DNA of 64,000 nucleotides. Source: Gemmobacter aquarius. GTDB lineage: Bacteria; Pseudomonadota; Alphaproteobacteria; Rhodobacterales; Rhodobacteraceae. Under the pieces are notes generated by a model, which saw only the letters and a list, made by a program, of their open reading frames with translations, did not search any database and was not told the DNA's origin. Below are positions 1 through 64,000 of the stretch, piece by piece. Each line of letters starts with the position of its first letter. Position 1 is the stretch's first letter. The position numbers and the translations under genes were made by a program. The DNA lies in contig NZ_CP028918.1 in NCBI RefSeq assembly GCF_003060865.1, forward strand, positions 2,096,001 to 2,160,000. The letters run 5' to 3'.

Positions 1-1425
1 GATGATAACCTCGTCGGGCTGCGTCGCCAGCACCATCGCGGCATCGGCATAGCTGTTGAAATGGAAGGCCACGCCCTTCTTTTCACATTGCGCCATGCGC
101 CACGCGATGACCGAGATCATCTCGCGCCGCCGCTCGTCCTGCGCGGTCAGGCGTATCTGCCCGCCCGCGCGGTCGGCGGCCTCGAACACCGTCACCGCGT
201 GCCCGCGCTCGGCCGCGACCCGTGCGGCTTCCACCCCCGCAGGCCCCGCGCCGACGATGGTGATCCGCTTTTTCGCCGCAGCCACAGGTATCACATGCGG
301 CATCGTCTCTTCGCGGCCCGTGGCGGGGTTGTGCAGGCAAAAGGCCAGCCCGCCCTGATAGATGCGGTCCAGACAGTAATTCGCGCCCACGCAAGGGCGT
401 ATGTCATCCTCGCGCTTCTCGATGATCTTGCGCACGATATGCGGGTCGGCCATATGCGCCCGCGTCATCCCCACCATATCCAGCTTGCCGCTGGCAATCG
501 CATGGCGCGCGGTGGCCACATCGGGAATCCGCGCCGCGTGAAAGGTGGGAAAGCCCGTCGCCGCCCGTATCTCGCCCGCGAAATCCAGATGCGGTGCGCT
601 TTTCATGCCCTGAATCGGGATCAGGTCGGTCAGCGCGGGGTCGGTGTCGATATGCCCCCTGACAACGTTCAGGAAATCGACCAGCCCGCTGTCCTTGAGC
701 TTGTGGCTGACCTCCATCCCCTCGGCGCGGCCCATGCCTCCGGCCATGTCCTGATCGCCGGTATAGCGCAGCCCCACGATGAAATCGGCCCCGCAGCGTT
801 CGCGGATCGCCCGCAGCACATCGAAGGTAAAGCGCAAACGGTTGTCGAGCGACCCGCCATAGGGCGCTTCCAGATCATTGGTCAGCGGCGACCAGAACTG
901 TTCGAGCAGATGGCCATAGGCCTCAAGCTCGATCCCGTCCACGCCCGCTGCCTGCATCCGCTCGGCGGCATCGGCAAAATCGGTGATGATACGGGCAATG
1001 TCCCAATCCTCGATCCGCTTGGGGAAAGCCCGATGCGCCGCCTCGCGTTCATGGCTGGGGGCCACCACGGGCAGCCAGTCGCCCTTGTCCCAGCGCGTGC
1101 GGCGGCCAAGGTGGGTCAACTGGATCATCACCGCCGCGCCGTGGTCGTGACATTCGTCCACCATCCCCTTCATCCAGCCGACGACCTCATCCTTCCATGC
1201 AAGGATGTTGTTGAACACCGGCGGGCTGTCGCGCGCCACGCTTGCCGACCCCGCCGTCATCGTCAGCGCAACCCCCGCCTTGGCGCGTTCGACATGATAG
1301 GCCCGATACCGCCCCTTGGGCATCCCGTCCTCGGGATAGGCCGGCTCGTGGCTGGTAATCATGATGCGGTTTCGCAGCGTCAGATGCTTGAGCTGATAGG
1401 GCTGCAACAGCGGGTCGTTCGACAT
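1..1425 (-). CDS. FMN/4Fe-4S NADH:flavin oxidoreductase, N-methyl demethylase type (3' end outside window)
   Basis: The first 475 residues of a TMADH/2,4-dienoyl-CoA reductase-like enzyme are present; the C-terminal part lies beyond base 1. Residues 1-340 look like the FMN-binding TIM barrel of the old yellow enzyme superfamily. Residues 345-363 hold the Fe-S cysteines and about 386-400 hold a dinucleotide-binding motif (VGAGPAGVEAAR). The N-terminus (MSNDPLLQPYQLKHLTLRN) resembles what I recall of N-methylproline/dimethylglycine demethylases (HpbA/DgcA), so oxidative N-demethylation of a methylated amine is the likely role. Cysteines are at 345, 351 and 363, but position 348, a Cys in trimethylamine dehydrogenase, is Ala. 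The start at 1425 follows a GGAGG. A TetR regulator is divergent. Family placement is firm; the substrate is inferred. Confidence 0.85.
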   Translation of the reverse strand, partial: MSNDPLLQPYQLKHLTLRNRIMITSHEPAYPEDGMPKGRYRAYHVERAKAGVALTMTAGSASVARDSPPVFNNILAWKDEVVGWMKGMVDECHDHGAAVMIQLTHLGRRTRWDKGDWLPVVAPSHEREAAHRAFPKRIEDWDIARIITDFADAAERMQAAGVDGIELEAYGHLLEQFWSPLTNDLEAPYGGSLDNRLRFTFDVLRAIRERCGADFIVGLRYTGDQDMAGGMGRAEGMEVSHKLKDSGLVDFLNVVRGHIDTDPALTDLIPIQGMKSAPHLDFAGEIRAATGFPTFHAARIPDVATARHAIASGKLDMVGMTRAHMADPHIVRKIIEKREDDIRPCVGANYCLDRIYQGGLAFCLHNPATGREETMPHVIPVAAAKKRITIVGAGPAGVEAARVAAERGHAVTVFEAADRAGGQIRLTAQDERRREMISVIAWRMAQCEKKGVAFHFNSYADAAMVLATQPDEVII

Positions 1426-1460
1426 CGGGGCCTCCTGATGGGTTGCCGCCAATCTCGCAT

Positions 1461-1482
1461 AATGTTCAGTTGTGTCAACATT
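1461..1482. promoter_or_regulatory. Inverted repeat in divergent promoter, candidate TetR operator
   Basis: AATGTT and AACATT arms are separated by 10 bp, between the divergent demethylase and TetR genes. Its place just upstream of both starts fits an operator for the neighbouring TetR protein. Assignment is by position only. Confidence 0.4.
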
Positions 1483-1504
1483 ACATGCACTACAGAACAT
1501 TCTT

Positions 1505-1518
1505 GCGAAGCACTTCGC
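1505..1518. promoter_or_regulatory. Perfect short palindrome upstream of the TetR start
   Basis: GCGAAG-CA-CTTCGC is a perfect 6-bp inverted repeat 20 bp upstream of the TetR start codon. It could be an autoregulatory operator or a second half of the control region; no direct evidence separates these. Confidence 0.35.
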
Positions 1519-1538
1519 ACAGCTCTAGGCTCGGGCGC

Positions 1539-2162
1539 ATGGCAGAGCAGGACAAACCCGAAACCGGATGGCGCGGATCGCGCGAGGGCTGGCTTGACGC
1601 CGCCTATGCCGCACTGGTCCGCGAAGGCGTCGATGCGGTCAAGATCATGCCGCTCGCCGAACAGCTCAAACTCTCGCGCACCAGCTTTTACTGGTTCTTC
1701 AAAGACCGCGAGGCCCTGCTGACCGCCCTCGCCGAACTCTGGGAGGCCCGCACCACCGCCCCCCTGATCGCCGCCACCCGCGACTACGGCGAAACCGAAA
1801 CCGAGGCGATGCTGAACGTGATCGCCTGCTTCCTGAGCGCCGAAACCTTCGACGCAAGGCTCGAATTCGCCATGCGCGGCTGGGGGTTGAAAGACCCCGC
1901 AATCCTGTCGCGCGTGACCGATGCAGACCAGCGCCGCCTCGCCGCCCTCTCGGCCATGCTGGAACGCTGGGGCCATGACGCGCAGGATGCAGACGTGCGG
2001 GCGCGCACCATCTACCTTGTCCAGATCGGCTACATCTCGATGCAAGCCAGCGAGTCGCTCGAAACACGCCTGACCCGCATCCCCAAATATGTCGAAATCT
2101 ACACCGGCCGCCCGCCCGAACCACGCGAAATCGCCCGCTTCCGCGCCCGCTTCGAAAGCTGA
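1539..2162 (+). CDS. TetR/AcrR family regulator
   Basis: 207 residues with an N-terminal TetR helix-turn-helix (residues about 15-60, with LAEQLKLSRTSFYWFFKDRE as the recognition region) and a helical ligand-binding C-terminus of no recognised subfamily. I take the start at 1539 (MAEQDKP) because the upstream part of the open frame runs through the palindromic promoter. It is divergent from the demethylase gene and shares a 113-bp intergenic region containing two inverted repeats. It is therefore likely to be the local repressor, perhaps released by the methylated amine substrate. The ligand is unknown. Confidence 0.85.
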   Translation: MAEQDKPETGWRGSREGWLDAAYAALVREGVDAVKIMPLAEQLKLSRTSFYWFFKDREALLTALAELWEARTTAPLIAATRDYGETETEAMLNVIACFLSAETFDARLEFAMRGWGLKDPAILSRVTDADQRRLAALSAMLERWGHDAQDADVRARTIYLVQIGYISMQASESLETRLTRIPKYVEIYTGRPPEPREIARFRARFES

Positions 2163-2239
2163 CCCTGCCCAAGGGAACACCGCGAAATCAACACCTTCCG
2201 CGCAGTCGCCCGAAAACCCGCCCCGAACCCGCCGCAAGC

Positions 2240-2252
2240 GATAATCATTCTC
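2240..2252. promoter_or_regulatory. Fur/Mur-like half-site upstream of the CDF exporter
   Basis: GATAATCATTCTC, about 65 bp before the CDF start, resembles part of the Fur-family consensus (GATAATGATAATCATTATC). Only one arm plus a partial second arm can be seen, so this is a weak call. A metal-responsive regulator would suit the gene downstream. Confidence 0.25.
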
Positions 2253-2316
2253 AAATTCAACGGGTTGCCCCGATTGCCCGCGCCAGCTAAAGGCGGGAAA
2301 GCAACGGAGAACCCAG

Positions 2317-3204
2317 ATGCAAGCGACACTCAAACTGGCCGTAGGAAGCCTTCTGATCGGTGTCGTGGTGCTGGGCCTCAAGGCGCTGGCATGGCAAATG
2401 ACCGGATCGGTCGCGCTTTTGTCGGATGCGCTGGAAAGCACCGTAAACGTGGCCACCGCGATCGCAGCACTGGTCGCCATCAAGATCGCCGCACGCCCGG
2501 CAGACGCCAATCACCCCTACGGCCACCACAAGGCCGAATTCTTCAGCGCCGTCCTCGAAGGCGTGATGATCATCGTCGCCGCCCTGCTGATCCTGCACGA
2601 AGCCTACAAGGGTCTGCAAAGCCCGAGCATCCTCGACGCACCCCTACAGGGCCTCATGGTCAACGGCCTTGCCAGCGTCCTGAACGGCATCTGGTGCTGG
2701 GTTCTCATGACCCGCGGTCGCAGATTTCGCTCGCCCGCGCTGGTCGCCGATGGCAGGCACCTTCAGTCTGATGTGATCTCGTCGATCGGCGTCACCTTCG
2801 GCGTGCTACTGGCGATCGAAACCGGCTGGGCCGCGCTCGACCCGTTGCTTGCAGGGATCGTGGCGCTCAACATCCTGTGGTCGGGCTGGAAGGTGATGGC
2901 AACCTCGCTGAGCGGGCTGATGGACGAAGCCGTGCCCGACGAGACGATGACCAAAATCCGCAACGTCATCTCGGCCGAGGCGATCGGCGCGCTAGAAGCC
3001 CATGACCTGCGGACCCGTCATGCGGGCAAGGTGACCTTCATCGATTTCCACCTTGTCGTGCCCGGCACCACCTCGGTCGCCGACGCGCACGAAATCTGCG
3101 ACCGGATCGAGCGGGAAATGAAACTCAAGGTGCCCGATGCGATGGTGACGATCCACGTCGAACCCGAACACAAGGCAAAGCAGACCGGCATCATCGTGCT
3201 TTGA
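2317..3204 (+). CDS. Cation diffusion facilitator (CDF) family metal transporter
   Basis: 295 residues, a normal length for the FieF/CzcD family. It should exchange cytoplasmic divalent metal (Zn, Fe, Co or Mn) for protons across the inner membrane. Several hydrophobic helices fill residues 1-200 and a cytoplasmic ferredoxin-like domain follows (about 205-295, ending in a VTIHVEPE segment typical of the family). Site-A candidates are Asp37 in TM2 (SDALES) and HLQSD in TM5; HPYGHHKAE at 66-74 lies in the loop after TM2. The second Asp of the classic FieF TM2 pair is Ser here, so metal preference may differ. It is monocistronic between the TetR and WYL genes. Confidence 0.9.
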   Translation: MQATLKLAVGSLLIGVVVLGLKALAWQMTGSVALLSDALESTVNVATAIAALVAIKIAARPADANHPYGHHKAEFFSAVLEGVMIIVAALLILHEAYKGLQSPSILDAPLQGLMVNGLASVLNGIWCWVLMTRGRRFRSPALVADGRHLQSDVISSIGVTFGVLLAIETGWAALDPLLAGIVALNILWSGWKVMATSLSGLMDEAVPDETMTKIRNVISAEAIGALEAHDLRTRHAGKVTFIDFHLVVPGTTSVADAHEICDRIEREMKLKVPDAMVTIHVEPEHKAKQTGIIVL

Positions 3205-3277
3205 CTGCGCCTTTTTTTGCGTCGCCCGATGCAGGCTTTTACGCTATAGGTGGCAAAACCTGTCACGGGCGTTAACC

Positions 3278-4276
3278 ATGTCATTCACCAAGGCCGTGGA
3301 CCTGCTCCGCCTCGCCGAAATGGCGACCTCGCGCCATTCGGGTGTGGGCCTGATCGACATCGAGGAGGAATTCGGCGTCGACCGCCGCACCGCGCAGCGC
3401 ATGACGCGCGTGCTGGAAGAGGTCTTCGACACCTGCACCACCCGCACCGATGACGAGCGGCGCAAATACTGGCGGCTCGACGGCAATGCAGCCCGCCTGA
3501 TGCTGGCCCAAGGCATCCGCGACAGTGAACTGGCCGCCCTCGAGATCGCAATCCGCCGCGCGGAACGCGACGGGGCAACGAACGAGGTCAAATCCCTGAA
3601 ATCGCTGCGCGACCGCCTGCTTGCCAGCATGGCCCGCCCCCACGCCCGCCGCGCCGAAAGCGATGCCGAAGCGGTGCTGGAAGCCTATGGTTTCGCCTCG
3701 CGTCCCGGCCCGCGCGTGCGGACTGCCCATCTCGTCCTCGAAACCGTGGCCGAGGCGCTGAAAGGTCCGAACCTTCTGACCATCACCTACGCGGGCGGCA
3801 GCAGGCCCGACGGAGCCGACCGCATCATCGAACCCTACGGCATGCTGCTTGGCACCCGCCGCTATCTCGTGGCCAAGGTCAAAGGCGGCAACGGCCGTTT
3901 GCAGCACTTCCGGCTCGACCGGATCACGGCGGCGCGGCTGGAAGCCTCGTCCTTTGCCCGTGACCCCGATTTCAACCTCGAAGCCCATGCCGCCCGCGCC
4001 TTCGGCAGCTACCATGCCGAGGAAGAATTCACCGAAACCATATGGCGCTTCGCCGCCCGCGCCGCCGCCGTCGCCCGCGACTTCATCTTCCACCCCCTGC
4101 AAGAAGTGACGGAGGAAGCAGACGGCAGCCTGACCGTCCGCTTCCAGGCCTCCGGCCACCTCGAAATGGCATGGCACCTCTACCTCTGGGGTGACGCGGT
4201 CGAGGTTCTGGCCCCCGACCGCCTCCGCGACATGGTGGCAGGCTACCAGCGCAGGGATTTCCCCGCGCTGCCCTGA
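3278..4276 (+). CDS. WYL-domain transcriptional regulator (YafY type)
   Basis: 332 residues. An N-terminal winged helix (about 1-60, containing DIEEEFGVDRRTAQRMTRVLEE) is followed by a WYL domain around 155-215 (LLTITYAGG, IIEPYGMLLGTRRYLVAKV, FRLDRI) and a C-terminal WCX-like region. Such proteins are DNA-binding regulators that may sense nucleic acid or nucleotide ligands; many sit near DNA damage or defence genes. A DNA exonuclease pair lies 0.7 kb downstream beyond a convergent MerR gene, but no operon link is visible. It looks like a single-gene transcript. Confidence 0.85.
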   Translation: MSFTKAVDLLRLAEMATSRHSGVGLIDIEEEFGVDRRTAQRMTRVLEEVFDTCTTRTDDERRKYWRLDGNAARLMLAQGIRDSELAALEIAIRRAERDGATNEVKSLKSLRDRLLASMARPHARRAESDAEAVLEAYGFASRPGPRVRTAHLVLETVAEALKGPNLLTITYAGGSRPDGADRIIEPYGMLLGTRRYLVAKVKGGNGRLQHFRLDRITAARLEASSFARDPDFNLEAHAARAFGSYHAEEEFTETIWRFAARAAAVARDFIFHPLQEVTEEADGSLTVRFQASGHLEMAWHLYLWGDAVEVLAPDRLRDMVAGYQRRDFPALP

Positions 4277-4398
4277 CCCGTCAACCCGCCCGCACAGGAC
4301 CACGCGCACCACCTGCCCCGCATCCGCAGTCGATCTTCGGGCATTTCACGAACCGCCGCGAGGTCCGCACCATGCCCGAATGCGGTGATGGTCATTCC

Positions 4399-4743
4399 CT
4401 ATCCCTTTGCAACATAGGCCCGCAGCGCCGCCTCGACCGCGCGCAAAACCGCATCAACGTCGATCGCCTCGGGGGAAATTCCCGGAATCACCCGCAGTTC
4501 GACGCCGCCCGCCTGAAGGATCGGCACGGCATCATCAAAGGCCATCAGGACCTTGATCGAGCCCGGCTTCATCCCCATCCGGTGCAGCGCCAGATACCGC
4601 TGGCCTTTCAGAACATGCGTCTCGTCATAGCCATCCGCCGCGCGCCCGGTCTTGGCCGCCGGAGGAAGGATCCCCTCGGCAATCAGAAAGCGGATCTGTC
4701 GCGCCGGAACGCCAAGACGTGTCGCAAGGTCATTCAAAGTCAT
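4399..4743 (-). CDS. MerR-like helix-turn-helix regulator
   Basis: 114 residues. The N-terminus (MTLNDLATRLGVPARQIRFLIAEG) is a MerR-type winged helix, and HVLKGQRYLALHRMGMKPGSIKVLM is the second recognition segment. The rest is a short alpha-helical tail with no Cys-rich metal site. The start at 4743 gives a domain that begins exactly at the helix-turn-helix; an in-frame Met 12 codons upstream is possible. It is divergent from the SbcD-like gene, with a long perfect inverted repeat in between, so it probably controls itself and perhaps the nuclease pair. The inducer is unknown. Confidence 0.75.
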   Translation of the reverse strand: MTLNDLATRLGVPARQIRFLIAEGILPPAAKTGRAADGYDETHVLKGQRYLALHRMGMKPGSIKVLMAFDDAVPILQAGGVELRVIPGISPEAIDVDAVLRAVEAALRAYVAKG

Positions 4744-4782
4744 CTGGCAAGGCCATGTCGGGCTAAAACGAGACATAAAGTG

Positions 4783-4817
4783 TGTCACGTTTATTCGTCT
4801 GTCAAAAGAACGTGACA
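4783..4817. promoter_or_regulatory. 9-bp perfect inverted repeat in MerR/nuclease intergenic region
   Basis: TGTCACGTT (4783-4791) and AACGTGACA (4809-4817) are perfect arms 17 bp apart, in the 209-bp region between the MerR gene and the exonuclease gene. This spacing and symmetry suit a dimeric activator or repressor. The MerR protein next door is the obvious candidate, by position only. Confidence 0.5.
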
Positions 4818-4952
4818 AAATTTTTGTCTTGATCGCGCAGCCAGCGCAAGTCCTAACTAAGCTGACGGGGCGACAGATTCTGGCACCCCCCTGATCTATC
4901 ATTAACCAAGGGCAGATTCGGCCCTGACCCACGGTAATTTCAGGAGGCTCCC

Positions 4953-6089
4953 TTGCCCCCCTTCCGCTTCATCCATTCCGCCGACCTCCACCTCGGCCGC
5001 CGTTTTGGCAGCTATCCCGAAGACCTGCGCGGCCGTCTGGTCGAAGCGCGGCACAACGCGATCCACAGCCTCGCTTCCGCCGCGCAATTCCATCAGGCGA
5101 ACCACATCCTGATCGCGGGCGACCTCTTCGACAGCGAAACCCCGACCGATCCGGTCTGGCGGCAGGCGCTGGCGGCGATGGGCGCGAACCCCGATCATCA
5201 CTGGTGGATCATCCCCGGCAACCATGACAGCCTCGCCCCTGAATCGCTCTGGTCGCGCATTCGCGAACAGGCCCCCGCCAACGTGCATCTCCTCGACGAT
5301 GTCGAACCCGTGGAAATCACCCCGAACGTCTTCCTGCTGCCCGCCCCGCTGCCCCGCCGCTATCCGGGCCGTGACCTGACCGCCCATATGAACGGCACGG
5401 AAACCGACCCCCGCGCCTTCCGCATCGGCCTCGCCCATGGCTCGATCCAGAACTTCTCGGAAGAAGGCGCACGCACCGAAGACACCATCCCGCCCGACCG
5501 CGCCGCATCCGCCCGCCTTGATTACCTCGCGCTTGGCGACTGGCACGGACATGTCCGCGTCGGCGACCGCACATGGTATCCCGGCACACCCGAACGCGAT
5601 GCCTTCACCCATGACGGGCGCGGCACCTGCATCTGCGTCACCCTCACCGCGCCGGGCGCTCCGCCACAGGTCGAAACCTTCCCGACGGGCCGCTTTGCGT
5701 GGCATGACGAAGTGCTCCCCCTCGTCCCCGGCCAGAATGCCGCCTCCGCCCTCGCGGCCCTCCTGCCGCCCGACCGTGCCGAACGCCGCGACCACCTGAT
5801 GCGCATCCGCGCCGCAGGCCGCGCCACGCTGGCCGAACATGCCGCCCTGACGGAAGCAGCAGCCGCAGTCGCCCCCGACTTCGCATGGTTCGCACTCGAC
5901 ACCACCGCCCTCGCGACCGAGGTCGAAGCCACCGACCTCGACGACATCGACCGTGCCGGAGCACTCCGGCTTGCCGCCGACCGCCTGAAAGACCGCGCCG
6001 AAGATGCGGCCCTCGACGGCGAAACCCGCCGCACGGCCGCAGCCGCCCTCAACCGCCTTTACGGCTACCTGCGCGAGGACCGGACATGA
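4953..6089 (+). CDS. SbcD/YhaO-like metallophosphoesterase, DNA repair exonuclease subunit
   Basis: 378 residues. Mre11/SbcD nuclease motifs are clear: motif I at 9-15 (SADLHLG; Asp11, His13), AGDLFD near 52-57 and PGNHD near 88-92. The enzyme should bind two metal ions (usually Mn) and process DNA ends together with an SMC-like ATPase, which is the next gene. The reading frame starts with TTG at 4953, 5 bases after CAGGAGG; no better ATG exists in this frame. The stop overlaps the next start (ATGA), so the two are translationally coupled. YhaO of Bacillus is the closest family in domain layout. Confidence 0.9.
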   Translation: MPPFRFIHSADLHLGRRFGSYPEDLRGRLVEARHNAIHSLASAAQFHQANHILIAGDLFDSETPTDPVWRQALAAMGANPDHHWWIIPGNHDSLAPESLWSRIREQAPANVHLLDDVEPVEITPNVFLLPAPLPRRYPGRDLTAHMNGTETDPRAFRIGLAHGSIQNFSEEGARTEDTIPPDRAASARLDYLALGDWHGHVRVGDRTWYPGTPERDAFTHDGRGTCICVTLTAPGAPPQVETFPTGRFAWHDEVLPLVPGQNAASALAALLPPDRAERRDHLMRIRAAGRATLAEHAALTEAAAAVAPDFAWFALDTTALATEVEATDLDDIDRAGALRLAADRLKDRAEDAALDGETRRTAAAALNRLYGYLREDRT

Positions 6090-8677
6090 AACTCCTCTCC
6101 ATCGAACTCTCCGACGTCCGCCGCTTCGTCGCCCCCGTCCGCATCGAAGGTATCGGCCCCGGCCTGAACGTGCTCTGCGCGCCCAACGAATTCGGCAAAT
6201 CCACCCTTTTCGACGCGCTGCAAGCCCTGTTCTTCCAACCCCACCGCTCGAAATCCAAGGAAATCAACGCCCTGCGCCCGCATGTCGGCGGCTCGCCCTG
6301 CGTCACGATCGAGGTCGAACTGAACGGAACCAGCTACACCCTGTCCAAACGCTGGCTCGGCAAGGCGCAGGCAACGGTGCATCGCAGCGGCACGCTCATC
6401 CACCAAGCCGACGACGCCGAAGCCTTCATCTCCGCCCTCGTAAAGGCCGAAGGCGATGGCGGCCCCGCAGGCCTATTGTGGGTGCGTCAGGGGCTGACAC
6501 GGCTCGAAGGCGAAGGCGACACCCCCACCGAAAAGACCGCCGCCAAAGCTGCCCGCCGCAACCTGATGACTTCGGTCACAGGCGAGGTCGAAGCCCTGAC
6601 CGGCGGCCGCCGCATGGACAAGGCGCTTGCCCGCACGCGTGAGGAACTGGCGAAATACGTCACCGCCACAGGCAGGCCGTTCAAGGGCGGCCCCCTCTCC
6701 GATGCCGAAGCCCTCGTCGCCACCCTTAGCGAAGACAAGACGCGCCTCGAAACCACCGCCCGCCAACTGACCGCTGCCCTCCAGCGCCGCCGCGAGGTTG
6801 TCAAATCCCTGACCATCCTCTCCGCACCGGATGAGGTCGAAGCCCGCCAGACCCGCCTTACCGAAGCCACCCGTCACCTCGACGAAGCCAAGCGCCACGC
6901 AGATGCGCTCGCCACCGCCGCCCTCACCCTGCAAAGCGCGGAACTGGCGCAGGCCAACCTGTCCGACCGCCTGTCGAATCTGAACCGTGCGAAATCCGCC
7001 TGCGCGAAAGCCGCAGCCGACCTGCAAGCCGCCGAAGCCACAGCCCGCATCGCGAAAGACGCAAGCGCAGACGCCGAAGCCGCCCTTACCCCCCATGCCG
7101 CAGCCCTCGCCGCCGCCCGCAGCGCCAAGATCGCCGCCGATGCCGAACTGGCCGAGGCGAACCGCGCCTTCGCAACCCAAGCCGCCGTCGCTCGCCGCAA
7201 CGACCTCGCCGAGCGCATCGCCAAGTCCCGCGCCCTGACGGAACGCCGCGCACCCTTGGCGCAAGCCGCCGCACGCGGCCCCGACGCCAAGGCACTGGCC
7301 AACCTGCAAAATCTGTCGCAGGCCGCAGCCCTCGAACGCGCCCTGCGCGACCGCAGCGCCGCGCAGATCACCGTCCACCACACCGGCCCCGCCCGCGTAA
7401 CCAGCAACGGAAACCCCGTTCCCGAAACCCCGCTTCCCCTGCTGGCCGAAACCCGCTTCGACATGCCGGGCCTCGGGCACTTCACCGTCAAACCCGCCGC
7501 CGGAAACGACAGCGACGATCTCGCCCGCGCCGAAGCGGCCCTCGCCGCCGCCCTGTCGCACCTCGGCCAGCCCGATCTGGCCACCGCTCAAGCCGCAGCG
7601 ACCGCACGCTCTGACGCAACCGCCGCCTTGCGCGATCTCGACTCCGCCCTCGCCTCCCTTGCCCCGCAGGGCCTGCCCTCGCTCGAAGCCGAACTGTCCG
7701 CCCTGCCCGAAGCCATCCCGCCCCGCGCGAACCTGCCCACCGTGGCCGAAGCGCAGACCGCAGCCGATCACGCAAGCATCGCCCTGCAAGCCGCTGAAAC
7801 CGAATATGATTCCACCCGCAGCGAAGCCGAACGCCTGCGCACCGCCGAAGTCCGCGCCAGCGTAAACGCAGCCAGCCTCGCCACCGAACGCGCCCGCACC
7901 GAAGCCGCCCTCGCCGCCTTCGGCCCCGATGCCGAAGCCACCCTCGCCCCGCAACTGGCCAACGCCACAACAACGCTCACCGCAGCCCGCGCCAACCACG
8001 CGGCACTTCTCGCCGCCGCTCCCGACCTGATCGCCGCCAAAGCCGGTTTCGACCGCGCCACCTCCATCGTCGAAAGCGCCCGCAACGATACCACGCGCCT
8101 GCAAATGGAACGCGCCCAACTCGATACGGAAATCAAGATCCAGTCCGGAGCGGGCGTCATGGAGGACCTCGCCGACACCACGACCCGCCTTGCCGCAGCC
8201 ACCGAAACCCTCGCCACCATCAGCTTCGAAGTCGCCGTCCTCAAGGAACTCGCAGCCACGCTAGAGGCCGCCCGCAACGAAGCCCGCGACCGATATTTCG
8301 AACCCGTCCTCGCCGAACTGCGGCCCCTCCTGCGGATGCTCTGGCCCGATGCCGAACTGCGCCTCGATGGCGAAAGCCTGCTTCCCACCGCCCTCGTCCG
8401 CGACGGGCGCGAAGAACCGCTGTCGATCCTGTCAGGCGGCACGCAGGAACAGATCGCCCTCCTCGTCCGCCTCGCCTTCGCCCGCCTGCTCGCCTCGCGC
8501 GGGCAGCCCGCCCCGATCATCTTCGACGACGCGCTGGTCTACACCGACGACGACCGCATCGAAAAGATGTTCAACGCCCTGCACGCGCAAGCATCGGGCC
8601 AGCAGATCATCGTACTCAGCTGTCGCCAACGGGCCTTTCGCGATCTCGGCGGAACCACCCTATCCCTGCAAGAATGA
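6086..8677 (+). CDS. SbcC/YhaN-like SMC-family ATPase (AAA domain, long coiled coil)
   Basis: 863 residues. The Walker A is APNEFGKST (32-40); the C-terminal half-ATPase has an LSGGTQEQ signature near 781, Walker B IIFDDAL near 811 and an H-loop-like VLSCRQRAF near the end. The middle 600 residues are Ala/Glu/Arg-rich and coiled-coil-like. A central stretch (about 435-480, TVHHTGPARVTSNGNP) breaks the coil but has no CxxC zinc hook. Together with the upstream phosphoesterase it should form a Rad50/Mre11-like complex that tethers and trims DNA ends. The second acidic Walker B residue is Asp where Glu is usual. Confidence 0.9.
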   Translation: MKLLSIELSDVRRFVAPVRIEGIGPGLNVLCAPNEFGKSTLFDALQALFFQPHRSKSKEINALRPHVGGSPCVTIEVELNGTSYTLSKRWLGKAQATVHRSGTLIHQADDAEAFISALVKAEGDGGPAGLLWVRQGLTRLEGEGDTPTEKTAAKAARRNLMTSVTGEVEALTGGRRMDKALARTREELAKYVTATGRPFKGGPLSDAEALVATLSEDKTRLETTARQLTAALQRRREVVKSLTILSAPDEVEARQTRLTEATRHLDEAKRHADALATAALTLQSAELAQANLSDRLSNLNRAKSACAKAAADLQAAEATARIAKDASADAEAALTPHAAALAAARSAKIAADAELAEANRAFATQAAVARRNDLAERIAKSRALTERRAPLAQAAARGPDAKALANLQNLSQAAALERALRDRSAAQITVHHTGPARVTSNGNPVPETPLPLLAETRFDMPGLGHFTVKPAAGNDSDDLARAEAALAAALSHLGQPDLATAQAAATARSDATAALRDLDSALASLAPQGLPSLEAELSALPEAIPPRANLPTVAEAQTAADHASIALQAAETEYDSTRSEAERLRTAEVRASVNAASLATERARTEAALAAFGPDAEATLAPQLANATTTLTAARANHAALLAAAPDLIAAKAGFDRATSIVESARNDTTRLQMERAQLDTEIKIQSGAGVMEDLADTTTRLAAATETLATISFEVAVLKELAATLEAARNEARDRYFEPVLAELRPLLRMLWPDAELRLDGESLLPTALVRDGREEPLSILSGGTQEQIALLVRLAFARLLASRGQPAPIIFDDALVYTDDDRIEKMFNALHAQASGQQIIVLSCRQRAFRDLGGTTLSLQE

Positions 8678-9391
8678 AAACGCCCCCCGATCGATGGAAC
8701 GGACCCGATCCATGCGACCTGTAGTGACCTGCCAAAAGGCAGTCTGCCACACCCAGACCGCCCCGCCCCGTCAGAAAGACCGGTGATCCGCTTTGCCAAA
8801 GTCTTACCCCTCGCGCTGACGGCGATCAGCGACGCAGGACTGCAAACTGACAACCAGATCGCTCGGTATCGCGGCTCTGACTTTCTGCCGAATACGCCAT
8901 GCGGTTGTGCAAGTGACCCGCAGGCCAACGCATTTGACCCTCGCCCCGCACGCGCTTGACATCACACCCCGTGCCGGAGGATGCATTGAAAGAACAATCG
9001 CCCGCTGACCGCCATCCGTGGCGTCAGCCAAAGATCGCGTTTGCGTGACACGGAACATATCCAGACGAGAGACGCAGATGCCAGTACCAGTCGCCAAAGC
9101 CCGCAACAGGCCGGAAGAACCCGCCAGAACGGCGCCTCCTGCGGCGCGCATCGGCGGCCGGGCCTTTTCGGCACGACCCGTCATGCGCCCGTGTGATGGG
9201 CTGCAGCAAAGCGCCAAGCCCGGCCCGGCCTGCCACACCTGCGGCCTGCCTTGGCCGCGCCACATCGCTGCGGGCCTCGTCGGCATCTTGTCCGGCCTGC
9301 CCCGCGCCCGATCGCTTTGCAACGCGCGGCCCGGCAGACGTGCGGCCTACCCCATCGCCCGGCCCCGCCCTTCCCTTGGCTCGGGACCGAC
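8678..9391. other. 714-bp gap without a convincing gene
   Basis: I see no gene I can defend here. It holds a small TGCC-AAAA-GGCA hairpin (8730-8741) just after the ATPase gene, a TTGACA-like element near 8956, and an imperfect hairpin (9004-9028, GCTGAC...GTCAGC). A frame from 9078 to 9395 would overlap the ChrA start by 4 bases, but its codon use is unlike its neighbours. Confidence 0.5.
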
Positions 9392-10747
9392 ATGAACGAC
9401 CACCCGACCCTGGCCGAAGCTGCCCGCGTCTGGGCCCGAATCGCAGCCCTGTCCTTCGGCGGCCCTGCCGGACAAATCGCCGTGATGCACCGCATCCTCG
9501 TCGAGGAAAAACGCTGGCTTGGCGACGGCCGCTTTCTCCACGCGCTCAACTTCTGCATGCTTTTACCCGGCCCCGAGGCGCAGCAACTCGCCACCTATAT
9601 CGGCTGGCTGATGCACGGCGTGCGCGGTGCTCTGGTCGCGGGCGGGCTATTTATCCTGCCCGGCGTGGTGGCGATCATGGGCCTGTCATGGATCTATGCC
9701 GCCTACGGCGAGGTAGGCCTCGTCGCGGGGCTGTTCTTCGGGCTGAAGGCTGCGGTGCTTGCCATCGTGCTGCAAGCCGTGATCCGCGTTGGCAAGCGGG
9801 CGCTGCGCAACACCGCCATGCGGGCGATCGCCGCCGCCTCTTTCGTAGCGATCTTCGCCCTGCAAGCCCCCTTTCCGCTGATCGTGGCACTCGCCGCAGT
9901 CATCGGTTGGACCGGCGCGCGCGCAGGCCTCGCAGCCTTCCGAGCCGGCGGCGGGCATGGCGCGATGGGCCAGTCGCATGTCGCGGACGCCGAAACCCTG
10001 CTTGGCGACGGGGGCGACCTGTCGCAGAACGCCCGCCGCGGCGCGCTCATGGCGGGGCTGGCGGCAGTCGCGCTCTGGCTCGTTCCTGTCGCGCTGATCG
10101 TGGCCATCGCGCCCCAAAGCGTCTTTGCCGACATCGCCACCTATTTCTCGGGCCTCGCGATGCTCAGCTTCGGCGGCGCCTATGCTGTCCTCGCTTGGGT
10201 CGCGCAGGCAGCGGTCGGCACCTACGGCTGGCTCGCCCCCGGCGAGATGCTCGACGGCCTCGGCATGGCCGAAACCACGCCCGGCCCGCTGATCATGGTG
10301 TTGCAATTCGTAGGCTTCATGGCGGCCCTGCGCGAAGCGGGCTGGGCCTCGCCCTTCCTTGCCGCCACCTTGGGCGGGCTTTTGACGACATGGGTCACCT
10401 TTGCCCCCTGTTTCGCGTGGATCTTCCTCGGCGCACCCTTCATGGAAAACCTGCGCCGCAACGCACAGCTTGCCGCAGCCCTGTCGGCGGTCACGGCTTC
10501 CGTAGTGGGCGTTATCCTGAACCTTGCGGTCTGGTTCGCGGTCCATGTCATCTGGACCGAGGTGACGCGCAGCACCCTCGGCCCGCTCGCGCTGGACTTG
10601 CCGGTGCTTGCCTCGGTCAACTGGGCCGCGGCTTTCCTTTGCGCCCTCGCCCTGCTTGCCGTGTTCCGCTTAAAGGCCGGCATGGCCGTGGTGCTGGCAG
10701 GATCGGCCTGCCTCGGCGTCGCATTGCACCTGGCCGGTTTGGCCTAG
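9392..10747 (+). CDS. chrA: Chromate efflux transporter, ChrA family
   Basis: 451 residues. Two homologous chromate-transport (CHR) domains can be seen. The first begins ARIAALSFGGPAGQIAVMHR and the second contains GLAMLSFGGAYAVLAWVAQ. Both carry the FGGP/FGGA and PGP (LPGPEAQQ, TTPGPLIM) motifs typical of the family, with about ten membrane segments. The protein should export chromate from the cytoplasm, driven by the proton gradient. No chrB-type regulator is adjacent. The ATG at 9392 starts just before the first CHR domain. Confidence 0.92.
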   Translation: MNDHPTLAEAARVWARIAALSFGGPAGQIAVMHRILVEEKRWLGDGRFLHALNFCMLLPGPEAQQLATYIGWLMHGVRGALVAGGLFILPGVVAIMGLSWIYAAYGEVGLVAGLFFGLKAAVLAIVLQAVIRVGKRALRNTAMRAIAAASFVAIFALQAPFPLIVALAAVIGWTGARAGLAAFRAGGGHGAMGQSHVADAETLLGDGGDLSQNARRGALMAGLAAVALWLVPVALIVAIAPQSVFADIATYFSGLAMLSFGGAYAVLAWVAQAAVGTYGWLAPGEMLDGLGMAETTPGPLIMVLQFVGFMAALREAGWASPFLAATLGGLLTTWVTFAPCFAWIFLGAPFMENLRRNAQLAAALSAVTASVVGVILNLAVWFAVHVIWTEVTRSTLGPLALDLPVLASVNWAAAFLCALALLAVFRLKAGMAVVLAGSACLGVALHLAGLA

Positions 10748-10834
10748 GCAGATCGCATAAACACCCGAGTGACGGATACGGGGCGCACGAATTCAGAACG
10801 CACGAATTCGGGGCGAAAACTCACGCCTCCCGCC

Positions 10835-10888
10835 CGTCGCAACGCCCGTCGCAGCGCCCGTCGCAACGCCCGTCGCAACGCCCGTCGC
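10835..10888. repeat. 12-bp tandem repeat, 4.5 copies
   Basis: CGTCGCAACGCC is repeated head to tail, with one A-to-G change in the second copy. It lies between chrA and the aminotransferase gene, next to two palindromic GATTTTTC hairpins. The copy number is likely to vary between strains. Confidence 0.85.
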
Positions 10889-10896
10889 CCGCCGCT

Positions 10897-10915
10897 GATT
10901 TTTCGCAGAAAAATC
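10897..10915. repeat. GATTTTTC hairpin repeat, copy 1
   Basis: GATTTTTC-GCA-GAAAAATC is a perfect 8-bp stem with a GCA loop. It is one of six copies found between genes in this window, and pairs with copy 2 nine bases away. Confidence 0.8.
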
Positions 10916-10924
10916 GTTGCGGCA

Positions 10925-10945
10925 GGATTTTTCGCAGAAAAATCC
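10925..10945. repeat. GATTTTTC hairpin repeat, copy 2
   Basis: GGATTTTTC-GCA-GAAAAATCC is a perfect 9-bp stem with the same loop orientation as copy 1. It could act as a terminator for chrA or as a mobile palindromic element. Confidence 0.8.
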
Positions 10946-11031
10946 CCGTCTTCCGACATCCCCTGTCGGTTGCAGGTTTGACCCCGACCCCGCCGCAGCC
11001 CACCTTTGCGCGAACCAGACGGAGCCTGCCC

Positions 11032-12351
11032 ATGACCAACACTTCGCAATCCCTGTTCGACCGCGGCATGAAAGTGCTGGTCGAAGGCGTATCCTCGGCC
11101 TCGCGTGGTCCGGCCACCTTTGGCGGCGCACCGCGCTACATGTCCCACGGTCAGGGATCGCGGCTCTATGACGTGGACGGGCGCGAATACATCGACTGGA
11201 TGATGGCCTTCGGCGCGCTCCCGCTCGGCCATGCCCACCCCGCAATCGTCGAGACGATCACCCGCGAAGCCGCCCGCGGGACCCATTTCGCCACCGCGTT
11301 GGAGGTCGAGGTCGAGGTTGCCGAACTGCTCGTGGGCCTCCTCCCCCACGTCGACAAGGTCCGCTTCGCCAACACCGGAACCGAAGCCGCCATGGCCGCC
11401 TTCCGCCTGTGTCGCGGCCACACCGGACGGCGCAAGATCATAAAATTCGAAGGGCATTACCACGGCTGGTGGGACGCGGTCCTTGTGAACACCAACCCCT
11501 ATCCGCCCACCCTGCTCGGCCACCCCAACGACCCGATCCGCATCCCCGACTCGTCGGGCATCCCCGAAGAGGCGTGGAAAGACACCATCGTCGTGCGCTG
11601 GAACGATTTCGAGGCGCTCGAACGCGCCATGAAACTGCACGGGGCCGATGCCGCCTGCGTGGTGACCGAAGGGGTGATGTCCAACATGGGCGTCATCCCC
11701 CCCAAACCGGGCTACCTGATGCGGATGCAAGAGCTTTGCCACCAATACGGCGCACTCTTCTACCTCGATGAAACCGTCACCGGCTTCCGCCTCGCCGCCG
11801 GCGGCTGCGCTGAACTTTACGGGCTGACCCCCGACATCACCACCTATGGCAAGGCCATCGGCGGCGGCCTGCCCATGGCCTTCATCGGTGGGCGGGCCGA
11901 TGTCATGGCGGGCCTCGAATGGGGCAAGGTGCTGCATTTCGGCACCCATAACGCAGGCCGCCTCGCGCTGCATGTCACCAAGACCATGCTTGAAACCATG
12001 CTCGCCGACGATCAGGCAGGCTTCAGGCGCATAAAGCATCTGGGCCTGACCATGGCCGACGAATTGCGCCGCGTGGCCAAGGGCAGCAACCGGCACAACA
12101 TGGTGGTGCAGGGCGTCAATTCGATGTTCCAGATCTTCTTCACCGACCAGCCCGAGATCACCGATTTCCGCGACTTCTGCACCCATGTCGACCGCGTGAA
12201 ATTCCGCAACTTCGTGCAGCGCCTGTTCGACAAGGGCATCTACATGAACCCTTCCGCCACGCTCCACTCCCTCTCGGCCATCGTCCATACCGAAGCCGAC
12301 ATAGCCGCCACCGCCCGCGCCGTCGCCGAGGTGCTGGACGAGATGCCGTGA
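11032..12351 (+). CDS. Class III aminotransferase, glutamate-1-semialdehyde aminomutase-like
   Basis: 439 residues with PLP fold type I. The Schiff-base lysine is Lys274 in TYGKAIGGGLP, and other family signatures are visible (RFANTGTEAAMAAFRL, EGHYHGWWDAV, YLDETVTGFR). It is related to HemL but differs from it in several places (for example VVTEGVMSNMGVIPP). In the same operon direction a ProC-like NAD(P) protein follows after 58 bp. A role as a broad aminotransferase or aminomutase in amino acid catabolism is therefore more likely than a second tetrapyrrole enzyme. The substrate cannot be told from sequence. Confidence 0.85.
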   Translation: MTNTSQSLFDRGMKVLVEGVSSASRGPATFGGAPRYMSHGQGSRLYDVDGREYIDWMMAFGALPLGHAHPAIVETITREAARGTHFATALEVEVEVAELLVGLLPHVDKVRFANTGTEAAMAAFRLCRGHTGRRKIIKFEGHYHGWWDAVLVNTNPYPPTLLGHPNDPIRIPDSSGIPEEAWKDTIVVRWNDFEALERAMKLHGADAACVVTEGVMSNMGVIPPKPGYLMRMQELCHQYGALFYLDETVTGFRLAAGGCAELYGLTPDITTYGKAIGGGLPMAFIGGRADVMAGLEWGKVLHFGTHNAGRLALHVTKTMLETMLADDQAGFRRIKHLGLTMADELRRVAKGSNRHNMVVQGVNSMFQIFFTDQPEITDFRDFCTHVDRVKFRNFVQRLFDKGIYMNPSATLHSLSAIVHTEADIAATARAVAEVLDEMP

Positions 12352-12365
12352 CGGCCGACAGCGTA

Positions 12366-12388
12366 GGATGCGCGTTCCTCGCGCATCC
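12366..12388. repeat. Perfect 9-bp hairpin between aminotransferase and ProC-like genes
   Basis: GGATGCGCG-TTCCT-CGCGCATCC has no T tract, so it is more like a REP-type intergenic palindrome or an mRNA-stability hairpin than a terminator. It fills the short gap between two co-directional genes. Confidence 0.7.
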
Positions 12389-12409
12389 CCCGAAGAAAGG
12401 GACACCCCC

Positions 12410-13165
12410 ATGACAACCATCGGCATCCTCGGCACCGGCCACCTTGCCGAATTCCTGATCCGCGGCGCGGCGGGCAAGGGCTACCGCTTCCTCATTGCCC
12501 CGTCGCGCCGCGCCGGAACCCTCGCGCAGCGCGCCGATGTCACCCTCGCCGCCTCCAACCAGCAGGTTGTAGACCAGGCCGACGTCATCCTCGCCTGCCT
12601 TCCCGCACGCGAAGGTCTCTCGATCCTGCAAAGCCTCGGCTTCCGGCAGGGCCAGTCGGTCCTTTCGGCCATGGCAGGCACCCGCCACGCGCCGCTCGCC
12701 GCAGCCATAGCCCCTGCTGCGGCCTTCTGCACCATGATGCCCGGCCACGCCAACGCCTATGGCGCAGGCCCCTGCCTGCTCTACCCGCCCGACCGCACGT
12801 GGGAACAGTTCTTGCAGACCCTCGGCCCCGTCCACCCCTTCATAGACGAACATGCCTTCGTCACCGCCACCGCCTTCGGCGCACTCTCGGGTGCCAGCTT
12901 TTTCCTGATCGACACGATGGTGCAGTGGTTCGCGGCCAACGGCCTGCCCGAAGCGCAAGCCCGCCGCCTCGTCGCAGAAACCTTCATCGGCAACGCTACG
13001 GTCGTCCTGACCGAAACCGCAACGCTGGCCGAAATCACCCCCGGCATCGCCACACCCGGTGGCATTACCCAAGCCCTGGTGAAATCCCTGACCGCCGATG
13101 ACGCCCTGACCGCATGGCACCGCGCCCTCGACATCGTGCTGGCCCGTGTGCGCGGCGAAACCTGA
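12410..13165 (+). CDS. ProC-like NAD(P)-binding protein (pyrroline-5-carboxylate reductase family)
   Basis: 251 residues. The Rossmann motif is at the N-terminus (GILGTGHLAEFLIRG), with a LSAMAGTRH-type loop after the third strand and a helical C-terminal dimerisation region (GNATVVLTETATLAEITPGIATPGGIT) that carries the TPGG-like signature of P5C reductases. Likely reduction of a cyclic imine or P5C with NAD(P)H. The genome may hold a canonical ProC elsewhere, since this copy is divergent in the middle. The preceding aminotransferase gene suggests a joint role in amino acid conversion. Confidence 0.75.
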   Translation: MTTIGILGTGHLAEFLIRGAAGKGYRFLIAPSRRAGTLAQRADVTLAASNQQVVDQADVILACLPAREGLSILQSLGFRQGQSVLSAMAGTRHAPLAAAIAPAAAFCTMMPGHANAYGAGPCLLYPPDRTWEQFLQTLGPVHPFIDEHAFVTATAFGALSGASFFLIDTMVQWFAANGLPEAQARRLVAETFIGNATVVLTETATLAEITPGIATPGGITQALVKSLTADDALTAWHRALDIVLARVRGET

Positions 13166-13242
13166 CGCGCGGCCCTTCCTTTCGCGCGCCTCGCCCCTAT
13201 CTGACAGGGTAGACGCAACCAGACCCGCAAAGGATCCCCGCC

Positions 13243-13329
13243 ATGTTCAAAGGCCTCACCACCGCGCTGCTCCTCGTCACTGCCATGCTCACCGCCGTGC
13301 CCTTCGGCATGATGGTCCTTATCGAGTGA
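13243..13329 (+). CDS. Putative 28-residue single-pass membrane peptide
   Basis: The frame reads MFKGLTTALLLVTAMLTAVPFG followed by six more residues and a stop. The Shine-Dalgarno AAAGGA lies 8 bases before the ATG. Nearly the whole peptide is one hydrophobic helix after a short N-terminus with a single Lys. It lies alone between the ProC-like gene and a convergent ACT-protein gene, overlapping the latter's 3' end by 11 bases. No function can be assigned. Real translation is plausible but unproved. Confidence 0.45.
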   Translation: MFKGLTTALLLVTAMLTAVPFGMMVLIE

Positions 13330-13705
13330 CCGCCCCGCGCTGAAGCGCCAAAAGCACGGCCAGCGCCGCTTCGGCCTGCGTTTCGGGGATGAAGACATGG
13401 TCGTGGCGCAAGGCCGCGACCATATTGCACGAAATACCTGCCCTTGCCAAAGCCCCCGCGACCGCAGCCGTCATCCCCACCCCGTCCAGCGCCGAATGCA
13501 CCTGAAGCGTGATACAACGCATCACCATCGCATTTGGCGCAAGTCCGGCCGGAACGATCAGCGAAAGCCCCTCCGCCTCACGGAAAAACCCGATGGCCTG
13601 CGCCAGCAGTTCCTCGGGCCCATCGACAAAGGCAAAGCGCCCTTCGGTCAATTGCGGCGACATGCCCGCCACCATGTCGCGACCGTCCCGCACGAGTTTG
13701 TCCAT
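13319..13705 (-). CDS. ACT-domain protein
   Basis: 128 residues with an ACT-like fold in two parts: FAFVDGPEELLAQAIGFFREAEGLSLIVP, then ITLQVHSALDGVGMTAAVAGALARAGISCNMVAA with the typical helix before HDHVFIP. Small stand-alone ACT proteins of this kind resemble the CASTOR-like family and probably bind an amino acid. It is divergent from the RutR gene, 105 bp away. Function beyond ligand binding is unknown. Confidence 0.75.
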   Translation of the reverse strand: MDKLVRDGRDMVAGMSPQLTEGRFAFVDGPEELLAQAIGFFREAEGLSLIVPAGLAPNAMVMRCITLQVHSALDGVGMTAAVAGALARAGISCNMVAALRHDHVFIPETQAEAALAVLLALQRGAVTR

Positions 13706-13810
13706 GGTTCACGCCCCCAGCCAGCATTTGCATCCTGTGACAAATTACGACACAACGTCCATATCGTCGCATCCCTGCGTCCCGCCCGACTGACGAGCCA
13801 AAGGCACCCT

Positions 13811-14431
13811 ATGACTTCCGGCGCTACGCCCAAACCCCGAACCCGCATCCAGGCCCGCAACTCGGAAACCATCCTCGAAGCGGCACTCGAAGTGTTTTCG
13901 ACCTATGGCTTCCGCGGCGCAACCCTCGACCAGATCGCCGAGGTGGCGGGCCTGTCGAAACCCAACCTGCTTTACTACTTCCCCTCGAAAGAGGCTATGC
14001 ATCAGGCGCTTCTCACCCGCCTGTTGTCGACCTGGCTCGACCCGCTGCGCGATGTAAAGGCATCGGGCGATCCGGTGACCGAAATCCTGGGCTATGTCCG
14101 GCGCAAGGTGGAACTCAGCCGCGACTATCCGCGCGAAAGCCGGCTTTTCGCCAATGAAATCCTGCAAGGCGCCCCCCGCATGCGCGAGGCGATCGAGGGC
14201 GAGTTGAAAACCCTCGTCGACGAGAAATCGGCGCTGCTGCAGTCATGGATGGATCAGGGAAGCATTGCCCGGATGCCGCCCGCGCACCTGATCTTCTCGA
14301 TCTGGGCACTGACCCAGCACTACGCCGATTTCGACGCTCAGGTCCGCGCAATGCTCGGCCCCGACCACGACCCTTTTACCGAAGCGGGCGATTACCTCGA
14401 CACCTTGTTTCGCAAACTCCTCGCCCCCTGA
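13811..14431 (+). CDS. rutR: RutR-like TetR-family pyrimidine-catabolism regulator
   Basis: 206 residues. The TetR helix-turn-helix sits at about 20-65 (TLDQIAEVAGLSKPNLLYYFPSKEAMH). The C-terminal domain has the segment YPRESRLFANEILQGAPRM seen in RutR. RutR binds uracil or thymine and controls pyrimidine breakdown. The identification is supported by preA and preT, the reductive pyrimidine pathway genes, 1.5-5.4 kb downstream. I looked for a TTGACCA-N2-TGGTCAA operator in the nearby intergenic regions and found none, so its target site is not evident. Confidence 0.85.
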   Translation: MTSGATPKPRTRIQARNSETILEAALEVFSTYGFRGATLDQIAEVAGLSKPNLLYYFPSKEAMHQALLTRLLSTWLDPLRDVKASGDPVTEILGYVRRKVELSRDYPRESRLFANEILQGAPRMREAIEGELKTLVDEKSALLQSWMDQGSIARMPPAHLIFSIWALTQHYADFDAQVRAMLGPDHDPFTEAGDYLDTLFRKLLAP

Positions 14432-14493
14432 CGGCTCGGCGGGCCTGCATGCTTCATCCGGTCCCGGATGCGATCGGGCATCAAGCAGACAGA

Positions 14494-15498
14494 TCAGGCC
14501 GCCCGCGCCCCGTCCACCAGACCCGCCATCACTTCGGACGCGATCTCGAACGACCGCAACCGTGCGGCATGGTCATGGATCATACCCGTCACCATCACCT
14601 CGTCGGGCCGGTATTCGGCCACAAGCGCCGCCATCTGCCGCCGCACGGTCGCAGCACTGCCCACCGCCGAACAGGATAGCGCATGCCCGACCTCGGCCAT
14701 AGCCTGCGGCGTCACCTCCGACAGATCGGCCGTCGGAGCAGGCAACTTACCCGGACGCCCCGTCCGCAACCGCGCAAAGGCAAGGATCTGCGACGACCGC
14801 AGCAATTCAGCCTCGGCGTCCGTGGCGGCAGCACAGACCCCCGCCCCCATCATCGCATAGGGCCGGTCAAGCCAGACCGAAGGCCGGAATGTGGCGCGAT
14901 AGGTCGCCAGCGCCTCGCCCAGCAAAGCAGGCGCGAAGTGCGACGCAAAGGCGTAGGGCAGACCCAGATGGGCCGCAAGCTGCGCGCCGTACAGCGACGA
15001 GCCGAGAATCCAGACCGGCACCTGCGTTCCCGTCCCCGGAAAGGCCCGAACCCTCTGGCCCTCGTCCGCTGCGCCGAAATAGCCCAGTAATTCGACCACA
15101 TCCTGCGGAAAATCGTCCCCTGCCTCCATATGCCGCCGCAAGGCACGCGCGGTCGCCATATCGGTGCCCGGCGCACGGCCAAGACCAAGGTCGATGCGGC
15201 CCGGAAACAGCGTGGCCAGCGTGCCGAACTGTTCGGCAATGACCAAGGGCGCATGGTTCGGCAGCATGATGCCACCCGCGCCGACGCGGATGCTCCTTGT
15301 CGCCGCCGCGACATGGCCGATCACCACCGCTGTCGCCGCACTCGCGATGCCGGGCATGTTGTGATGCTCGGCCAGCCAATAGCGGTGATAGCCCAAGCGC
15401 TCGGCATGGCGGGCAAGATCGGCGGTATTGGCCAAGGCCTCGGCGGCGCTTTGACCTTCTGCCACGGGGCAAAGATCGAGGATGGAATATTTTTGCAT
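14494..15498 (-). CDS. LLM-class (luciferase-like) flavin-dependent monooxygenase
   Basis: 334 residues, the usual size. Family marks are the N-terminal [53 protein letters not shown] and the loop [16 protein letters not shown], which place it in the bacterial luciferase-like oxidoreductase group 1 (YhbW-like). It should use FMNH2 and O2. The substrate is not predictable. It sits between rutR and a small conserved gene, convergent with rutR; whether it takes part in pyrimidine breakdown is not shown. Confidence 0.88.
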
Positions 15499-15582
15499 GA
15501 CCCGAAGATAGGCGCCCCGCGCCGCGGGCGCAAGCGCAGCCGCCTTTACCGCGCCTTAACCAATCGGCGCCAGACTGGTTGC

Positions 15583-15813
15583 ATGACCCAGACCCTGCAC
15601 ACCCCGCTGAAACCGCGCTGGACCGAACAGGTCTTCGGCGCAAAGATCGTCGCCAAAGGCGGCGTCATTCGCCGCGCAATTCGCGACGTGGACCGCGAGA
15701 TCGGACGCATGGCCTTCGAACTCGAAGTGCGACGACGGGGCTACCACCTTATCGAAAGCGACACGCAATACATCGTGATCTGCAACACCGGCCATATCCG
15801 GTTGATCTGCTGA
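15583..15813 (+). CDS. Small conserved basic protein of unknown function
   Basis: 76 residues, rich in Arg, with a compact core (GGVIRRAIRDVDREIGRMAF, then EVRRRGYHLIESDTQYIVIC). Similar small Rhodobacteraceae proteins are often mislabelled N-(5'-phosphoribosyl)anthranilate isomerase in databases, as far as I recall; no isomerase domain fits in 76 residues. It stands alone, followed by three strong hairpins. The start is taken at the ATG that opens the conserved part. Confidence 0.65.
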   Translation: MTQTLHTPLKPRWTEQVFGAKIVAKGGVIRRAIRDVDREIGRMAFELEVRRRGYHLIESDTQYIVICNTGHIRLIC

Positions 15814-15826
15814 CCCCGCTCGAAGC

Positions 15827-15859
15827 GGGCGAAAAGTTTTCCTCAAAAACTTTTCGCCC
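15827..15859. terminator. Hairpin a after the small protein gene
   Basis: A perfect 14-bp stem (GGGCGAAAAGTTTT / AAAACTTTTCGCCC) encloses a 5-base loop. It lies between the 3' ends of the convergent small gene and preA, so it can stop transcription from either side. Confidence 0.7.
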
Positions 15860-15870
15860 GGCCCCACACC

Positions 15871-15895
15871 GCAAAATCTTCGTCGAAGATTTTGC
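15871..15895. terminator. Hairpin b in the convergent gap
   Basis: GCAAAATCTTC-GTC-GAAGATTTTGC is a perfect 11-bp stem with a GTC loop, the second of three hairpins in 100 bp. Confidence 0.65.
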
Positions 15896-15901
15896 TGGGC
15901 C

Positions 15902-15928
15902 CCGAGATTTTTCGTCGAAAAATCTCGG
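15902..15928. terminator. Hairpin c, 6 bases past preA
   Basis: CCGAGATTTTTC-GTC-GAAAAATCTCGG is a perfect 12-bp stem just beyond the preA stop. Its core resembles the GATTTTTC hairpin family elsewhere in the window but with a GTC loop. A terminator for the preT-dedA-preA direction is likely. Confidence 0.65.
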
Positions 15929-15934
15929 CCCGCC

Positions 15935-17233
15935 TCACTCCGCCGCGACAGCACCCGGATTGTTCGGATGGGTCGTCCAATTGGCATAATCGCCCACCTT
16001 GCGCCCTGTACGCGGATCGACCGCACCTTTCGGCATCTCGACCATGGTGATGCAGTCATCCACCGGACAGACGTTGACACACAGGTTGCAGGCGACGCAT
16101 TCGTCATCCTTGACCGTAAACACACGCTCGGGGCTCATGGCGATGGCCTGATGGCTGGTATCCTCGCAAGCGGCATAGCAGCGCCCGCAGGAAATGCAGG
16201 CATCCTGATCGATCACCGCCTTGGTCACGTAGTTCAGGTTCAGATCCTGCCATTCCACGAAATTGGGCACAGCGCGTCCGACCAGCTGGTCCAGCGTCAT
16301 CGCCTTTTCGTCCAGATACTGCGACAGGCCCGAGATCATCTCCTGCACGATCTTGAACCCATAGGTCATGGCCGCCGTGCAGACCTGCACGTTGCCCGCC
16401 CCCATGGCAAGGAACTCGGCCGCGTCGCGCCATGTGGTCACGCCACCGATGCCCGAAATCGGCATCCCCCGCGTCTCGGCATGGCGTGCGATCTCGCCCA
16501 CCATGTTCAGCGCGATGGGCTTGACCGCAGGCCCGCAATAGCCGCCATGCGATCCCTGCCCGTCGATCATCGGGAAGGGCGAGAAATGGTCCAGATCGAC
16601 ATTCGTCACCGATTTGATCGTATTGATCAGCGACACCGCATCCGCCCCGCCGCGTTTGGCCGCCTGCGCCGGAGGCAGGATCGAGGTGACGTTGGGCGTC
16701 AGCTTCACGATGCAGGGCATCTTCGAATAATGCTTCACCCAGGCCGTGACCATCTCGATATACTCCGGCACCTGCCCCACGGCCGATCCCATGCCCCGCT
16801 CGGCCATGCCATGCGGGCAGCCGAAGTTCAGCTCGACGCCGTCCGCCCCGGTGTCCTCGATCCGGTGCAGGATGTCCTTCCAGCTTTCCTCGTCGCAGGG
16901 GACCATCAGGCTGATGATCATCGCGCGGTCGGGATAATCGCGCTTCACGCGGCGGATCTCGTCAAGGTTCACCTGCAACGGGCGGTCGGTGATCAACTCG
17001 ATGTTGTTCAGCCCCAGCAGGCGGCGGTCCGCCCCCCAGATCGCGCCATAGCGCGGCCCCGACACGTTCACGATCGGCGGCCCTTCGGACCCCAGCGTCT
17101 TCCACACCACCCCGCCCCAGCCCGCATCGAAGGCGCGGCGGACGTTATATTCCTTGTCGGTCGGCGGTGCAGAGGCCAGCCAGAACGGGTTGGGAGATTT
17201 AATCCCGATGAAAGTAGAGGTCAGGTCAGCCAT
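15935..17233 (-). CDS. preA: NAD-dependent dihydropyrimidine dehydrogenase subunit PreA
   Basis: 432 residues. It reduces uracil or thymine to the dihydro form, the first step of reductive pyrimidine breakdown, together with PreT. The N-terminal part is a dihydroorotate-dehydrogenase-like FMN barrel (LNFGCPHGMAERGMGSAVGQ; VKLTPNVT; GIGGV). The C-terminus carries two 4Fe-4S motifs, CISCGRCYAACEDTSHQAI near 344 and CVACNLCVNVCPVDDC near 377. Of two adjacent ATGs the second (17233) is better spaced from GGAGG. Unusually, a DedA gene separates it from preT. Confidence 0.95.
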   Translation of the reverse strand: MADLTSTFIGIKSPNPFWLASAPPTDKEYNVRRAFDAGWGGVVWKTLGSEGPPIVNVSGPRYGAIWGADRRLLGLNNIELITDRPLQVNLDEIRRVKRDYPDRAMIISLMVPCDEESWKDILHRIEDTGADGVELNFGCPHGMAERGMGSAVGQVPEYIEMVTAWVKHYSKMPCIVKLTPNVTSILPPAQAAKRGGADAVSLINTIKSVTNVDLDHFSPFPMIDGQGSHGGYCGPAVKPIALNMVGEIARHAETRGMPISGIGGVTTWRDAAEFLAMGAGNVQVCTAAMTYGFKIVQEMISGLSQYLDEKAMTLDQLVGRAVPNFVEWQDLNLNYVTKAVIDQDACISCGRCYAACEDTSHQAIAMSPERVFTVKDDECVACNLCVNVCPVDDCITMVEMPKGAVDPRTGRKVGDYANWTTHPNNPGAVAAE

Positions 17234-17305
17234 CATAGCCTCCATGTTGAAAGTGCCGGTGCAGCGCATCCTGCCCGGTCGTTTTGTCCTGAAAGAAAGA
17301 GCCGG

Positions 17306-17836
17306 TCAGAAGCCGAACAGCTTCCACAGCCAGCCGATGATATCGCCGCCGATCTCGCCCGATTTGGGCACCAGATAGGCCCAAAGCAGGCAGCCGGGCA
17401 GGTTCACCAGCTGGAACCGCCAGAATCCCACGCCGGTCATTCCCGCGAACAGGAACACCACCGACCGGAGCGGCCCGAAGAAATGCCCGATGAACACTGC
17501 AGGCAGCCCCCAGCGGCGAAAGGCGTTGGTCGCCCGCTCCACCAGCTGCGGTTCGCGGTTCATCGGCCAGCTTGCGAGGATGCGCGCGCCGTAGCGCTCT
17601 CCCAGCCACCAGCTGACGGTCGATCCGATGACCGCGCCCAGCGCCGCCCCGGCCCAGATCGGAAACATCGACAGCGCGCCGGTCGATACCGTGGCGCCGA
17701 CCGCGACAAGGATCGCGGTCGATGGCACCAGCAGCGACAAAAAGGCCAGCGTCTCGGCGGATGCAAAGACCAAAGCCACCCAGAATGACCATTCCTGATG
17801 CCGTTCGAGAAACTGCACGATTGCGTCGATCGACAT
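17306..17836 (-). CDS. DedA/SNARE-associated family membrane protein
   Basis: 176 residues with four to five membrane segments. The family core GAALGAVIGSTVSWWLGERYG and the later FIGHFFGPLRSVVFLFAGMT (with the conserved R and P) are plain. DedA proteins are inner-membrane flippases or proton-linked transporters for undecaprenyl phosphate and phospholipids. The start is set at the second of two adjacent ATGs after a GGCGGGG. It lies between preT and preA in the same direction, which suggests co-transcription, though a functional tie to pyrimidines is unknown. Confidence 0.85.
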   Translation of the reverse strand: MSIDAIVQFLERHQEWSFWVALVFASAETLAFLSLLVPSTAILVAVGATVSTGALSMFPIWAGAALGAVIGSTVSWWLGERYGARILASWPMNREPQLVERATNAFRRWGLPAVFIGHFFGPLRSVVFLFAGMTGVGFWRFQLVNLPGCLLWAYLVPKSGEIGGDIIGWLWKLFGF

Positions 17837-17920
17837 CATACCCCGCCAAGCTTGTTCCGCACCCATACGGGCCCCTAGATGGGGGCGAAACGCGCCGCTG
17901 TGAAGTGCCGCTCCGCATCG

Positions 17921-19261
17921 TCAGCCCTTTGCCGCCAATGCCGCGTGAATGTCCTCGGCGGCATCGCGCCCCTCGGCCACCGCCGTCACGGTCAGGTCTT
18001 CGCCGCCCGTCGCGCAATCGCCCCCCGCCCAGACGCCCGCCACGCTGGTGCGCCCCGCCCCGGTGGTGGCGATCTTGCCGCCTTGCAGCATCAACCCCTC
18101 GGGCGCACCCGTCAGCGTCTGGCCAATGGCCTTGAACAGCTGGTCCGCCTTCAACCGGAACGTCTCGGGCTTGATCTTCAGCCCCTCGGCGGTTTCCTCG
18201 GTATAGGCGAATTCGACCTCGGCCACCGAACCATTGCCATGCACCGCCACGGGGGCTGCACTATGGATGATCCGCACCCCCACCGCCGTCGCATGCTGCT
18301 GCTCGTAGACCGAGGCGCTCATCTTGCCCTGCCCGCGCCGGTAGACGATGGTCACGTTCTCGGCCCCGAGCAGCTTCGACTGTACGGCCGCATCCACCGC
18401 CGTCATGCCCCCGCCGATCACCACCACATCGCGCCCCACAGGCACCGCCGCCTTGTCGCCCGCCTGCCGCAGCCCCGCGATGAACTCGACCGCGTCCACA
18501 ACATTGCCCCGCTCCTCGCCCGGAGCGCGCAGCGCGTTGACGCCCGCCAACCCGAACCCGAGGAAGACCGCATCGAAATCGCGCTGCAAATCGGCAAGCT
18601 GCATGTCGCGGCCCAAAATCTGGCCGTGATGCAGGGTAATCCCGCCGATCATCAGCAGCCACTCCACCTCGGCTTGCGCGAAATCAGCGACCGCCTTGTA
18701 GGTGGCGATGCCGTATTCGTTCAGCCCGCCCGCCTTGGCCCGCGCATCGAACACGGCTACGTCATGCCCCTTCATCGCCAGCCGGTGCGCGCAGGCCAGA
18801 CCCGCAGGCCCCGCCCCCACCACCGCGACCCGCTTGCCGGTCGCGGCGGCACGGGTAAAGGGATGCACCCCCTTGGCCATCAACCCATCGGTTGCATAGC
18901 GTTGCAACCGCCCGATCTCGACCGGTTTTCCTTCTGCCACCTCGCGCACGCAAACTTCCTCGCACAGCGTCTCGGTCGGGCAGACGCGGGCGCACATACC
19001 CCCCATGATGTTCTGCGACAGGATCGTCCGCGCCGCCGCATCCGGCGTGCCCGTGGCGATCTGGCGGATGAACAGCGGAATGTCGATGCTGGTCGGACAT
19101 GCCGTCATGCAGGGCGCATCGTGGCAGAAATAGCAGCGATCCGCCGCCACCCGCGCCTCGTGCATGTCAAAGGGGGGCGCGTGGTCGCCGAAGTTATCGG
19201 CCAGCGCGGCATGGGGCAGACGGTTCGGCACGACACCGGGGGTCAGCGGGCTGTTGGACAA
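17921..19261 (-). CDS. preT: NAD(P)-dependent oxidoreductase PreT (dihydropyrimidine dehydrogenase small subunit)
   Basis: 446 residues. The N-terminus holds the GltD-like Fe-S region (CYFCHDAPCMTACPTSIDIP, MCARVCPTETLCEEVCVR). FAD binding follows at VAVVGAGPAGLACAHRLA and NAD(P) binding at DVVVIGGGMTAVDAAV. It passes electrons from NADH to PreA. No suitable ATG exists; a TTG at 19261, seven bases after GGGAG, gives the right N-terminus. Divergent from accB. Confidence 0.9.
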   Translation of the reverse strand: MSNSPLTPGVVPNRLPHAALADNFGDHAPPFDMHEARVAADRCYFCHDAPCMTACPTSIDIPLFIRQIATGTPDAAARTILSQNIMGGMCARVCPTETLCEEVCVREVAEGKPVEIGRLQRYATDGLMAKGVHPFTRAAATGKRVAVVGAGPAGLACAHRLAMKGHDVAVFDARAKAGGLNEYGIATYKAVADFAQAEVEWLLMIGGITLHHGQILGRDMQLADLQRDFDAVFLGFGLAGVNALRAPGEERGNVVDAVEFIAGLRQAGDKAAVPVGRDVVVIGGGMTAVDAAVQSKLLGAENVTIVYRRGQGKMSASVYEQQHATAVGVRIIHSAAPVAVHGNGSVAEVEFAYTEETAEGLKIKPETFRLKADQLFKAIGQTLTGAPEGLMLQGGKIATTGAGRTSVAGVWAGGDCATGGEDLTVTAVAEGRDAAEDIHAALAAKG

Positions 19262-19523
19262 GGCAAGGCTCCCTGTTATGTTCTTGTTAGGAAAAAAGCT
19301 GGCACAGGCCGGTTTTTTTATCAAACGGTAAAATAACCTGATCGCAGAATTTTCGCACCCCGGACCTCCGAACACGGTTTGGATGCCGAAAAAACGGGCA
19401 AAGATCGGCGCTTTTCACCAATGGCGGGGTGGCGTATAAGCGCGCGAACCCCGGCATGGCCCTGCGCCTTCCGGCAACGACCGACACCAGACCCAAATGG
19501 CGAAAACGCCAACAGAGGACGGC

Positions 19524-20015
19524 ATGAGCAAACATACCCCCGACGCGGACGTGGCCTTCATCTCGGCACTGGCCGAGCTTCTGAACAAGAACGACCTGAC
19601 CGAGCTTTCCGTCAAACGCGAATATGGCGAAGACGACAGCCTCGAAGTCCGCGTGGTCAAACAGGCCAATATCGTCACGACCTCGGTGGCAGCCCCGGCT
19701 CCTGCCCAGTATTACGCGCCTGCGCCAGCCGCAGCAGCCCCTGCCGCCGCCGCTGCCGCCATCGAAGATCCGGCCCAGCATCCCGGCGCCGTGACCTCGC
19801 CCATGGTCGGCACCGTCTACATGGCCGCCGAACCGGGCGCGACACCCTTCATCACCATCGGTGCCACCGTGACCGAAGGCCAGACCGTCCTCATCATCGA
19901 AGCGATGAAGACGATGAACCACATACCCGCCCCCAAATCAGGCACCGTCAAGCGCATCCTCGTCGATGACGGCGCACCCGTCGAATACGGCGCCCCCCTC
20001 CTGATCATCGAATAA
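19524..20015 (+). CDS. accB: Biotin carboxyl carrier protein of acetyl-CoA carboxylase
   Basis: 163 residues. The C-terminal biotinyl domain contains EAMKTMN, with Lys129 as the biotinylation site, and an Ala/Pro-rich linker (about 66-85) precedes it. An N-terminal helical region (AFISALAELLNKNDLTELSV) is as in other AccB proteins. It carries CO2 between biotin carboxylase and carboxyltransferase for malonyl-CoA formation in fatty acid synthesis. accC starts 13 bases after the stop, forming the usual accBC operon. Confidence 0.97.
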   Translation: MSKHTPDADVAFISALAELLNKNDLTELSVKREYGEDDSLEVRVVKQANIVTTSVAAPAPAQYYAPAPAAAAPAAAAAAIEDPAQHPGAVTSPMVGTVYMAAEPGATPFITIGATVTEGQTVLIIEAMKTMNHIPAPKSGTVKRILVDDGAPVEYGAPLLIIE

Positions 20016-20027
20016 GGGGCGCGCCTG

Positions 20028-21377
20028 ATGTTCGAAAAGATCCTGATCGCCAACCGCGGCGAAATCGCCCTGCGCGTCATCCGCGCCTGTCGGGAAATGG
20101 GGATCAAATCGGTCGCCGTGCATTCCACCGCCGACGCCGACGCGATGCATGTCCGCATGGCCGATGAATCGGTCTGCATCGGCCCCGCCTCCTCGACCCA
20201 CTCCTACCTGAACAAAGCCGCGATCATCTCGGCCTGCGAGATCACGGGCGCCCAGGCCGTCCACCCCGGTTACGGCTTCCTGTCGGAAAACGCCGCCTTC
20301 GCGCAGGCGCTCGAAGACCACGGCATCACCTTCATCGGCCCTTCGGCGGAACACATCCGCATCATGGGCGACAAGATCACCGCCAAGGAAACCGCAGCGG
20401 CCCTCGGCATCCCCGTGGTGCCCGGATCCCCAAGCGGCGTGCCCGACTTTGAAACCGCCATCGGCACCGCAGCCGACATCGGCTTTCCCGTCATCATCAA
20501 GGCCACTGCAGGCGGCGGCGGTCGCGGCATGAAGGTCGCGAAAAACGCCGAAGAACTGGAAGTCGCCTTCCGCACCGCGCGGTCCGAAGCCAAGAACGCC
20601 TTCGGCAACGACGAAGTCTATATCGAGAAATACCTGCAAAAGCCCCGCCATATCGAGATCCAGGTCTTCGGCGACGGCAAGGGCAAGGCCGTGCATCTGG
20701 GCGAACGCGACTGTTCGTTGCAGCGCCGCCACCAAAAGGTGTTCGAAGAAGCCCCCGGCCCCGCGATCACCCCCAAGATGCGCGCCGAAATCGGCACGAT
20801 CTGCGCCGAGGCCGTGGCCAAGATCAACTATATCGGCGCGGGCACCGTCGAATTCCTCTATGAAGACGGCAAGTTCTACTTCATCGAGATGAACACCCGC
20901 CTTCAGGTCGAACACCCCGTGACCGAAGCGATCTTCGGCGTCGACCTCGTGCGCGAACAGATCCGCGTCGCCGCAGGCCTGCCGATGTCGTTCGAGCAGT
21001 CAGACCTCGAAATCAACGGCCACGCGATCGAAGTCCGCATCAACGCCGAAAAGCTGCCGAACTTCGCCCCCTGCCCCGGCAAGGTGCGGGTGTTCCACGC
21101 CCCCGGCGGGCTGGGCGTTCGCATGGATTCGGCACTATATGGCGGCTATTCGATCCCGCCCTATTACGACAGCCTGATCGGCAAGCTGATCGTCCACGGC
21201 CGTGACCGCCCCGAGGCGCTGGCCCGCCTGAAACGGGCCTTGGGCGAGCTTATCGTCGACGGCATCGACACCACGGTGCCGCTGTTCCACGCGCTTCTGG
21301 CCGAACCCGATGTTCAGACCGGCGAATACAACATCCACTGGCTGGAAAAATGGCTCGAACGGCAGTTCGGCGCCTGA
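20028..21377 (+). CDS. accC: Biotin carboxylase subunit of acetyl-CoA carboxylase
   Basis: 449 residues, the standard length. The ATP-grasp fold is evident: glycine-rich loop [12 protein letters not shown], the [10 protein letters not shown] and [20 protein letters not shown] segments, and the catalytic [16 protein letters not shown]. It carboxylates the biotin on AccB using ATP and bicarbonate. Lies directly behind accB and is followed by an intrinsic terminator. Confidence 0.98.
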
Positions 21378-21386
21378 ACGCATAAA

Positions 21387-21414
21387 GGGGGCGACCAACC
21401 CGCCCCCATTTTCT
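21387..21414 (+). terminator. Rho-independent terminator after accC
   Basis: GGGGGCG and CGCCCCC arms enclose a 7-base loop and run into ATTTTCT, ten bases past the accC stop. Confidence 0.75.
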
Positions 21415-21417
21415 GTC

Positions 21418-21467
21418 TGCAAATATCCCTGGGGGACTCGGGCATAGCCCGAGGGGGCTGGCCCCCC
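21418..21467. repeat. AAATATCC composite GC-rich repeat, copy 1
   Basis: The segment opens CTGCAAATATCC, continues GGGGGA, then CGGGC-ATA-GCCCG and a GGGGG...CCCCCC stretch. The same arrangement (AAATATCC, GGGGGA, paired GC arms, GGGGG) recurs at 25537-25588, also next to a GATTTTTC hairpin. It looks like an intergenic repeat family with internal palindromes. Confidence 0.6.
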
Positions 21468-21488
21468 AAATTTTTCGCAGAAAAATTT
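21468..21488. repeat. GATTTTTC hairpin repeat, copy 3
   Basis: AAATTTTTC-GCA-GAAAAATTT is a perfect 9-bp stem with a GCA loop, adjoining the composite repeat. Confidence 0.75.
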
Positions 21489-21503
21489 CCCTGCCCCCGG
21501 CAC

Positions 21504-21522
21504 GATTTTTCTGCGAAAAATC
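21504..21522. repeat. GATTTTTC hairpin repeat, copy 4
   Basis: GATTTTTC-TGC-GAAAAATC has the opposite loop orientation to copy 3, 15 bases away. The two copies form an inverted pair just before aat. Confidence 0.75.
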
Positions 21523-21552
21523 CCGCGAACCTTCAAACGACGCGCCCGTCAC

Positions 21553-22233
21553 ATGCCCGACCAGACCATCACGCCCGAACTGCTTTTGCGCGGCTACGCG
21601 GCGGGTATATTTCCGATGGCCCAAGGCCGCGACGATCCCGAAATCCACTGGATCGACCCGCGCCGCCGCGGCATCCTGCCGCTCGACGGCTTCCACATCT
21701 CGCGCTCCCTGCGCCGCACCATCCTGACCTGCGGCTGGACCGTCACCATCGACACCGCCTTTGCCGAAACCCTGCAAGGCTGTGCCGACCGGCCCGAGAC
21801 ATGGATCAACGCGCCGATCTTCGCGCTCTACACCGACCTTCACACCGCAGGCTTCGCCCATTCGCTCGAGGTGTGGGAGGGCCAAACCCTCGTCGGCGGC
21901 GTCTATGGCGTCACCCTCGGGGCGGCCTTCTTCGGAGAATCGATGTTCTCGCGCCGCACCGATGCCAGCAAACTGGCACTCGCCTACGCCGTCCACCGCC
22001 TGCGGGCGGGCGGCTTCAGCCTGTTTGACACCCAGTTCCTGACCCCGCATCTCGCAAGCCTCGGCGGTGTGGAAATCACGCGCTTCGACTACCGCCGCCG
22101 CTTGTCCACGGCGCTCGAGCGGTCCGCCCGCTTCGCACCCGAAGGCTACTGCCCGTCACCCTCGGACGTGGCAGGGCCGTCGACCGGAGCAGGAAGTGCC
22201 GGTGTCACGCAGCGCAGCACCCAGACGTCATAG
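21553..22233 (+). CDS. aat: Leucyl/phenylalanyl-tRNA--protein transferase
   Basis: 226 residues. It adds Leu or Phe from tRNA to N-terminal Arg/Lys of proteins, marking them for ClpAP in the N-end rule. Family motifs are complete: LLRGYAAGIFPMAQ, IHWIDPRRRGILPL, FHISRSLRRT, GGVYGVTLGAAFFGESMFS and FDTQFLTPHLASLGG. The C-terminus overlaps the convergent DUF2155 gene by 88 bases, so the last 29 codons or so are shared; the conserved domain ends before this point. Confidence 0.95.
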   Translation: MPDQTITPELLLRGYAAGIFPMAQGRDDPEIHWIDPRRRGILPLDGFHISRSLRRTILTCGWTVTIDTAFAETLQGCADRPETWINAPIFALYTDLHTAGFAHSLEVWEGQTLVGGVYGVTLGAAFFGESMFSRRTDASKLALAYAVHRLRAGGFSLFDTQFLTPHLASLGGVEITRFDYRRRLSTALERSARFAPEGYCPSPSDVAGPSTGAGSAGVTQRSTQTS

Positions 22234-22550
22234 CGCGGATGATCCAGCGCCGACAGCGCGGGGGATGATGCCACCATCCAGCCATCGAACACCGGCTTTT
22301 CGACGCCCCGGTCGGTGATCGTCAGATGCGCCTCGGCATCCGACGCAGGATTGTCCGCCGGATAACGGCAGGCATCCAGCCGGATCGTCAGTCGTCCGCT
22401 CTGGGCCTCTTGCCCGAGCACCAGTTCGATATCCGCCGTCTCGCCCGTCAGTTTGTCGAGCCAGCGCAACACGCCCGCATCGGCATCGGCATAGGTCTGC
22501 GCCATCGCCGGAAGCGGCAGCGCCAACAGCAGCGCGGCCAGCAGTCTCAT
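22146..22550 (-). CDS. DUF2155 periplasmic protein
   Basis: 134 residues with a clear signal peptide (MRLLAALLLALPLPAMAQ). The DUF2155 core follows (VLRWLDKLTGETADIEL, LDACRYPADNPASDAEAHL, VFDGWMVASSPALSALDHPRYDVWVLRC). The function of this alphaproteobacterial family is unknown. It is coupled to the upstream MlaD gene by a 4-base overlap and runs into the convergent aat gene at its 3' end. Confidence 0.88.
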   Translation of the reverse strand: MRLLAALLLALPLPAMAQTYADADAGVLRWLDKLTGETADIELVLGQEAQSGRLTIRLDACRYPADNPASDAEAHLTITDRGVEKPVFDGWMVASSPALSALDHPRYDVWVLRCVTPALPAPVDGPATSEGDGQ

Positions 22551-23053
22551 GGCGCAACCCCCGCGCCGTCCGCTGCCGTTCCGCCCGCTGCGTCAGGTGC
22601 CGCACCGTCCGACCCGCCACCTGCGAATTTCATCATCAGAGAGATCACCGAAACCGCGCCTTGGGTGTCTTCGATCTCGGCCCCCGCCGCGTAATTCTCG
22701 GGCGATCCACCGGGAACCAGTTCGACGAAATTCCCGCCCAGCAGCCCTTCGGAAGACACCAGCGCCGCTGAATCGTCAGGCAGTTGCACATCGCTTTGCA
22801 CCGACAGCACCGCATCGGCGAAAAAGGTCTGCGGGTTCAGCGCAAGCGCCGTGACGGTGCCGACCTTGACCCCAGCAAGCCTTACATCGGTGCCGACCGT
22901 CACGCCCTCTACCGACCGGAAAGACGCCCGCAAATCATAGCTTGCAGCCGTCCCGCCCGACATGCCGGTAACCTGCCCCGCATAGACCAGAAACGCGACT
23001 GCAGCGGCAAGAACCGCACCGCCCGCCGCAATTTCCGCCTTGGAACCCGCCAT
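22547..23053 (-). CDS. mlaD: MlaD-family lipid-transfer substrate-binding protein
   Basis: 168 residues. An N-terminal membrane anchor (AAGGAVLAAAVAFLVYAG) is followed by one MCE domain (YDLRASFRSVEGVTVGTDVRLAGVKVG, with the SSEGLLGGNFVELVPGG motif). It should sit on the periplasmic side of the inner membrane as the ring of an Mla-type phospholipid transporter. The ATPase and permease are not nearby, which is usual in Rhodobacteraceae, where this gene sits next to NDUFA12. The C-terminal 25 residues are Gly/Ala-rich. Confidence 0.88.
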   Translation of the reverse strand: MAGSKAEIAAGGAVLAAAVAFLVYAGQVTGMSGGTAASYDLRASFRSVEGVTVGTDVRLAGVKVGTVTALALNPQTFFADAVLSVQSDVQLPDDSAALVSSEGLLGGNFVELVPGGSPENYAAGAEIEDTQGAVSVISLMMKFAGGGSDGAAPDAAGGTAADGAGVAP

Positions 23054-23063
23054 GCTCAACGCC

Positions 23064-23438
23064 TCACTCCGGCCGCCACGCCTCGTAATCCTTGCGCGCC
23101 ACCGGTTCGGTCCGGCGGATCGATCCGGGCGGCGCATAGGCCGCCATCGTGCCGGTCAGGTTTTCCTGATGCGGCTTTTCCCATGCCTTGTGCACGAGCG
23201 GAGCCTTGGTCGGTGGTTGGTCCCAGGTGTGGTGCAGCCAGCCGTGCCAGTCAGGCGACACGCGGCTCGCCTCGACCTCACCGTTAAAGATCACCCAGCG
23301 GCGCTTGGCGTCGCGGGTCTCGTAGTAGATGTTGCCCTGTGCATCCTCGCCGACCTTCACACCCTTGCGGGCAGTGAAAAGCTGTGTGCCCAAAGTCTGG
23401 CCATTCCACCACGTCACAAGCCGCTTGAGGAAATCCAT
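23064..23438 (-). CDS. NADH:ubiquinone oxidoreductase accessory subunit, NDUFA12 family
   Basis: 124 residues. It belongs to the NDUFA12/B17.2 family, a supernumerary complex I subunit shared by mitochondria and alphaproteobacteria. The diagnostic core is present: [44 protein letters not shown] and the C-terminal YEAWRPE. It binds the peripheral arm near the quinone site and aids assembly. First gene of a three-gene group with mlaD and DUF2155. Confidence 0.93.
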
Positions 23439-23516
23439 AACGCCCTCCGAAAACCGTTGTCCCCATATGGCCGAAAGGCAGGGCAAGGTCCAGAGTGAAG
23501 GCAGCACCGTGCCACG

Positions 23517-25283
23517 TCAGCCACCCTTTGCCGCAGCCCTCGCCGTCCGTTCCACCGCGATCCGCCCCAGCGCAGGCAACATGTCGCCCGCAGTACGGCA
23601 GACCAGCGCGCCCTCGGCGGCAAGGCTGTCGCCCACATCCTGCGGCAAGCTGGTGTTCGACCCCTCGGGGATCTGGTTCAACCGTCCGCCCACCAGAACC
23701 GGCACATCGCAACCCGCCGCCACCAAACCCGCCCGAACCGCGCGGAAATAGGACAAGGCGACGCCGTTATAGGTCGACAGCGCCACCGCGTCAGGCCGCA
23801 GTTCGACAACCATCGCCACCAAGGCCGCCGGCTCGACCGAAACGCCCCCGTCCAGCGCCCCGGCCCCTGCCTGCCGCAACACCTCGTCCACCAGCATCTT
23901 GCCATGTTCGTGAACATCCGTCGTGGCCACAAGCACCCGCAAACCGCGCACCGCCTCGGGCACGATCACCCCCGCCAGCGCCGCCTGCGCCATAGCGGCA
24001 ATCTCCGACAGGATCGTCGCCGCCACAACAGGCACGCGCCCGCCCGCCGCCCGCCCGTCAGGTACTCCCGCCCCGTAGGCAGCCTCGAGCCCGCGCCCCC
24101 CGATCCGACGCAAGCCAAGAAGCATCTCGAATGGATCGCCCGTATCGAAGCCCCCTTCCGCCAGCCCCGCCCGAAGCGATGCGCGAAACCGCCCCGCCCC
24201 TTCGAGCAGCCGCAGCGCCACCGCCTCGACCGCCGCTTCATCCACCATCCCCGCCCAGCCCGCCGATTGCCTGATCAACCGACCCGCGAAAAGCTGCGCC
24301 TCGATCACCTCGGCAATGTCGGGGATACGCTCGTTCTCGGTCACCGGCACCGCGTTGATCGCGTGGCCAGTCGGATGCAACCGTTGCGCCAAAGCATCGA
24401 CCATCAGATAGGACCCCAGGCTCGCCCAATTCTCTGCCACCGTCCCGCGATAGCTGGTCGTGTTGCCGTAAACCATCGTCCCCGGCGCCGCCCCTGCCAT
24501 GGCCATCGCCCGCTGCATCGCCATCCGCACCAGGGGATCGCTGAAATGGTGCCCGTAGGCATGGCCGAGGCTCACGCCGCACAGCGCCGCAATATCCCGC
24601 TCGACCAGAATCATCCCCAAGGCATTGGCCACATCGGTAAATTGCGCGGCAAAGCCATCATCGATGTTGGAATGCACCAGAACAGGCCGCTCCTGAGCCG
24701 AGATCAGCCCGAGGGCGACCAACGTCGCCCGCGTCGCCTCGACATCGTCATCGAACCCCGGAACGCGAAAGGTGAAATACTGCCCGAGGTTCCCGATCGC
24801 CCCGGCCCCCGCCGCCAAAGCCGCCTGCGTATTCTCGACCGCCGCAGGAAATCCCAGCACGAAATCGCCGAAATGTGCAGCCACCGGTGCTGCATTGGCC
24901 AAGCGCACGAAATCTTCGGGCCGCGACAGGATCATTCCGGTCCCGCGCTGCGCCCTGTCGCGCTGCCCCCGAGGCACCGCCATCGACCAGTCGAGGCAAA
25001 GCCCGTAGCGGTCAAGCCGGTAGCCCGCCCGGTCGCACGCCTCCCATATCTCGCGGTATCCCCGTACGGACAGATCCGCGTCCCGCCAGCCGATCTGCGC
25101 GTGCTGCATCACCCGCCTATCGACCATGGCAGCCTGCTTGACGGCAATCTCGGAAGCCACCCCGTAATGCAGCAGAAACGCAGACGCCCCGCCCTGCCAG
25201 TCCCGCGCCAAAACCCGCCCCTCGGCCAGACAGTCCGCGCCTGATGGCAACCCCTCGCCCAAGATCGCCGCCCGTGTGAACAT
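23517..25283 (-). CDS. Cobalamin-binding enzyme: TIM-barrel-like mutase region fused to a B12 domain
   Basis: 588 residues. The C-terminal domain (about 445-588) has the base-off/His-on B12 motif: Asp456, His458 and Gly461 in TTDVHEHGKMLVDEVL, then ALSTYNG and VPVLVGGRLN. Residues 1-430 lack this motif and look like a barrel related to B12-dependent mutases such as glutamate mutase (ASAFLLHYGVASEIAVKQA, YGLCLDWSMAVPRGQRD, HFGDFVLGFPAAVENT, VYGNTTSYRG); I place the family with caution. The start at 25283 follows GGAGG. A palindromic repeat lies just upstream. Its substrate is unknown; no mutase partner or chaperone gene is adjacent. Confidence 0.65.
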   Translation of the reverse strand: MFTRAAILGEGLPSGADCLAEGRVLARDWQGGASAFLLHYGVASEIAVKQAAMVDRRVMQHAQIGWRDADLSVRGYREIWEACDRAGYRLDRYGLCLDWSMAVPRGQRDRAQRGTGMILSRPEDFVRLANAAPVAAHFGDFVLGFPAAVENTQAALAAGAGAIGNLGQYFTFRVPGFDDDVEATRATLVALGLISAQERPVLVHSNIDDGFAAQFTDVANALGMILVERDIAALCGVSLGHAYGHHFSDPLVRMAMQRAMAMAGAAPGTMVYGNTTSYRGTVAENWASLGSYLMVDALAQRLHPTGHAINAVPVTENERIPDIAEVIEAQLFAGRLIRQSAGWAGMVDEAAVEAVALRLLEGAGRFRASLRAGLAEGGFDTGDPFEMLLGLRRIGGRGLEAAYGAGVPDGRAAGGRVPVVAATILSEIAAMAQAALAGVIVPEAVRGLRVLVATTDVHEHGKMLVDEVLRQAGAGALDGGVSVEPAALVAMVVELRPDAVALSTYNGVALSYFRAVRAGLVAAGCDVPVLVGGRLNQIPEGSNTSLPQDVGDSLAAEGALVCRTAGDMLPALGRIAVERTARAAAKGG

Positions 25284-25312
25284 CCCACCCCTCCGCTGCC
25301 CAGCCCGACCCC

Positions 25313-25331
25313 GATTTTTCTGCGAAAAATC
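25313..25331. repeat. GATTTTTC hairpin repeat, copy 5
   Basis: GATTTTTC-TGC-GAAAAATC lies about 30 bases upstream of the start codon of the B12-enzyme gene, inside its probable leader. Confidence 0.75.
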
Positions 25332-25480
25332 CCACTCATCCTGACGCCTCGTCACGGCGCTTCAACCGCACCAGCGACAGACGCCTCCTTCAAAGGAAGA
25401 TTTTCGACCCGAAACGCGCAAACCCGTTGAACGTCGTACCAGATCCCCCGGAGAGGGCCGTCTGCCCTCCCCGGACCCCT

Positions 25481-25550
25481 CCCGAGGATATTTTCGCAAG
25501 CGTGAAAGCGGCAAGGTCGCCCCGTTCACGCTGGCGCAAATATCCTCGGG
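25481..25550. repeat. Long imperfect inverted repeat (26-bp arms)
   Basis: The left arm is 25481-25506 (CCCGAGGATATTTTCGC...) and the right arm 25525-25550 (...GCGCAAATATCCTCGGG), with an 18-bp centre. The right arm continues as the AAATATCC composite repeat, so this looks like two inverted copies of the repeat head. Confidence 0.75.
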
Positions 25551-25588
25551 GGACGAGGCGAAGCCGAGGGGGGCGGAAAGCCCCCTCT
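25537..25588. repeat. AAATATCC composite GC-rich repeat, copy 2
   Basis: Same order of elements as at 21418: CAAATATCC, GGGGGA, paired CGAGGC/GCCGAG arms, then GGGGGGC and CCCCC. It overlaps the long inverted repeat and precedes GATTTTTC hairpin copy 6. Confidence 0.6.
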
Positions 25589-25615
25589 TGGCCGCGCAAA
25601 CCACGGGTCGGGCGT

Positions 25616-25634
25616 GATTTTTCGCAGAAAAATC
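25616..25634. repeat. GATTTTTC hairpin repeat, copy 6
   Basis: GATTTTTC-GCA-GAAAAATC, a perfect 8-bp stem, sits between the composite repeat and the clpX terminator. Confidence 0.75.
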
Positions 25635-25651
25635 GTGCGCACGAACGCAAA

Positions 25652-25675
25652 GGGGCGGACCCTTCGGCCCGCCCC
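25652..25675 (-). terminator. Terminator-like hairpin after clpX
   Basis: Read on the minus strand, GGGGCGGGCC and GGTCCGCCCC pair (one G:T) around a GAAG loop and run into CTTTG. It lies 26 bases beyond the clpX stop. Confidence 0.6.
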
Positions 25676-25700
25676 CTCGTTCCTCACCGCAACATGGCGG

Positions 25701-26969
<1,269 letters not shown>

Positions 26970-27100
26970 CGTTTTCCTCTGCGTCCGCGACCCTTTGGGG
27001 CCGCTTTCCCGATCCACTTGCAGGAAAGTCTAGGCCAAGCCCATCCCCCCCACAATGCCAAATCGCCCCCCCTCCGGCATGGCCGGCGGGGGCGGCACAC

Positions 27101-27733
27101 TCACTTCGACGTATCGTCGGCCTTGCCACGGCTTTCGACGATCTCGTCGATCAGTCCCCATGCCTTGGCGTCTTCCGCCGACATGAAATTGTCCCGTTCC
27201 AGCGCCTGCTCCACCGTCGCGAGGTCGTTGCCGGTGTGCTTGACGTAGATTTCGTTCAGGCGGCGCTTCAGCTTTTCGGTCTCGCGCGCATGGATCATGA
27301 TATCCGTCGCCTGCCCCTGATAGCCACCGCTCGGCTGGTGCACCATCACGCGGCTGTTGGGAAGGCTGAAGCGCATCCCCTTTTGCCCCGCCGTAAGCAG
27401 CAGCGACCCCATCGAAGCCGCCTGACCGATCACCAGCGTCGAAACCTTGGGCTTGATATATTGCATCGTGTCATAGATCGACAGCCCGCTCGTCACCACG
27501 CCGCCGGGCGAGTTGATGTACATGCTGATTTCCTTGGACGGGTTTTCCGCCTCGAGGAACAAAAGCTGCGCGCAGATCAGCGACGACATGCCATCATGCA
27601 CGGGGCCGGACATGAAAATGATCCGCTCTTTCAGCATCCGGCTGAAGATATCATAGGCGCGTTCGCCACGGCTGGTCTGTTCGACGACCATCGGGACGAG
27701 GGTGTTCATATAGTGATCAACGGGATCGCGCAT
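27101..27733 (-). CDS. clpP: ATP-dependent Clp protease proteolytic subunit ClpP
   Basis: 210 residues. The catalytic serine is Ser107 in GQAASMGS and the histidine is His132 in MVHQPSGG. The oligomer handle is [19 protein letters not shown]. It forms the double-ring peptidase chamber used by ClpX and ClpA. The ATG at 27733 with AGGA upstream is preferred over a GTG nine codons earlier. Likely regulated with clpX; three GTGCAT repeats lie about 200 bp upstream. Confidence 0.97.
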
Positions 27734-27921
27734 CTCGTCCTGGCCTCTTTGATGTGACACTCGGTTACCCCCGAGTCTTAGTAGCGGTCGCGGGGGGCTG
27801 CAAGGGCACCCCCCTGTCTATTGTGGACCGCGCCCAGCCCGCTTCAAGCAGCAAGACGACCGGACAGGCGCCAGATTAAGCCCAAAGCGGTAAATAAAGC
27901 CTGAGCGTCGCGTGAAAAAGC

Positions 27922-27949
27922 GTGCATCGGTTGTGCATAGACCGTGCAT
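27922..27949. promoter_or_regulatory. Three GTGCAT direct repeats on an 11-bp period
   Basis: GTGCAT occurs at 27922, 27933 and 27944, exactly one helical turn apart, in the 289-bp region upstream of clpP. The spacing suggests a cooperatively binding regulator. No regulator can be named. Confidence 0.4.
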
Positions 27950-28022
27950 ACCCGCCACCGCCCGATTTTCCGAAAAGGGCGAATTTCCAGAGACTTGCCC
28001 GAAAACACCCAGCCCCGCGCCG

Positions 28023-28634
28023 TCACACCCGAAACGACTGCGCGGCAATCACCACGCGCGAAAGGGCCGTCACGAAGCACAATCCGCCAAACAGCAACGC
28101 CAGCGGCACAAAGGCACTTGGCCAAAGGCAAAGCACCACAAAGAATGCGATGGTCTCGGTCCCTTCCAGCAGCCCTGCGGTGAAATAAAGCGACTTCTCG
28201 CCCCGCGACCGCGTTGTCAGCCCCCGCTTTTCGGCCAGCACCGCATAGCCCAGAAAGGTTGCGCCATTGACATAGAACGAGGCGAGCAGGAAGGATCCGG
28301 CCAGCCCGTTTACGCTCGGCTCACGCAGCACAAACGCCAGCGGAACAGCGGCGTAAAAGGCAAAATCGCAAACGATATCAAGGTATCCGCCGAAGTCGGT
28401 CTTGCCCTGCACCCGCGCCACCGCACCGTCCAGACCGTCCAGCACGCGGCTTGCGATGACCAGCCCCAGCGCAGCCCACCAAGGCCCCGCCGCCGCGATG
28501 ATCCAAGCCCCCGCCAACCCCACCGCCAGCCCCGCCAGCGTCACCCCGTTCGCCCCGACCCCAAGCGCGGCCAACCGCGCGCCCACCGTGTTCAGCCCCG
28601 GATCGATCAGGCGTCGCATCACCCCGTCAAGCAT
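28023..28634 (-). CDS. CDP-alcohol phosphatidyltransferase family membrane enzyme
   Basis: 203 residues with about six membrane helices. The CDP-alcohol motif is present as DGLDGAVARVQGKTDFGGYLD followed by IVCD. The spacing between the AR pair and the later Asp is one residue shorter than the textbook pattern, as in a subgroup I recall from related bacteria. It should transfer a phospho-alcohol headgroup to lipid using a CDP-linked donor; the exact lipid is not predictable. Divergent from the YnjBCD-like operon. Confidence 0.85.
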   Translation of the reverse strand: MLDGVMRRLIDPGLNTVGARLAALGVGANGVTLAGLAVGLAGAWIIAAAGPWWAALGLVIASRVLDGLDGAVARVQGKTDFGGYLDIVCDFAFYAAVPLAFVLREPSVNGLAGSFLLASFYVNGATFLGYAVLAEKRGLTTRSRGEKSLYFTAGLLEGTETIAFFVVLCLWPSAFVPLALLFGGLCFVTALSRVVIAAQSFRV

Positions 28635-28724
28635 CGCTTCACCTTTGCGCCATGCGGGAATGTTCTTGTTGCCCCGCTGTCCTGCCTTACGTATCGAAGT
28701 CAACAGTGCCTTTGACAACAGCGA

Positions 28725-29942
28725 ATGACCATGCAAAGAAGAGACTTCCACCGCCTGATCGCAGGCCTTGCCCTGACGCCGGTCCTGACGGGAAAAACCC
28801 TTGCGGCAGAATGGGATGGCATCCTTTCCGCCGCCAAGGGCCAAACCGTCTACTGGCATGCATGGGGGGGTGACCCCAAGATCAACGCCTTCATCGCATG
28901 GGTCGGCGAACAGGCACAGGCCCGCTACGGCGTGACGCTCGAACATGTCAAACTCGCCTCGACCGCCGATGCCGTAGCCCGCGTCCAGTCGGAACAGGCC
29001 GCAGGCCTGACGACAGGCGGCGCGGTTGACCTTGTCTGGATCAACGGCGAAAACTTCGCCGCGATGAAAGCGGCAGGCCTGCTTTTCGGCCCCTTTGCCG
29101 AAGCCTTGCCGAACTGGCCGCTTGTCGATGTCGCAGGAAAACCGGCTGTTGTAACCGATTTCACCTTGCCAACCGATGGCTTTGAATCTCCTTGGGCCAT
29201 GGCGCAGATGGTGTTCGAATACGACAGCTTGCAGATGAAGGAACCACCCCAAACGCTTGATCTTCTTGCCGAATGGGCCATCGCAAATCCGGGCCGCTTC
29301 ACCTATCCGCAGCCGCCCGATTACCTTGGCGTGACCTTCCTCAAGCAGGTGCTTTACGGCATGGTCCCAGACCCCGCCTTGCTGCAACAGCCGGTGGACG
29401 ACGCGACCTACCCCGCGACGGTCGCCCTGCTCTGGGCCTTTCTCGACCGCATCCACCCCGCGCTCTGGCGTTCGGGTCGCGCCTTTCCGGCGAACGAACC
29501 CGCCTTGGGCCAACTCCTTGCCGATGGCGAGATTTTCCTCTCCTTCGCCTTCAACCCCGGCCGCGCCAGCGCCGAGATTGCGGCGGGTAACCTGCCCGAC
29601 ACCATCCGCACCTTCACGCTAGAGGGTGGCACCATCGCCAACGCCTCCTTCGTTGCCATCCCCTTCAACGCAAGCCACCGCGCAGGCGCACAGGTGATCG
29701 CCAACCTCCTGCTCGACCCCGAAGTGCAAGCCCGCGCTCAAGACCCCGCCGTGCTGGGTTTCCAGACCGTGCTCGATGTCCAAGCCCTTCCGGAGCAAGC
29801 AAAATCCCGCTTCGACGCGCTCGACCTCGGCGTAGCCACGCTGCCACCCGCCGATCTTGGACCTGCCCTTCTCGAACCCCATGCAAGCTGGGCCACCCGC
29901 CTTGCCGCCGACTGGACGGCCCGCTACGGGGCGGCGCAGTGA
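28725..29942 (+). CDS. ABC transporter substrate-binding protein, YnjB type
   Basis: 405 residues. The Tat-like N-terminus (MTMQRRDFHRLIAGLALTPV) is followed by a solute-binding fold with WHAWGGDPKINAFIAWVGE, typical of the YnjB subgroup of family 1 binding proteins. It should deliver an unknown small solute (some relatives are linked to thiamine-like or sulfonate transport) to the permease encoded next. The GTG start of the permease overlaps its stop. No strong ribosome site is visible, and a second ATG two codons on is possible. Confidence 0.85.
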   Translation: MTMQRRDFHRLIAGLALTPVLTGKTLAAEWDGILSAAKGQTVYWHAWGGDPKINAFIAWVGEQAQARYGVTLEHVKLASTADAVARVQSEQAAGLTTGGAVDLVWINGENFAAMKAAGLLFGPFAEALPNWPLVDVAGKPAVVTDFTLPTDGFESPWAMAQMVFEYDSLQMKEPPQTLDLLAEWAIANPGRFTYPQPPDYLGVTFLKQVLYGMVPDPALLQQPVDDATYPATVALLWAFLDRIHPALWRSGRAFPANEPALGQLLADGEIFLSFAFNPGRASAEIAAGNLPDTIRTFTLEGGTIANASFVAIPFNASHRAGAQVIANLLLDPEVQARAQDPAVLGFQTVLDVQALPEQAKSRFDALDLGVATLPPADLGPALLEPHASWATRLAADWTARYGAAQ

Positions 29943-31594
29943 TCCTTGCCGCCCTGCCGCGCCTGACGCTTGCCCTTATGGCGGCTCCGGTGCTGGCGGG
30001 GTTGGCCGGAACGCTTTTCCCTGCCCTGTCGAACGGGGCCGAGGGGTTCCGCACCCTCGCCGCATGGCCCGGCCTGCCGCGCGCCTCGGCGCTGTCTCTG
30101 GGCTCGGGTCTGGCCTCGACCGCGCTGTCACTTTTCCTTTGCATCACGCTTCTCGCCGCCTTTTACGGCACCGGCGGCTTTACGCCCCTGCGCCGTCTGC
30201 TTGCGCCGCTTCTGTCGGTCCCCCACGCGGCGGCTGCGCTGGGTCTGGCCTTTCTCATCGCCCCCTCGGGCTGGATCGCGCGCGCGCTCTCGCCTTGGGC
30301 GACGGGCTGGACGGCACCGCCTGACCTGTTGATCCTGAACGACGCGTACGGAGTGTCGCTGACCCTTGGGCTTGTGGCAAAAGAGCTTCCATTCCTGCTG
30401 CTTATGGCGCTTTCCTCGCTTAACGCGGCACAGACCGACCGCGCCATGACCACCGCTTCCACGCTGGGTTATGGCCGTGTCAGCGGCTTTGTGCTGACCG
30501 TGCTGCCCGGCCTTTACCGCCAGCTTCGCCTGCCGGTCTATGCCGTGCTGGCCTATGCTATGACATCGGTCGATATGGCGATGATCCTTGGCCCTACGCT
30601 GCCACCAACCCTGTCGCAGCAGGTGGTGATCTGGCGCATGGTGCCTGACCTGACACAACAGACAACCGCTGCGGCCGGTGCGATCTGGCAACTGACGCTG
30701 GTGCTTTTCGCCCTCTTCCTCTGGCGCATCTGCGAAGGACTTGCACGGCATGCCGTCACGCTTTGGGCAACTGCCGGCCTCCGTGCGCCCGGCCTCGACG
30801 CGCCCGCTCGGGTGTTGGCCCGCCTTGCGGCCAGCACCATCGGCCTTGCGCTCTGCCTTGGCCTTGCCTCGCTCGCGCTCTGGTCGATCGCGGGCGACTG
30901 GCGCTTTCCCGACGCCTTGCCCCGCTCATTCACACTGAACGCATGGCACATCGCGCTGCCCGACCTTTTGCCCGCCACCGGACTTACGCTTGCCATCGCA
31001 CTCGCCGCCACCCTGCCCGCCCTTGCGCTGACGCTCGGCTGTCTCGAGGCGGAAACCCGCCACGGTCTTTCCGCTACGCCCCGCGCCATGACCCTGCTTT
31101 ACCTGCCCCTTGTCATCCCGCAGATCGCTTTCCTGCCCGGTCTGCAAACCTTCGCCCTCATGGTCGGGGCCGAAGGCACATGGCCCGCCGTTGCTGCAAC
31201 GCATCTGGTTTTCGTTCTGCCTTACGTCTTCCTGTCGCTCTCGCAACCCTACCGTAGCCTCGATCCGCGCCTGACCACCGTTGGCCGCGCGCTTGGCAAG
31301 ACCGAAGCGCGCATCTTCTGGACGCTCCGTCTGCCCTTGCTGCTGGCCCCCGTCCTGACCGCCCTCGCCATCGGCATGGCGATCTCGGTCGGCCAGTATC
31401 TGCCCACGCTCCTTGTGGGGGGCGGCCGCGTCACCACCCTTACGACCGATGCCGTGGCGCTGTCGTCGGGCGGCAACCGGCGGGTCATCGGCAGCTTTGC
31501 CCTGCTGCAAATGCTGCTTCCGGCGCTGTTTTTCGGCCTCGCCCTCGCCCTGCCACGGCTGATCTGGCGCAATCGGCGGGGGATGCTGGCATGA
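29939..31594 (+). CDS. ABC transporter permease, fused double domain (YnjC type)
   Basis: 551 residues, two BinPDT permease domains in one chain with about twelve membrane helices. The EAA loops lie near SSLNAAQTDRAMTTASTLGYG and near LTTVGRALGKTEARIFWTLR. It starts with GTG overlapping the stop of the binding protein and ends overlapping the ATPase start, so the three genes are tightly coupled. A fused permease is usual for YnjC and ThiP. Confidence 0.88.
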   Translation: MILAALPRLTLALMAAPVLAGLAGTLFPALSNGAEGFRTLAAWPGLPRASALSLGSGLASTALSLFLCITLLAAFYGTGGFTPLRRLLAPLLSVPHAAAALGLAFLIAPSGWIARALSPWATGWTAPPDLLILNDAYGVSLTLGLVAKELPFLLLMALSSLNAAQTDRAMTTASTLGYGRVSGFVLTVLPGLYRQLRLPVYAVLAYAMTSVDMAMILGPTLPPTLSQQVVIWRMVPDLTQQTTAAAGAIWQLTLVLFALFLWRICEGLARHAVTLWATAGLRAPGLDAPARVLARLAASTIGLALCLGLASLALWSIAGDWRFPDALPRSFTLNAWHIALPDLLPATGLTLAIALAATLPALALTLGCLEAETRHGLSATPRAMTLLYLPLVIPQIAFLPGLQTFALMVGAEGTWPAVAATHLVFVLPYVFLSLSQPYRSLDPRLTTVGRALGKTEARIFWTLRLPLLLAPVLTALAIGMAISVGQYLPTLLVGGGRVTTLTTDAVALSSGGNRRVIGSFALLQMLLPALFFGLALALPRLIWRNRRGMLA

Positions 31595-32229
31595 GCCTGA
31601 CCTTGCAGAACCTGACTGTCGATCTGGCCGGGCACTGCCTTGTGTCGCTGGACGTAACCGTAAAACGGGGCGAAGTCTTGACCCTGATGGCCCCGTCAGG
31701 CGCGGGCAAGTCCACGGCGCTTGCCGCGATTATCGGCACCTTGCCCCCTGCATTTACCCTGACGGGCCGTATCCTGCTTGACGGCGCGGATATGACCGAG
31801 GTTCCCACCCGCCTGCGCCGGATAGGGCTTTTGTTTCAGGACGATGTGCTTTTTCCCCATCTCAGCGTCGGCGGCAATCTGGGCTTCGCCCTGCCGCCCC
31901 GCACCCCCGACCGCAAGGCTCGGATCGAAGCCGCCCTCGCCTCTGCGGGCCTCGCGGGCTTTGCCGACCGTGACCCCGCGACCCTGTCGGGCGGGCAGCG
32001 TGCACGTGTCGCGCTGATGCGAAGCCTTCTTGCAGAACCCCGCGCACTCTTGCTTGACGAGCCCTTCTCGCGGCTGGATGCTGGTCTGCGCGCGCAAATC
32101 CGCAGCTTCGTTTTCGACCGCGCCCGTATGCTTGGCCTGCCCATGATCCTTGTCACCCATGATCCCGAAGACGCCCGCGCCGCCGCTGGGCCCCTGCTTG
32201 ACACGCTCGGCCGCTCGCCAATCCACTAA
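31591..32229 (+). CDS. ABC transporter ATP-binding protein, YnjD type
   Basis: 212 residues, a short ATPase without C-terminal regulatory domain, as in YnjD and ThiQ. Walker A APSGAGKSTALA, Q-loop LLFQDDVLFPHLSV, signature LSGGQRARVALMRSLLAEP, Walker B ALLLDEPFSRLD and the H-loop LVTHDPEDA are all present. It energises the import of the unknown solute of this operon. Confidence 0.93.
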   Translation: MSLTLQNLTVDLAGHCLVSLDVTVKRGEVLTLMAPSGAGKSTALAAIIGTLPPAFTLTGRILLDGADMTEVPTRLRRIGLLFQDDVLFPHLSVGGNLGFALPPRTPDRKARIEAALASAGLAGFADRDPATLSGGQRARVALMRSLLAEPRALLLDEPFSRLDAGLRAQIRSFVFDRARMLGLPMILVTHDPEDARAAAGPLLDTLGRSPIH

Positions 32230-32247
32230 CCAGTGACGGAGTACGAC

Positions 32248-32721
32248 ATGCCAAGGCTTTCGCTGACTCTCGCCGCCCTGTGCTTGGGGATGGTCGCACC
32301 GTCACTTGGTCTTGCCTGCCAGCTTCCCGCGAACGCGGCCACACTCAGGGCCGAAGTGATCACCCTGACCAATCTGCAACGATCCAACAAGCGTCTACGT
32401 CCTGTCTCGGGAGACCCCGCGCTTGCCAATGCCGCGCAGGCCCATGCCTGCGACAATGCCGAAAACCGACGCATGTCGCACAGCGGATCGGACGGCTCGA
32501 CCCTTCCGATCCGCATGAAACGCGCAGGCTACGCCTACCGCGAGGCGTTCGAGAATGTCGCAGCAGGCTTTTTCGATGCGCCTTCGGTCATGTCGGGTTG
32601 GATGGGATCGAAAGGCCACCGCCGCAACATCCTGGCGCGTGGGGCCGAAGACATCGGCATCGGCATCGCGGTCGGAGGCGACGGGCAACTTTATTGGACG
32701 ATGAACCTCGGCCGCGACTGA
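32248..32721 (+). CDS. CAP/SCP-domain secreted protein
   Basis: 157 residues. The signal peptide ends near Ala-Cys at 22-24, so a lipoprotein is possible. The CAP domain has LTNLQRSNKRLRPVSGDPALANAAQAHACDNAENRRMSH, GYAYREAFENVAAGF and SGWMGSKGHRRNILARGAEDIGIG. Such proteins are common but mostly uncharacterised in bacteria. The GGAG seven bases before 32248 selects this start. It follows the ABC operon by 18 bases and may be cotranscribed. Confidence 0.85.
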   Translation: MPRLSLTLAALCLGMVAPSLGLACQLPANAATLRAEVITLTNLQRSNKRLRPVSGDPALANAAQAHACDNAENRRMSHSGSDGSTLPIRMKRAGYAYREAFENVAAGFFDAPSVMSGWMGSKGHRRNILARGAEDIGIGIAVGGDGQLYWTMNLGRD

Positions 32722-32723
32722 TG

Positions 32724-34037
32724 CTAGCGGGCAATCACCAACTCGGCCCGCAACCCGCCCAAAGCCTCGCTCGACCCCAGCCGCAACGTACCGCCATGGC
32801 TGCGCGCAATGTCTGACGCAATGGACAGGCCCAGCCCCGCCCCACCGCCACGGTTCGGGTCGCGCGCCTCGTCCAGACGGGCAAAAGGAGCCAGCGCATC
32901 GTCGCGTTGGCTTGGCGGAATCCCCGGGCCGTCATCCTCGACGACAAAGCGCAAGGTACGGTCGGTAACCAGAACCGTCACCACCGCCTGAGAGCCATAA
33001 CGCAAGGCATTTCCAACAAGGTTCTCGAGCGCCCGCATCACCGCTTGCGGGCGCAGACGCACCCGAACTCCGCCCGTTGCCCCCTGCACGATGACAAGCT
33101 CTCCCATCCTCTCGGCATTTTCGGCAACCTTCATGGCGATCGCCATCGGATCGGCCTCGATGCTGTCCTCGGTCGCATCGCCACGGGCAAACGCGAGGAA
33201 TTCGTCAACCAGCCGCTCCATATCGGCTACGTCACCCAGAAGCGCCCGCGTCTCCTCGTCCTCGGGCAACATGGAAAGCCCAAGCCGCAAGCGCGTCAGC
33301 GGCGTGCGAAGATCGTGGCTCACCCCCGAAAGCATGAGCGTGCGCTGTTCGATCTGCCGCTCGATGCGCGAACGCATGTCGAGAAAGGCATTGCCAGCAG
33401 CCCGCACCTCGGCCGCGCCTCGCGGGCGATAGGCTATCACGCGGCCTTTGCCGAAGGCATCGGCCGCTTCGGCCAATAGCTTGATCGGCCGGAGCTGGTT
33501 GGACAGGAACAGAAAGGCGATCACGGTCAGAAGCACCGATGCAACGATCATCAAGACCAGCAACTGGTGCGGATTGCTGGCCGAAAAGCGGTTGCGGTCG
33601 ATCTGCAACGCCATTTCGCCCCAGCGCGAAGGCATCCGCAGATTCACCTCGCTGTCAGTGACCAGATCGACCGGCCCGAGTCCCGCAATTCCTTCGCGCA
33701 AGGTGGCGATGACCACCCGACCGGACAGATCGTAAAACTCGCGCCGGTCCTCCTCCGGTCCGGCGGCCGGCTGGAACTGCACCGATTTGACCTGCAACGC
33801 TCCGCCCAACTCGGTTAGACGCATCCTCGCCGACTCGATCGTCGCCTCGCGGTTTACCTCGCGCTGGATAAGGCGCAATTCTGCAATGGCACCTACGGTC
33901 AACTGCCGTGTGACCTTTTCGAAATGCCGCTGGATGAAGGTGACCGAAACGACCAACTGGATCGTAATGATCGGCACGATCAGGATCAGGGCGGCCCTGC
34001 CATACAAACCACGCGGCATGATGGATTTTATCGACAT
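32724..34037 (-). CDS. Sensor histidine kinase, EnvZ-like, without adjacent response regulator
   Basis: 437 residues. TM1 (about 13-32) and TM2 (about 158-178) flank a periplasmic sensor of about 125 residues. A HAMP region is followed by the phospho-acceptor box LSGVSHDLRTPLTRLRLGL, N-box LENLVGNALRYG, and G-boxes VEDDGPGIP and GGGAGLGLSIA. The domain order matches EnvZ/RstB-type kinases. No response regulator sits beside it; the neighbours are a CAP protein (convergent) and an MBL hydrolase (divergent). The partner must be elsewhere. Confidence 0.9.
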   Translation of the reverse strand: MSIKSIMPRGLYGRAALILIVPIITIQLVVSVTFIQRHFEKVTRQLTVGAIAELRLIQREVNREATIESARMRLTELGGALQVKSVQFQPAAGPEEDRREFYDLSGRVVIATLREGIAGLGPVDLVTDSEVNLRMPSRWGEMALQIDRNRFSASNPHQLLVLMIVASVLLTVIAFLFLSNQLRPIKLLAEAADAFGKGRVIAYRPRGAAEVRAAGNAFLDMRSRIERQIEQRTLMLSGVSHDLRTPLTRLRLGLSMLPEDEETRALLGDVADMERLVDEFLAFARGDATEDSIEADPMAIAMKVAENAERMGELVIVQGATGGVRVRLRPQAVMRALENLVGNALRYGSQAVVTVLVTDRTLRFVVEDDGPGIPPSQRDDALAPFARLDEARDPNRGGGAGLGLSIASDIARSHGGTLRLGSSEALGGLRAELVIAR

Positions 34038-34087
34038 CGCCTGTCAGACTAACCGCAGCATGCCCGCAGGAAAAGACGAGAAAGCCG

Positions 34088-34951
34088 ATGCCCGCCGCAA
34101 TACGGACGATCCGCGCCCCGAGTCCCTCGCCCATGACCGGCAGCGGGACGAACACCTATATCGTCGGTCGGGGCGCCGTTGCGGTCATAGACCCCGGTCC
34201 CGATCTCGACGCTCATCTGACGGCGATTCTCGCTGCTCTCGACCCGGACGAGAGTATCAGCCAGATCCTCGTCACCCACCCCCATCTCGATCACTCAGGT
34301 CTCGCTCCGCGCCTTGCTCGGGCCACGGGAGCCCCGGTCGCAGCCTTTGGCACCGCCACCTCGGGACGCAGCGCACGCATGGCAGCCTTAGCAGAGGCCG
34401 GATTACCCGATGCGGGCGAAGGCCTGGATCGCGCCTTCCGGCCCGATATCTTGCTCGCCGAGGGTGATAGCCTCTCCGCCGAAACCTGGAACCTGCGGGC
34501 CATCCACACCCCCGGCCACCTCGGAGCGCATCTCGCCTTTGCCATGGACGACGTGCTTTTCAGCGGCGATCATGTCATGGGCTGGTCCACCAGCCTTGTC
34601 GCCCCGCCCGATGGCGACATGACCGACTATATGGCCTCGCTGACCAAACTGCAGCGACAGCGGTGGTCACGCATCCTCGCCGGCCACGGCGACCCGATTG
34701 ATAACCCTGCCGCTCGGCTGGCAGACCTTGTTGCCCATCGCAAGGACCGCGAGGCCCAGATCACAGCAGCTCTGGCCCGCGCACCAGCGAGTGCATCATC
34801 CCTCACAAAGCTTTTGTATACCGGAATTTCAGAAAGGTTAGTCAAGGCAGCCAACGCAAACGTCCTCGCCCATCTCATTGATTTACATGCGAAAGGCCAA
34901 GCAAAATGCGCCGACCCACTCAGCGCGGAAAGCATTTTTCACCAAACCTGA
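34088..34951 (+). CDS. MBL-fold metallo-hydrolase, LACTB2-like
   Basis: 287 residues. The metal site reads THPHLDHSG, with further ligands at AIHTPGHLGAH and LFSGDHVMGWS. A C-terminal winged-helix-like tail (SLTKLLYTGISERLVKAANANVLAHLIDLHAKG) is as in LACTB2 and related ribonucleases or thioesterases. Likely a hydrolase acting on RNA or a thioester. The last 30 codons are less GC-rich than the rest. Confidence 0.88.
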   Translation: MPAAIRTIRAPSPSPMTGSGTNTYIVGRGAVAVIDPGPDLDAHLTAILAALDPDESISQILVTHPHLDHSGLAPRLARATGAPVAAFGTATSGRSARMAALAEAGLPDAGEGLDRAFRPDILLAEGDSLSAETWNLRAIHTPGHLGAHLAFAMDDVLFSGDHVMGWSTSLVAPPDGDMTDYMASLTKLQRQRWSRILAGHGDPIDNPAARLADLVAHRKDREAQITAALARAPASASSLTKLLYTGISERLVKAANANVLAHLIDLHAKGQAKCADPLSAESIFHQT

Positions 34952-34981
34952 CCCGCTACGGACTTTTCTACGCTTTCCCCC

Positions 34982-35010
34982 TTTACGCCCTCCGAACCCA
35001 TTGCTATAGA
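34982..35010 (+). promoter_or_regulatory. Promoter of tRNA-Asn
   Basis: TTTACG (34982-34987), a 17-bp spacer and TATAGA (35005-35010) form a good housekeeping-sigma promoter 11 bases before the tRNA. Confidence 0.65.
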
Positions 35011-35020
35011 CCCCCCGTGT

Positions 35021-35095
35021 TCCGGCGTAGCTCAGCGGTAGAGCAGTTGACTGTTAATCAATTGGTCGTAGGTTCGATCCCTACCGCCGGAGCCA
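35021..35095 (+). tRNA. tRNA-Asn (anticodon GTT)
   Basis: 75 nt. The acceptor arms TCCGGCG and CGCCGGA pair perfectly. The anticodon stem GTTGA/TCAAT encloses the loop CTGTTAA, giving anticodon GTT at 35053-35055. The T arm is GTAGG-TTCGATC-CCTAC, and the discriminator G is followed by an encoded CCA. Confidence 0.97.
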
Positions 35096-35098
35096 AAA
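35088..35098. repeat. 11-bp direct repeat at tRNA 3' end (possible att core), copy 1
   Basis: CGGAGCCAAAA covers the last bases of the tRNA and three following bases. The same 11 bases recur at 35205-35215, directly before the integrase fragment. Confidence 0.45.
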
Positions 35099-35119
35099 TC
35101 TAAAAAATCGAACTAGAAT

Positions 35120-35148
35120 AACGGTTTAGAGCGAAAGCTTTAACCGTT
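35120..35148 (+). terminator. Terminator hairpin after tRNA-Asn
   Basis: The outer stem AACGGTT/AACCGTT and inner stem AGC-GAAA-GCT (a GNRA-type loop) are followed by CTTCTTGTT. Confidence 0.65.
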
Positions 35149-35204
35149 CTTCTTGTTCAGTCCCTCTGTGCCCAATGTCGCGGCTTTTGTTGCGCACAAT
35201 GTAT

Positions 35205-35215
35205 CGGAGCCAAAA
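35205..35215. repeat. 11-bp direct repeat, copy 2, at the integrase ribosome site
   Basis: CGGAGCCAAAA is repeated exactly 117 bp after the tRNA copy. It includes the GGAG that probably serves as ribosome site for the ATG at 35218. Confidence 0.45.
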
Positions 35216-35217
35216 GG

Positions 35218-36006
35218 ATGGGACGCATCGCCGACATCTCGAAACGCGGCACTGTCTGGTGGTATCGCCGCCGTCATCCCGGCATTTCCTTGAAGCGGCC
35301 ACAGAATCCCCACGAAACGCAGGCTTCCTGCACGTATTGGACAACGGTCCAGGCGCGGGGACATGTCGCGGTAAGCTTGCAGTCCACCTGTTCGCGGGAA
35401 GCGCGACGGACGGCGGCCATGCTCACCGATCTTCTGGAAAGCGCTTGGGCCAGCATTGAGGGTCAGATTGCCGCGATGACGGAAGAGGAACAGAACGAAC
35501 TGGTGGATGAGGCTGCCGGGGTGATCACGCAGAACCTTCGCCGCGCCGTTGACCGGTTCCGGCAGCTGCCGCTGCAACTGTCCGACGCCGTCCGCGCCAA
35601 AGCCTTCCAGATTGTCGCGGCAGACCTTCAGGCCGCCTTCGGGCTGGGATCGGACGCCCCTTCCCTCTCAGCGCCTCTCCTGACCCCGCAGGAGGCCCAC
35701 AAGGGCGAAGCTTATGCCGGCTTGCCCGATGGCGGGCTGAACCAGTCCATCCTCGATCTGCTGACCAACGAAGATTTCGAAAACCTCGCCCGGATCAACC
35801 TGGCGAATGGCGACCTCTACACCGGCGTCCCCGATGCCTTCCTGATCCAGCAGTCCGAGGGCACGATGATCGGTCTTGCCGAAATGCTCGACCAGTATCT
35901 CAAAGCCTGCGACCGAAGCGGCCTGAACCCCGCGTCCGCGATGCCACCCTTCGCGGAACTCTCGACCGATTACCTGCGCACCGCAGCAAGGATCGGCTTG
36001 AAGTGA
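35218..36006 (+). pseudogene. N-terminal fragment of a tyrosine-type integrase, truncated by an IS
   Basis: 262 residues remain. The start (MGRIADISKRGTVWWYRRRH) matches the N-terminal DNA-binding motif of phage/island integrases with an RGxxWxYRRR box, and the rest is the helical N-terminal half of such a protein. The catalytic domain with the R-H-R-Y residues is missing. The stop codon TGA at 36004-36006 is the first three bases of the IS terminal repeat, so the frame is cut by the insertion. Its place directly behind tRNA-Asn fits an integrated element whose remainder has been lost. Confidence 0.65.
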
Positions 36007-36029
36007 GGTGCCCCTAGATTTGTAGACGC
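36004..36029. repeat. IS left terminal inverted repeat
   Basis: It begins TGAGGTGCCCCTAG; about 21 of 26 bases match the complement of the right end. Confidence 0.85.
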
Positions 36030-36062
36030 TTTGCCGCCTAACTTTGAGGCTAGGAGGCCGAC

Positions 36063-36992
36063 ATGGGGACGAGCAATTACAGCGACGAGTTCAAGCGTTA
36101 CGCGGTGCAGCAGATCCGGGTGCGTGGGTATCCGGTTCGTGAGGTTTCGTAGCGCCTCGGGGTGAGTTCGCACTCGCTTTACAAGTGGCTTCGACTGTTT
36201 GCCGAGCCTTCGGCGAAGGTCGTCGGCGTGCAGGCCTGGTCCGAGAGCGGCAAGGTCTACGGCTATCGCAAGCTGGCTGACGATCTGCGCGATCAGGGGG
36301 AGCAGGTCTCCGAGAACCGGGTCGCCCGGCTGGCTGGCCTTGCGGGCATCGCCGCCCAGATCGGCTACAAGCGCCGCCCGGGACGATATGGCGGGAAGCC
36401 TGCTGTGGTCGCGTCCAACACCTTGGACCGCCAGTTCGAGGTCGATGCGCCCGACAAGGTCTGGGTGACCGACATCACCTACATCAAGACCCACGAGGGC
36501 TGGCTATGCCTGTCTGTCGTCATCGACCTCATCTCGCGCCCCTCGCCATGGGCCTCGGACCAGTGGCGGCACCATGGCTCGAGGTGGGCTGGTCCGCCCG
36601 GCCCCGCATGACAACCGACCTGGCGCTGCAGGCCCTGCTTGCAGCCGTCTGGCGGCGCAAACCCACGGCCAAGGTGATGATCCATTCTGACCAGGGATCG
36701 CAGTTGACGTTGCCGCGAGTGGCAGGTGTTCCTTGCCCGGCATAATCTTGAGCCCAGCATGAGCCGCCGCGGGAACTGCCATGATAATACGATGGCCGAA
36801 AGCTTCTTCCAGCTCTTGAAGCGGGAACGCATCCGACACCACACCTACCTAACCCGCGATGCGGCAAGGCAGGACGTCTTCGAGTACATCGAGATGTTCT
36901 ACAACCAGAAGCGCAAACACACGAACAATGGCATGCTGTCGCCAGTTGACTTCGAAATCAGGCAGCAGAAACTGAACGAGGCAGGTGTCTAG
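36063..36992 (+). pseudogene. IS3-family transposase remnants (orfA plus orfB)
   Basis: The orfA helix-turn-helix starts at 36063 (MGTSNYSDEFKRYAVQQIRV) but meets an in-frame TAG at 36150. The same frame then continues ([19 protein letters not shown]) and jumps straight into the middle of orfB, showing an internal deletion. The DDE core is spread over frames: [13 protein letters not shown] (first Asp) in frame one, IHSDQGSQ (second Asp) after a frameshift near 36540-36600, and SRRGNCHDNTMAESFF (Glu) after a second frameshift near 36710. At least four lesions are visible. Confidence 0.88.
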
Positions 36993-37010
36993 GAAACTAG
37001 GGGCACCTCA
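36985..37010. repeat. IS right terminal inverted repeat
   Basis: It ends CTAGGGGCACCTCA, the complement of the left end. Confidence 0.85.
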
Positions 37011-37351
37011 GAGATTGATCGAAGATCAATCTGTTCCAGATGACTGACAAGCTCTTCCGAGAGCGCTACTGCACAGCATGACGGACTCGTAAGCGATTTT
37101 AGCTGGCCGATGCGGCCACCCCTTCAGCGCAGTCGTCGGGGTACCCTGCGATAGTCTGCTTCGTCTTAATCGCGATCATCTTTGCCGGGTTCTGCTGCCT
37201 GCCAGATGAACGTCGGCTTTCGGGCGACTGACGAAGAAGCATCTCGACGGTGCGACGGTCCGCTTTGGGCCGTTGTCGCCCGACCCTGCGCGAAGGGCGG
37301 AAGCGGACGTTCGCCCTGCGGCACCGGCACTTTCACCTATTCCTTCCGCGT
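37011..37351. other. 341-bp region between the IS and the VIT1 gene
   Basis: No gene is visible. A perfect small hairpin ATTGATC-GAA-GATCAAT lies at 37014-37030, right beside the IS end. The remaining sequence has stops in all frames and looks like remnant DNA of the disrupted element. Confidence 0.5.
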
Positions 37352-38059
37352 TTAGACCGAGACGCCGAAGATACGGCCCACGCCCGCCGTGATGGCCATC
37401 GCCGCAGCGCCCCAGAAAAGCACGCGCGCGGTGGCCCGCAGTTTCGGCGCACCGCCCGCGTGCGCACCCAAGGCACCAAGTCCTGCAAGGCTGATCAGCG
37501 TGGCGACCACCACGGCGGCGATGATCCACGAGTCCGGTGCCAGCGCGGCAGCGGCCATCGGCACGGCGGCGGCCAGCGTAAAGGTCAGGCCCGACGCGAA
37601 GGCCGCCTGCAACGGGTTCGCCGTATGCACCTCAGACAGCCCCAACTCGTCACGCACATGCGCGGCCAGCGCGTCCCTTTCCGTTAACTCGCGCGCAACC
37701 AAGGCAGCCGTCTGCGGCGACAGACCGCGGGATTCGTAGATCGAGGCCAGCTCCTGCTCTTCCGCCTCGGGCGTGTCGACCAGCGCCTGTTTCTCGCGCG
37801 CGATATCTGCGCGTTCCACGTCGGATTGCGAACTCACCGACACGTATTCGCCCGCCGCCATCGACATGGCCCCCGCCGCAAGCCCCGCAGCGCCAGCAAT
37901 CAGAATCGCCGCACGGCCGGGATCGGCTGCGGCTACCCCCACGATCAGCGAGGCGACCGACACGATGCCGTCATTCGCCCCAAGCACAGCAGCACGCAGC
38001 CACCCCGCGCGGTCGAGGTAATGCAGTTCCTGATGGGCGGATTGGTAGGCGAGGGTCAT
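37352..38059 (-). CDS. VIT1/CCC1-family iron/manganese transporter
   Basis: 235 residues. Family marks are GWLRAAVLGANDGIVSVASLIVGVA in TM1, the GLAAGAMSMAAGEYVSVSSQSDVE segment, a Glu-rich cytoplasmic metal-binding helix (TPEAEEQELASIYESRG) and three C-terminal helices. Such proteins move Fe(II) or Mn(II) out of the cytoplasm. The start overlaps the stop of the histidine kinase by 4 bases, so the transporter is the last gene of a two-component operon. This ties the sensor system to metal handling. Confidence 0.9.
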   Translation of the reverse strand: MTLAYQSAHQELHYLDRAGWLRAAVLGANDGIVSVASLIVGVAAADPGRAAILIAGAAGLAAGAMSMAAGEYVSVSSQSDVERADIAREKQALVDTPEAEEQELASIYESRGLSPQTAALVARELTERDALAAHVRDELGLSEVHTANPLQAAFASGLTFTLAAAVPMAAAALAPDSWIIAAVVVATLISLAGLGALGAHAGGAPKLRATARVLFWGAAAMAITAGVGRIFGVSV

Positions 38060-39402
38060 GATGGTCTTTCCGTCATACTGGATGGGTCAGGGATAAGGCC
38101 GATGCTGGCGCGAAAGCCGTCGTTCCGGCCCGGAATGGGCGACTGCAATAAAAGCGTCGATCCGATGCGTCCGGCGATGGTCTGGACGATGGCAAGCCCA
38201 AGCCCGCTGCCCTCGCCGCCGCCGACCCGTACGAAACGGTCGGTCAATATCGCCATCCGCTCGGACGGGATCGAAGCACCGCCATTCTCTACCGTAAGGC
38301 GACCCGAGGTGTCGAGCGTAACCGTAATCGCCGCATTGCCGCCGTGTCGCAGCGCGTTCTCGATCAGGTTGCGTGTCACGATTGCTGCCGCATCTGGATC
38401 AACCGTCGAGGGCACGGCCACGTCAGGCAAAGCCAGATGCAACCGCGCCACATCGCGCTCGCCGCGGAAATCCTGCGCCACGAGCGCGACGATGGCCGCG
38501 ATGTCGGCAGCTTTGTCGACCACCAGTCGCGCCCCCTCGGCACGGGCGAGTTGCATCAGCTTTTCCGACAGCCGCGTCAGCCGTTTCAAAGTGGCCTCCA
38601 CCTCGTCGGCGCGCCGTCTGGTGTCGGCATCGGTGGATTGCTGTCGCAAGCGCTGCACCTGCGCCAACGCTCCGGCAAGCGGCGTGCGCAATTCATGCGC
38701 GGCGTTGGCAGCGAAACTACGCTCGGCGGCAAAGGATGTCTCGAGCCGCGCCAGAAGGTCATTCACAGTATCGGCCACGGGCCGCAGTTCGGTCGGCAGC
38801 CCCTCGCGCGCCAAGGGCGTCAGACGGTCGGCACTGCGCCGCGCCAACTGGTCGCGCAGGCGGTCCAGCGGACGCAAACCGAAACCCAGCCCGTAAAAGA
38901 TCGCCACCACGCTCAGCGGCACCGTGACCAGCAGCGGCAATGCCAGCGCGACCACCATCTCGACAGCCACCTCGCGGCGATGCGACAAAGGTTCGGCGAT
39001 GGTCAGGATCACCGTGCCGCTAACAGCAGTCTCCTGATAGAAGCGCAGGCCGTTCGCATCGTGGAACCCCTCGGCATCGAACAGCGGAAACTCCGCAGGC
39101 TCGGCCCGATGAGAGGTCAGCAGCAGCGCCCCCGCCCGGTCGCGCACCACATAGGTGAAATGTTCCTCATGCGCGGCAAGTCCCGTGACACGGCGGGTGA
39201 CCCCCGCCTCCTCGCGGTTCAGCACATCGACGACGGCCAGTTGCAGGATACGTTGCCCCGTCTCCTGCAACGCGGAATCGAACACTTCGTCCATCTCGTC
39301 CGACAACAGCCTTGCAGTCAGCGCCGCCGTCACCAGCCACAGGGCCGTGACGATCAGCGACAGCGCAACCGCCGACCTTATGCGGATCGACGCGCCCTTC
39401 AT
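38056..39402 (-). CDS. Sensor histidine kinase, QseC/TctE type
   Basis: 448 residues. TM1 (about 9-31) and a second membrane segment (about 152-175) flank a periplasmic sensor. The phospho-acceptor box is FAANAAHELRTPLAGALAQ, the N-box NLIENALRHGG and the G-box GGGEGSGLGLAIVQTI. The start at 39402 gives an N-terminus MKGASIRIRSAV typical of this family and overlaps the regulator stop by 4 bases. The kinase is followed, again with overlap, by the VIT1 gene. Confidence 0.92.
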   Translation of the reverse strand: MKGASIRIRSAVALSLIVTALWLVTAALTARLLSDEMDEVFDSALQETGQRILQLAVVDVLNREEAGVTRRVTGLAAHEEHFTYVVRDRAGALLLTSHRAEPAEFPLFDAEGFHDANGLRFYQETAVSGTVILTIAEPLSHRREVAVEMVVALALPLLVTVPLSVVAIFYGLGFGLRPLDRLRDQLARRSADRLTPLAREGLPTELRPVADTVNDLLARLETSFAAERSFAANAAHELRTPLAGALAQVQRLRQQSTDADTRRRADEVEATLKRLTRLSEKLMQLARAEGARLVVDKAADIAAIVALVAQDFRGERDVARLHLALPDVAVPSTVDPDAAAIVTRNLIENALRHGGNAAITVTLDTSGRLTVENGGASIPSERMAILTDRFVRVGGGEGSGLGLAIVQTIAGRIGSTLLLQSPIPGRNDGFRASIGLIPDPSSMTERPS

Positions 39403-40058
39403 GGCCGCGCCATGCGGTAGCCCAGCCCGCGCTCGGTCACGATCAGATCGGCCCCGAGTTTCTTGCGCAACCGGCTGATGTGGACTTCGATCGTGTTGCT
39501 CTCGACCTCGCTGTCGAAGGAATAGAGCCGCTCTTCCAGCACCGGCTTCGACAAGAGCTGACCCGGCTTTTGCAGGAACGCCTCGAACAGCACCCATTCG
39601 CGCGCGGTCAGCGGCACCGGCTTTCCGGCCCGCGTCAGACTGCGGGCGGCAATGTCGACAGAAAGCTCGCCCAGTTCGATGCGCGGATTGGGGTTGCCCG
39701 CATAGCGGCGCGACACCGACCCGATCCGCGCCGACAACTCGCTCAGATCGAACGGCTTGACCAGATAGTCGTCCGCGCCCGCATTCAGCCCCTCGATCCG
39801 GTCGGACACCTGATCGAGCGCGGTCATGATGATCACGGGCGTCGTATCGCCCTTGGCCCGCAAGCCGCGCAGAAACGGCAGACCCCGCCCGTCAGGCAGC
39901 ATCAGGTCAAGCAGGATCAGGTCGAAATGCGCCACCGCCAAGGCATCGCCCGCCTCGTCCAGCCGTGCGGCATGGTCGATGGAATGTCCCTCGCTTTCGG
40001 CCTGCTCGCGCACGGCCCCTGCGATCACGCGATCATCCTCGACCAGCAGTATCCGCAT
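39399..40058 (-). CDS. OmpR/QseB-family response regulator
   Basis: 219 residues. The receiver domain has the acidic pocket (LLVEDDRVI), the phospho-acceptor Asp in LILLDLMLPDG and the conserved Lys in DDYLVKPF. The C-terminal winged helix carries LTAREWVLFEAFLQ and NTIEVHISRLRKKLG. It heads the regulator-kinase-VIT1 operon, and its target is most likely the large dyad 54-105 bp upstream of its start, which also faces the PepSY operon. Confidence 0.93.
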   Translation of the reverse strand: MRILLVEDDRVIAGAVREQAESEGHSIDHAARLDEAGDALAVAHFDLILLDLMLPDGRGLPFLRGLRAKGDTTPVIIMTALDQVSDRIEGLNAGADDYLVKPFDLSELSARIGSVSRRYAGNPNPRIELGELSVDIAARSLTRAGKPVPLTAREWVLFEAFLQKPGQLLSKPVLEERLYSFDSEVESNTIEVHISRLRKKLGADLIVTERGLGYRMARP

Positions 40059-40114
40059 CCTGTCCCCGTTCCCGGCCATCCTCGGCCAATCCTGCGCCCT
40101 GCTATTGTGCCAAC

Positions 40115-40163
40115 CTGACGCGGACCTGAAGCGAATTTTTTCACCCCTTCAGGCAGGCGTCAG
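40115..40163. promoter_or_regulatory. Large dyad operator between the two-component operon and the PepSY/flavin operon
   Basis: The left arm is CTGACGCGGACCTGAAG (40115-40131). The right arm, read on the minus strand, is CTGACGCCTGCCTGAAG (40147-40163); 14 of 17 bases agree. Within each arm the unit CCTGA(C/A)G recurs 11 bp apart, the spacing used by OmpR-family regulators. The 15-bp centre contains a T6 run. A binding site for the adjacent response regulator is very likely. Confidence 0.7.
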
Positions 40164-40210
40164 CTTCGGGAACCAAAAGCACCGCGTGGAAGCGATCCGG
40201 AGTGTCACGC

Positions 40211-40531
40211 ATGATCCGCCTGTCAACAAGCCTTGTGATCGTCGGTCTGCTGGCAGCAGGGCCCGCATTCGCAAAGGCCGATTGCGCCGTTCCGATGGCC
40301 AGATGGCAACCGCGCGATGCGGTCGCGGCCTTTGCCGGTGAAAACGGCTGGCGCGTCTCGCGCATCCGTCTTGATGACGGTTGCTACGAGGTGACGGGCT
40401 TCGACGCCAAAGGACGCAGGATCGAGGTCAAGCTCGATCCTGCATCCCTGTCGATCCTCGAGATGGAATACGAGGACGACGACGGCGGCGAAGGTGAGGA
40501 CGGCGAAGACCACGAAGGCGCTGATGACTGA
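40211..40531 (+). CDS. Periplasmic PepSY-domain protein
   Basis: 106 residues. A signal peptide (MIRLSTSLVIVGLLAAGPAFA) is followed by a single PepSY-like domain (WQPRDAVAAFAGENGWRVSRIRLDDGCYEVTGFDAKGRRIEVKLDPASLSILEME). The C-terminus is strongly acidic (DDDGGEGEDGEDHEG). Small PepSY proteins commonly lie next to two-component systems and PepSY-type reductases. Here it is the first gene after the dyad operator and may modulate the sensor kinase or accept metal through its tail. Confidence 0.85.
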   Translation: MIRLSTSLVIVGLLAAGPAFAKADCAVPMARWQPRDAVAAFAGENGWRVSRIRLDDGCYEVTGFDAKGRRIEVKLDPASLSILEMEYEDDDGGEGEDGEDHEGADD

Positions 40532-40577
40532 GCAGGCGCAGTCCACCTCTACCCCAACAGAACAAGGAAATAACGCC

Positions 40578-40961
40578 ATGAAACAGGCAATCACCCTCCT
40601 CATCGCTGGCAGCGCCATCAGCCTTGCGGGCGCGGCCTTCGCCGGTGCCGCAGCGGCACCCGCACATGCCTTTGTCTTTGAAGGCCCCACCATGGACACC
40701 GCTACCGCGACCCGCGCACCGCTCTGGCGCGTCAGCGGCGACGATGACGAAGGTGAAGACGGCGAAGGCTGGTTCTTCTCCAAATCGGCGGGCGGCGAGT
40801 CCGACGAAGAAGGGGGAGACGACAACTGCGATGACGATGACGACGAAGACGGCGGCTGCACCGCAGGCGCGGCAGGCAATGCCGCCCCCGCAGGCACCGT
40901 CGCCCCGCCCAGGAACGGCCTTTTCACCAACGGCACCGCGCCGCAGGTCAAAACGAACTGA
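40578..40961 (+). CDS. Secreted Asp/Glu-rich protein of unknown function
   Basis: 127 residues. A signal peptide (MKQAITLLIAGSAISLAGAAFA) leads to a low-complexity body with runs of Asp and Glu (DDDEGEDGEGWFF and DDNCDDDDDEDGGC) and an Ala/Gly/Pro-rich tail. Two cysteines bracket the longest acidic run and could form a disulfide. No known domain is seen. Acidic clusters of this kind usually bind divalent or trivalent cations; given the metal and redox genes around it, a periplasmic metal-binding role is a reasonable guess. Confidence 0.7.
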   Translation: MKQAITLLIAGSAISLAGAAFAGAAAAPAHAFVFEGPTMDTATATRAPLWRVSGDDDEGEDGEGWFFSKSAGGESDEEGGDDNCDDDDDEDGGCTAGAAGNAAPAGTVAPPRNGLFTNGTAPQVKTN

Positions 40962-40974
40962 ACGGAGTATCCAC

Positions 40975-41445
40975 ATGAAACCGCTTCACGCAGCCCTTGC
41001 CCTGACCACCGCGATCATTGCCCCCGGTCTCGCCGCAGCCCGCCCTGTCACCCTGACCACGAACCTCGCGCCCTATGGCGGGCGCGGGGCCTATCTCGCC
41101 TTTTACGTCACCGATGCCTCGGGGGCCTATGCGGGCAGCCTGTGGATGGCGGGCGGAAAGTCCAAGTATTACCGCCACCTGTCGGACTGGGCCCGCCTGA
41201 CCGGCGGCGATGTCGCACAGGTCGACGGCATCACGGGGGCCAGCGTCGGCTCGGGCCAAAGCCTCGATCTGACGATGGACCTTGCCGATGCGCTCTTCGA
41301 TGCGGGCTACACGCTGCACATCGACGCCGCCGCCGAAGACATGCGCGAAAGCCCGAACGAAATCGCTGTGCCGTTGACGACGACAGGCGCGGGCCAGCCC
41401 GTGCAGGGCCGCCGCTACATCGCCGATTTCAGCTACGCCTTCTGA
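40975..41445 (+). CDS. DUF2271 protein, possible flavinylated electron carrier
   Basis: 156 residues with a signal peptide (to about residue 22). The DUF2271 core is evident (YLAFYVTDASGAYAGSLWMAGGKSKYYRHLSDW). Residues 84-90 read DGITGAS, close to the Dxx(S/T)GA(T/S) motif that ApbE modifies with FMN in FMN-bind domains; Ser90 would be the attachment residue. ApbE and a PepSY/flavodoxin reductase are encoded in the same operon. A periplasmic FMN carrier is therefore plausible. The domain call is good; flavinylation is inference. Confidence 0.75.
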   Translation: MKPLHAALALTTAIIAPGLAAARPVTLTTNLAPYGGRGAYLAFYVTDASGAYAGSLWMAGGKSKYYRHLSDWARLTGGDVAQVDGITGASVGSGQSLDLTMDLADALFDAGYTLHIDAAAEDMRESPNEIAVPLTTTGAGQPVQGRRYIADFSYAF

Positions 41446-41456
41446 CAGGACCGATC

Positions 41457-43664
41457 ATGCTCCGCTCACTCCACCGCTGGCCCGGCCTCTTGGCCGCCGT
41501 CCTCGTGCTTGCCCTGTCGCTTAGCGGCGTGGCCCTGTCGGTCTTTCCGGCGGTGGAGGCCATATCCGCACCCCCCGCCGTGGCGGGCCAGACCGTGGCC
41601 GACCTTGCCGCCAAGGTTCAGGCAACCCACCCGACCGTCGAACAGATCCGCCGCGCACCTTCGGGCCGCATCACCGCCTACTGGTTCGACGGCAACACGC
41701 CCGGCTCTGCCGTGATCGACCCCGCGACCGGACAGGACGCAGGCAGCGCCGACCCGTCAGCGTTCAGGACGTGGCTGACCGATTTCCACCGCGCCCTTCT
41801 CATGGAAGATGCAGGCCGCTGGACCACCGCCGCGGCGGCTCTGGCGATGCTGGTCCTGTCGGTCTCTGGCGCGGCACTCGTCGCCCGCCGTCAGGGCGGA
41901 TGGCGCAAGTGGTTCGCCCCGATGCGCGGCCCCGCTGCCGGTCGCTGGCACGGCGAATTCGCACGGGTCGCGGTCGCGACGCTGACCCTTTCCGCCTTCA
42001 CCGCGCTCTGGATGACGGCATCGACCTTCGACCTTCTGCCCGCGGACGAGGCGAACGCCGCCTTCCCCGCGACCGTCAGCGGCCAGACCGGCCTTTCCCC
42101 CGCCGCCATGCCCGCGCTTGCCGCCGTTCCCGTCGCAGATCTGCGCGACCTGACCTTTCCTTATGCCGGAGACGCGACCGATGCCTTTGCCCTGACCACG
42201 TCGCAAGGCACCGGCTTCGTCGACCAGGGCACAGGCGCGCTTCTGGTCTGGGCGGTAAACGGGCCTTGGGCGAACATCGGCGAATGGATCTACCTGTTGC
42301 ACACCGGCGAAGGCGCGGCATTCTGGGGCCTGATCCTTGGCCTTGCCACCCTCGCCGCTCCCGTCCTTGCCGTGACCGGAACGCTGGTCTGGCTGCGCAA
42401 CCGCCGAAACCGACCCTCTGTCGCGGGCATGGCCAGCGCGGGCAAGGCTGAAACCGTGATCCTCGTCGCCAGCGAAGGCGGCAGCACTTGGGGCTTTGCC
42501 AAGGCCCTCGGCCACGCCCTGCAACAGGCGGGCGGCAGCGTCCACATCGCCCCGCTTTCCGCCTTTGCCCCGCAGGCCTACAGCGCAGCCCAGCGCATCC
42601 TGATCATGGCCGCCACATGGGGTGACGGCGATGCCCCCGCCGCATCGCAAAGCGCGCTTGGACGGGTCGCCGCAGCCGCCCCGCATCCCACAGCACGCCT
42701 TGCTGTCCTCGGCTTCGGCGACCGCAGTTTTCCCGCCTTCTGCGGCTATGCCGAAGCCATCGACACCGCGGCCCGCGCCGCCGGATGGCAGATGCTGCTT
42801 CCCCTCGACCGCATCGACCGACACTCCGCGCAAGCCTTCGCCCGCTGGTCGGCCACCCTGGGCGAGGCAATCGGCACCCCGCTTTCGGCAATCCACCAGC
42901 CCGAACCGCCGCGGACGACTGCACTCACCCTCGTCACCCGCCGCGACTATGGCGAGGCCGTGCAAGCCCCCACCGCCATCCTGCGCTTCGCCCTGCCCAG
43001 CGCCTCGCTTTTCGACCGGATCGCTGGCCGCGGCCTGCCGCGCTTTCAACCTGGCGACCTTCTGGGTATCGTCCCCCAAGGCAGCAGCGTGCCGCGCTAC
43101 TACTCGCTCGCCTCGGGCACGGGCGACGGCTTCGTCGAGATCGTCGTGCGTAAACACCCCGGCGGCCTCTGCTCGGGGCAGTTGCTTGACCTTTCCGCAG
43201 GCCAGTCCGTGCAGGGCTTCGTCAAACCGAACCCCAGCTTCAGGCCCGACCGCAGCGATGCGCCGCTGATCCTCGTCGGCGCAGGCACCGGAATCGGCCC
43301 GCTGGCGGGCATCATCCGCGCCAATACCCGCCGTCGCCCGATCTATCTGTGGTTCGGTGCGCGCCACCCACAGGCGGATTTCCTGTATGGTGCCGACCTC
43401 GACCTCTGGTCCGCCTCGGGCCAGCTTGCCAATCTCGCCACCGCCTTCTCGCGCACGGCAACGCGGCACTATGTGCAAGACCGCCTGCGCGCCGATGCCG
43501 AACGCATCCGCGACCTCGTATCCAAGGGGGGCCGCATCATGGTCTGCGGCGGTCGCGAAATGGCCCAAGGCGTGCGCGAGACGCTCGCCGAAATCCTTGC
43601 CCCGGCTGGGCTTTCCCCCGCCACCCTGAAAGCCGGAGGCCGCTATGCCGAAGACAGCTACTGA
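41457..43664 (+). CDS. PepSY-membrane / flavodoxin / FAD-NAD(P) reductase fusion
   Basis: 735 residues. The N-terminal 325 residues are a PepSY-associated membrane region (LRSLHRWPGLLAAVLVLALS, a periplasmic PepSY part, WLTDFHRALLMED, IYLLHTGEGAAFWGLILGL). A flavodoxin-like domain follows at about 335-470 (VILVASEGGSTWGFAKALG, AATWGDGDAP, LGFGDRSFPAFCGYA). Then comes a sulfite-reductase-type FAD domain (RYYSLASG at about 545) and an NAD(P) domain (LVGAGTGIGPLAG, GGREMAQGVRETLAEI). It should carry electrons from cytoplasmic NAD(P)H across the inner membrane to periplasmic acceptors such as the DUF2271 protein. Confidence 0.88.
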   Translation: MLRSLHRWPGLLAAVLVLALSLSGVALSVFPAVEAISAPPAVAGQTVADLAAKVQATHPTVEQIRRAPSGRITAYWFDGNTPGSAVIDPATGQDAGSADPSAFRTWLTDFHRALLMEDAGRWTTAAAALAMLVLSVSGAALVARRQGGWRKWFAPMRGPAAGRWHGEFARVAVATLTLSAFTALWMTASTFDLLPADEANAAFPATVSGQTGLSPAAMPALAAVPVADLRDLTFPYAGDATDAFALTTSQGTGFVDQGTGALLVWAVNGPWANIGEWIYLLHTGEGAAFWGLILGLATLAAPVLAVTGTLVWLRNRRNRPSVAGMASAGKAETVILVASEGGSTWGFAKALGHALQQAGGSVHIAPLSAFAPQAYSAAQRILIMAATWGDGDAPAASQSALGRVAAAAPHPTARLAVLGFGDRSFPAFCGYAEAIDTAARAAGWQMLLPLDRIDRHSAQAFARWSATLGEAIGTPLSAIHQPEPPRTTALTLVTRRDYGEAVQAPTAILRFALPSASLFDRIAGRGLPRFQPGDLLGIVPQGSSVPRYYSLASGTGDGFVEIVVRKHPGGLCSGQLLDLSAGQSVQGFVKPNPSFRPDRSDAPLILVGAGTGIGPLAGIIRANTRRRPIYLWFGARHPQADFLYGADLDLWSASGQLANLATAFSRTATRHYVQDRLRADAERIRDLVSKGGRIMVCGGREMAQGVRETLAEILAPAGLSPATLKAGGRYAEDSY

Positions 43665-44604
43665 CACCGCCCAAACTCGACTGAACGGTGCGACGATGGG
43701 CACGGAGTGGAGCGTCCTCGTCCATGCGCCCCTCTCGACATCCTCCCACGCCGCCCTACAAACCGACCTGCAACGCACCGTGGACGAGGTCGACAACCAG
43801 ATGTCGACATGGAAACCCGACTCGGCACTGATGAGGTTCAACGCAGCCCCCGTCGAAGTTTGGCACGCCATGCCAAAGCATCTGTTGCAGGTGCTTCAGA
43901 CCGGTCTGGCCATCAGCGCCATCAGCAAAGGGGCGTTCGAAATGAACCTCGGCGATGCGGTCCGCGCCTGGGGCTTCTCGTCCGACGCCATCGACCTCGC
44001 TGCCATCAGGTCGGCCAGCGCAGCCCCCCGCGTTCCCGCCCTCGCGGCGCTCGACCTCGACCTTCCCGCCGGCCTCGCCCGCAAGACAGCACCCCTCGCG
44101 CTCGACCTTTCCGGCATCGCCAAGGGTTACGGCGTCGACCGGCTGGCCGAAACCGTCGTGGCGTATGGCATCGCCCACGCCCTTTGCGCCATCGACGGCG
44201 AAGTCCGCGCGGTCGGAACACGGGCGGACGGCGCTCCTTGGTCGGTCGGTATCGACGCACCCGACAGCGGCTTGCGTGGCAGCCATTCCGTGATCGCACT
44301 CGCCAACGCCGCCGTCGCCACCTCGGGCGATTATCGCCATTTCCTGACGATCCGCAACACGCGGCTGTCCCACACGATGGACCCGTCCACCCGAGCGCCA
44401 GTCATCGAAGCTCCGGCTTCGGTCACGGTGCTTGGGCAATCTTGCGTGTTTGCTGATGCGATGGCTACCGCCCTGATGGTCACGGGGCGTACCCGTGCCA
44501 GGCGCCTTGCTGTGGACCAAGGCATAAGTGCGCTTTTACTCGAAAGGTCTGGCGAACTGCTTTGCACTGGTCTGTTCAAAGACACGGCTCGCTTGATCAA
44601 CTGA
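43645..44604 (+). CDS. apbE: FAD:protein FMN transferase (ApbE family)
   Basis: 319 residues. The N-terminal NGATMGTEWSV motif, MSTWKPDSALMRFN, the SGIAKGYGVDRLAE segment and SGDYRHFLT...LSHTMDP are all diagnostic of ApbE. It attaches FMN from FAD to a Thr/Ser of target proteins, usually in the periplasm. No clear signal peptide is visible from this start, so the site of action is uncertain. The start overlaps the reductase gene by 20 bases. The DUF2271 protein in the operon is its most likely target. Confidence 0.93.
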   Translation: MPKTATDTAQTRLNGATMGTEWSVLVHAPLSTSSHAALQTDLQRTVDEVDNQMSTWKPDSALMRFNAAPVEVWHAMPKHLLQVLQTGLAISAISKGAFEMNLGDAVRAWGFSSDAIDLAAIRSASAAPRVPALAALDLDLPAGLARKTAPLALDLSGIAKGYGVDRLAETVVAYGIAHALCAIDGEVRAVGTRADGAPWSVGIDAPDSGLRGSHSVIALANAAVATSGDYRHFLTIRNTRLSHTMDPSTRAPVIEAPASVTVLGQSCVFADAMATALMVTGRTRARRLAVDQGISALLLERSGELLCTGLFKDTARLIN

Positions 44605-44753
44605 CCCTTTCGGTTCGAAAGGCGGGCGTTCGACCTTCTTGGCGCGGATGTCGGGCTAAACTGGTCGAAACTCGGGTTTATGGCGCGTATTATAGCATTT
44701 CAGCCTTGCGGCGGGCGAGCGGTCCGCGCTGGCAGCTTGGCGGCGCGCCACGC

Positions 44754-45650
44754 TTATCGAACACCGACATTCTTTGCGATCTCGACATAGGACCTGACCT
44801 GACTCGACCGGTTCGAGCGTTTCCAGGCAAGGATCGTGCGACTGCGAAAGGCAGGGTGCATGATCTGGCGCACTTCGACGGTGCGCCCCAGAAAACCGAT
44901 CAGGCTCTCGGGATAGATTGTCACCCCCAGCCCCGCTGCGACCAGCCCGATCAGCCCCAGCGTGTTCGACGCCTCGAGTGTGACCTTCAGCGAAATCCCC
45001 TCGGCGCTGAACAGGTCGTTCAGGCGCCAGCGGTATTCGTCCCATTCGCGCATGTCGCCCAAGATCATGTCCTGACCGATCAGATCTTGCGGGGTGACGC
45101 TTGGCAGCAAAAGCAGCGGGTGGTTGCGCGGCGTCACCACGTAAAGCGGTTCCGACGACAGCGAGACCGACTGATAATCGGGGTGGTCGAAGGGGCCGAT
45201 CATGTAGCCAAGGTCGATCTCTTGATTGGCCAGTGCCATCTTCTGCCCTTGTGTCCGGATATAACTTAGCCGCAAATCCACATGCGGATGCGCCTGCCGG
45301 AACCGCACCACGGCGGCGGGCATCAGTTCGGTCGCGGCAAAAGCCATATAGGCCAGGCGCAACAACCCCGTCTTGCCCTCGGCCACCCGCCGCGCCGTTT
45401 CGACCCTCTCCTCATAGGTCCGCAAAAGGTCGGCGGCGGTCTGGTAGAATTGCTGCCCCGCCTGCGTCAGCGACACCTCGCGGGTCGTGCGGTCCAGAAG
45501 GCGGAAGCCAAGCGTCTGCTCCAGCTTCTGTATCCGTCGGCTCAGGGCCGACTGGTCCAGATGCAGCCGCTCCGCCGCCCGCCGGAAATTCAGATCCTGC
45601 GCAAGCGCCAGAAACGTTTGCAGGTTTTCCAGACTCGGCACCTGTTTCAC
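44754..45650 (-). CDS. LysR-family transcriptional regulator
   Basis: 298 residues from a GTG at 45650, nine bases after GGGAGG; a longer frame to 45704 lacks a ribosome site and runs through the operator. The helix-turn-helix is at about 5-62 (LQTFLALAQDLNFRRAAERLHLDQSALSRRIQKLEQTLG), followed by a substrate-binding domain. Divergent from the carbamoyl-amidase/HyuAB operon, with a perfect LysR box between, so it probably activates those genes in response to the ureide or its breakdown product. Confidence 0.9.
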   Translation of the reverse strand: MKQVPSLENLQTFLALAQDLNFRRAAERLHLDQSALSRRIQKLEQTLGFRLLDRTTREVSLTQAGQQFYQTAADLLRTYEERVETARRVAEGKTGLLRLAYMAFAATELMPAAVVRFRQAHPHVDLRLSYIRTQGQKMALANQEIDLGYMIGPFDHPDYQSVSLSSEPLYVVTPRNHPLLLLPSVTPQDLIGQDMILGDMREWDEYRWRLNDLFSAEGISLKVTLEASNTLGLIGLVAAGLGVTIYPESLIGFLGRTVEVRQIMHPAFRSRTILAWKRSNRSSQVRSYVEIAKNVGVR

Positions 45651-45671
45651 CGCAATTTCCTCCCGCACGAC

Positions 45672-45690
45672 TGATGCATGTAGTGCATCA
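45672..45690. promoter_or_regulatory. LysR box (T-N11-A dyad)
   Basis: TGATGCA-TGTAG-TGCATCA has perfect 7-bp arms and contains the T-N11-A core expected for LysR regulators. It sits 22 bases upstream of the LysR start. Confidence 0.7.
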
Positions 45691-45841
45691 ATAAAGGCTG
45701 ACACGCCATTTCCCAGCGGTCAATCCCCGTGCCACCCTGTGCAAGAGGAGCCGTCACCCCCGTAAAACAACGGAAGCGGGCGGACCCGACACCTTGACCC
45801 GACTAACCTCTGGTCGCATCAAAACGCACAGGAGACTAAAT

Positions 45842-46564
45842 ATGAGCGACGTTGACGTCAAGGAACTCGACCGTCTGCTTCAGCAGGCCTTCGACACGGC
45901 CAGCAAGCTTTACCAAGAGCGCGGCTTCCAGCGCCGCGTCGGTTTTGGCAAGCGCCCCGCGCTGATCAGCGTCGACCTTGCCAATGCATGGACGCGTCCG
46001 GGCAATCCATTCACCTGCGATCAGGAAAAGATGGACAATGAAATCATCCCCGGCATGCAAAAGCTGCTCAAAGCCTTCCGCGCCGCGCAATTGCCCGTCG
46101 TCCATGTGACCACCGCCTATGAAATCACCGACCGCAACGCCGATTTCACCGACATGGGCCTTTGGCACAACAAGATCCCGATCGACGTGGTGAACCTGAA
46201 AGACACCGACCTCTGGGCAATCGACAGCCGCATCGCCCCGATCGACGGTGAATACACGTTGCTCAAAAAGCGCGCCTCGGCCTTCCACGGCACCGAACTG
46301 GCGGGCATCCTGCGCGCCAATAATGTCGACACCATCCTTGTCACCGGCGTGACCGCTTGCGCCTGCGTCCGCCAGACCATCTGCGACGGGCTTGCCGACG
46401 GCTTCCGGACCATCGCGGTGAAAGAGGCCATTGGCGACCGCGTCCCCGGTGCAGTGGCGTGGAACCTTTTCGATATCGACGCCAAGTTCGGCGATGTCGA
46501 AACCGTCGACACCTGCGTGTCTTATCTCGACAGCCTCGCAGCGCAAAAGATCGCCGCCGAGTGA
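45842..46564 (+). CDS. N-carbamoylsarcosine-amidase-like cysteine hydrolase (isochorismatase superfamily)
   Basis: 240 residues. Catalytic residues align with N-carbamoylsarcosine amidohydrolase: Asp45 in ALISVDLANAW, Lys143 in LLKKRASAFHGT and Cys175 in TGVTACACVRQT. That enzyme cleaves N-carbamoylsarcosine to sarcosine, CO2 and ammonia. The next two genes encode HyuA/HyuB, which would make the carbamoyl substrate from a hydantoin, so the pathway fits. The ATG at 45842 follows AGGAGA. Other N-carbamoyl amino acids or ureides remain possible. Confidence 0.82.
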   Translation: MSDVDVKELDRLLQQAFDTASKLYQERGFQRRVGFGKRPALISVDLANAWTRPGNPFTCDQEKMDNEIIPGMQKLLKAFRAAQLPVVHVTTAYEITDRNADFTDMGLWHNKIPIDVVNLKDTDLWAIDSRIAPIDGEYTLLKKRASAFHGTELAGILRANNVDTILVTGVTACACVRQTICDGLADGFRTIAVKEAIGDRVPGAVAWNLFDIDAKFGDVETVDTCVSYLDSLAAQKIAAE

Positions 46565-46649
46565 CCGGCCCCGCGCCAGACGCGCACCCGCGTGTCTGGC
46601 CGACTACCGCCCACCAGAGGCGGAAGCCAACCACAGCAGGAGAGAGAAC

Positions 46650-48728
46650 ATGGCCAGAATTGGCGTCGACGTCGGCGGAACGAACACCGACTTGGTGCTG
46701 GAATGCACGAAAGGTGTTTTCTATCACAAGGTGCCCACAACCCTGAAGAACCAGTCCATCGGCGTGGTAGACGGCGTGCAGGGCATTTGCCGCATGGCAG
46801 GTATCGCCCCGTCCGAGGTGGACACCATCGTCCACGGCACCACCACCGCCACCAACATCACCATCGAGCATAACGGCGCGGAATGCGGGATGATCACGAC
46901 CGAGGGTTTTCGCGACATCCTGCATATCGGACGACACAAGCGCCCCTACAATTTCTCGCTGCATTTCGACGTGCCGTGGCAAAGCCAGCCGCTGGTCAAA
47001 CGCCGCAACCGCGTCTCCGTGGCCGAACGCATCCTGCCCCCCACGGGTGAAATCGCCACCCCGCTCGATGAACAGGCCGTCCGCACCGCCTGCGCCCTGT
47101 TCAAAAAGCGCGGTATCAATTCCGTCGTCATCGGCTTCATGTTCGCCTTTCTGAACGACGCCCACGAACGCCGCGCCAAGGATATCGTGCTTGAGGAAAT
47201 GCCCGGCGCCTATATCACCCTCTCGTCCGAAGTGGCGAAGGTGATGCGCGAATACGAACGATTCTCGACCGCCGCGATGAACTCCTATGTCGGCCCAAAG
47301 ACCGCCTTCTACCTGCGCGACCTCGACAGCCGCCTGCGCGAGGCTGGGGTCACGTCGAAGCTGCGGATCATGCAATCCAACGGCGGCGTCTCCACCGTAG
47401 ACGCCTGCGCCAAACGCCCGATCCGCATCCTGATGTCCGGACCCGCAGGCGGTGTCATAGGCGGCGCCTCAGAAGGCGCGATGGCGGGCGAGGCGAATAT
47501 AATCACCGTCGACATTGGCGGCACCTCGGCCGATATCTCGACCATTCCCGCGGGCGCGGTGAAGATCATGAATCCCCGCGATACCTATGTGTCGGGCCAC
47601 CCCGTCCTGACCCCGATGATCGATCTTGTCACCATCGGCGCAGGTGGCGGTTCGGTCGCCTTCATCGACGAGGCGGGCGCCTTCCACGTCGGCCCGCGTT
47701 CGGCGGGGTCGGAACCCGGGCCTGCCTGCTATGGCCGTGGCGGCACCGAACCCACCGTCACCGACGCGCAGATCGTGCTGGGCAGGCTTGACCCCGACAT
47801 GGCGCTTGGCGGCGACCTGAAGCTTGACGCCAGCCTGTCCTGGAAGGCCATCGAGGATAAGATCGCCCGCCCGATGGGTATGACTGTCAAGGAAGCGGCC
47901 CTCGGCATCATCCGCATCATCAACAACAACATGGCCCTCGCCATCCGCTCCAACTCCGTCGCCCGTGGCGTCGACCCGCGCGAGTTTTCAATCATGCCCT
48001 TCGGCGGCGCAGGCCCCTTGCACGGCGTGGCCCTGGCCGAAGCAATGGCCTGCAAGGACGTAATCGTCCCTGTCGCCCCCGGCATTACCGCCGCCGTGGG
48101 CTTGCTCAAGACGGATCTACAATACGAACACACCGAAGCCGTGATTGTGGAACTGAAGACGGCAAGCGACGCCGATTTTGCCCGCATCAACGCCGCGGTC
48201 ACTACCCTGCACGACCGCGTGCAGGCCGAACTCGACAGTGACGGCATTGCCCGCGATGCGCAGTCGATTACGGTGATCGCCGAATGCCGCTACCACGGCC
48301 AAGGGTTCGAATTGCGCGCCACCATGCCCGAAGACCCGGTCACTGCAAGCAACGTACAGGTCATCGTCGACAGCTTCCACGACCAGCACCAGCAGGATTA
48401 CGGCTACAGCTACCGCAAGGCCGAGGTGGAACTGATCACGCTCCGCGCCATCGGGTCAGCCGCCGTGCGCCGCATCGAAATACCCATGATCGCCAGAACC
48501 GACGGCAGCAGCATCGACCGAGCCTTGATGTTCGTGCGCCCGACAACCTTTGACGACGGCCGCACGTTGGAGACTCCGCGCTACGACCGCACCAAACTGT
48601 TTGCGGGCGACCGCGTACCCGGCCCGGCCCTTTTGCACCAGCACAACGCCACCACCCTCGTCCCGCCGGGCTATGTGGCCGAGACGCTGGACTACGGCAA
48701 CACCCGCATCCGCCAGATCGGCGCGTAA
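46650..48728 (+). CDS. hyuA: Hydantoinase/oxoprolinase subunit A (ATP-dependent HyuA)
   Basis: 692 residues. Actin-like ATPase motifs are RIGVDVGGTNTDLVLEC at the N-terminus and TVDIGGTSADIST near 290, with GPAGGVIGG and GAGGGSVAFIDEAG loops typical of the family. HyuA with HyuB opens hydantoin, N-methylhydantoin or 5-oxoproline rings using ATP. With the carbamoyl amidase gene upstream, a hydantoin substrate is favoured. The ATG at 46650 follows CAGGAGAGAG. hyuB starts 12 bases after its stop. Confidence 0.93.
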   Translation: MARIGVDVGGTNTDLVLECTKGVFYHKVPTTLKNQSIGVVDGVQGICRMAGIAPSEVDTIVHGTTTATNITIEHNGAECGMITTEGFRDILHIGRHKRPYNFSLHFDVPWQSQPLVKRRNRVSVAERILPPTGEIATPLDEQAVRTACALFKKRGINSVVIGFMFAFLNDAHERRAKDIVLEEMPGAYITLSSEVAKVMREYERFSTAAMNSYVGPKTAFYLRDLDSRLREAGVTSKLRIMQSNGGVSTVDACAKRPIRILMSGPAGGVIGGASEGAMAGEANIITVDIGGTSADISTIPAGAVKIMNPRDTYVSGHPVLTPMIDLVTIGAGGGSVAFIDEAGAFHVGPRSAGSEPGPACYGRGGTEPTVTDAQIVLGRLDPDMALGGDLKLDASLSWKAIEDKIARPMGMTVKEAALGIIRIINNNMALAIRSNSVARGVDPREFSIMPFGGAGPLHGVALAEAMACKDVIVPVAPGITAAVGLLKTDLQYEHTEAVIVELKTASDADFARINAAVTTLHDRVQAELDSDGIARDAQSITVIAECRYHGQGFELRATMPEDPVTASNVQVIVDSFHDQHQQDYGYSYRKAEVELITLRAIGSAAVRRIEIPMIARTDGSSIDRALMFVRPTTFDDGRTLETPRYDRTKLFAGDRVPGPALLHQHNATTLVPPGYVAETLDYGNTRIRQIGA

Positions 48729-48740
48729 AAGGACAGACCC

Positions 48741-50525
48741 ATGAATGTCATGACCAATCCTGACGCGATCACCGTCGATCCGATTACCCTTCAGGTGCTG
48801 CGCGGCAGCTTCGAAACTATCGCCGAGGAAATGGGGCACGTGCTTTACCGCATGTCGTTTTCCTCGATCATCCGCGAAAGCCAGGACCTTGGCGCGGGCC
48901 TCTTCGACGTAAACTTCAACACATTGTGCGAATCCGAGTCTACGCCCATGCACATCGGATCGATCCCCGCATATCTGCGCGGCATCGCCGAAACTCTGGA
49001 AGACGGCGAATGGTACGAAGGCGACGTCGTCGTTCACAACCACCCCTATTACGGGGCCAGCCACACCCCCGATTTCGCCATCATCGTTCCGGTCTACTAT
49101 CAGGACCGGCTGGTCGGCTTTGCCGGCAACACCGCCCACCATGTCGATATCGGGGCAGCCACCCCCGGACTGATCATCGACGTGCCCGATGTTTATGCCG
49201 AAGGGATGCTGTTTGCCGGCACCAAACTCTACCGCAAAGGCGAGCCGAACAACGCCATGTGGAACTATATCCGCAGGAACAGCCGCGCCGCGCAGCAACT
49301 TGTCGCTGATATCGAAGCACAGGTTGCCTCGGCTCGTCTCGGGGCCAAACGCTTCGTCGAATTGTTGGAAAAATACGGCGAATCCACTGTCTTTGCCGCC
49401 GCCCGCCAATTGATGGACTATGCCGAACGCATGACGCGCCAGCGCATCGGCGAAATCCCCGATGGCGATTACACTGCCGAAGGCTGGCTTGATGACGATG
49501 GCCGCAACCGCGACAAACAGTTGAAGGTCAAGGTCACCATCCGCGTGCGCGGCGACGAGATCGAGGTTGACCTGACAGGGTCCGCCGACCAGACCCCGAC
49601 CGCCTATAACGTGCCCTTCGAAGGCTCGACCAAAGTTGCCGCCTATGCGGGTTTCCGCAAACTCCTGCTCGATGCAGCCACATCGGACCTGCGCGTACCA
49701 TCGAACGAAGGCTCGTTCCGCCCGATCAAGGTGACCGCCCCCTTGGGGTCTATCTTCAACCCCCGCGCGCCTGCCTCGGCCGAGGCCCGCTTTACCCAGT
49801 GCAACCGCATGATCGACCTGATCATCCGCGCCTTGGCCCCCGTCATGCCCGAAAAGGTGATCGCGGGCTCCTCCGCCTCGATCAGCTTCGCCGCCTATTC
49901 GGGCGTGCGGCCCTCGGGCGATTACTGGGTGTTCCTCGAGGTGAACGAAGGCGCCTATGGCGGGCGGCCCCGCTCGGACGGCCCCGATTGCATCGACAAC
50001 CTGATGGCCAACACCCGCAACAACCCGCTCGAAGACCTTGCGATGCACATCCCCATGATCTGCGACCGTTACGAGTTGCGCGACGACATGCCCCCAGGCG
50101 CGGGCGAATTCCGTGGCGGCATCGGCGTGGTCAAGGCGCAGCGCGTGCTGACCCCCGCCTTCATCACCCACGAATCCGAACGCCACACCGACGCGCCTTG
50201 GGGCATCTTCGGCGGTCATGACGGCACGGTCGGTCGCTGCACCATCACGAACCCCACCCGCCCCGACGACACCCGCGACATGCCGTCGAAATTCTCGGGC
50301 CTCTCGGTTGGGGCCGATGACGTGATGACCTATTACAGCCCCAACGGCGGCGGCTACGGCAACCCGCTGAACCGTCCGCCGGTCAAGGTGCTGGAAGACG
50401 TGCTCGATGGCTTTTGCAGCGTCGAACACGCACGCACCTTCTATGGCGTGGCCGTCAACCTCGATACCGAAACCGTCGACATGGCCGCCACCGAACGTCT
50501 GCGTCAGGCGCTCGGCAAACCCTGA
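48741..50525 (+). CDS. hyuB: Hydantoinase/oxoprolinase subunit B (HyuB)
   Basis: 594 residues, the full length of the family. It begins DAITVDPITLQVLRGSFETIAEEMGHVLYRMSFSSIIRES and contains GDVVVHNHPYYGASHTPDFAI, NTAHHVDIGAATPG and SEGSFRPIKV-like segments; the His and Asp residues in these form the metal site. It acts as the hydrolytic partner of HyuA. It ends the operon, with an intrinsic terminator 28 bases later. Confidence 0.93.
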   Translation: MNVMTNPDAITVDPITLQVLRGSFETIAEEMGHVLYRMSFSSIIRESQDLGAGLFDVNFNTLCESESTPMHIGSIPAYLRGIAETLEDGEWYEGDVVVHNHPYYGASHTPDFAIIVPVYYQDRLVGFAGNTAHHVDIGAATPGLIIDVPDVYAEGMLFAGTKLYRKGEPNNAMWNYIRRNSRAAQQLVADIEAQVASARLGAKRFVELLEKYGESTVFAAARQLMDYAERMTRQRIGEIPDGDYTAEGWLDDDGRNRDKQLKVKVTIRVRGDEIEVDLTGSADQTPTAYNVPFEGSTKVAAYAGFRKLLLDAATSDLRVPSNEGSFRPIKVTAPLGSIFNPRAPASAEARFTQCNRMIDLIIRALAPVMPEKVIAGSSASISFAAYSGVRPSGDYWVFLEVNEGAYGGRPRSDGPDCIDNLMANTRNNPLEDLAMHIPMICDRYELRDDMPPGAGEFRGGIGVVKAQRVLTPAFITHESERHTDAPWGIFGGHDGTVGRCTITNPTRPDDTRDMPSKFSGLSVGADDVMTYYSPNGGGYGNPLNRPPVKVLEDVLDGFCSVEHARTFYGVAVNLDTETVDMAATERLRQALGKP

Positions 50526-50553
50526 CCCCGTGGTATCCCCTGCCATGGCATCT

Positions 50554-50582
50554 GGCCGGTCCCCCACGGGTCCGGCCTTTTT
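50554..50582 (+). terminator. Rho-independent terminator after hyuB
   Basis: GGCCGG and CCGGCC arms enclose a 12-base loop and are followed by TTTTTC. Confidence 0.8.
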
Positions 50583-50669
50583 CAGCGCGCATAACAGCTT
50601 GCACGCAAAGCCCCTTCCGCCGCCCGCCCGGCCCCGCTACCCTGAGCCGTACAGCAATATGGCAGCCCC

Positions 50670-51203
50670 ATGTCCGCCCATACCGTGACCATCCCCCGCC
50701 TCGAGACGAAGCGTTTCCTGCTGCGCGAATACCGGGAATCGGATTTCGACGACTTCACCGCATTCTACGACACCGAACGCTCGCGCTTCATCGGCGGCCC
50801 CCTCACGCGCGAGATGGCTTGGCGCGGCCTTGCCGCCCATCTCGGCCATTGGGCGCTGCGCGGCTACGGCTTCTGGGCGGTCGAAGACAAGGCCTCCGGC
50901 CAGTTCTGCGGCCACGTCGGCCTGTGGTTTCCCGAAGGCTGGTATGCGCCCGAAATCGGCTGGGTGATGATGCAGCACGCCGAAGGGCGCGGCGTGGCGC
51001 AAGAAGCCGCCCTTGCTGCCCGCGCCCATGCCTATGGCACGCTCGGCTGGCAAACCGCCGTCAGCATGATTGACCCTGCCAACATCCGCTCCATCCGGCT
51101 GGCCGAACGGCTGGGGTGCAGTTTCGAGGGCGTCTTCGATCACAGCCGCCTCGGCCCGATGCAGATATGGCGTCACCCCCCGCCTGCGGCGGTCACCATC
51201 TAG
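50670..51203 (+). CDS. GNAT-family N-acetyltransferase, RimJ/RimL type
   Basis: 177 residues. The start TIPRLETKRFLLREYRESDFDDF and motif A region IGWVMMQHAEGRGVAQEAALAARAHAY (QxxGxA pattern as GRGVA) followed by SMIDPANIRSIRLAERLGCSFEG define the RimJ/RimL-like group. It transfers an acetyl group from acetyl-CoA to an amino group of protein or small molecule; the acceptor is unknown. It lies after the hyuB terminator and may form its own transcript with the cupin fusion gene 13 bases on. Confidence 0.88.
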   Translation: MSAHTVTIPRLETKRFLLREYRESDFDDFTAFYDTERSRFIGGPLTREMAWRGLAAHLGHWALRGYGFWAVEDKASGQFCGHVGLWFPEGWYAPEIGWVMMQHAEGRGVAQEAALAARAHAYGTLGWQTAVSMIDPANIRSIRLAERLGCSFEGVFDHSRLGPMQIWRHPPPAAVTI

Positions 51204-51216
51204 AAAGGATAAAGCC

Positions 51217-51882
51217 ATGGGGAAAGAACAGGCCAGCAGCGTCACCCATATCGACGATGACCGCTTCAAGGTCACGGAATGGCGCTTTGCGGCAGGGGCG
51301 GAAACCGGCTGGCATGTGCACGGGCATGATTACGTGATCGTGCCGCTGACCGATGGCACGCTCGGTCTCGACGTGCCCGACGGTGCGCCCTTTACTGCCA
51401 CCCTGACCCAAGGCGTCCCCTATTCCCGCCGCGAAGGGGTGCATCACAACGTCACCAACGCAGGCAGCGCCCCGCTTGCCTTCCTCGAGATCGAAACCGT
51501 GGCCGATACCGCAGCGCATCGCCGCCGCGAAACCTTGCAACGGTTCATGGCGGCATGGAACGCCCGCGACGTCGACGCACTGATGGGCTGCATGGCCGAA
51601 GACTGCGCCTTTCACGCGTCAGCCGGGCCCGATACCGAAGGTCGCCGCTTCGTCGGGCGCGATGCCGTCCGCGCCTCGTATGCCGCGATGTTCGACAGCT
51701 TCCCGCAGGCGGCATGGACCGCCGACAGCCATCATGTCGCAGGCGACGCCGGCCTGTCGGAGTGGCGCTTCATAGGCACGGACAAGACCGGCAAGACGGT
51801 CGACGTGCAGGGCTGCGACATCTTCCGCTTTTCAGGCGACCTGATCGCGCTGAAAGACAGCTACCGCAAGAACCGAGGGTAA
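51217..51882 (+). CDS. Cupin / SnoaL-like (NTF2 fold) fusion protein
   Basis: 221 residues. Residues about 1-95 are a small cupin with a GWHVHGHDYVIVPLTDG metal-binding-like motif and a second EGVHHNVTNAG motif. Residues about 105-221 are a SnoaL-like domain (RRETLQRFMAAWNARDVDALMGCMAEDCAFHAS, FVGRDAVRASYAAMF, KTVDVQGCDIFRFSGDLIALKDSY). Both folds often bind or isomerise small molecules. The fusion is uncommon and no precise function is known. AAAGGATAAAGCC precedes the ATG. Confidence 0.8.
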   Translation: MGKEQASSVTHIDDDRFKVTEWRFAAGAETGWHVHGHDYVIVPLTDGTLGLDVPDGAPFTATLTQGVPYSRREGVHHNVTNAGSAPLAFLEIETVADTAAHRRRETLQRFMAAWNARDVDALMGCMAEDCAFHASAGPDTEGRRFVGRDAVRASYAAMFDSFPQAAWTADSHHVAGDAGLSEWRFIGTDKTGKTVDVQGCDIFRFSGDLIALKDSYRKNRG

Positions 51883-52378
51883 GCACGGGGTGGCATCTGG
51901 GCCAAGGCCATCGGCTTTGCCATGTGATGCCTGCACCGCCCGCCCGTCGGTAGGCCCCAATGGCACCGGCCTGCGCCGGTCCCGCCTATGTCGGGCGCTG
52001 GTCTTCGTGCGTAAATCAGAACGCGCGGGCGGGACCGTTGGTGATACAGGTGGGGAAAAGCGGTGCTTCCCGTTTTCCACCCTAACCAACCGGCCTTGCG
52101 AGCTGGTCACAGCTTGCGGCCCTGCCGGATGAACTGCGTCGCCCGCGCGATGCGGGCGAAAGCTTGCGTGCCTCTGTGTTGAAATCCTGCGTCAGCCAAT
52201 AGTCCGCAGGCGTGCCAGTGGCATCCGCCGCCCTATTTACCACGCGATCGGCGAGCGCCCAACCCCCTGCCCGCGCACTGCAGGGTCGGCGCATAGGTGG
52301 TGCAGATCACCGAGGATCCCGACCCTCCAGACATGGTATTGGAACAGGGGAAACGACCAAGGGCCGCCCTGCTGACGG
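51883..52378. other. 496-bp gap between convergent operons
   Basis: The gap holds a perfect hairpin (ACCGGC-CTGC-GCCGGT, 51965-51980) without a T tract. A short minus-strand frame at 52082-52294 has no recognisable domain. The region separates the cupin fusion gene from the end of the long minus-strand operon and may hold remnants of lost genes. Confidence 0.5.
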
Positions 52379-53353
52379 TCATGCGGGCCTCGCTGCGCCA
52401 GACAGAAAGCGGGTCAGCGACCGGCCAAGGTCATCGGGCCGGTATCCCCGCCCGATGAAGACGATCACATCATCACTACGGTTCTCGCCTTGGTCGGGCA
52501 GGATTTCCGGTGATTGAACCACCTTTCGCACCGTCTGCAAAAGCAACCGCCCCGCCGGAGTGCGCACCACCCCCTTGACCCGCACCAGATCATCTCCCCG
52601 CGCGTAAAGCAGCGCCGAAAGCCACAGCGTAAAGGCCGACCAGTCCAGACCATCGGGCAAGACAACCTGCGTCGGCAGGATAGGCCCCCGCGCATCCTCA
52701 CCAGTCAGATCGGGCAACACGGCAGCCACCAAGCCCGCAGGCAGCTCGGCCATGGCCACTTCGACCCCCAACTCAGCCCCCGCCATAGACGCATGCCCGT
52801 TCAGCGTGGCCAGCGTAGCGCGCAGCATGGCCAGCGCCCCGGGCGTACAAGCACCCGTTTTAGTCAGCACGATCCTGTCCGCCGCCCCTACCTGCCTCCG
52901 ACCCAAAGGCTCGGTCGCCAGTTGCGCCAGCGCATGCAAGGCATCGACCGCGACTATGGTTTCATCGATGACTATGTGGTTCACTAGAACCGGATCGGAC
53001 TGGATCGCGTCCACGATCGCCGCCGGATCTGCCAGCCCGCTTGTCTCCAGCACGATCCGCTCGAGCCGCACCTCATCTGCCGAAACGCGGCTGCGTGCAT
53101 CGCACAGCCCGCGCAGCGCGGCAACCAGATCGACCCGTCCCGCGCAGCAGCAACACCCCCCCGCCAGCAGCGTCATTCCCACGGCCCCGACCAGCAGCGC
53201 ATCGTCCACCGGCGTTTCCGCCGCCTCGTTCACCACCACATGCACCCGCGGCCCAAAGCCCCCCACATGCAACTGGTGCCGCAGCCAAGTCGTCTTGCCC
53301 GACCCGAGATAACCGCCCAGCAACGTCAGGCGCAGGCGTGTGTCAGTCGTCAT
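52379..53353 (-). CDS. CobW/COG0523 GTPase, metallochaperone type
   Basis: 324 residues. The P-loop is LLGGYLGSGKTTWLRH; the metal-binding motif is GGCCCCAG (a CxCC-like cluster), ETSGLADPAAIV is the switch region and VLTKTGA the base-recognition motif. The CobW C-terminal domain ends the protein. COG0523 GTPases deliver metals such as Zn, Co or Mn to client enzymes. It is the last gene of the long operon, overlapping a small CxxC protein gene; the imidase-like or other metal enzyme encoded upstream is a likely client. Confidence 0.85.
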   Translation of the reverse strand: MTTDTRLRLTLLGGYLGSGKTTWLRHQLHVGGFGPRVHVVVNEAAETPVDDALLVGAVGMTLLAGGCCCCAGRVDLVAALRGLCDARSRVSADEVRLERIVLETSGLADPAAIVDAIQSDPVLVNHIVIDETIVAVDALHALAQLATEPLGRRQVGAADRIVLTKTGACTPGALAMLRATLATLNGHASMAGAELGVEVAMAELPAGLVAAVLPDLTGEDARGPILPTQVVLPDGLDWSAFTLWLSALLYARGDDLVRVKGVVRTPAGRLLLQTVRKVVQSPEILPDQGENRSDDVIVFIGRGYRPDDLGRSLTRFLSGAARPA

Positions 53354-53636
53354 TCAGATATCGCGGGTCCAGCGGATCGATCGGCGTGCCATTCAGCCGC
53401 TCGGCCTCGGCCCAGACCTCGGACAGGTTCTGCACGATGCTGCTCGCTCCCGCCATGGTGCCAACCTGGATGCCGGGCACCACGCCGCCATCATGCGCGG
53501 TCAACCCGTAAGGGCGCAGGATCGCGTCGAGCACGCGCGCCCTATGGAACCGCGCCCGCAACCGGTCACCGGGGGTGGCGGCTCCGGCCTCGGTCCAATG
53601 GCCGGGCACGGCGGGGTTGCCGCAAGCGTTACACAT
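53343..53636 (-). CDS. Small CxxC protein of unknown function
   Basis: 97 residues starting MCNACGNPAVPGHWTEAG, with a CxxC motif at residues 2-5. The rest is a helical region without a known domain. GGAGG five bases upstream picks the start at 53636. It overlaps the CobW gene by 11 bases and follows the deacetylase-fold gene by 54 bp. The CxxC suggests a single metal site or a redox pair; it may work with the CobW GTPase in loading metal. Confidence 0.7.
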   Translation of the reverse strand: MCNACGNPAVPGHWTEAGAATPGDRLRARFHRARVLDAILRPYGLTAHDGGVVPGIQVGTMAGASSIVQNLSEVWAEAERLNGTPIDPLDPRYLNDD

Positions 53637-53690
53637 GGGGGCCTCCATCAATCGGCTTGGGGGGCGCGTATAAACGCCCCCCGAACCGGA

Positions 53691-54593
53691 TCAAATCACT
53701 TCGGGACGCGCCGCACCACCAAAGGGATAGCGCTTGCGGAAGTCATTGGCGATATCCTCGAACGTTGCCCATTCCACGCCCGAATGCTTCGAGATGTATT
53801 CGATCAGCCGCTCGAGCATCAACAGCACCTGCGGACGACCCGCCACATCCGGGTGGATGGTAAAGGCAAAGACCGCATAATCCATCTCGCGATACACCCA
53901 GTCGAACTGGTCGCGCCACATTTCTTCGATATCGCGAGGGTTCACGAAGCCATGGCTGTTCGGAGCCTTTTTCATGAACATCATCGGCGGCAGGTCGTCG
54001 ACATACCAGTTGGCCGCGATATCGACGAGGTCGATTTCCTTGCCGTGCTTGAGAGGGTGCATCCAGTCCTTGGCCGATTTGGAATAGTCGATGGTGTTCC
54101 AGCTGTCGCCAACCTTGGCGTAGAACGGCTGGAAATCGCGGTAGCCCTGACTGTGGTCATAGGTGAAGCCGTGCTTGAGAAGCAGCGCGGCAGTCGAATT
54201 CGACATCTCCCACCACGGCGCCACATAGCCGCGCGGAGCCTGCCCCGTCAGCCCCTTGATCAGCTCGATGGATTTGACCAGCACGTCCTCTTCCTGCGCC
54301 GGCGTCATGGCGATCGGGTTCTCGTGCAGATAACCATGCGCGCCGACCTCGTGACCATCCTTGACGATCATCTCCATTTCTTTGGGAAAGGTCTCGAGCG
54401 AATGGCCCGGAATGAAGAACGAGGTTTTCAGCCCGTATTTCTTGAACAGTCGCAGCAGACGCGGAACGCCCACTTCGGTCGCGAAGATGCCGCGCTGGAT
54501 GTCGGACGGGCTATCACCCCCGCCATAAGACCCGATCCAGCCCGCCACCGAGTCGATGTCGGTTCCAAAGGCACACATGATCTTCTTTGCCAT
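53691..54593 (-). CDS. Polysaccharide-deacetylase-fold protein, PuuE/HpPgdA/cyclic imidase-like
   Basis: 300 residues. Metal ligands are Asp14 (GTDID), His86 and His90 ([10 protein letters not shown]), the pattern I recall from Helicobacter HP0310. [29 protein letters not shown] and [12 protein letters not shown] are subgroup marks. HP0310 relatives include cyclic imidases and PuuE allantoinases, so despite the deacetylase label a ring-opening hydrolase for a cyclic imide or ureide fits this operon best. There is no signal peptide, which argues against a cell-wall substrate. AGGAGG precedes the ATG. Confidence 0.82.
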
Positions 54594-54636
54594 CAGTCTT
54601 TCCTCCTTTTGAGAAACGGTTTTTCGTGAAAGAGCC

Positions 54637-55986
54637 CTAGCCCCGGATCGTGGTTTCAAGCGCCAGCCCCGCCGCCAGCAAGGCGGCATCGCGGCCGTGG
54701 CGGGCCGAAATCATCAGCCCCGTGGGCATGCCGTCGCCGTCTGCCCCGTTCGGGATGGAGAGCCCGCACCAATCAAGGAAATTGCCGATGGCAGTGTGGC
54801 GCAGCGTGCGGAAATTGTGGTGGAAGAACACCTCGACATCCGCTTCCAAGGGAGCAGTGGGCATAGCCACGCTCGGCGTGGTGGGGCAGATCAGCAGCGC
54901 ATCGCCAAGGCGGTCATTGACAGCCGCGATCAGACGGGCGCGGTCGGCGTGCAAGCGGATCAAATCTACCGCTGTCATCTTTTCGCCCATGCGGATACGG
55001 CGCACCACGCGCGGGTCGATCCGCGCCTCATCGGGCCCGTGCAGGCGGTCCCAATGGACCTCCATCGCCTCGGCCGACGCGAGAGGGCCATAGCGGCCCA
55101 TCGCCGCGACCGTATCGCGCAATTCAAGCAGGGCGATACGGCGCACCCGTGCGCCTGACGCCTCAAGCCGACCGAGGGTGGCTTCGAAAGCAGCGGCAAC
55201 GGCGGGGTCGATATCGTCGAACATTACCGCGTCGGGGACCACAAGATCGAGCGATGAAATTTCCGCCGCCCGCACCGTCGGCGCGGCCATCCCGCGCAAT
55301 ACCGCATCGACCAGAACGCAGTCTTCGACGGAGTTGGCCAGCGGCCCCAGCGTATCGAGAGTGCGTGACAGCGGGAATACGCCTTGCATCGGATGGTGGC
55401 CGGTCGAGGTTTTGTAGCCCACAACGCCGTTAAAGGCGGCCGGAATCCGGATGGATCCGCCGGTATCGGTGCCGATGGACAAGGGCACGATACCTGCCGC
55501 CACCACCGCGGCGCTGCCCGACGACGACCCGCCCGGAGAGCGCGCCACCTTCGGATCGCGCGGATTGCGCGGCGTGCCATAATGCGGGTTCAGCCCGATG
55601 CCGGAATAGGCAAATTCGGTCATGTTTACCGCCCCCACCGTCACCAGCCCCGCCCGCATCCCGGCATAGACCAGTGCGGCATCGGTAGCAGCTGGCGCGG
55701 CCCCGCGCAGCACGGACGACCCTGCGGTCGTCGCCGTTCCCTTCAGGTCGAACAGGTCTTTCCACGCCAAGGGCACCCCGTCGAGCAGACTTGCCGGATT
55801 GCCCGCCCTCAGCCTTTCGCGTGCGGCCCGCGCCTCGGCCTCGGCCCGGTCGCGGGTCTGGCGGGTGAACAGCGCCCCGTCGCCATGCGCGGTGATCCGG
55901 TCATAAACCTGTGCCACCAAATCGACGGGGTCTTTGCGGCCCGCGCGCAGATCGTCGGCCAATGTCTTTGCGGTCTCGATTGCCAT
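54637..55986 (-). CDS. Amidase signature family hydrolase
   Basis: 449 residues. The Ser-cisSer-Lys triad is Lys76 (PLAWKDLFD), Ser154 ([10 protein letters not shown]) and Ser178 ([12 protein letters not shown]). The fold is complete, and C-terminal segments ([33 protein letters not shown]) are typical of the family. It cleaves an amide or carbamoyl bond; a half-amide formed by ring opening of an imide or hydantoin would suit its neighbours. It follows the second ABC ATPase by 4 bases. Confidence 0.92.
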
Positions 55987-55990
55987 GGCT

Positions 55991-57091
55991 TTACTGCGCG
56001 ATAAGGGTGGTATCCGCAGGATTCCACGCGACATATCCAGCCGCCCCCGCCCGAAGCGTGTCACGGTATTTGTCGGCATGGCCCTCAAGCTGCACCATCT
56101 CGCCGCTCGGCAGGGTCATACCGATCTGCAAGATATGTCCCACCAGTTGCAACCGGTTGATCTGGCAGGGCACCACGTTGCCGTGCTTGGCTCGAACCTC
56201 GGCCTCGGGCATGCTCGCGGGCAAGACGTTCATCGCCTCGGCCGGCAGCACGATCGACGCCGCAGCCCCCGTGGTGATAGACGTCGCAGGCGGTTCGGCA
56301 ACCAGCGCCCCAAACGGCGTGTCCAGACTGACCGATCCGCCCGCCACATTGCGGACCTTACCGGAAATCAGCGTGTTCGCCCCGATGAACCGCGCCACGA
56401 AAATGCTTTGCGGCCGGGTGTAAAGCTCGCGCGGCGGGCTGATCTGCTCCACCCGGCCTGCGTTCATCACCACGATACGGTCCGACAGCGCCAGCGCTTC
56501 CGACTGGGCGTGCGTCACAAAGACGAATGTGATGCCAAGGTCGCGCTGCAGCAGCTTCAACTCGTTCTGGATCGACTTGCGAAGGTTCGCATCCAGTGCG
56601 CCCAAAGGTTCGTCCAAGAGCAGGATATCAGGCTCCACCACCAATGATCGCGCCAGTGCGATCCGCTGCCGTTGCCCGCCCGAAAGCCGCGTCGGGCGCA
56701 CGTTGGCCACCTCGGTCAGGCCCAACTTGTCAAGGATACGGTCCACTTTGTGGTTTGCCTCGGTCACGGGCAATCCCTTGACCTCAAGCCCGAACATCAC
56801 GTTCTGGCGTACCGTCATATGCGGAAACAGCGCGTAATTCTGGAAGATCATCGACGTCGGGCGCTTTTCGGGCTGCAAATCGTTCACTCGCTTACCCCGG
56901 ATCATCAGATCGCCCGAGGTGATCGTTTCAAACCCCGCAATCATCCGCAGCGTCGTGGTCTTTCCGCACCCCGAGGGGCCAAGAAAAGCGATGAACTCCC
57001 CCTTGTCCACATCGAGGTTGAAATCGATCACGGCAGGCGTGCCGTTGTCGTAAACCTTGCCGATATGCGAAAGCTGCAGGTCGTAGGCCAC
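55991..57091 (-). CDS. Spermidine/putrescine-type ABC ATPase (second copy in operon)
   Basis: 366 residues. Walker A GPSGCGKTTTLR, signature LSGGQRQRIALARSLVVEP, Walker B DILLLDEPLGALD and the H-loop FVTHAQSEA are present, and a TOBE domain fills the C-terminal 120 residues. It is PotA-like. The same operon already encodes another PotA-like ATPase beside the permeases. This copy lies between the binding-protein gene and the amidase gene. Confidence 0.93.
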   Translation of the reverse strand: MAYDLQLSHIGKVYDNGTPAVIDFNLDVDKGEFIAFLGPSGCGKTTTLRMIAGFETITSGDLMIRGKRVNDLQPEKRPTSMIFQNYALFPHMTVRQNVMFGLEVKGLPVTEANHKVDRILDKLGLTEVANVRPTRLSGGQRQRIALARSLVVEPDILLLDEPLGALDANLRKSIQNELKLLQRDLGITFVFVTHAQSEALALSDRIVVMNAGRVEQISPPRELYTRPQSIFVARFIGANTLISGKVRNVAGGSVSLDTPFGALVAEPPATSITTGAAASIVLPAEAMNVLPASMPEAEVRAKHGNVVPCQINRLQLVGHILQIGMTLPSGEMVQLEGHADKYRDTLRAGAAGYVAWNPADTTLIAQ

Positions 57092-57160
57092 TGGAAAGTC
57101 CCCGATTCTCGTTTGGTGCGGCCGGGACGAACTGCCCCGACCGCAAGCTTCAAAGGTCGA

Positions 57161-58381
57161 TCAAGCCGACAGGAATTCGTCCCACTTCGAGATCAGGAGG
57201 TCGTACTCGTCCGGCCACTGGTGCCAGTAGGCAACGTTCGCCGCGCGGGTCGCCAGCGAGCCGCCGTCGCGCAGATCGCCTTCCTTGATGCCGCGCTCCT
57301 CCGCGCCGACCCACGGAGCGCCTTCGTACCAGAAGGCGTATTTCTCAGGGGCCATGACCGCTTTGACTTTGTCGTTGGGCGAATAGTAGCCCTGCTCCGA
57401 TACGGCCACAGCCGGACCGCCCGACAGCCAGTAATCGGCATAGGCGGTGACAGCGTCGAGGTTGGGCGAGGATTTCAGACCCGAAACCCCGATGGCCCAG
57501 CCGCGATAGCCGGTCTTCATGGTGGCGTAAGAGCACTGCACGCCCTGCGCCTTGACGGCCATCACGGCAGGCTGCCATGCGTCGGCAAGGATCATCTCGC
57601 CCGAGGCCAACAGGTTGACGAGTTCGCCGAAATCACCCCAGAGAGCGCGGAACTGGCCTTCCTTCTTCTTCGAGATCAGGAACTTGGCTGCTTCCTCGAT
57701 GGCCGCCGCATCCGGGTTGCCGGGGTTTGCGACTTCCAGCAGGCCCATTTCGTTCATGGCCATGACAGCCTGACCGAAAGCGATCAGCGGGTCGACGTTC
57801 AGGCCGGTCTTGCCCTTGAACTTGGGGTCGAACAGCGAGGACCACATCGACGCTTCTTCCGCCGATACGAGGTCGGGGCGATAGCCGATCGAGTCGAAGT
57901 TGTAGACGGTCGGAACCATGTTAAGCGCGGTCATCGACTCGTCGGTGTAGATCTGGCCGACGATCTGCGCACGGGCGTCCCACTTCGGGTCGGCCTTCAG
58001 GAAGCTTTCGCCGACGCCGGTCCAGTTGGTCAAAGCCGAGGTGGCGATGGGCGCAACGAGATCGGTCTGTACGATCGACGGCAGACGCTCGCCGATGGTT
58101 TCCCAGCAATCGTAAGCGGTCGAGCCCGACAGAAGTTCGGTCTGCGTGTTCGGGAAGATGTCAGCCTTGCCCGAAACAGCCTTCACGCCCGAAGCCGCCT
58201 TGAACTCTGCCAGAATACGGTCTTGGACCGTCACCGAAAGACCCACCGTCCGCAGTTCCTGCGAGGCAAGATCGGCAGCAAAGGCTTGTTGCGCGCCAAA
58301 GGGCATCCCCGCAGCGGCAAGTGCAGCAGTTCCGGCAGTTCCCTGCAGGAATTTGCGGCGCGATAGCGACATATCTCTCAT
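57161..58381 (-). CDS. ABC transporter substrate-binding protein, PotD-like
   Basis: 406 residues. A twin-arginine signal (SLSRRKFLQGTAGTAALAAAG) directs export by Tat. The solute-binding fold follows (PTVYNFDSIGYRPDL, DAWQPAVMAVK). It should capture the amine, imide or ureide taken up by the two permeases of the operon. AGGAGG eight bases before 58381 supports the first ATG. Confidence 0.88.
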   Translation of the reverse strand: MRDMSLSRRKFLQGTAGTAALAAAGMPFGAQQAFAADLASQELRTVGLSVTVQDRILAEFKAASGVKAVSGKADIFPNTQTELLSGSTAYDCWETIGERLPSIVQTDLVAPIATSALTNWTGVGESFLKADPKWDARAQIVGQIYTDESMTALNMVPTVYNFDSIGYRPDLVSAEEASMWSSLFDPKFKGKTGLNVDPLIAFGQAVMAMNEMGLLEVANPGNPDAAAIEEAAKFLISKKKEGQFRALWGDFGELVNLLASGEMILADAWQPAVMAVKAQGVQCSYATMKTGYRGWAIGVSGLKSSPNLDAVTAYADYWLSGGPAVAVSEQGYYSPNDKVKAVMAPEKYAFWYEGAPWVGAEERGIKEGDLRDGGSLATRAANVAYWHQWPDEYDLLISKWDEFLSA

Positions 58382-58437
58382 ATGTAGTACCTCCTGTTAC
58401 GTCTGTTGCGTCTTGTCTTCTTCTTTGTCTCGCCGGA

Positions 58438-59193
58438 TCAGTAGCGCCCGACGAGCAATCCTCCGTCCACGACAACGACCTGTCCGGTCATGTATCGGGC
58501 GCCGTTGGATGCGAGGAAAAGGATCACATCGGCTATTTCATCCGGCTCGCCAATGCGGCCCATCGGGATGAATTCGCCCGCCTTTTCAGCCCCTTCGGGA
58601 CCAAGCGAGTTTTCCTTCGATAACAGTTGCGCGGTGCGGATGTAGCCCGGTGCCACGCCGTTCACGCGGATGCCGTCCTTGGCCAGTTCGACGGCCAAGC
58701 CGCGCACCAGCCCCACGACGCCTGACTTGGCCGCCGAATAGTGGACATGTTCATCCCAGCCGTAGGCCACGCCCATGATCGACGACAGCGCGACGATGGC
58801 ACCTTTTCTGCGCGCCTTCATGCCGGCGAGGGCGGGACGTACGATCCGGAAGATGCCCTTGAGGTCGATGTCGAAGGTATGGTCCCATTTGTCATCGGTC
58901 AGCACCGGCAAGGGCACCTTGTGGGCGATGCCCGCATTGGCGACGATCACGTCGATTCCGCCGCGCGCGGCCTCGATCCTTGCGACCAGCGCATCGGCAT
59001 CGGCGGTCGAGCGCACGTCGAGCCGGTGGTATTCGGCGCTGCCACCTGCGGCGGTGATCTCGGCCACCACGGCCTGCCCTTCGGCGTCGAGCACGTCGGT
59101 CACCACGACATGATGGCCCGCCGCGCCAAAGGCGAGTGCGGCGGCGCGGCCGATGCCGATACCGGCACCGGTGATCAGGACGGTTTCGCTCAT
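58438..59193 (-). CDS. Short-chain dehydrogenase/reductase 1
   Basis: 251 residues of the classical SDR type. The cofactor motif is TVLITGAGIGIGRAAALAFG with Asp at the end of strand two (TDVLDAEG), suggesting NAD(H). NAG at VIVANAGIAH, catalytic Ser in ALSSIMG and YSAAK (Tyr, Lys) complete the site. Its start overlaps the second SDR gene's stop by 4 bases. A role in oxidising an alcohol side group of the imported compound is possible. Confidence 0.92.
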   Translation of the reverse strand: MSETVLITGAGIGIGRAAALAFGAAGHHVVVTDVLDAEGQAVVAEITAAGGSAEYHRLDVRSTADADALVARIEAARGGIDVIVANAGIAHKVPLPVLTDDKWDHTFDIDLKGIFRIVRPALAGMKARRKGAIVALSSIMGVAYGWDEHVHYSAAKSGVVGLVRGLAVELAKDGIRVNGVAPGYIRTAQLLSKENSLGPEGAEKAGEFIPMGRIGEPDEIADVILFLASNGARYMTGQVVVVDGGLLVGRY

Positions 59194-59924
59194 AGCATCA
59201 CATCTCCAGAATTCGGCCCCAGCGTCTGGCCGACGAACAGCGCAGCGGCGGGCGAGCAAAGGAAGGCCACGGCGTCGGCGACCTCTTCGGGTTCGCCAAA
59301 GCGGCCCAGCGGCAGTTCGGCAGCCTTGGCGCGTTGCCAATCGGCAGACAGGCTGCGCACCAGCGGCGTATTGATCGGGCCGGGGGCGACAGCATTGACG
59401 CGGATGCCTTGGGCCGAAACCTCGCGCGCCAGCGCCTTGGTCATGCCGATGATGCCAGCCTTGGCGGCGGAATAATGCACCAGTTCGATGCCGCCGATCT
59501 GGCCCAGTTGCGAGGCGATGTTGACGATCACCCCCGATTTCCGCGCCAGCATCCCGTCGATCACCGCGCGGGTGCACAGGAATGTACCGCGCAGATGCAC
59601 CGCAATCATACGGTCGAAATCCTCGGCAGTCAGATCCTGAAACCGGGCCTGATGCACATGGCCCGCGCAATTGACAAGATGGGTGACTGCGCCAAAGGCC
59701 GCTTCGGTTTCGGCAACCATGTCCGCAACATCGGCTTCGCTGGACACATCGCCGCCCGTGCTGCGGGCGCTTGCACCGATCTCGGCCGCCACGGCACTTG
59801 CCGCAACGGCGCGAAAATCGTTGACCATCACATTGTAACCGTCGGCCGCCAGCCGCAGCGCGATGGCCCGCCCGATACCGGACCCTGCGCCCGTGACGAT
59901 CGCGGTTCCCGCGGTTCGGGTCAT
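59190..59924 (-). CDS. Short-chain dehydrogenase/reductase 2
   Basis: 244 residues, classical SDR. The cofactor loop TAIVTGAGSGIGRAIALRLA, NDF after strand two, NCAGH, the catalytic Ser region NIASQLGQ and YSAAK are all present. It overlaps the permease gene before it and the first SDR gene after it by 4 bases each. The two SDRs share the same general layout but differ clearly in sequence, so they probably act on successive or alternative substrates. Confidence 0.92.
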   Translation of the reverse strand: MTRTAGTAIVTGAGSGIGRAIALRLAADGYNVMVNDFRAVAASAVAAEIGASARSTGGDVSSEADVADMVAETEAAFGAVTHLVNCAGHVHQARFQDLTAEDFDRMIAVHLRGTFLCTRAVIDGMLARKSGVIVNIASQLGQIGGIELVHYSAAKAGIIGMTKALAREVSAQGIRVNAVAPGPINTPLVRSLSADWQRAKAAELPLGRFGEPEEVADAVAFLCSPAAALFVGQTLGPNSGDVML

Positions 59925-60772
59925 GCGATGTCCTCCTGCATGGCCATCTTCTTAGCGCGGCGGACCGACAGTCCCATCAGGATGCCGTATACCGACAAGA
60001 GGGCGAACGAAAAAAGCGTCGTCAGCACGCCAAAGGCAAAGATGTTGGGATGGATCTCGACCGAGAACGTCCCGTAGATCGCCAGCGGCAAAGTCTGGTC
60101 ACGCCCCGAGGCGAAAAGCGTGCGCGGGAATTCGTCAAGCGACAGGGTAAAGGCGAACAGCATCGCCGACAGAACGCCCGGAAAGATCAGCGGAAACGTT
60201 ACCTTGCGGAACGTGGTCCAAGGGTCGACGCCCAGCGACCAGGCCGCTTCCTCGACCGAGGCGTCGAAGCGGTTCAGGATCGCCAGCATCACCAGAAAGG
60301 CAAAAGGGAAGGTATAGGCCACATGGGTCGCAAAGGCCGTGGTGTACCAGTGCCGCTCGATCCCGATGATGTTGTTGGCCAGAAGCGACGTGCCAAGCCC
60401 CGTCAGCACACCCGGCACCATCATGCCGAGCACGATCAGGTAGAACACAAAGGCAGAACCCTTGAAACTCCGCCGGAATGCCTGCGCCGACATGACGCCA
60501 AGCACGGTTGAAACCACCATGGTCATCAAGGCCAGCACGAGCGAGCGGATCAACGCCTCGCCGAACGGCAAGGGCGCGATGCGCGACGGTGGGGTCAGGC
60601 CGAACACCTGCCGGTACCAATAAGTCGACCATTCCACGATAGGAAACTGCGGCCCGCCATCCGGCCCTTGCTGGAACGAGATTATCGTCAGCACCACGAA
60701 AGGCCCATAAAGGAACAGCACGAACAGCGCCACATAAAGCCCCAGCGCCGGTTTGATTATACGCGATTCCAT
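59921..60772 (-). CDS. ABC transporter permease, PotC-like
   Basis: 283 residues with six membrane segments. The EAA loop is SVEEAAWSLGVDPWTTFRKVTFPLIFPG. It pairs with the PotB-like protein encoded 3 bases upstream. Its stop overlaps the SDR gene by 4 bases, so transport and oxidation genes are cotranslated. Confidence 0.93.
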   Translation of the reverse strand: MESRIIKPALGLYVALFVLFLYGPFVVLTIISFQQGPDGGPQFPIVEWSTYWYRQVFGLTPPSRIAPLPFGEALIRSLVLALMTMVVSTVLGVMSAQAFRRSFKGSAFVFYLIVLGMMVPGVLTGLGTSLLANNIIGIERHWYTTAFATHVAYTFPFAFLVMLAILNRFDASVEEAAWSLGVDPWTTFRKVTFPLIFPGVLSAMLFAFTLSLDEFPRTLFASGRDQTLPLAIYGTFSVEIHPNIFAFGVLTTLFSFALLSVYGILMGLSVRRAKKMAMQEDIA

Positions 60773-60775
60773 GGT

Positions 60776-61648
60776 TCAGAGCTCCCGCTTCAGATCGACG
60801 ATGCGCAGGAAACCGGCGATCACGATGCCCATCACGATGGTCAACACGACCCCCACAACCGAGGCCATGGCCCATTTCAGCGACCCGACCTGCGTGACGA
60901 TGATATTACCCAGAAGGTTGACCTTGCGGCCCGACAGGGCGCCGGACGTTGCGAATTCGCCCAGAACCATGACCGACACGAAGATCGCGCCAACCACCAC
61001 GCCTGGCAACGACAGCGGGAAGATGATCTTCCAGAAAATCCGCCCGAAGCCCGCGCCAAGATCGCGCGCCGCCTCGATGATGTTGCGGTCGATCCGGCTC
61101 AGCATAAAGGCGATGGGTCCGACCATGAACACGCAATAAATTTGAGTCATCCCGATGATCACCGACAGTTCGGTGAACAGCAGCACCTCTATCGGTTGCT
61201 GGATGATGCCGATCTTCAACAGCACGATGTTGATCGCGCCTTCCTTGCCCAGCATCGGCCGCCACGCGAGCACGCGGATCAGGAACGATGTCCAGAACGG
61301 GATTACACATACGACAAGCAACACTGTGGACAGCGTCTTCGACTTGACGAAGAGCCCGACGAACAACGCGGTGGGATAGCCCACGATAAAGGTCGTCGCC
61401 AGAACGATCAGCCAGATGCGGATCGTCGTCCAAAGCGACCCGGTATAAGTGTCGGAACTGAAGAACTGCTTCCAGCTTGCCAACGTCGGATCGGACGAGA
61501 TGTTGAACGTGGTCTGCGTCCAGAACGACACATAGACGATCATCGCGATCGGCACGACAAGGAACAGCGACATCCACACGATGCCCGGTATCAGCAGCCA
61601 GCGCGTCACCTTCGACTGGCGTTCCTGAATGGTCACGGTGCTGGTCAT
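60776..61648 (-). CDS. ABC transporter permease, PotB-like
   Basis: 290 residues with six membrane segments. The EAA loop IIEAARDLGAGFGRIFWKIIFPLSLPG is clear and the N-terminus (WLLIPGIVWMSLFLVVPIAMIVYVSF) is typical of PotB. Start and stop are tightly packed: a 4-base overlap with the ATPase gene upstream and 3 bases before the PotC-like gene. Confidence 0.93.
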   Translation of the reverse strand: MTSTVTIQERQSKVTRWLLIPGIVWMSLFLVVPIAMIVYVSFWTQTTFNISSDPTLASWKQFFSSDTYTGSLWTTIRIWLIVLATTFIVGYPTALFVGLFVKSKTLSTVLLVVCVIPFWTSFLIRVLAWRPMLGKEGAINIVLLKIGIIQQPIEVLLFTELSVIIGMTQIYCVFMVGPIAFMLSRIDRNIIEAARDLGAGFGRIFWKIIFPLSLPGVVVGAIFVSVMVLGEFATSGALSGRKVNLLGNIIVTQVGSLKWAMASVVGVVLTIVMGIVIAGFLRIVDLKREL

Positions 61649-62724
61649 AGCGCTGCCTCGCGGCCAAAGACGATGGCCTGTTCCGGGTTCCAGGTCAGCA
61701 GGTAATCCTGCTTCGGCTCATAGACATCGGGCGCGCCAAGGCTCAGGTGGTGCTCCATCTCGACCAGGTGGCCGTGGCCAGCGTCAAAGAAATTCATGAT
61801 CGACGAGCCGAGGTATTCCGACGCTATGAACGTCGCTTTCAGGGCAGGACCGCCCGCCTTGGACGATGCGGGAAGCACCTTCACTCGGTCATAGCGCACA
61901 GCATAGACATCGCGGTCGGCACGGGTCGCTGCCGGCACCTTCACCGCGCCGAAGCTGCCGGTGAAGTTGCCCTTCGACAGCGTGCCATCGAACAGGTTGT
62001 AACGGTTCAGGAAATGCGCCACGTCCGGCGTCGCGGGGCGGTCATACACCTCGCCAGGCGTTCCGGTCTGGATGATCGTGCCTCGGTCCAGCACGACCAC
62101 ACGGTCGCCCATTGCCAAGGCTTCGGTCTCGCTTCCGGTCACATGCAGGAAGGTGACGCCCAGCCGTTCGCGGATCGCCCTCAGTTCGTTGCGCATACGT
62201 GACCGCAGGTTGGCGTCCAGCGCGCCGAGCGGTTCGTCCAGCAACACCAGCTTGGGCTTCATTGTCAAAGTCCGCGCCAGCGCCACACGCTGCCGTTGCC
62301 CGCCCGAAATCTGGTCGACCCCGCGCCCCTCCATCCCCGACAGACCGACAAGTTCGATCATCTCGGCCGCCCGCCGCTCGACCTCGGCAGCCGCCAGCCC
62401 CGATTTGCCATGCGTCAGGCCGAAACCGACGTTCTGCATCACCGTCAGATGCGGAAACAGAGCAAAGTTCTGAAATACGAACCCGATCCCCCGCTCGTGC
62501 GCCTGCACGTTCGTGATGTCGCGCCCCTCGAAATAGATGCGCCCCGCCTCGGGCGCCTCGAATCCCGCGATGACCCGCAGAAGCGTCGTCTTGCCCGAAC
62601 CCGACGGCCCGAGGAACGAAAGATATTCGTTCGCCCCGACCTCGAGCGACGCATCATTGAGAGCGACCAGATCGCCGTAGCGCTTGGTCACGCCCTCCAG
62701 TCTGAAGACCGACGTGTCCACCAT
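61645..62724 (-). CDS. Spermidine/putrescine-type ABC ATPase (first gene of operon)
   Basis: 359 residues. Walker A GPSGSGKTTLLR, Q-loop FVFQNFALFPHLTV, signature ISGGQRQRVALARTLTMKP, Walker B LVLLDEPLGALD, and a TOBE domain at the end. The H-loop reads HVTGSETEA, where most PotA proteins have HVTHDQEEA: the switch histidine is replaced by Gly, which may weaken ATP hydrolysis. A second PotA-like ATPase with an intact H-loop is encoded later in the operon and could compensate. Confidence 0.92.
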   Translation of the reverse strand: MVDTSVFRLEGVTKRYGDLVALNDASLEVGANEYLSFLGPSGSGKTTLLRVIAGFEAPEAGRIYFEGRDITNVQAHERGIGFVFQNFALFPHLTVMQNVGFGLTHGKSGLAAAEVERRAAEMIELVGLSGMEGRGVDQISGGQRQRVALARTLTMKPKLVLLDEPLGALDANLRSRMRNELRAIRERLGVTFLHVTGSETEALAMGDRVVVLDRGTIIQTGTPGEVYDRPATPDVAHFLNRYNLFDGTLSKGNFTGSFGAVKVPAATRADRDVYAVRYDRVKVLPASSKAGGPALKATFIASEYLGSSIMNFFDAGHGHLVEMEHHLSLGAPDVYEPKQDYLLTWNPEQAIVFGREAAL

Positions 62725-62775
62725 AACCTCGCCTGAAGTTCGACCTGCCCTCATGGGACGGATCTGATTGTTTTT

Positions 62776-62785
62776 GGTCCGGACC
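62776..62785. promoter_or_regulatory. Perfect 10-bp palindrome GGTCCGGACC
   Basis: It lies 52 bases upstream of the first ABC ATPase start, in the leader or promoter. It could be an operator; nothing else supports this. Confidence 0.3.
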
Positions 62786-62830
62786 GCAGGCCGCACATCG
62801 CACGACCTACGGCTAAAACTGTACTTCGTA

Positions 62831-62865
62831 TAACATAGGTGTTCCCACCACCTGTCAACATGTTA
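62831..62865. promoter_or_regulatory. AT-rich inverted repeat in GntR/ABC intergenic region
   Basis: TAACAT and ATGTTA arms 23 bp apart, with a nested AGGTG/CACCT pair, lie between the divergent GntR and importer genes. A perfect AACATGTT (62857-62864) overlaps the right arm. It is a candidate binding site for the adjacent regulator. Confidence 0.4.
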
Positions 62866-62981
62866 TTAAATTGCGAAATCACGCTTTTTTGGGCAAGTTA
62901 AACAATAATTGGCCCAGTTTATGAACAGACCGCGAAGAGACCGCAACTGCCTTAATTGAACATTGCGTACGGCATTCGTTT

Positions 62982-63965
62982 TTACTGTGGACTAAGATAT
63001 GGTGCGAACGATCCGGTTTCGTTAATCACAGCGACGATCTTCATCCGCGCCAGATACCTTCGTGCCGTGATCGAAAGATGGTAGCGCAGATATTCGCACG
63101 CGGAATCAATGGGATGGTGCGTGATTAGGTCCAAGAGGGTCTGGTATTGCTCGATCGTATCCTCGTCCCGCGGCAGTCCCAGCAGGATCAGAGCACGGTC
63201 GACCGACGACAAAAGCAGCCTGTTCGACCGGATCATTTCAACCAGCGCCGCGTTTGGTGCCTGCGCAATGCAAAGTTCCAACAGCGCATCGCCGAGGTAT
63301 TGTGGCGTGATCCCCGGATCGGCGCCAATCCGCCCGAGCAATATCTCTACTTCGGCATAACGGATATGCGGACCGGCAAGACGCAACGCGGCAGGTTCCA
63401 TGATTCCGCGCAACTCGAACTTCTCGCTCACCGTCCGCGCCGTCAGTGGGCCTGCGATCCAGTGCGAGCTTGGGCTTTTGCGAACCAAGCCCCGTTCCTG
63501 CAACCGCGCCAGCACATCGCGCACCACGGTGCGGCTGACACCCAGATGATCGGCCAATTCGGTCTCGACGATCCGGAATTCGCCGAAGATCTGGCACGAG
63601 GCCACCTCTTCTTCGACCTTGTCATAGACATGCCGCCACGTCCCGCGCGTTTGCAGCGCCTGATCCACGACTTGCGGAATATCCAACTCCAACTCGCGGA
63701 TATCGCGCCTGATCGGGATGACGTCATCGCCGCCACTCCCGACCAGATAACCGCGCCCGTCGAAGCGGTTGATCAGCCCTTCCTCCAGCAACTGCCGCAG
63801 GGCAGATTGTACCGGAACGCGGCTGGTCTGCATTACGGCGGCAATCGGCCCTTCCAGCAGCACGAATCCTTGCGGCAGCACACCAGACAGGATGTTCTCG
63901 CGCAGCACGCGTCCGATCAACTCGTATCGCGGTTCCTGCGCCAAGGGGTTGACCGACCGGATCAT
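62982..63965 (-). CDS. GntR/FadR-type regulator with two winged helices
   Basis: 327 residues. A first GntR winged helix spans about 8-80 (ENILSGVLPQGFVLLEGPIAAVMQTSRVPVQSALRQLLEEGLI). A second spans about 105-170 (ASCQIFGEFRIVETELADHLGVSRTVVRDVLARLQERGLVR). An FCD-like helical ligand-binding domain follows. Most GntR proteins have one winged helix. It starts outward from the importer operon, across a 257-bp AT-rich region with inverted repeats, and most likely controls that operon. Confidence 0.88.
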   Translation of the reverse strand: MIRSVNPLAQEPRYELIGRVLRENILSGVLPQGFVLLEGPIAAVMQTSRVPVQSALRQLLEEGLINRFDGRGYLVGSGGDDVIPIRRDIRELELDIPQVVDQALQTRGTWRHVYDKVEEEVASCQIFGEFRIVETELADHLGVSRTVVRDVLARLQERGLVRKSPSSHWIAGPLTARTVSEKFELRGIMEPAALRLAGPHIRYAEVEILLGRIGADPGITPQYLGDALLELCIAQAPNAALVEMIRSNRLLLSSVDRALILLGLPRDEDTIEQYQTLLDLITHHPIDSACEYLRYHLSITARRYLARMKIVAVINETGSFAPYLSPQ

Positions 63966-64000
63966 GCCGCCGCCCCCAGATTCACGCGACGCACGAAACG

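Follow-up and report, generated by a model that had tools for sequence, protein, structure and literature searches.

A two-component system and a VIT1-family gene beside a PepSY-like flavin electron-transfer core in Gemmobacter aquarius: a possible metal-response module

The window, a 64,000-nucleotide stretch of the Gemmobacter aquarius genome (NZ_CP028918.1, positions 2,096,001 to 2,160,000), holds eight genes at 37352..44604, all present and arranged as two operons with a common promoter region between them. Their features are as follows:

37352-38059, minus strand: VIT1-family transporter, 235 aa (PF01988, 220.4 bits, profile positions 1-214 of 214; PDB 6iu3, 'VIT1', E 4.6e-19)
38056-39402, minus strand: QseC-like sensor histidine kinase, 448 aa (2CSK_N, HisKA, HATPase_c)
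39286-39297, minus strand: kinase codons for E36-x-x-E39 (ExxE), directly after TM1 (alignment of 32 kinases)
39399-40058, minus strand: OmpR/PmrA-QseB-like response regulator, 219 aa (PF00072 and PF00486)
40115-40131, plus strand: operator-like arm 1, CTGACG-N5-CTGAAG, half-sites 11 bp apart (site comparison and genome search)
40147-40163, minus strand: operator-like arm 2, the motif of arm 1 inverted (site comparison and genome search)
40211-40531, plus strand: small PepSY_2 protein, 106 aa, with hydrophobic leader and acidic C-terminus (PF13670, E 2.4e-25, 88.8 bits)
40578-40961, plus strand: Asp-rich protein of an unnamed family, 127 aa, with hydrophobic leader (score 2.15)
40878-40958, plus strand: Asp-rich protein codons for the conserved C-terminal peptide NAAPAGTVAPPRNGLFTNGTAPQVKTN (29/44 loci)
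40975-41445, plus strand: DUF2271 protein, 156 aa, Sec-type leader by eye, predicted FMN acceptor (PF10029, E 2.1e-31)
41233-41244, plus strand: DUF2271 codons for TGAS, predicted flavinylation site T87-S90 (family survey of 43 loci)
41457-43664, plus strand: PepSY_TM/flavodoxin/FAD-NAD(P) reductase fusion, 735 aa (PF03929, PF00258, PF00175)
43645-44604, plus strand: ApbE flavin transferase, 319 aa, without signal peptide (PF02424, E 3.9e-69)

Gene calls and domain searches bear out the gene content given in a preliminary description of the locus, together with both of its 4-base overlaps, which are exact (kinase and regulator at 39399-39402, VIT1 and kinase at 38056-38059); the ApbE gene shares 20 bases with the fusion gene. 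Two of the earlier protein labels are refined: the PepSY protein is present and is of the PepSY_2 type, and the Asp-rich secreted protein is acidic and carries a leader but is not extreme within the window (22 D/E vs 5 K/R over the 105 residues after position 22). The unit, on the 3.7 Mb contig C1, is the sole copy in the genome. A promoter and terminator scan of the window gave chance level only.

The cluster is not unique to the G. aquarius genome, as the same arrangement was found in family genomes and named loci. The family survey covered 198 genomes from 197 genera, sampled from a larger group, and detected DUF2271 in 40 of them, own genome counted; 43 loci were fetched around the non-own matches and, with loci cut by contig ends dropped, 36 were fully and 33 widely spanned. 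The named loci are the best 80 of at least 563 matches, reduced to 68 or 60 by contig-end losses. Conserved gene order, proposed earlier as a check, held: among the fully spanned family loci the reductase and ApbE are each present in 36/36, and in 33/36 the two-component system lies next to the core, leaving three with the core only. PepSY_2 lies upstream of DUF2271 in 28/36 family loci, and further genes in relatives encode a heavy-metal P-type ATPase, VIT1, or a b561 or ferric-reductase-like protein. This synteny supports the earlier view that the flavin electron-transfer genes have a two-component system as neighbour and metal transporters in the vicinity.

For its electron-transfer core the cluster has the PepSY-like flavinylation system known from the literature, extended by unusual additions. 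As outlined in the cited sections of Meheust et al. (2021, PMC8238504), that system likewise comprises a PepSY_TM protein with an NAD-binding domain, a DUF2271 protein with [ST]GA[ST], and ApbE; its definition, a PF03929 protein clustered with a flavinylation gene, describes what is found in the window. Secretion of ApbE is not part of the definition as given there. Set against that account, the additions are the adjoining two-component system, paired promoter sites, the PepSY_2 and NGLF-tailed Asp-rich proteins, a leaderless ApbE and, in relatives, exporters and plasmid carriage; DUF4198 is absent from the window's unit.

The DUF2271 protein carries TGAS, and the 43 family loci have TGAS (37), TGGS (3), SGAS (2) or SGGS (1) at this site, that is, [ST]GA[ST] in 39/43 and [ST]GGS in 4/43. 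Only this survey counts for conservation of the motif, since one of the two patterns used to scan the 80 named loci, GITGASVG[AS], itself contained it; TGAS in the named loci was therefore rejected as independent support. In another DUF2271 protein this site has been demonstrated to carry the flavin (PMC8238504). A structure model of the window protein (mean pLDDT 75.3) matched no PDB fold at E<=0.001, with weak C2-like sandwiches only. In the fusion protein, which PDB sequence matches place in the diflavin-reductase type, the predicted heme ligands H6, H111, H165 and H282 are invariant in 117/117 aligned sequences, in agreement with the scheme of two histidine-ligated hemes that the cited part of PMC11334425 describes for a PepSY protein.

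The window's ApbE, the only ApbE match in the genome, has no signal peptide by a hydropathy rule (preset threshold 2.0, not a trained predictor), nor does the ApbE at any of 117 loci; an in-frame stop lies five codons upstream of its start. E. coli ApbE has a leader by comparison, and characterised ApbEs are usually secreted (PMC12052999). The DUF2271 protein looks exported, unlike ApbE, and since only 42/124 DUF2271 leaders reached the threshold, this contrast rests on score ranges, compared afterwards. A leaderless ApbE does not agree with simple periplasmic flavinylation. We tentatively suggest, while judging it doubtful, that DUF2271 receives FMN in the cytoplasm from a leaderless ApbE whose synthesis keeps pace with that of the reductase, and leaves by the Sec route already flavinylated, after which an acidic NGLF-tailed partner would bring metal to it.

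Both small acidic proteins have hydrophobic leaders (hydropathy score 2.27 for PepSY_2, for which the PDB gave no significant match, best E 0.58). The Asp-rich protein matched nothing in Pfam or NCBIfam, and none of the 49 homologues of its C-terminal part has a listed Pfam domain; some relatives' Asp-rich proteins contain long poly-Asp runs. Its C-terminus is a conserved PPxNGLFxxGxxP peptide, which some relatives carry on the PepSY protein instead. The search required NGLF and left the flanking P, G and P free; among the 29 of 44 loci with the tail, P precedes x-NGLF in 29/29, and G (28/29) and P (29/29) follow, while synonymous codons vary between loci.

The kinase has NCBIfam QseC as its best match, yet below the QseC cut-off, and is 27% identical to E. 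coli QseC; the regulator likewise falls below the PmrA cut-off (204.6 bits against 330). In an alignment that took in 32 of 44 loci, E36 is conserved in 30/32 and E39 in 29/32 kinases, and in a structure model (mean pLDDT 78, pTM 0.50) the putative ExxE lies on a long helix of the periplasmic sensor. In E. coli QseC the residue at the position of E36 is Asn, and the motif was accordingly rejected as a generic QseC feature, on this one comparison. ExxE is the motif of published iron-sensing kinases such as BqsS (PMC12666569), and as a sequence feature it is necessary but not sufficient for placing the window's kinase in that class.

Two inverted CTGA(C/A)-N6-CTGAA-like sites occur in the shared promoter region of all 37 loci tested. 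These comprise the window and 36 others out of 44; L062 was dropped with an unaligned regulator start, and L042, L045, L063, L065, L071 and L072 have no regulator within the stretch covered. Paired sites also occur in 72/74 testable named loci, from the best 80 of at least 563. The DNA motif of BqsR likewise consists of tandem half-sites. The strict form has two matches in the 4.2 Mb genome, both in this promoter region, against one match for a reversed-pattern control; since chance level is thus near one and the genome-wide search covered the strict form only, the regulator may have other targets. Among eight plasmid loci, both arms are present in four, one in L164 and none in L160, L161 and L163.

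VIT1 lies in tandem with the kinase in 3/33 widely spanned family loci and downstream of ApbE in 13/33; in the other 17/33 none was found within the range searched, nor was one near the unit in another genome of the same genus (L031). VIT1 was thus rejected as an essential part; as an optional gene it does not form the centre of the unit. The window protein is not MbfA, having 235 aa and a VIT domain only, with no ferritin-like domain. A separate gene at C1:337 kb encodes a VIT domain with a longer N-terminus. A heavy-metal P-type ATPase or VIT1 is present in 17/33 widely spanned family loci and in 33/60 widely spanned named loci (from the best 80 of at least 563).

Several described systems share parts of this arrangement, each compared here through the cited sections of its paper. 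VIT1 occurs in 167/3220 PepSY-like clusters (PMC8238504), and hmz of Cupriavidus metallidurans CH34 combines a two-component system, ferric reductase, cytochrome b561 and a VIT1-related gene, with a suggested iron role (PMC13192273). The earlier statement that this exact gene set was undescribed therefore stands at most for the whole set. Likened by description only, hmz differs in having RND efflux genes; the cited sections of its paper name neither PepSY nor ApbE, and DUF2271 is absent from the main text. The window matches a DbfQRS-like layout, a small secreted PepSY protein beside kinase and regulator; DbfQRS itself serves biofilm and envelope functions in Vibrio cholerae, the cited sections mentioning no flavin set (PMC12714742). 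BqsRS/CarRS of Pseudomonas aeruginosa shares a sensor kinase with a periplasmic ExxE on a helix but has another regulon and other residues flanking the motif (PMC12666569). UipA/UipRS also pairs a PepSY protein bearing a negatively charged face with a nearby two-component system; UipA, from Microbacterium, is a single-pass membrane protein with two PepSY domains that binds uranyl and, per a cited title, iron (PMC8963506).

From the genes and their order, the paired sites, the motifs and the conserved histidines, which are present in the sequence, we infer an electron path, metal identity, sensing, regulator binding, export direction and tail docking, and lean towards a self-contained module in which metal sensing controls NADPH-driven envelope metal reduction and metal export. 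The QseC-like kinase, aided by the small exported PepSY_2 protein, would sense metal, with iron the likeliest, on the outer side of the inner membrane, and the phosphorylated regulator would bind the two inverted tandem sites and switch both operons on. The fusion would draw electrons from cytosolic NADPH via FAD and FMN and pass them across its two membrane hemes to the FMN on DUF2271, and thence to metal bound by the acidic proteins, with ferric iron as the probable form; the Asp-rich protein may buffer metal and dock via its NGLF tail, and VIT1 (with a P-type ATPase in some relatives) would export surplus divalent metal from the cytosol. This reading is supported by the synteny, paired sites, TGAS, four invariant histidines and kinase ExxE, and by the recurrence of exporters in relatives and one VIT protein, an Fe2+/H+ exchanger that reduces the iron content of E. 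coli cells (PMC5309874); DbfQRS is a precedent for PepSY_2 control of a neighbouring kinase (PMC12714742). It is weakened by the near-chance strict-site search, the four of eight plasmid loci that lack one or both arms, the 17/33 loci lacking VIT1 and 3/36 lacking the two-component system, the leaderless ApbE, the Fur-repressed Caulobacter relatives (PMC3751524, PMC12004947), and the failure of DbfS, a related kinase, to respond to iron (PMC12714742).

One alternative is iron assimilation: ferric iron would be reduced in the periplasm for ferrous import, and VIT1 would act as importer or take part in cycling. PepSY-like and VIT1-bearing clusters have been interpreted in this way in the literature (PMC8238504), and iron mobilisation by cycling was suggested for hmz (PMC13192273). 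Uptake is favoured in the Caulobacter branch, since relatives there with PepSY, DUF2271 and DUF4198 are Fur-repressed iron-starvation genes (PMC3751524) that matter under EDTA (PMC12004947). For the window it appears unlikely: control is by a two-component system, the unit's proteins include no DUF4198 or TonB receptor, partners in relatives belong to exporter families, and the VIT protein of PMC5309874 moved Fe2+ out of the cytosol. Consensus motifs gave no conspicuous Fur/Irr or other iron-regulator box in the promoter region: out of 300 random windows, 239 (Fur), 209 (ICE), 32 (RirA) and 151 (Fur/Mur) scored at least as high as the best match there.

Copies on mobile elements bring up reductive detoxification of another metal or an oxyanion, with a substrate other than iron. 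The unit occurs in 97/72,556 plasmid records, 71/97 predicted conjugative and 38/97 from one genus, Pseudosulfitobacter; plasmid copies adjoin CDF and P-type ATPase, or CzcA-type RND, genes, one plasmid has mer genes ~9 kb from the kinase gene, and a ferric-reductase-like protein >=97% identical to that of L034 recurs across several genera in 14/80 named loci (best 80 of at least 563). We regard this as improbable, as both VIT1 and ExxE suggest iron or manganese, the window's copy is the genome's only one and lies on the 3.7 Mb contig, and plasmid linkage may be mere co-residence. Envelope redox repair or stress response, for instance electrons for protein or quinone repair with the acidic proteins and VIT1 as bystanders, recalls DbfQRS, which answers outer membrane stress rather than iron (PMC12714742), but is very improbable with no repair enzyme among the unit's proteins and acidic proteins and metal transporters recurring in relatives.

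Under the metal-response reading, a flavin electron-transfer core that is widespread but poorly understood would be linked to a single switch that is easy to test, the paired DNA sites, and the NGLF tail adds a conserved peptide without known partner. The leaderless ApbE makes the site of flavinylation directly testable; pre-export flavinylation, if true, would sidestep the unsolved question of how a periplasmic ApbE is supplied with FAD and represent a pre-export form of a modification that the literature cited here places outside the cytosol for secreted targets. That conjugative plasmids carry the core together with metal exporters suggests a function under metal excess, contrary to the iron uptake proposed in the literature.

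All eight genes of the preliminary description were found in the window, and both 4-base overlaps are exact. The minus-strand operon encodes a VIT1-domain transporter, a histidine kinase (2CSK_N/HisKA/HATPase) and a response regulator with receiver and winged-helix output domains (Pfam); among NCBIfam models, the kinase comes closest to QseC/PmrB and the regulator to PmrA/QseB, in each case with scores under the cut-offs. The divergent plus-strand operon encodes a small PepSY_2 protein, an Asp-rich protein to which the Pfam search assigned no domain, a DUF2271 protein, a fusion of PepSY_TM, flavodoxin and NAD-binding domains, and ApbE. By its gene content, the unit is a member of the PepSY-like flavinylation systems. 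Features in and around it are:

35021-35095, tRNA-Asn gene, beyond the VIT1 side of the unit
36162-36992, IS3-type transposase remnants (HTH_21, rve), between tRNA-Asn and VIT1
40878-40958, plus strand, C-terminal peptide PPxNGLFxxGxxP (NGLF tail) of the Asp-rich protein
43645-44604, plus strand, ApbE gene
Beyond ApbE, a LysR gene, an isochorismatase gene and a hydantoinase gene

DUF2271 relatives occur in 40 of the 198 family genomes surveyed, including that of Gemmobacter aquarius itself; 43 loci were fetched at the other matches, 36 of them fully spanned and 33 spanned more widely. The order of two-component system, reductase fusion and ApbE, for which a synteny check had been proposed, recurs in the 36 fully spanned loci (33, 36 and 36 respectively, the regulator/kinase pair being divergent), together with PepSY_2 (28), the NGLF tail (25), cytochrome b561 (12) and a ferric-reductase-like gene (5). 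VIT1 is more variably placed: among the 33 wider loci it lies in tandem with the kinase in three and downstream of ApbE in 13, and is absent from the range searched in 17, while a P-type ATPase is present in 13. L031, from the other genome of this genus, has the complete set except a nearby VIT1. A named scan gave at least 563 confirmed relatives, of which the best 80 were used, a biased sample picked by similarity and by patterns, one containing the flavinylation motif. Within these best 80, 12 of the nearest 14 loci (L077-L090; including Gemmobacter straminiformis, Gemmobacter lanyuensis, Rhodobacter kunshanensis and Tabrizicola rongguiensis) match the window order within contig reach, including VIT1 behind the kinase; in L082 and L084 the contig stops before the VIT1 position. 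The two-component system is present in 65 of the 68 fully spanned loci from the same 80.

A tandem half-site, CT(G/T)A(A/C)-N6-CT(G/T)A(A/C), mostly reading CTGAC-N6-CTGAA, occurs twice, as two arms, in the gap between the regulator and PepSY_2 genes. These arms are inverted to one another at 17-18 bp spacing in every tested locus except L059 (33 bp), and both are present in the window and all 36 other loci tested (37/37); of 7400 first-order Markov shuffles, 0.09% contained the forward arm and none contained both. Both were also found in 72 of 74 testable loci from the best 80 of at least 563 named relatives, the forward arm being missing in L123 and L141. Of eight plasmid loci, four carry both arms (L157, L158, L159, L162), one carries a single arm (L164) and in three neither was found (L160, L161, L163); the motif thus does not extend to the Cupriavidus and Janthinobacterium copies. 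In the plasmid version, an additional operator-like site precedes the second PepSY gene (L157, 19425; L158, 11425). The genome-wide search covered the strict form CTGAMG-N5-CTGAAG, which has exactly two matches in 4.2 Mb, both in this control region (one match for the reversed control pattern). This is what would be expected if an OmpR-type regulator had its target nearby, and the arms are putatively bound by the regulator of the unit. None of the Fur, Irr or RirA consensus motifs stood out in this region, their best matches being equalled in 32-239 of 300 random windows.

Copies also occur on plasmids. A DUF2271 relative is present in 97 of 72,556 plasmid records, 71 of them predicted conjugative, though this overstates the independent cases because 38 are from Pseudosulfitobacter. 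In the eight regions inspected (L160, lacking annotation, was read from open reading frames), Salipiger and Sulfitobacter plasmids carry the complete set with a P-type ATPase and VIT1, the former with mer genes approximately 9 kb from the kinase gene. Genes for CDF and P-type ATPase transporters adjoin the Cupriavidus unit, CzcA-type efflux genes adjoin that of Janthinobacterium, and the Rhizobium copy has a VIT gene nearby on the opposite strand. The Klebsiella plasmid encodes the two-component system, ferric-reductase-like, PepSY, DUF2271, fusion and VIT1/CCC1 proteins; the stretch examined gave no match to ApbE. In 14 of the best 80 of at least 563 named loci, from genera including Salipiger, Pseudooceanicola, Marivita, Sulfitobacter and Roseovarius, the ferric-reductase-like protein is at least 97% identical to that of L034, an identity across genera that indicates recent transfer. 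The P-type ATPase of L034 scores above the heavy-metal and cadmium-family model cut-offs and below that for copper.

Iron is the favoured metal, on the basis of VIT1 and a kinase motif. Immediately outside TM1, the kinase has E36xxE39 (E36 in 30 and E39 in 29 of 32 aligned), placed on a long helix in a structural model (19 sequences, mean pLDDT 78, pTM 0.50); in E. coli QseC, the position of E36 is occupied by Asn. ExxE is a motif of several iron-sensing kinases (PMC12666569), and a VIT protein made in E. coli lowers cell iron (PMC5309874). In some relatives, the kinase has acidic stretches within its sensor domain (L064, L066 and L160, 6232-7584). Small PepSY proteins can control an adjacent kinase, as DbfQ does, although in that case the kinase gave no iron response (PMC12714742). 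The Gemmobacter aquarius genome has a second VIT-domain gene (L167; contig C1, 337439-337855; 329 aa), the N-terminal half of its product appearing ferritin-like by eye (MbfA-like). The preliminary description had the unit reducing or buffering metal outside the inner membrane and exporting the excess. Iron uptake, the published reading of VIT1-bearing clusters (PMC8238504), is a serious rival: Caulobacter relatives are Fur-repressed and uptake-like, which counts against the export interpretation (PMC3751524; PMC12004947), and in a zur mutant two of these genes are likewise lower (PMC4176598).

The window DUF2271 protein contains TGAS, and the corresponding residues among 43 survey loci are TGAS (37), TGGS (3), SGAS (2) and SGGS (1); flavinylation at a TGAS-type motif has been demonstrated in a different DUF2271 protein (PMC8238504). 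The reductase half of the fusion resembles diflavin reductases (CysJ NCBIfam model, under its cut-off; nitric oxide synthase, sulfite reductase and P450 reductase chains), making NADPH its likely electron donor. Fusion residues H6, H111, H165 and H282 are invariant in 117 of 117 aligned sequences and are predicted ligands of two hemes, fitting the two histidine-ligated hemes reported for a PepSY protein (PMC11334425).

A leader on ApbE was the one usual feature of PepSY-like flavinylation systems, among those tested, that was not found. An in-frame stop lies five codons upstream of the start, where ApbE and the fusion gene share 20 bases, leaving no room for a signal peptide. By a hydropathy rule, no ApbE in 117 loci has a leader (top score 1.2 versus 2.68 for E. 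coli ApbE), whereas the DUF2271 score is 1.4 or higher in 123 of 124, all but L062, which lacks an intact start; the contrast is one of score ranges, as only 42 of 124 DUF2271 proteins exceed the threshold of 2.0 set beforehand. A cruder rule had flagged two of 117 ApbEs (L063, L071), on a stretch reaching into the enzyme itself. A twin-arginine-like pair occurs in one of 124 DUF2271 leaders. According to a review, the ApbEs characterised so far are mostly lipoproteins and an early test found periplasmic location to be essential; the review also notes cytosolic ApbEs, with a cytosolic fumarate reductase as the Klebsiella target (PMC12052999). That picture does not account for a leaderless ApbE that is the sole match in its genome and whose predicted target looks exported. 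The simplest novel reading is that DUF2271 would be flavinylated before export. Alternatively, ApbE may be exported in an unusual way, or may act on an unrecognised cytosolic target.

The Asp-rich protein belongs to an unnamed family of acidic, predicted exported proteins: 64 candidates among approximately 5.8 billion proteins yielded 49 homologues to its C-terminal part, none with a listed Pfam domain, and the whole protein matched only itself in its own genome, plus a second match at chance level (E 2). A search that demanded the letters NGLF recovered the tail from 29 of 44 loci, which makes those four letters constant by selection; outside them, the P before x-NGLF (29/29), later G (28/29) and later P (29/29) are retained while synonymous codons vary. 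The tail end is degenerate in L064, and the tail is repeated in L060. In some relatives (e.g. L034, L056, L060) it is carried by a PepSY_2-like protein; it therefore behaves as a module, and may be a docking element. Between PepSY_2 and a tailed PepSY gene, L040 encodes a 200-residue protein (6606-7208) whose start resembles a leader and which may, by eye, be hemerythrin-like.

The preliminary description knew of no account of this exact gene set; the whole set was indeed not found in the open-licence literature searched, but its core with VIT1 already appears in PMC8238504, one of the two nearest descriptions, in whose main text 'two-component' occurs once, in the reference list. The hmz determinant (PMC13192273) is the other. 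As a whole, the unit probably works like a metal-responsive envelope reductase with an export set.
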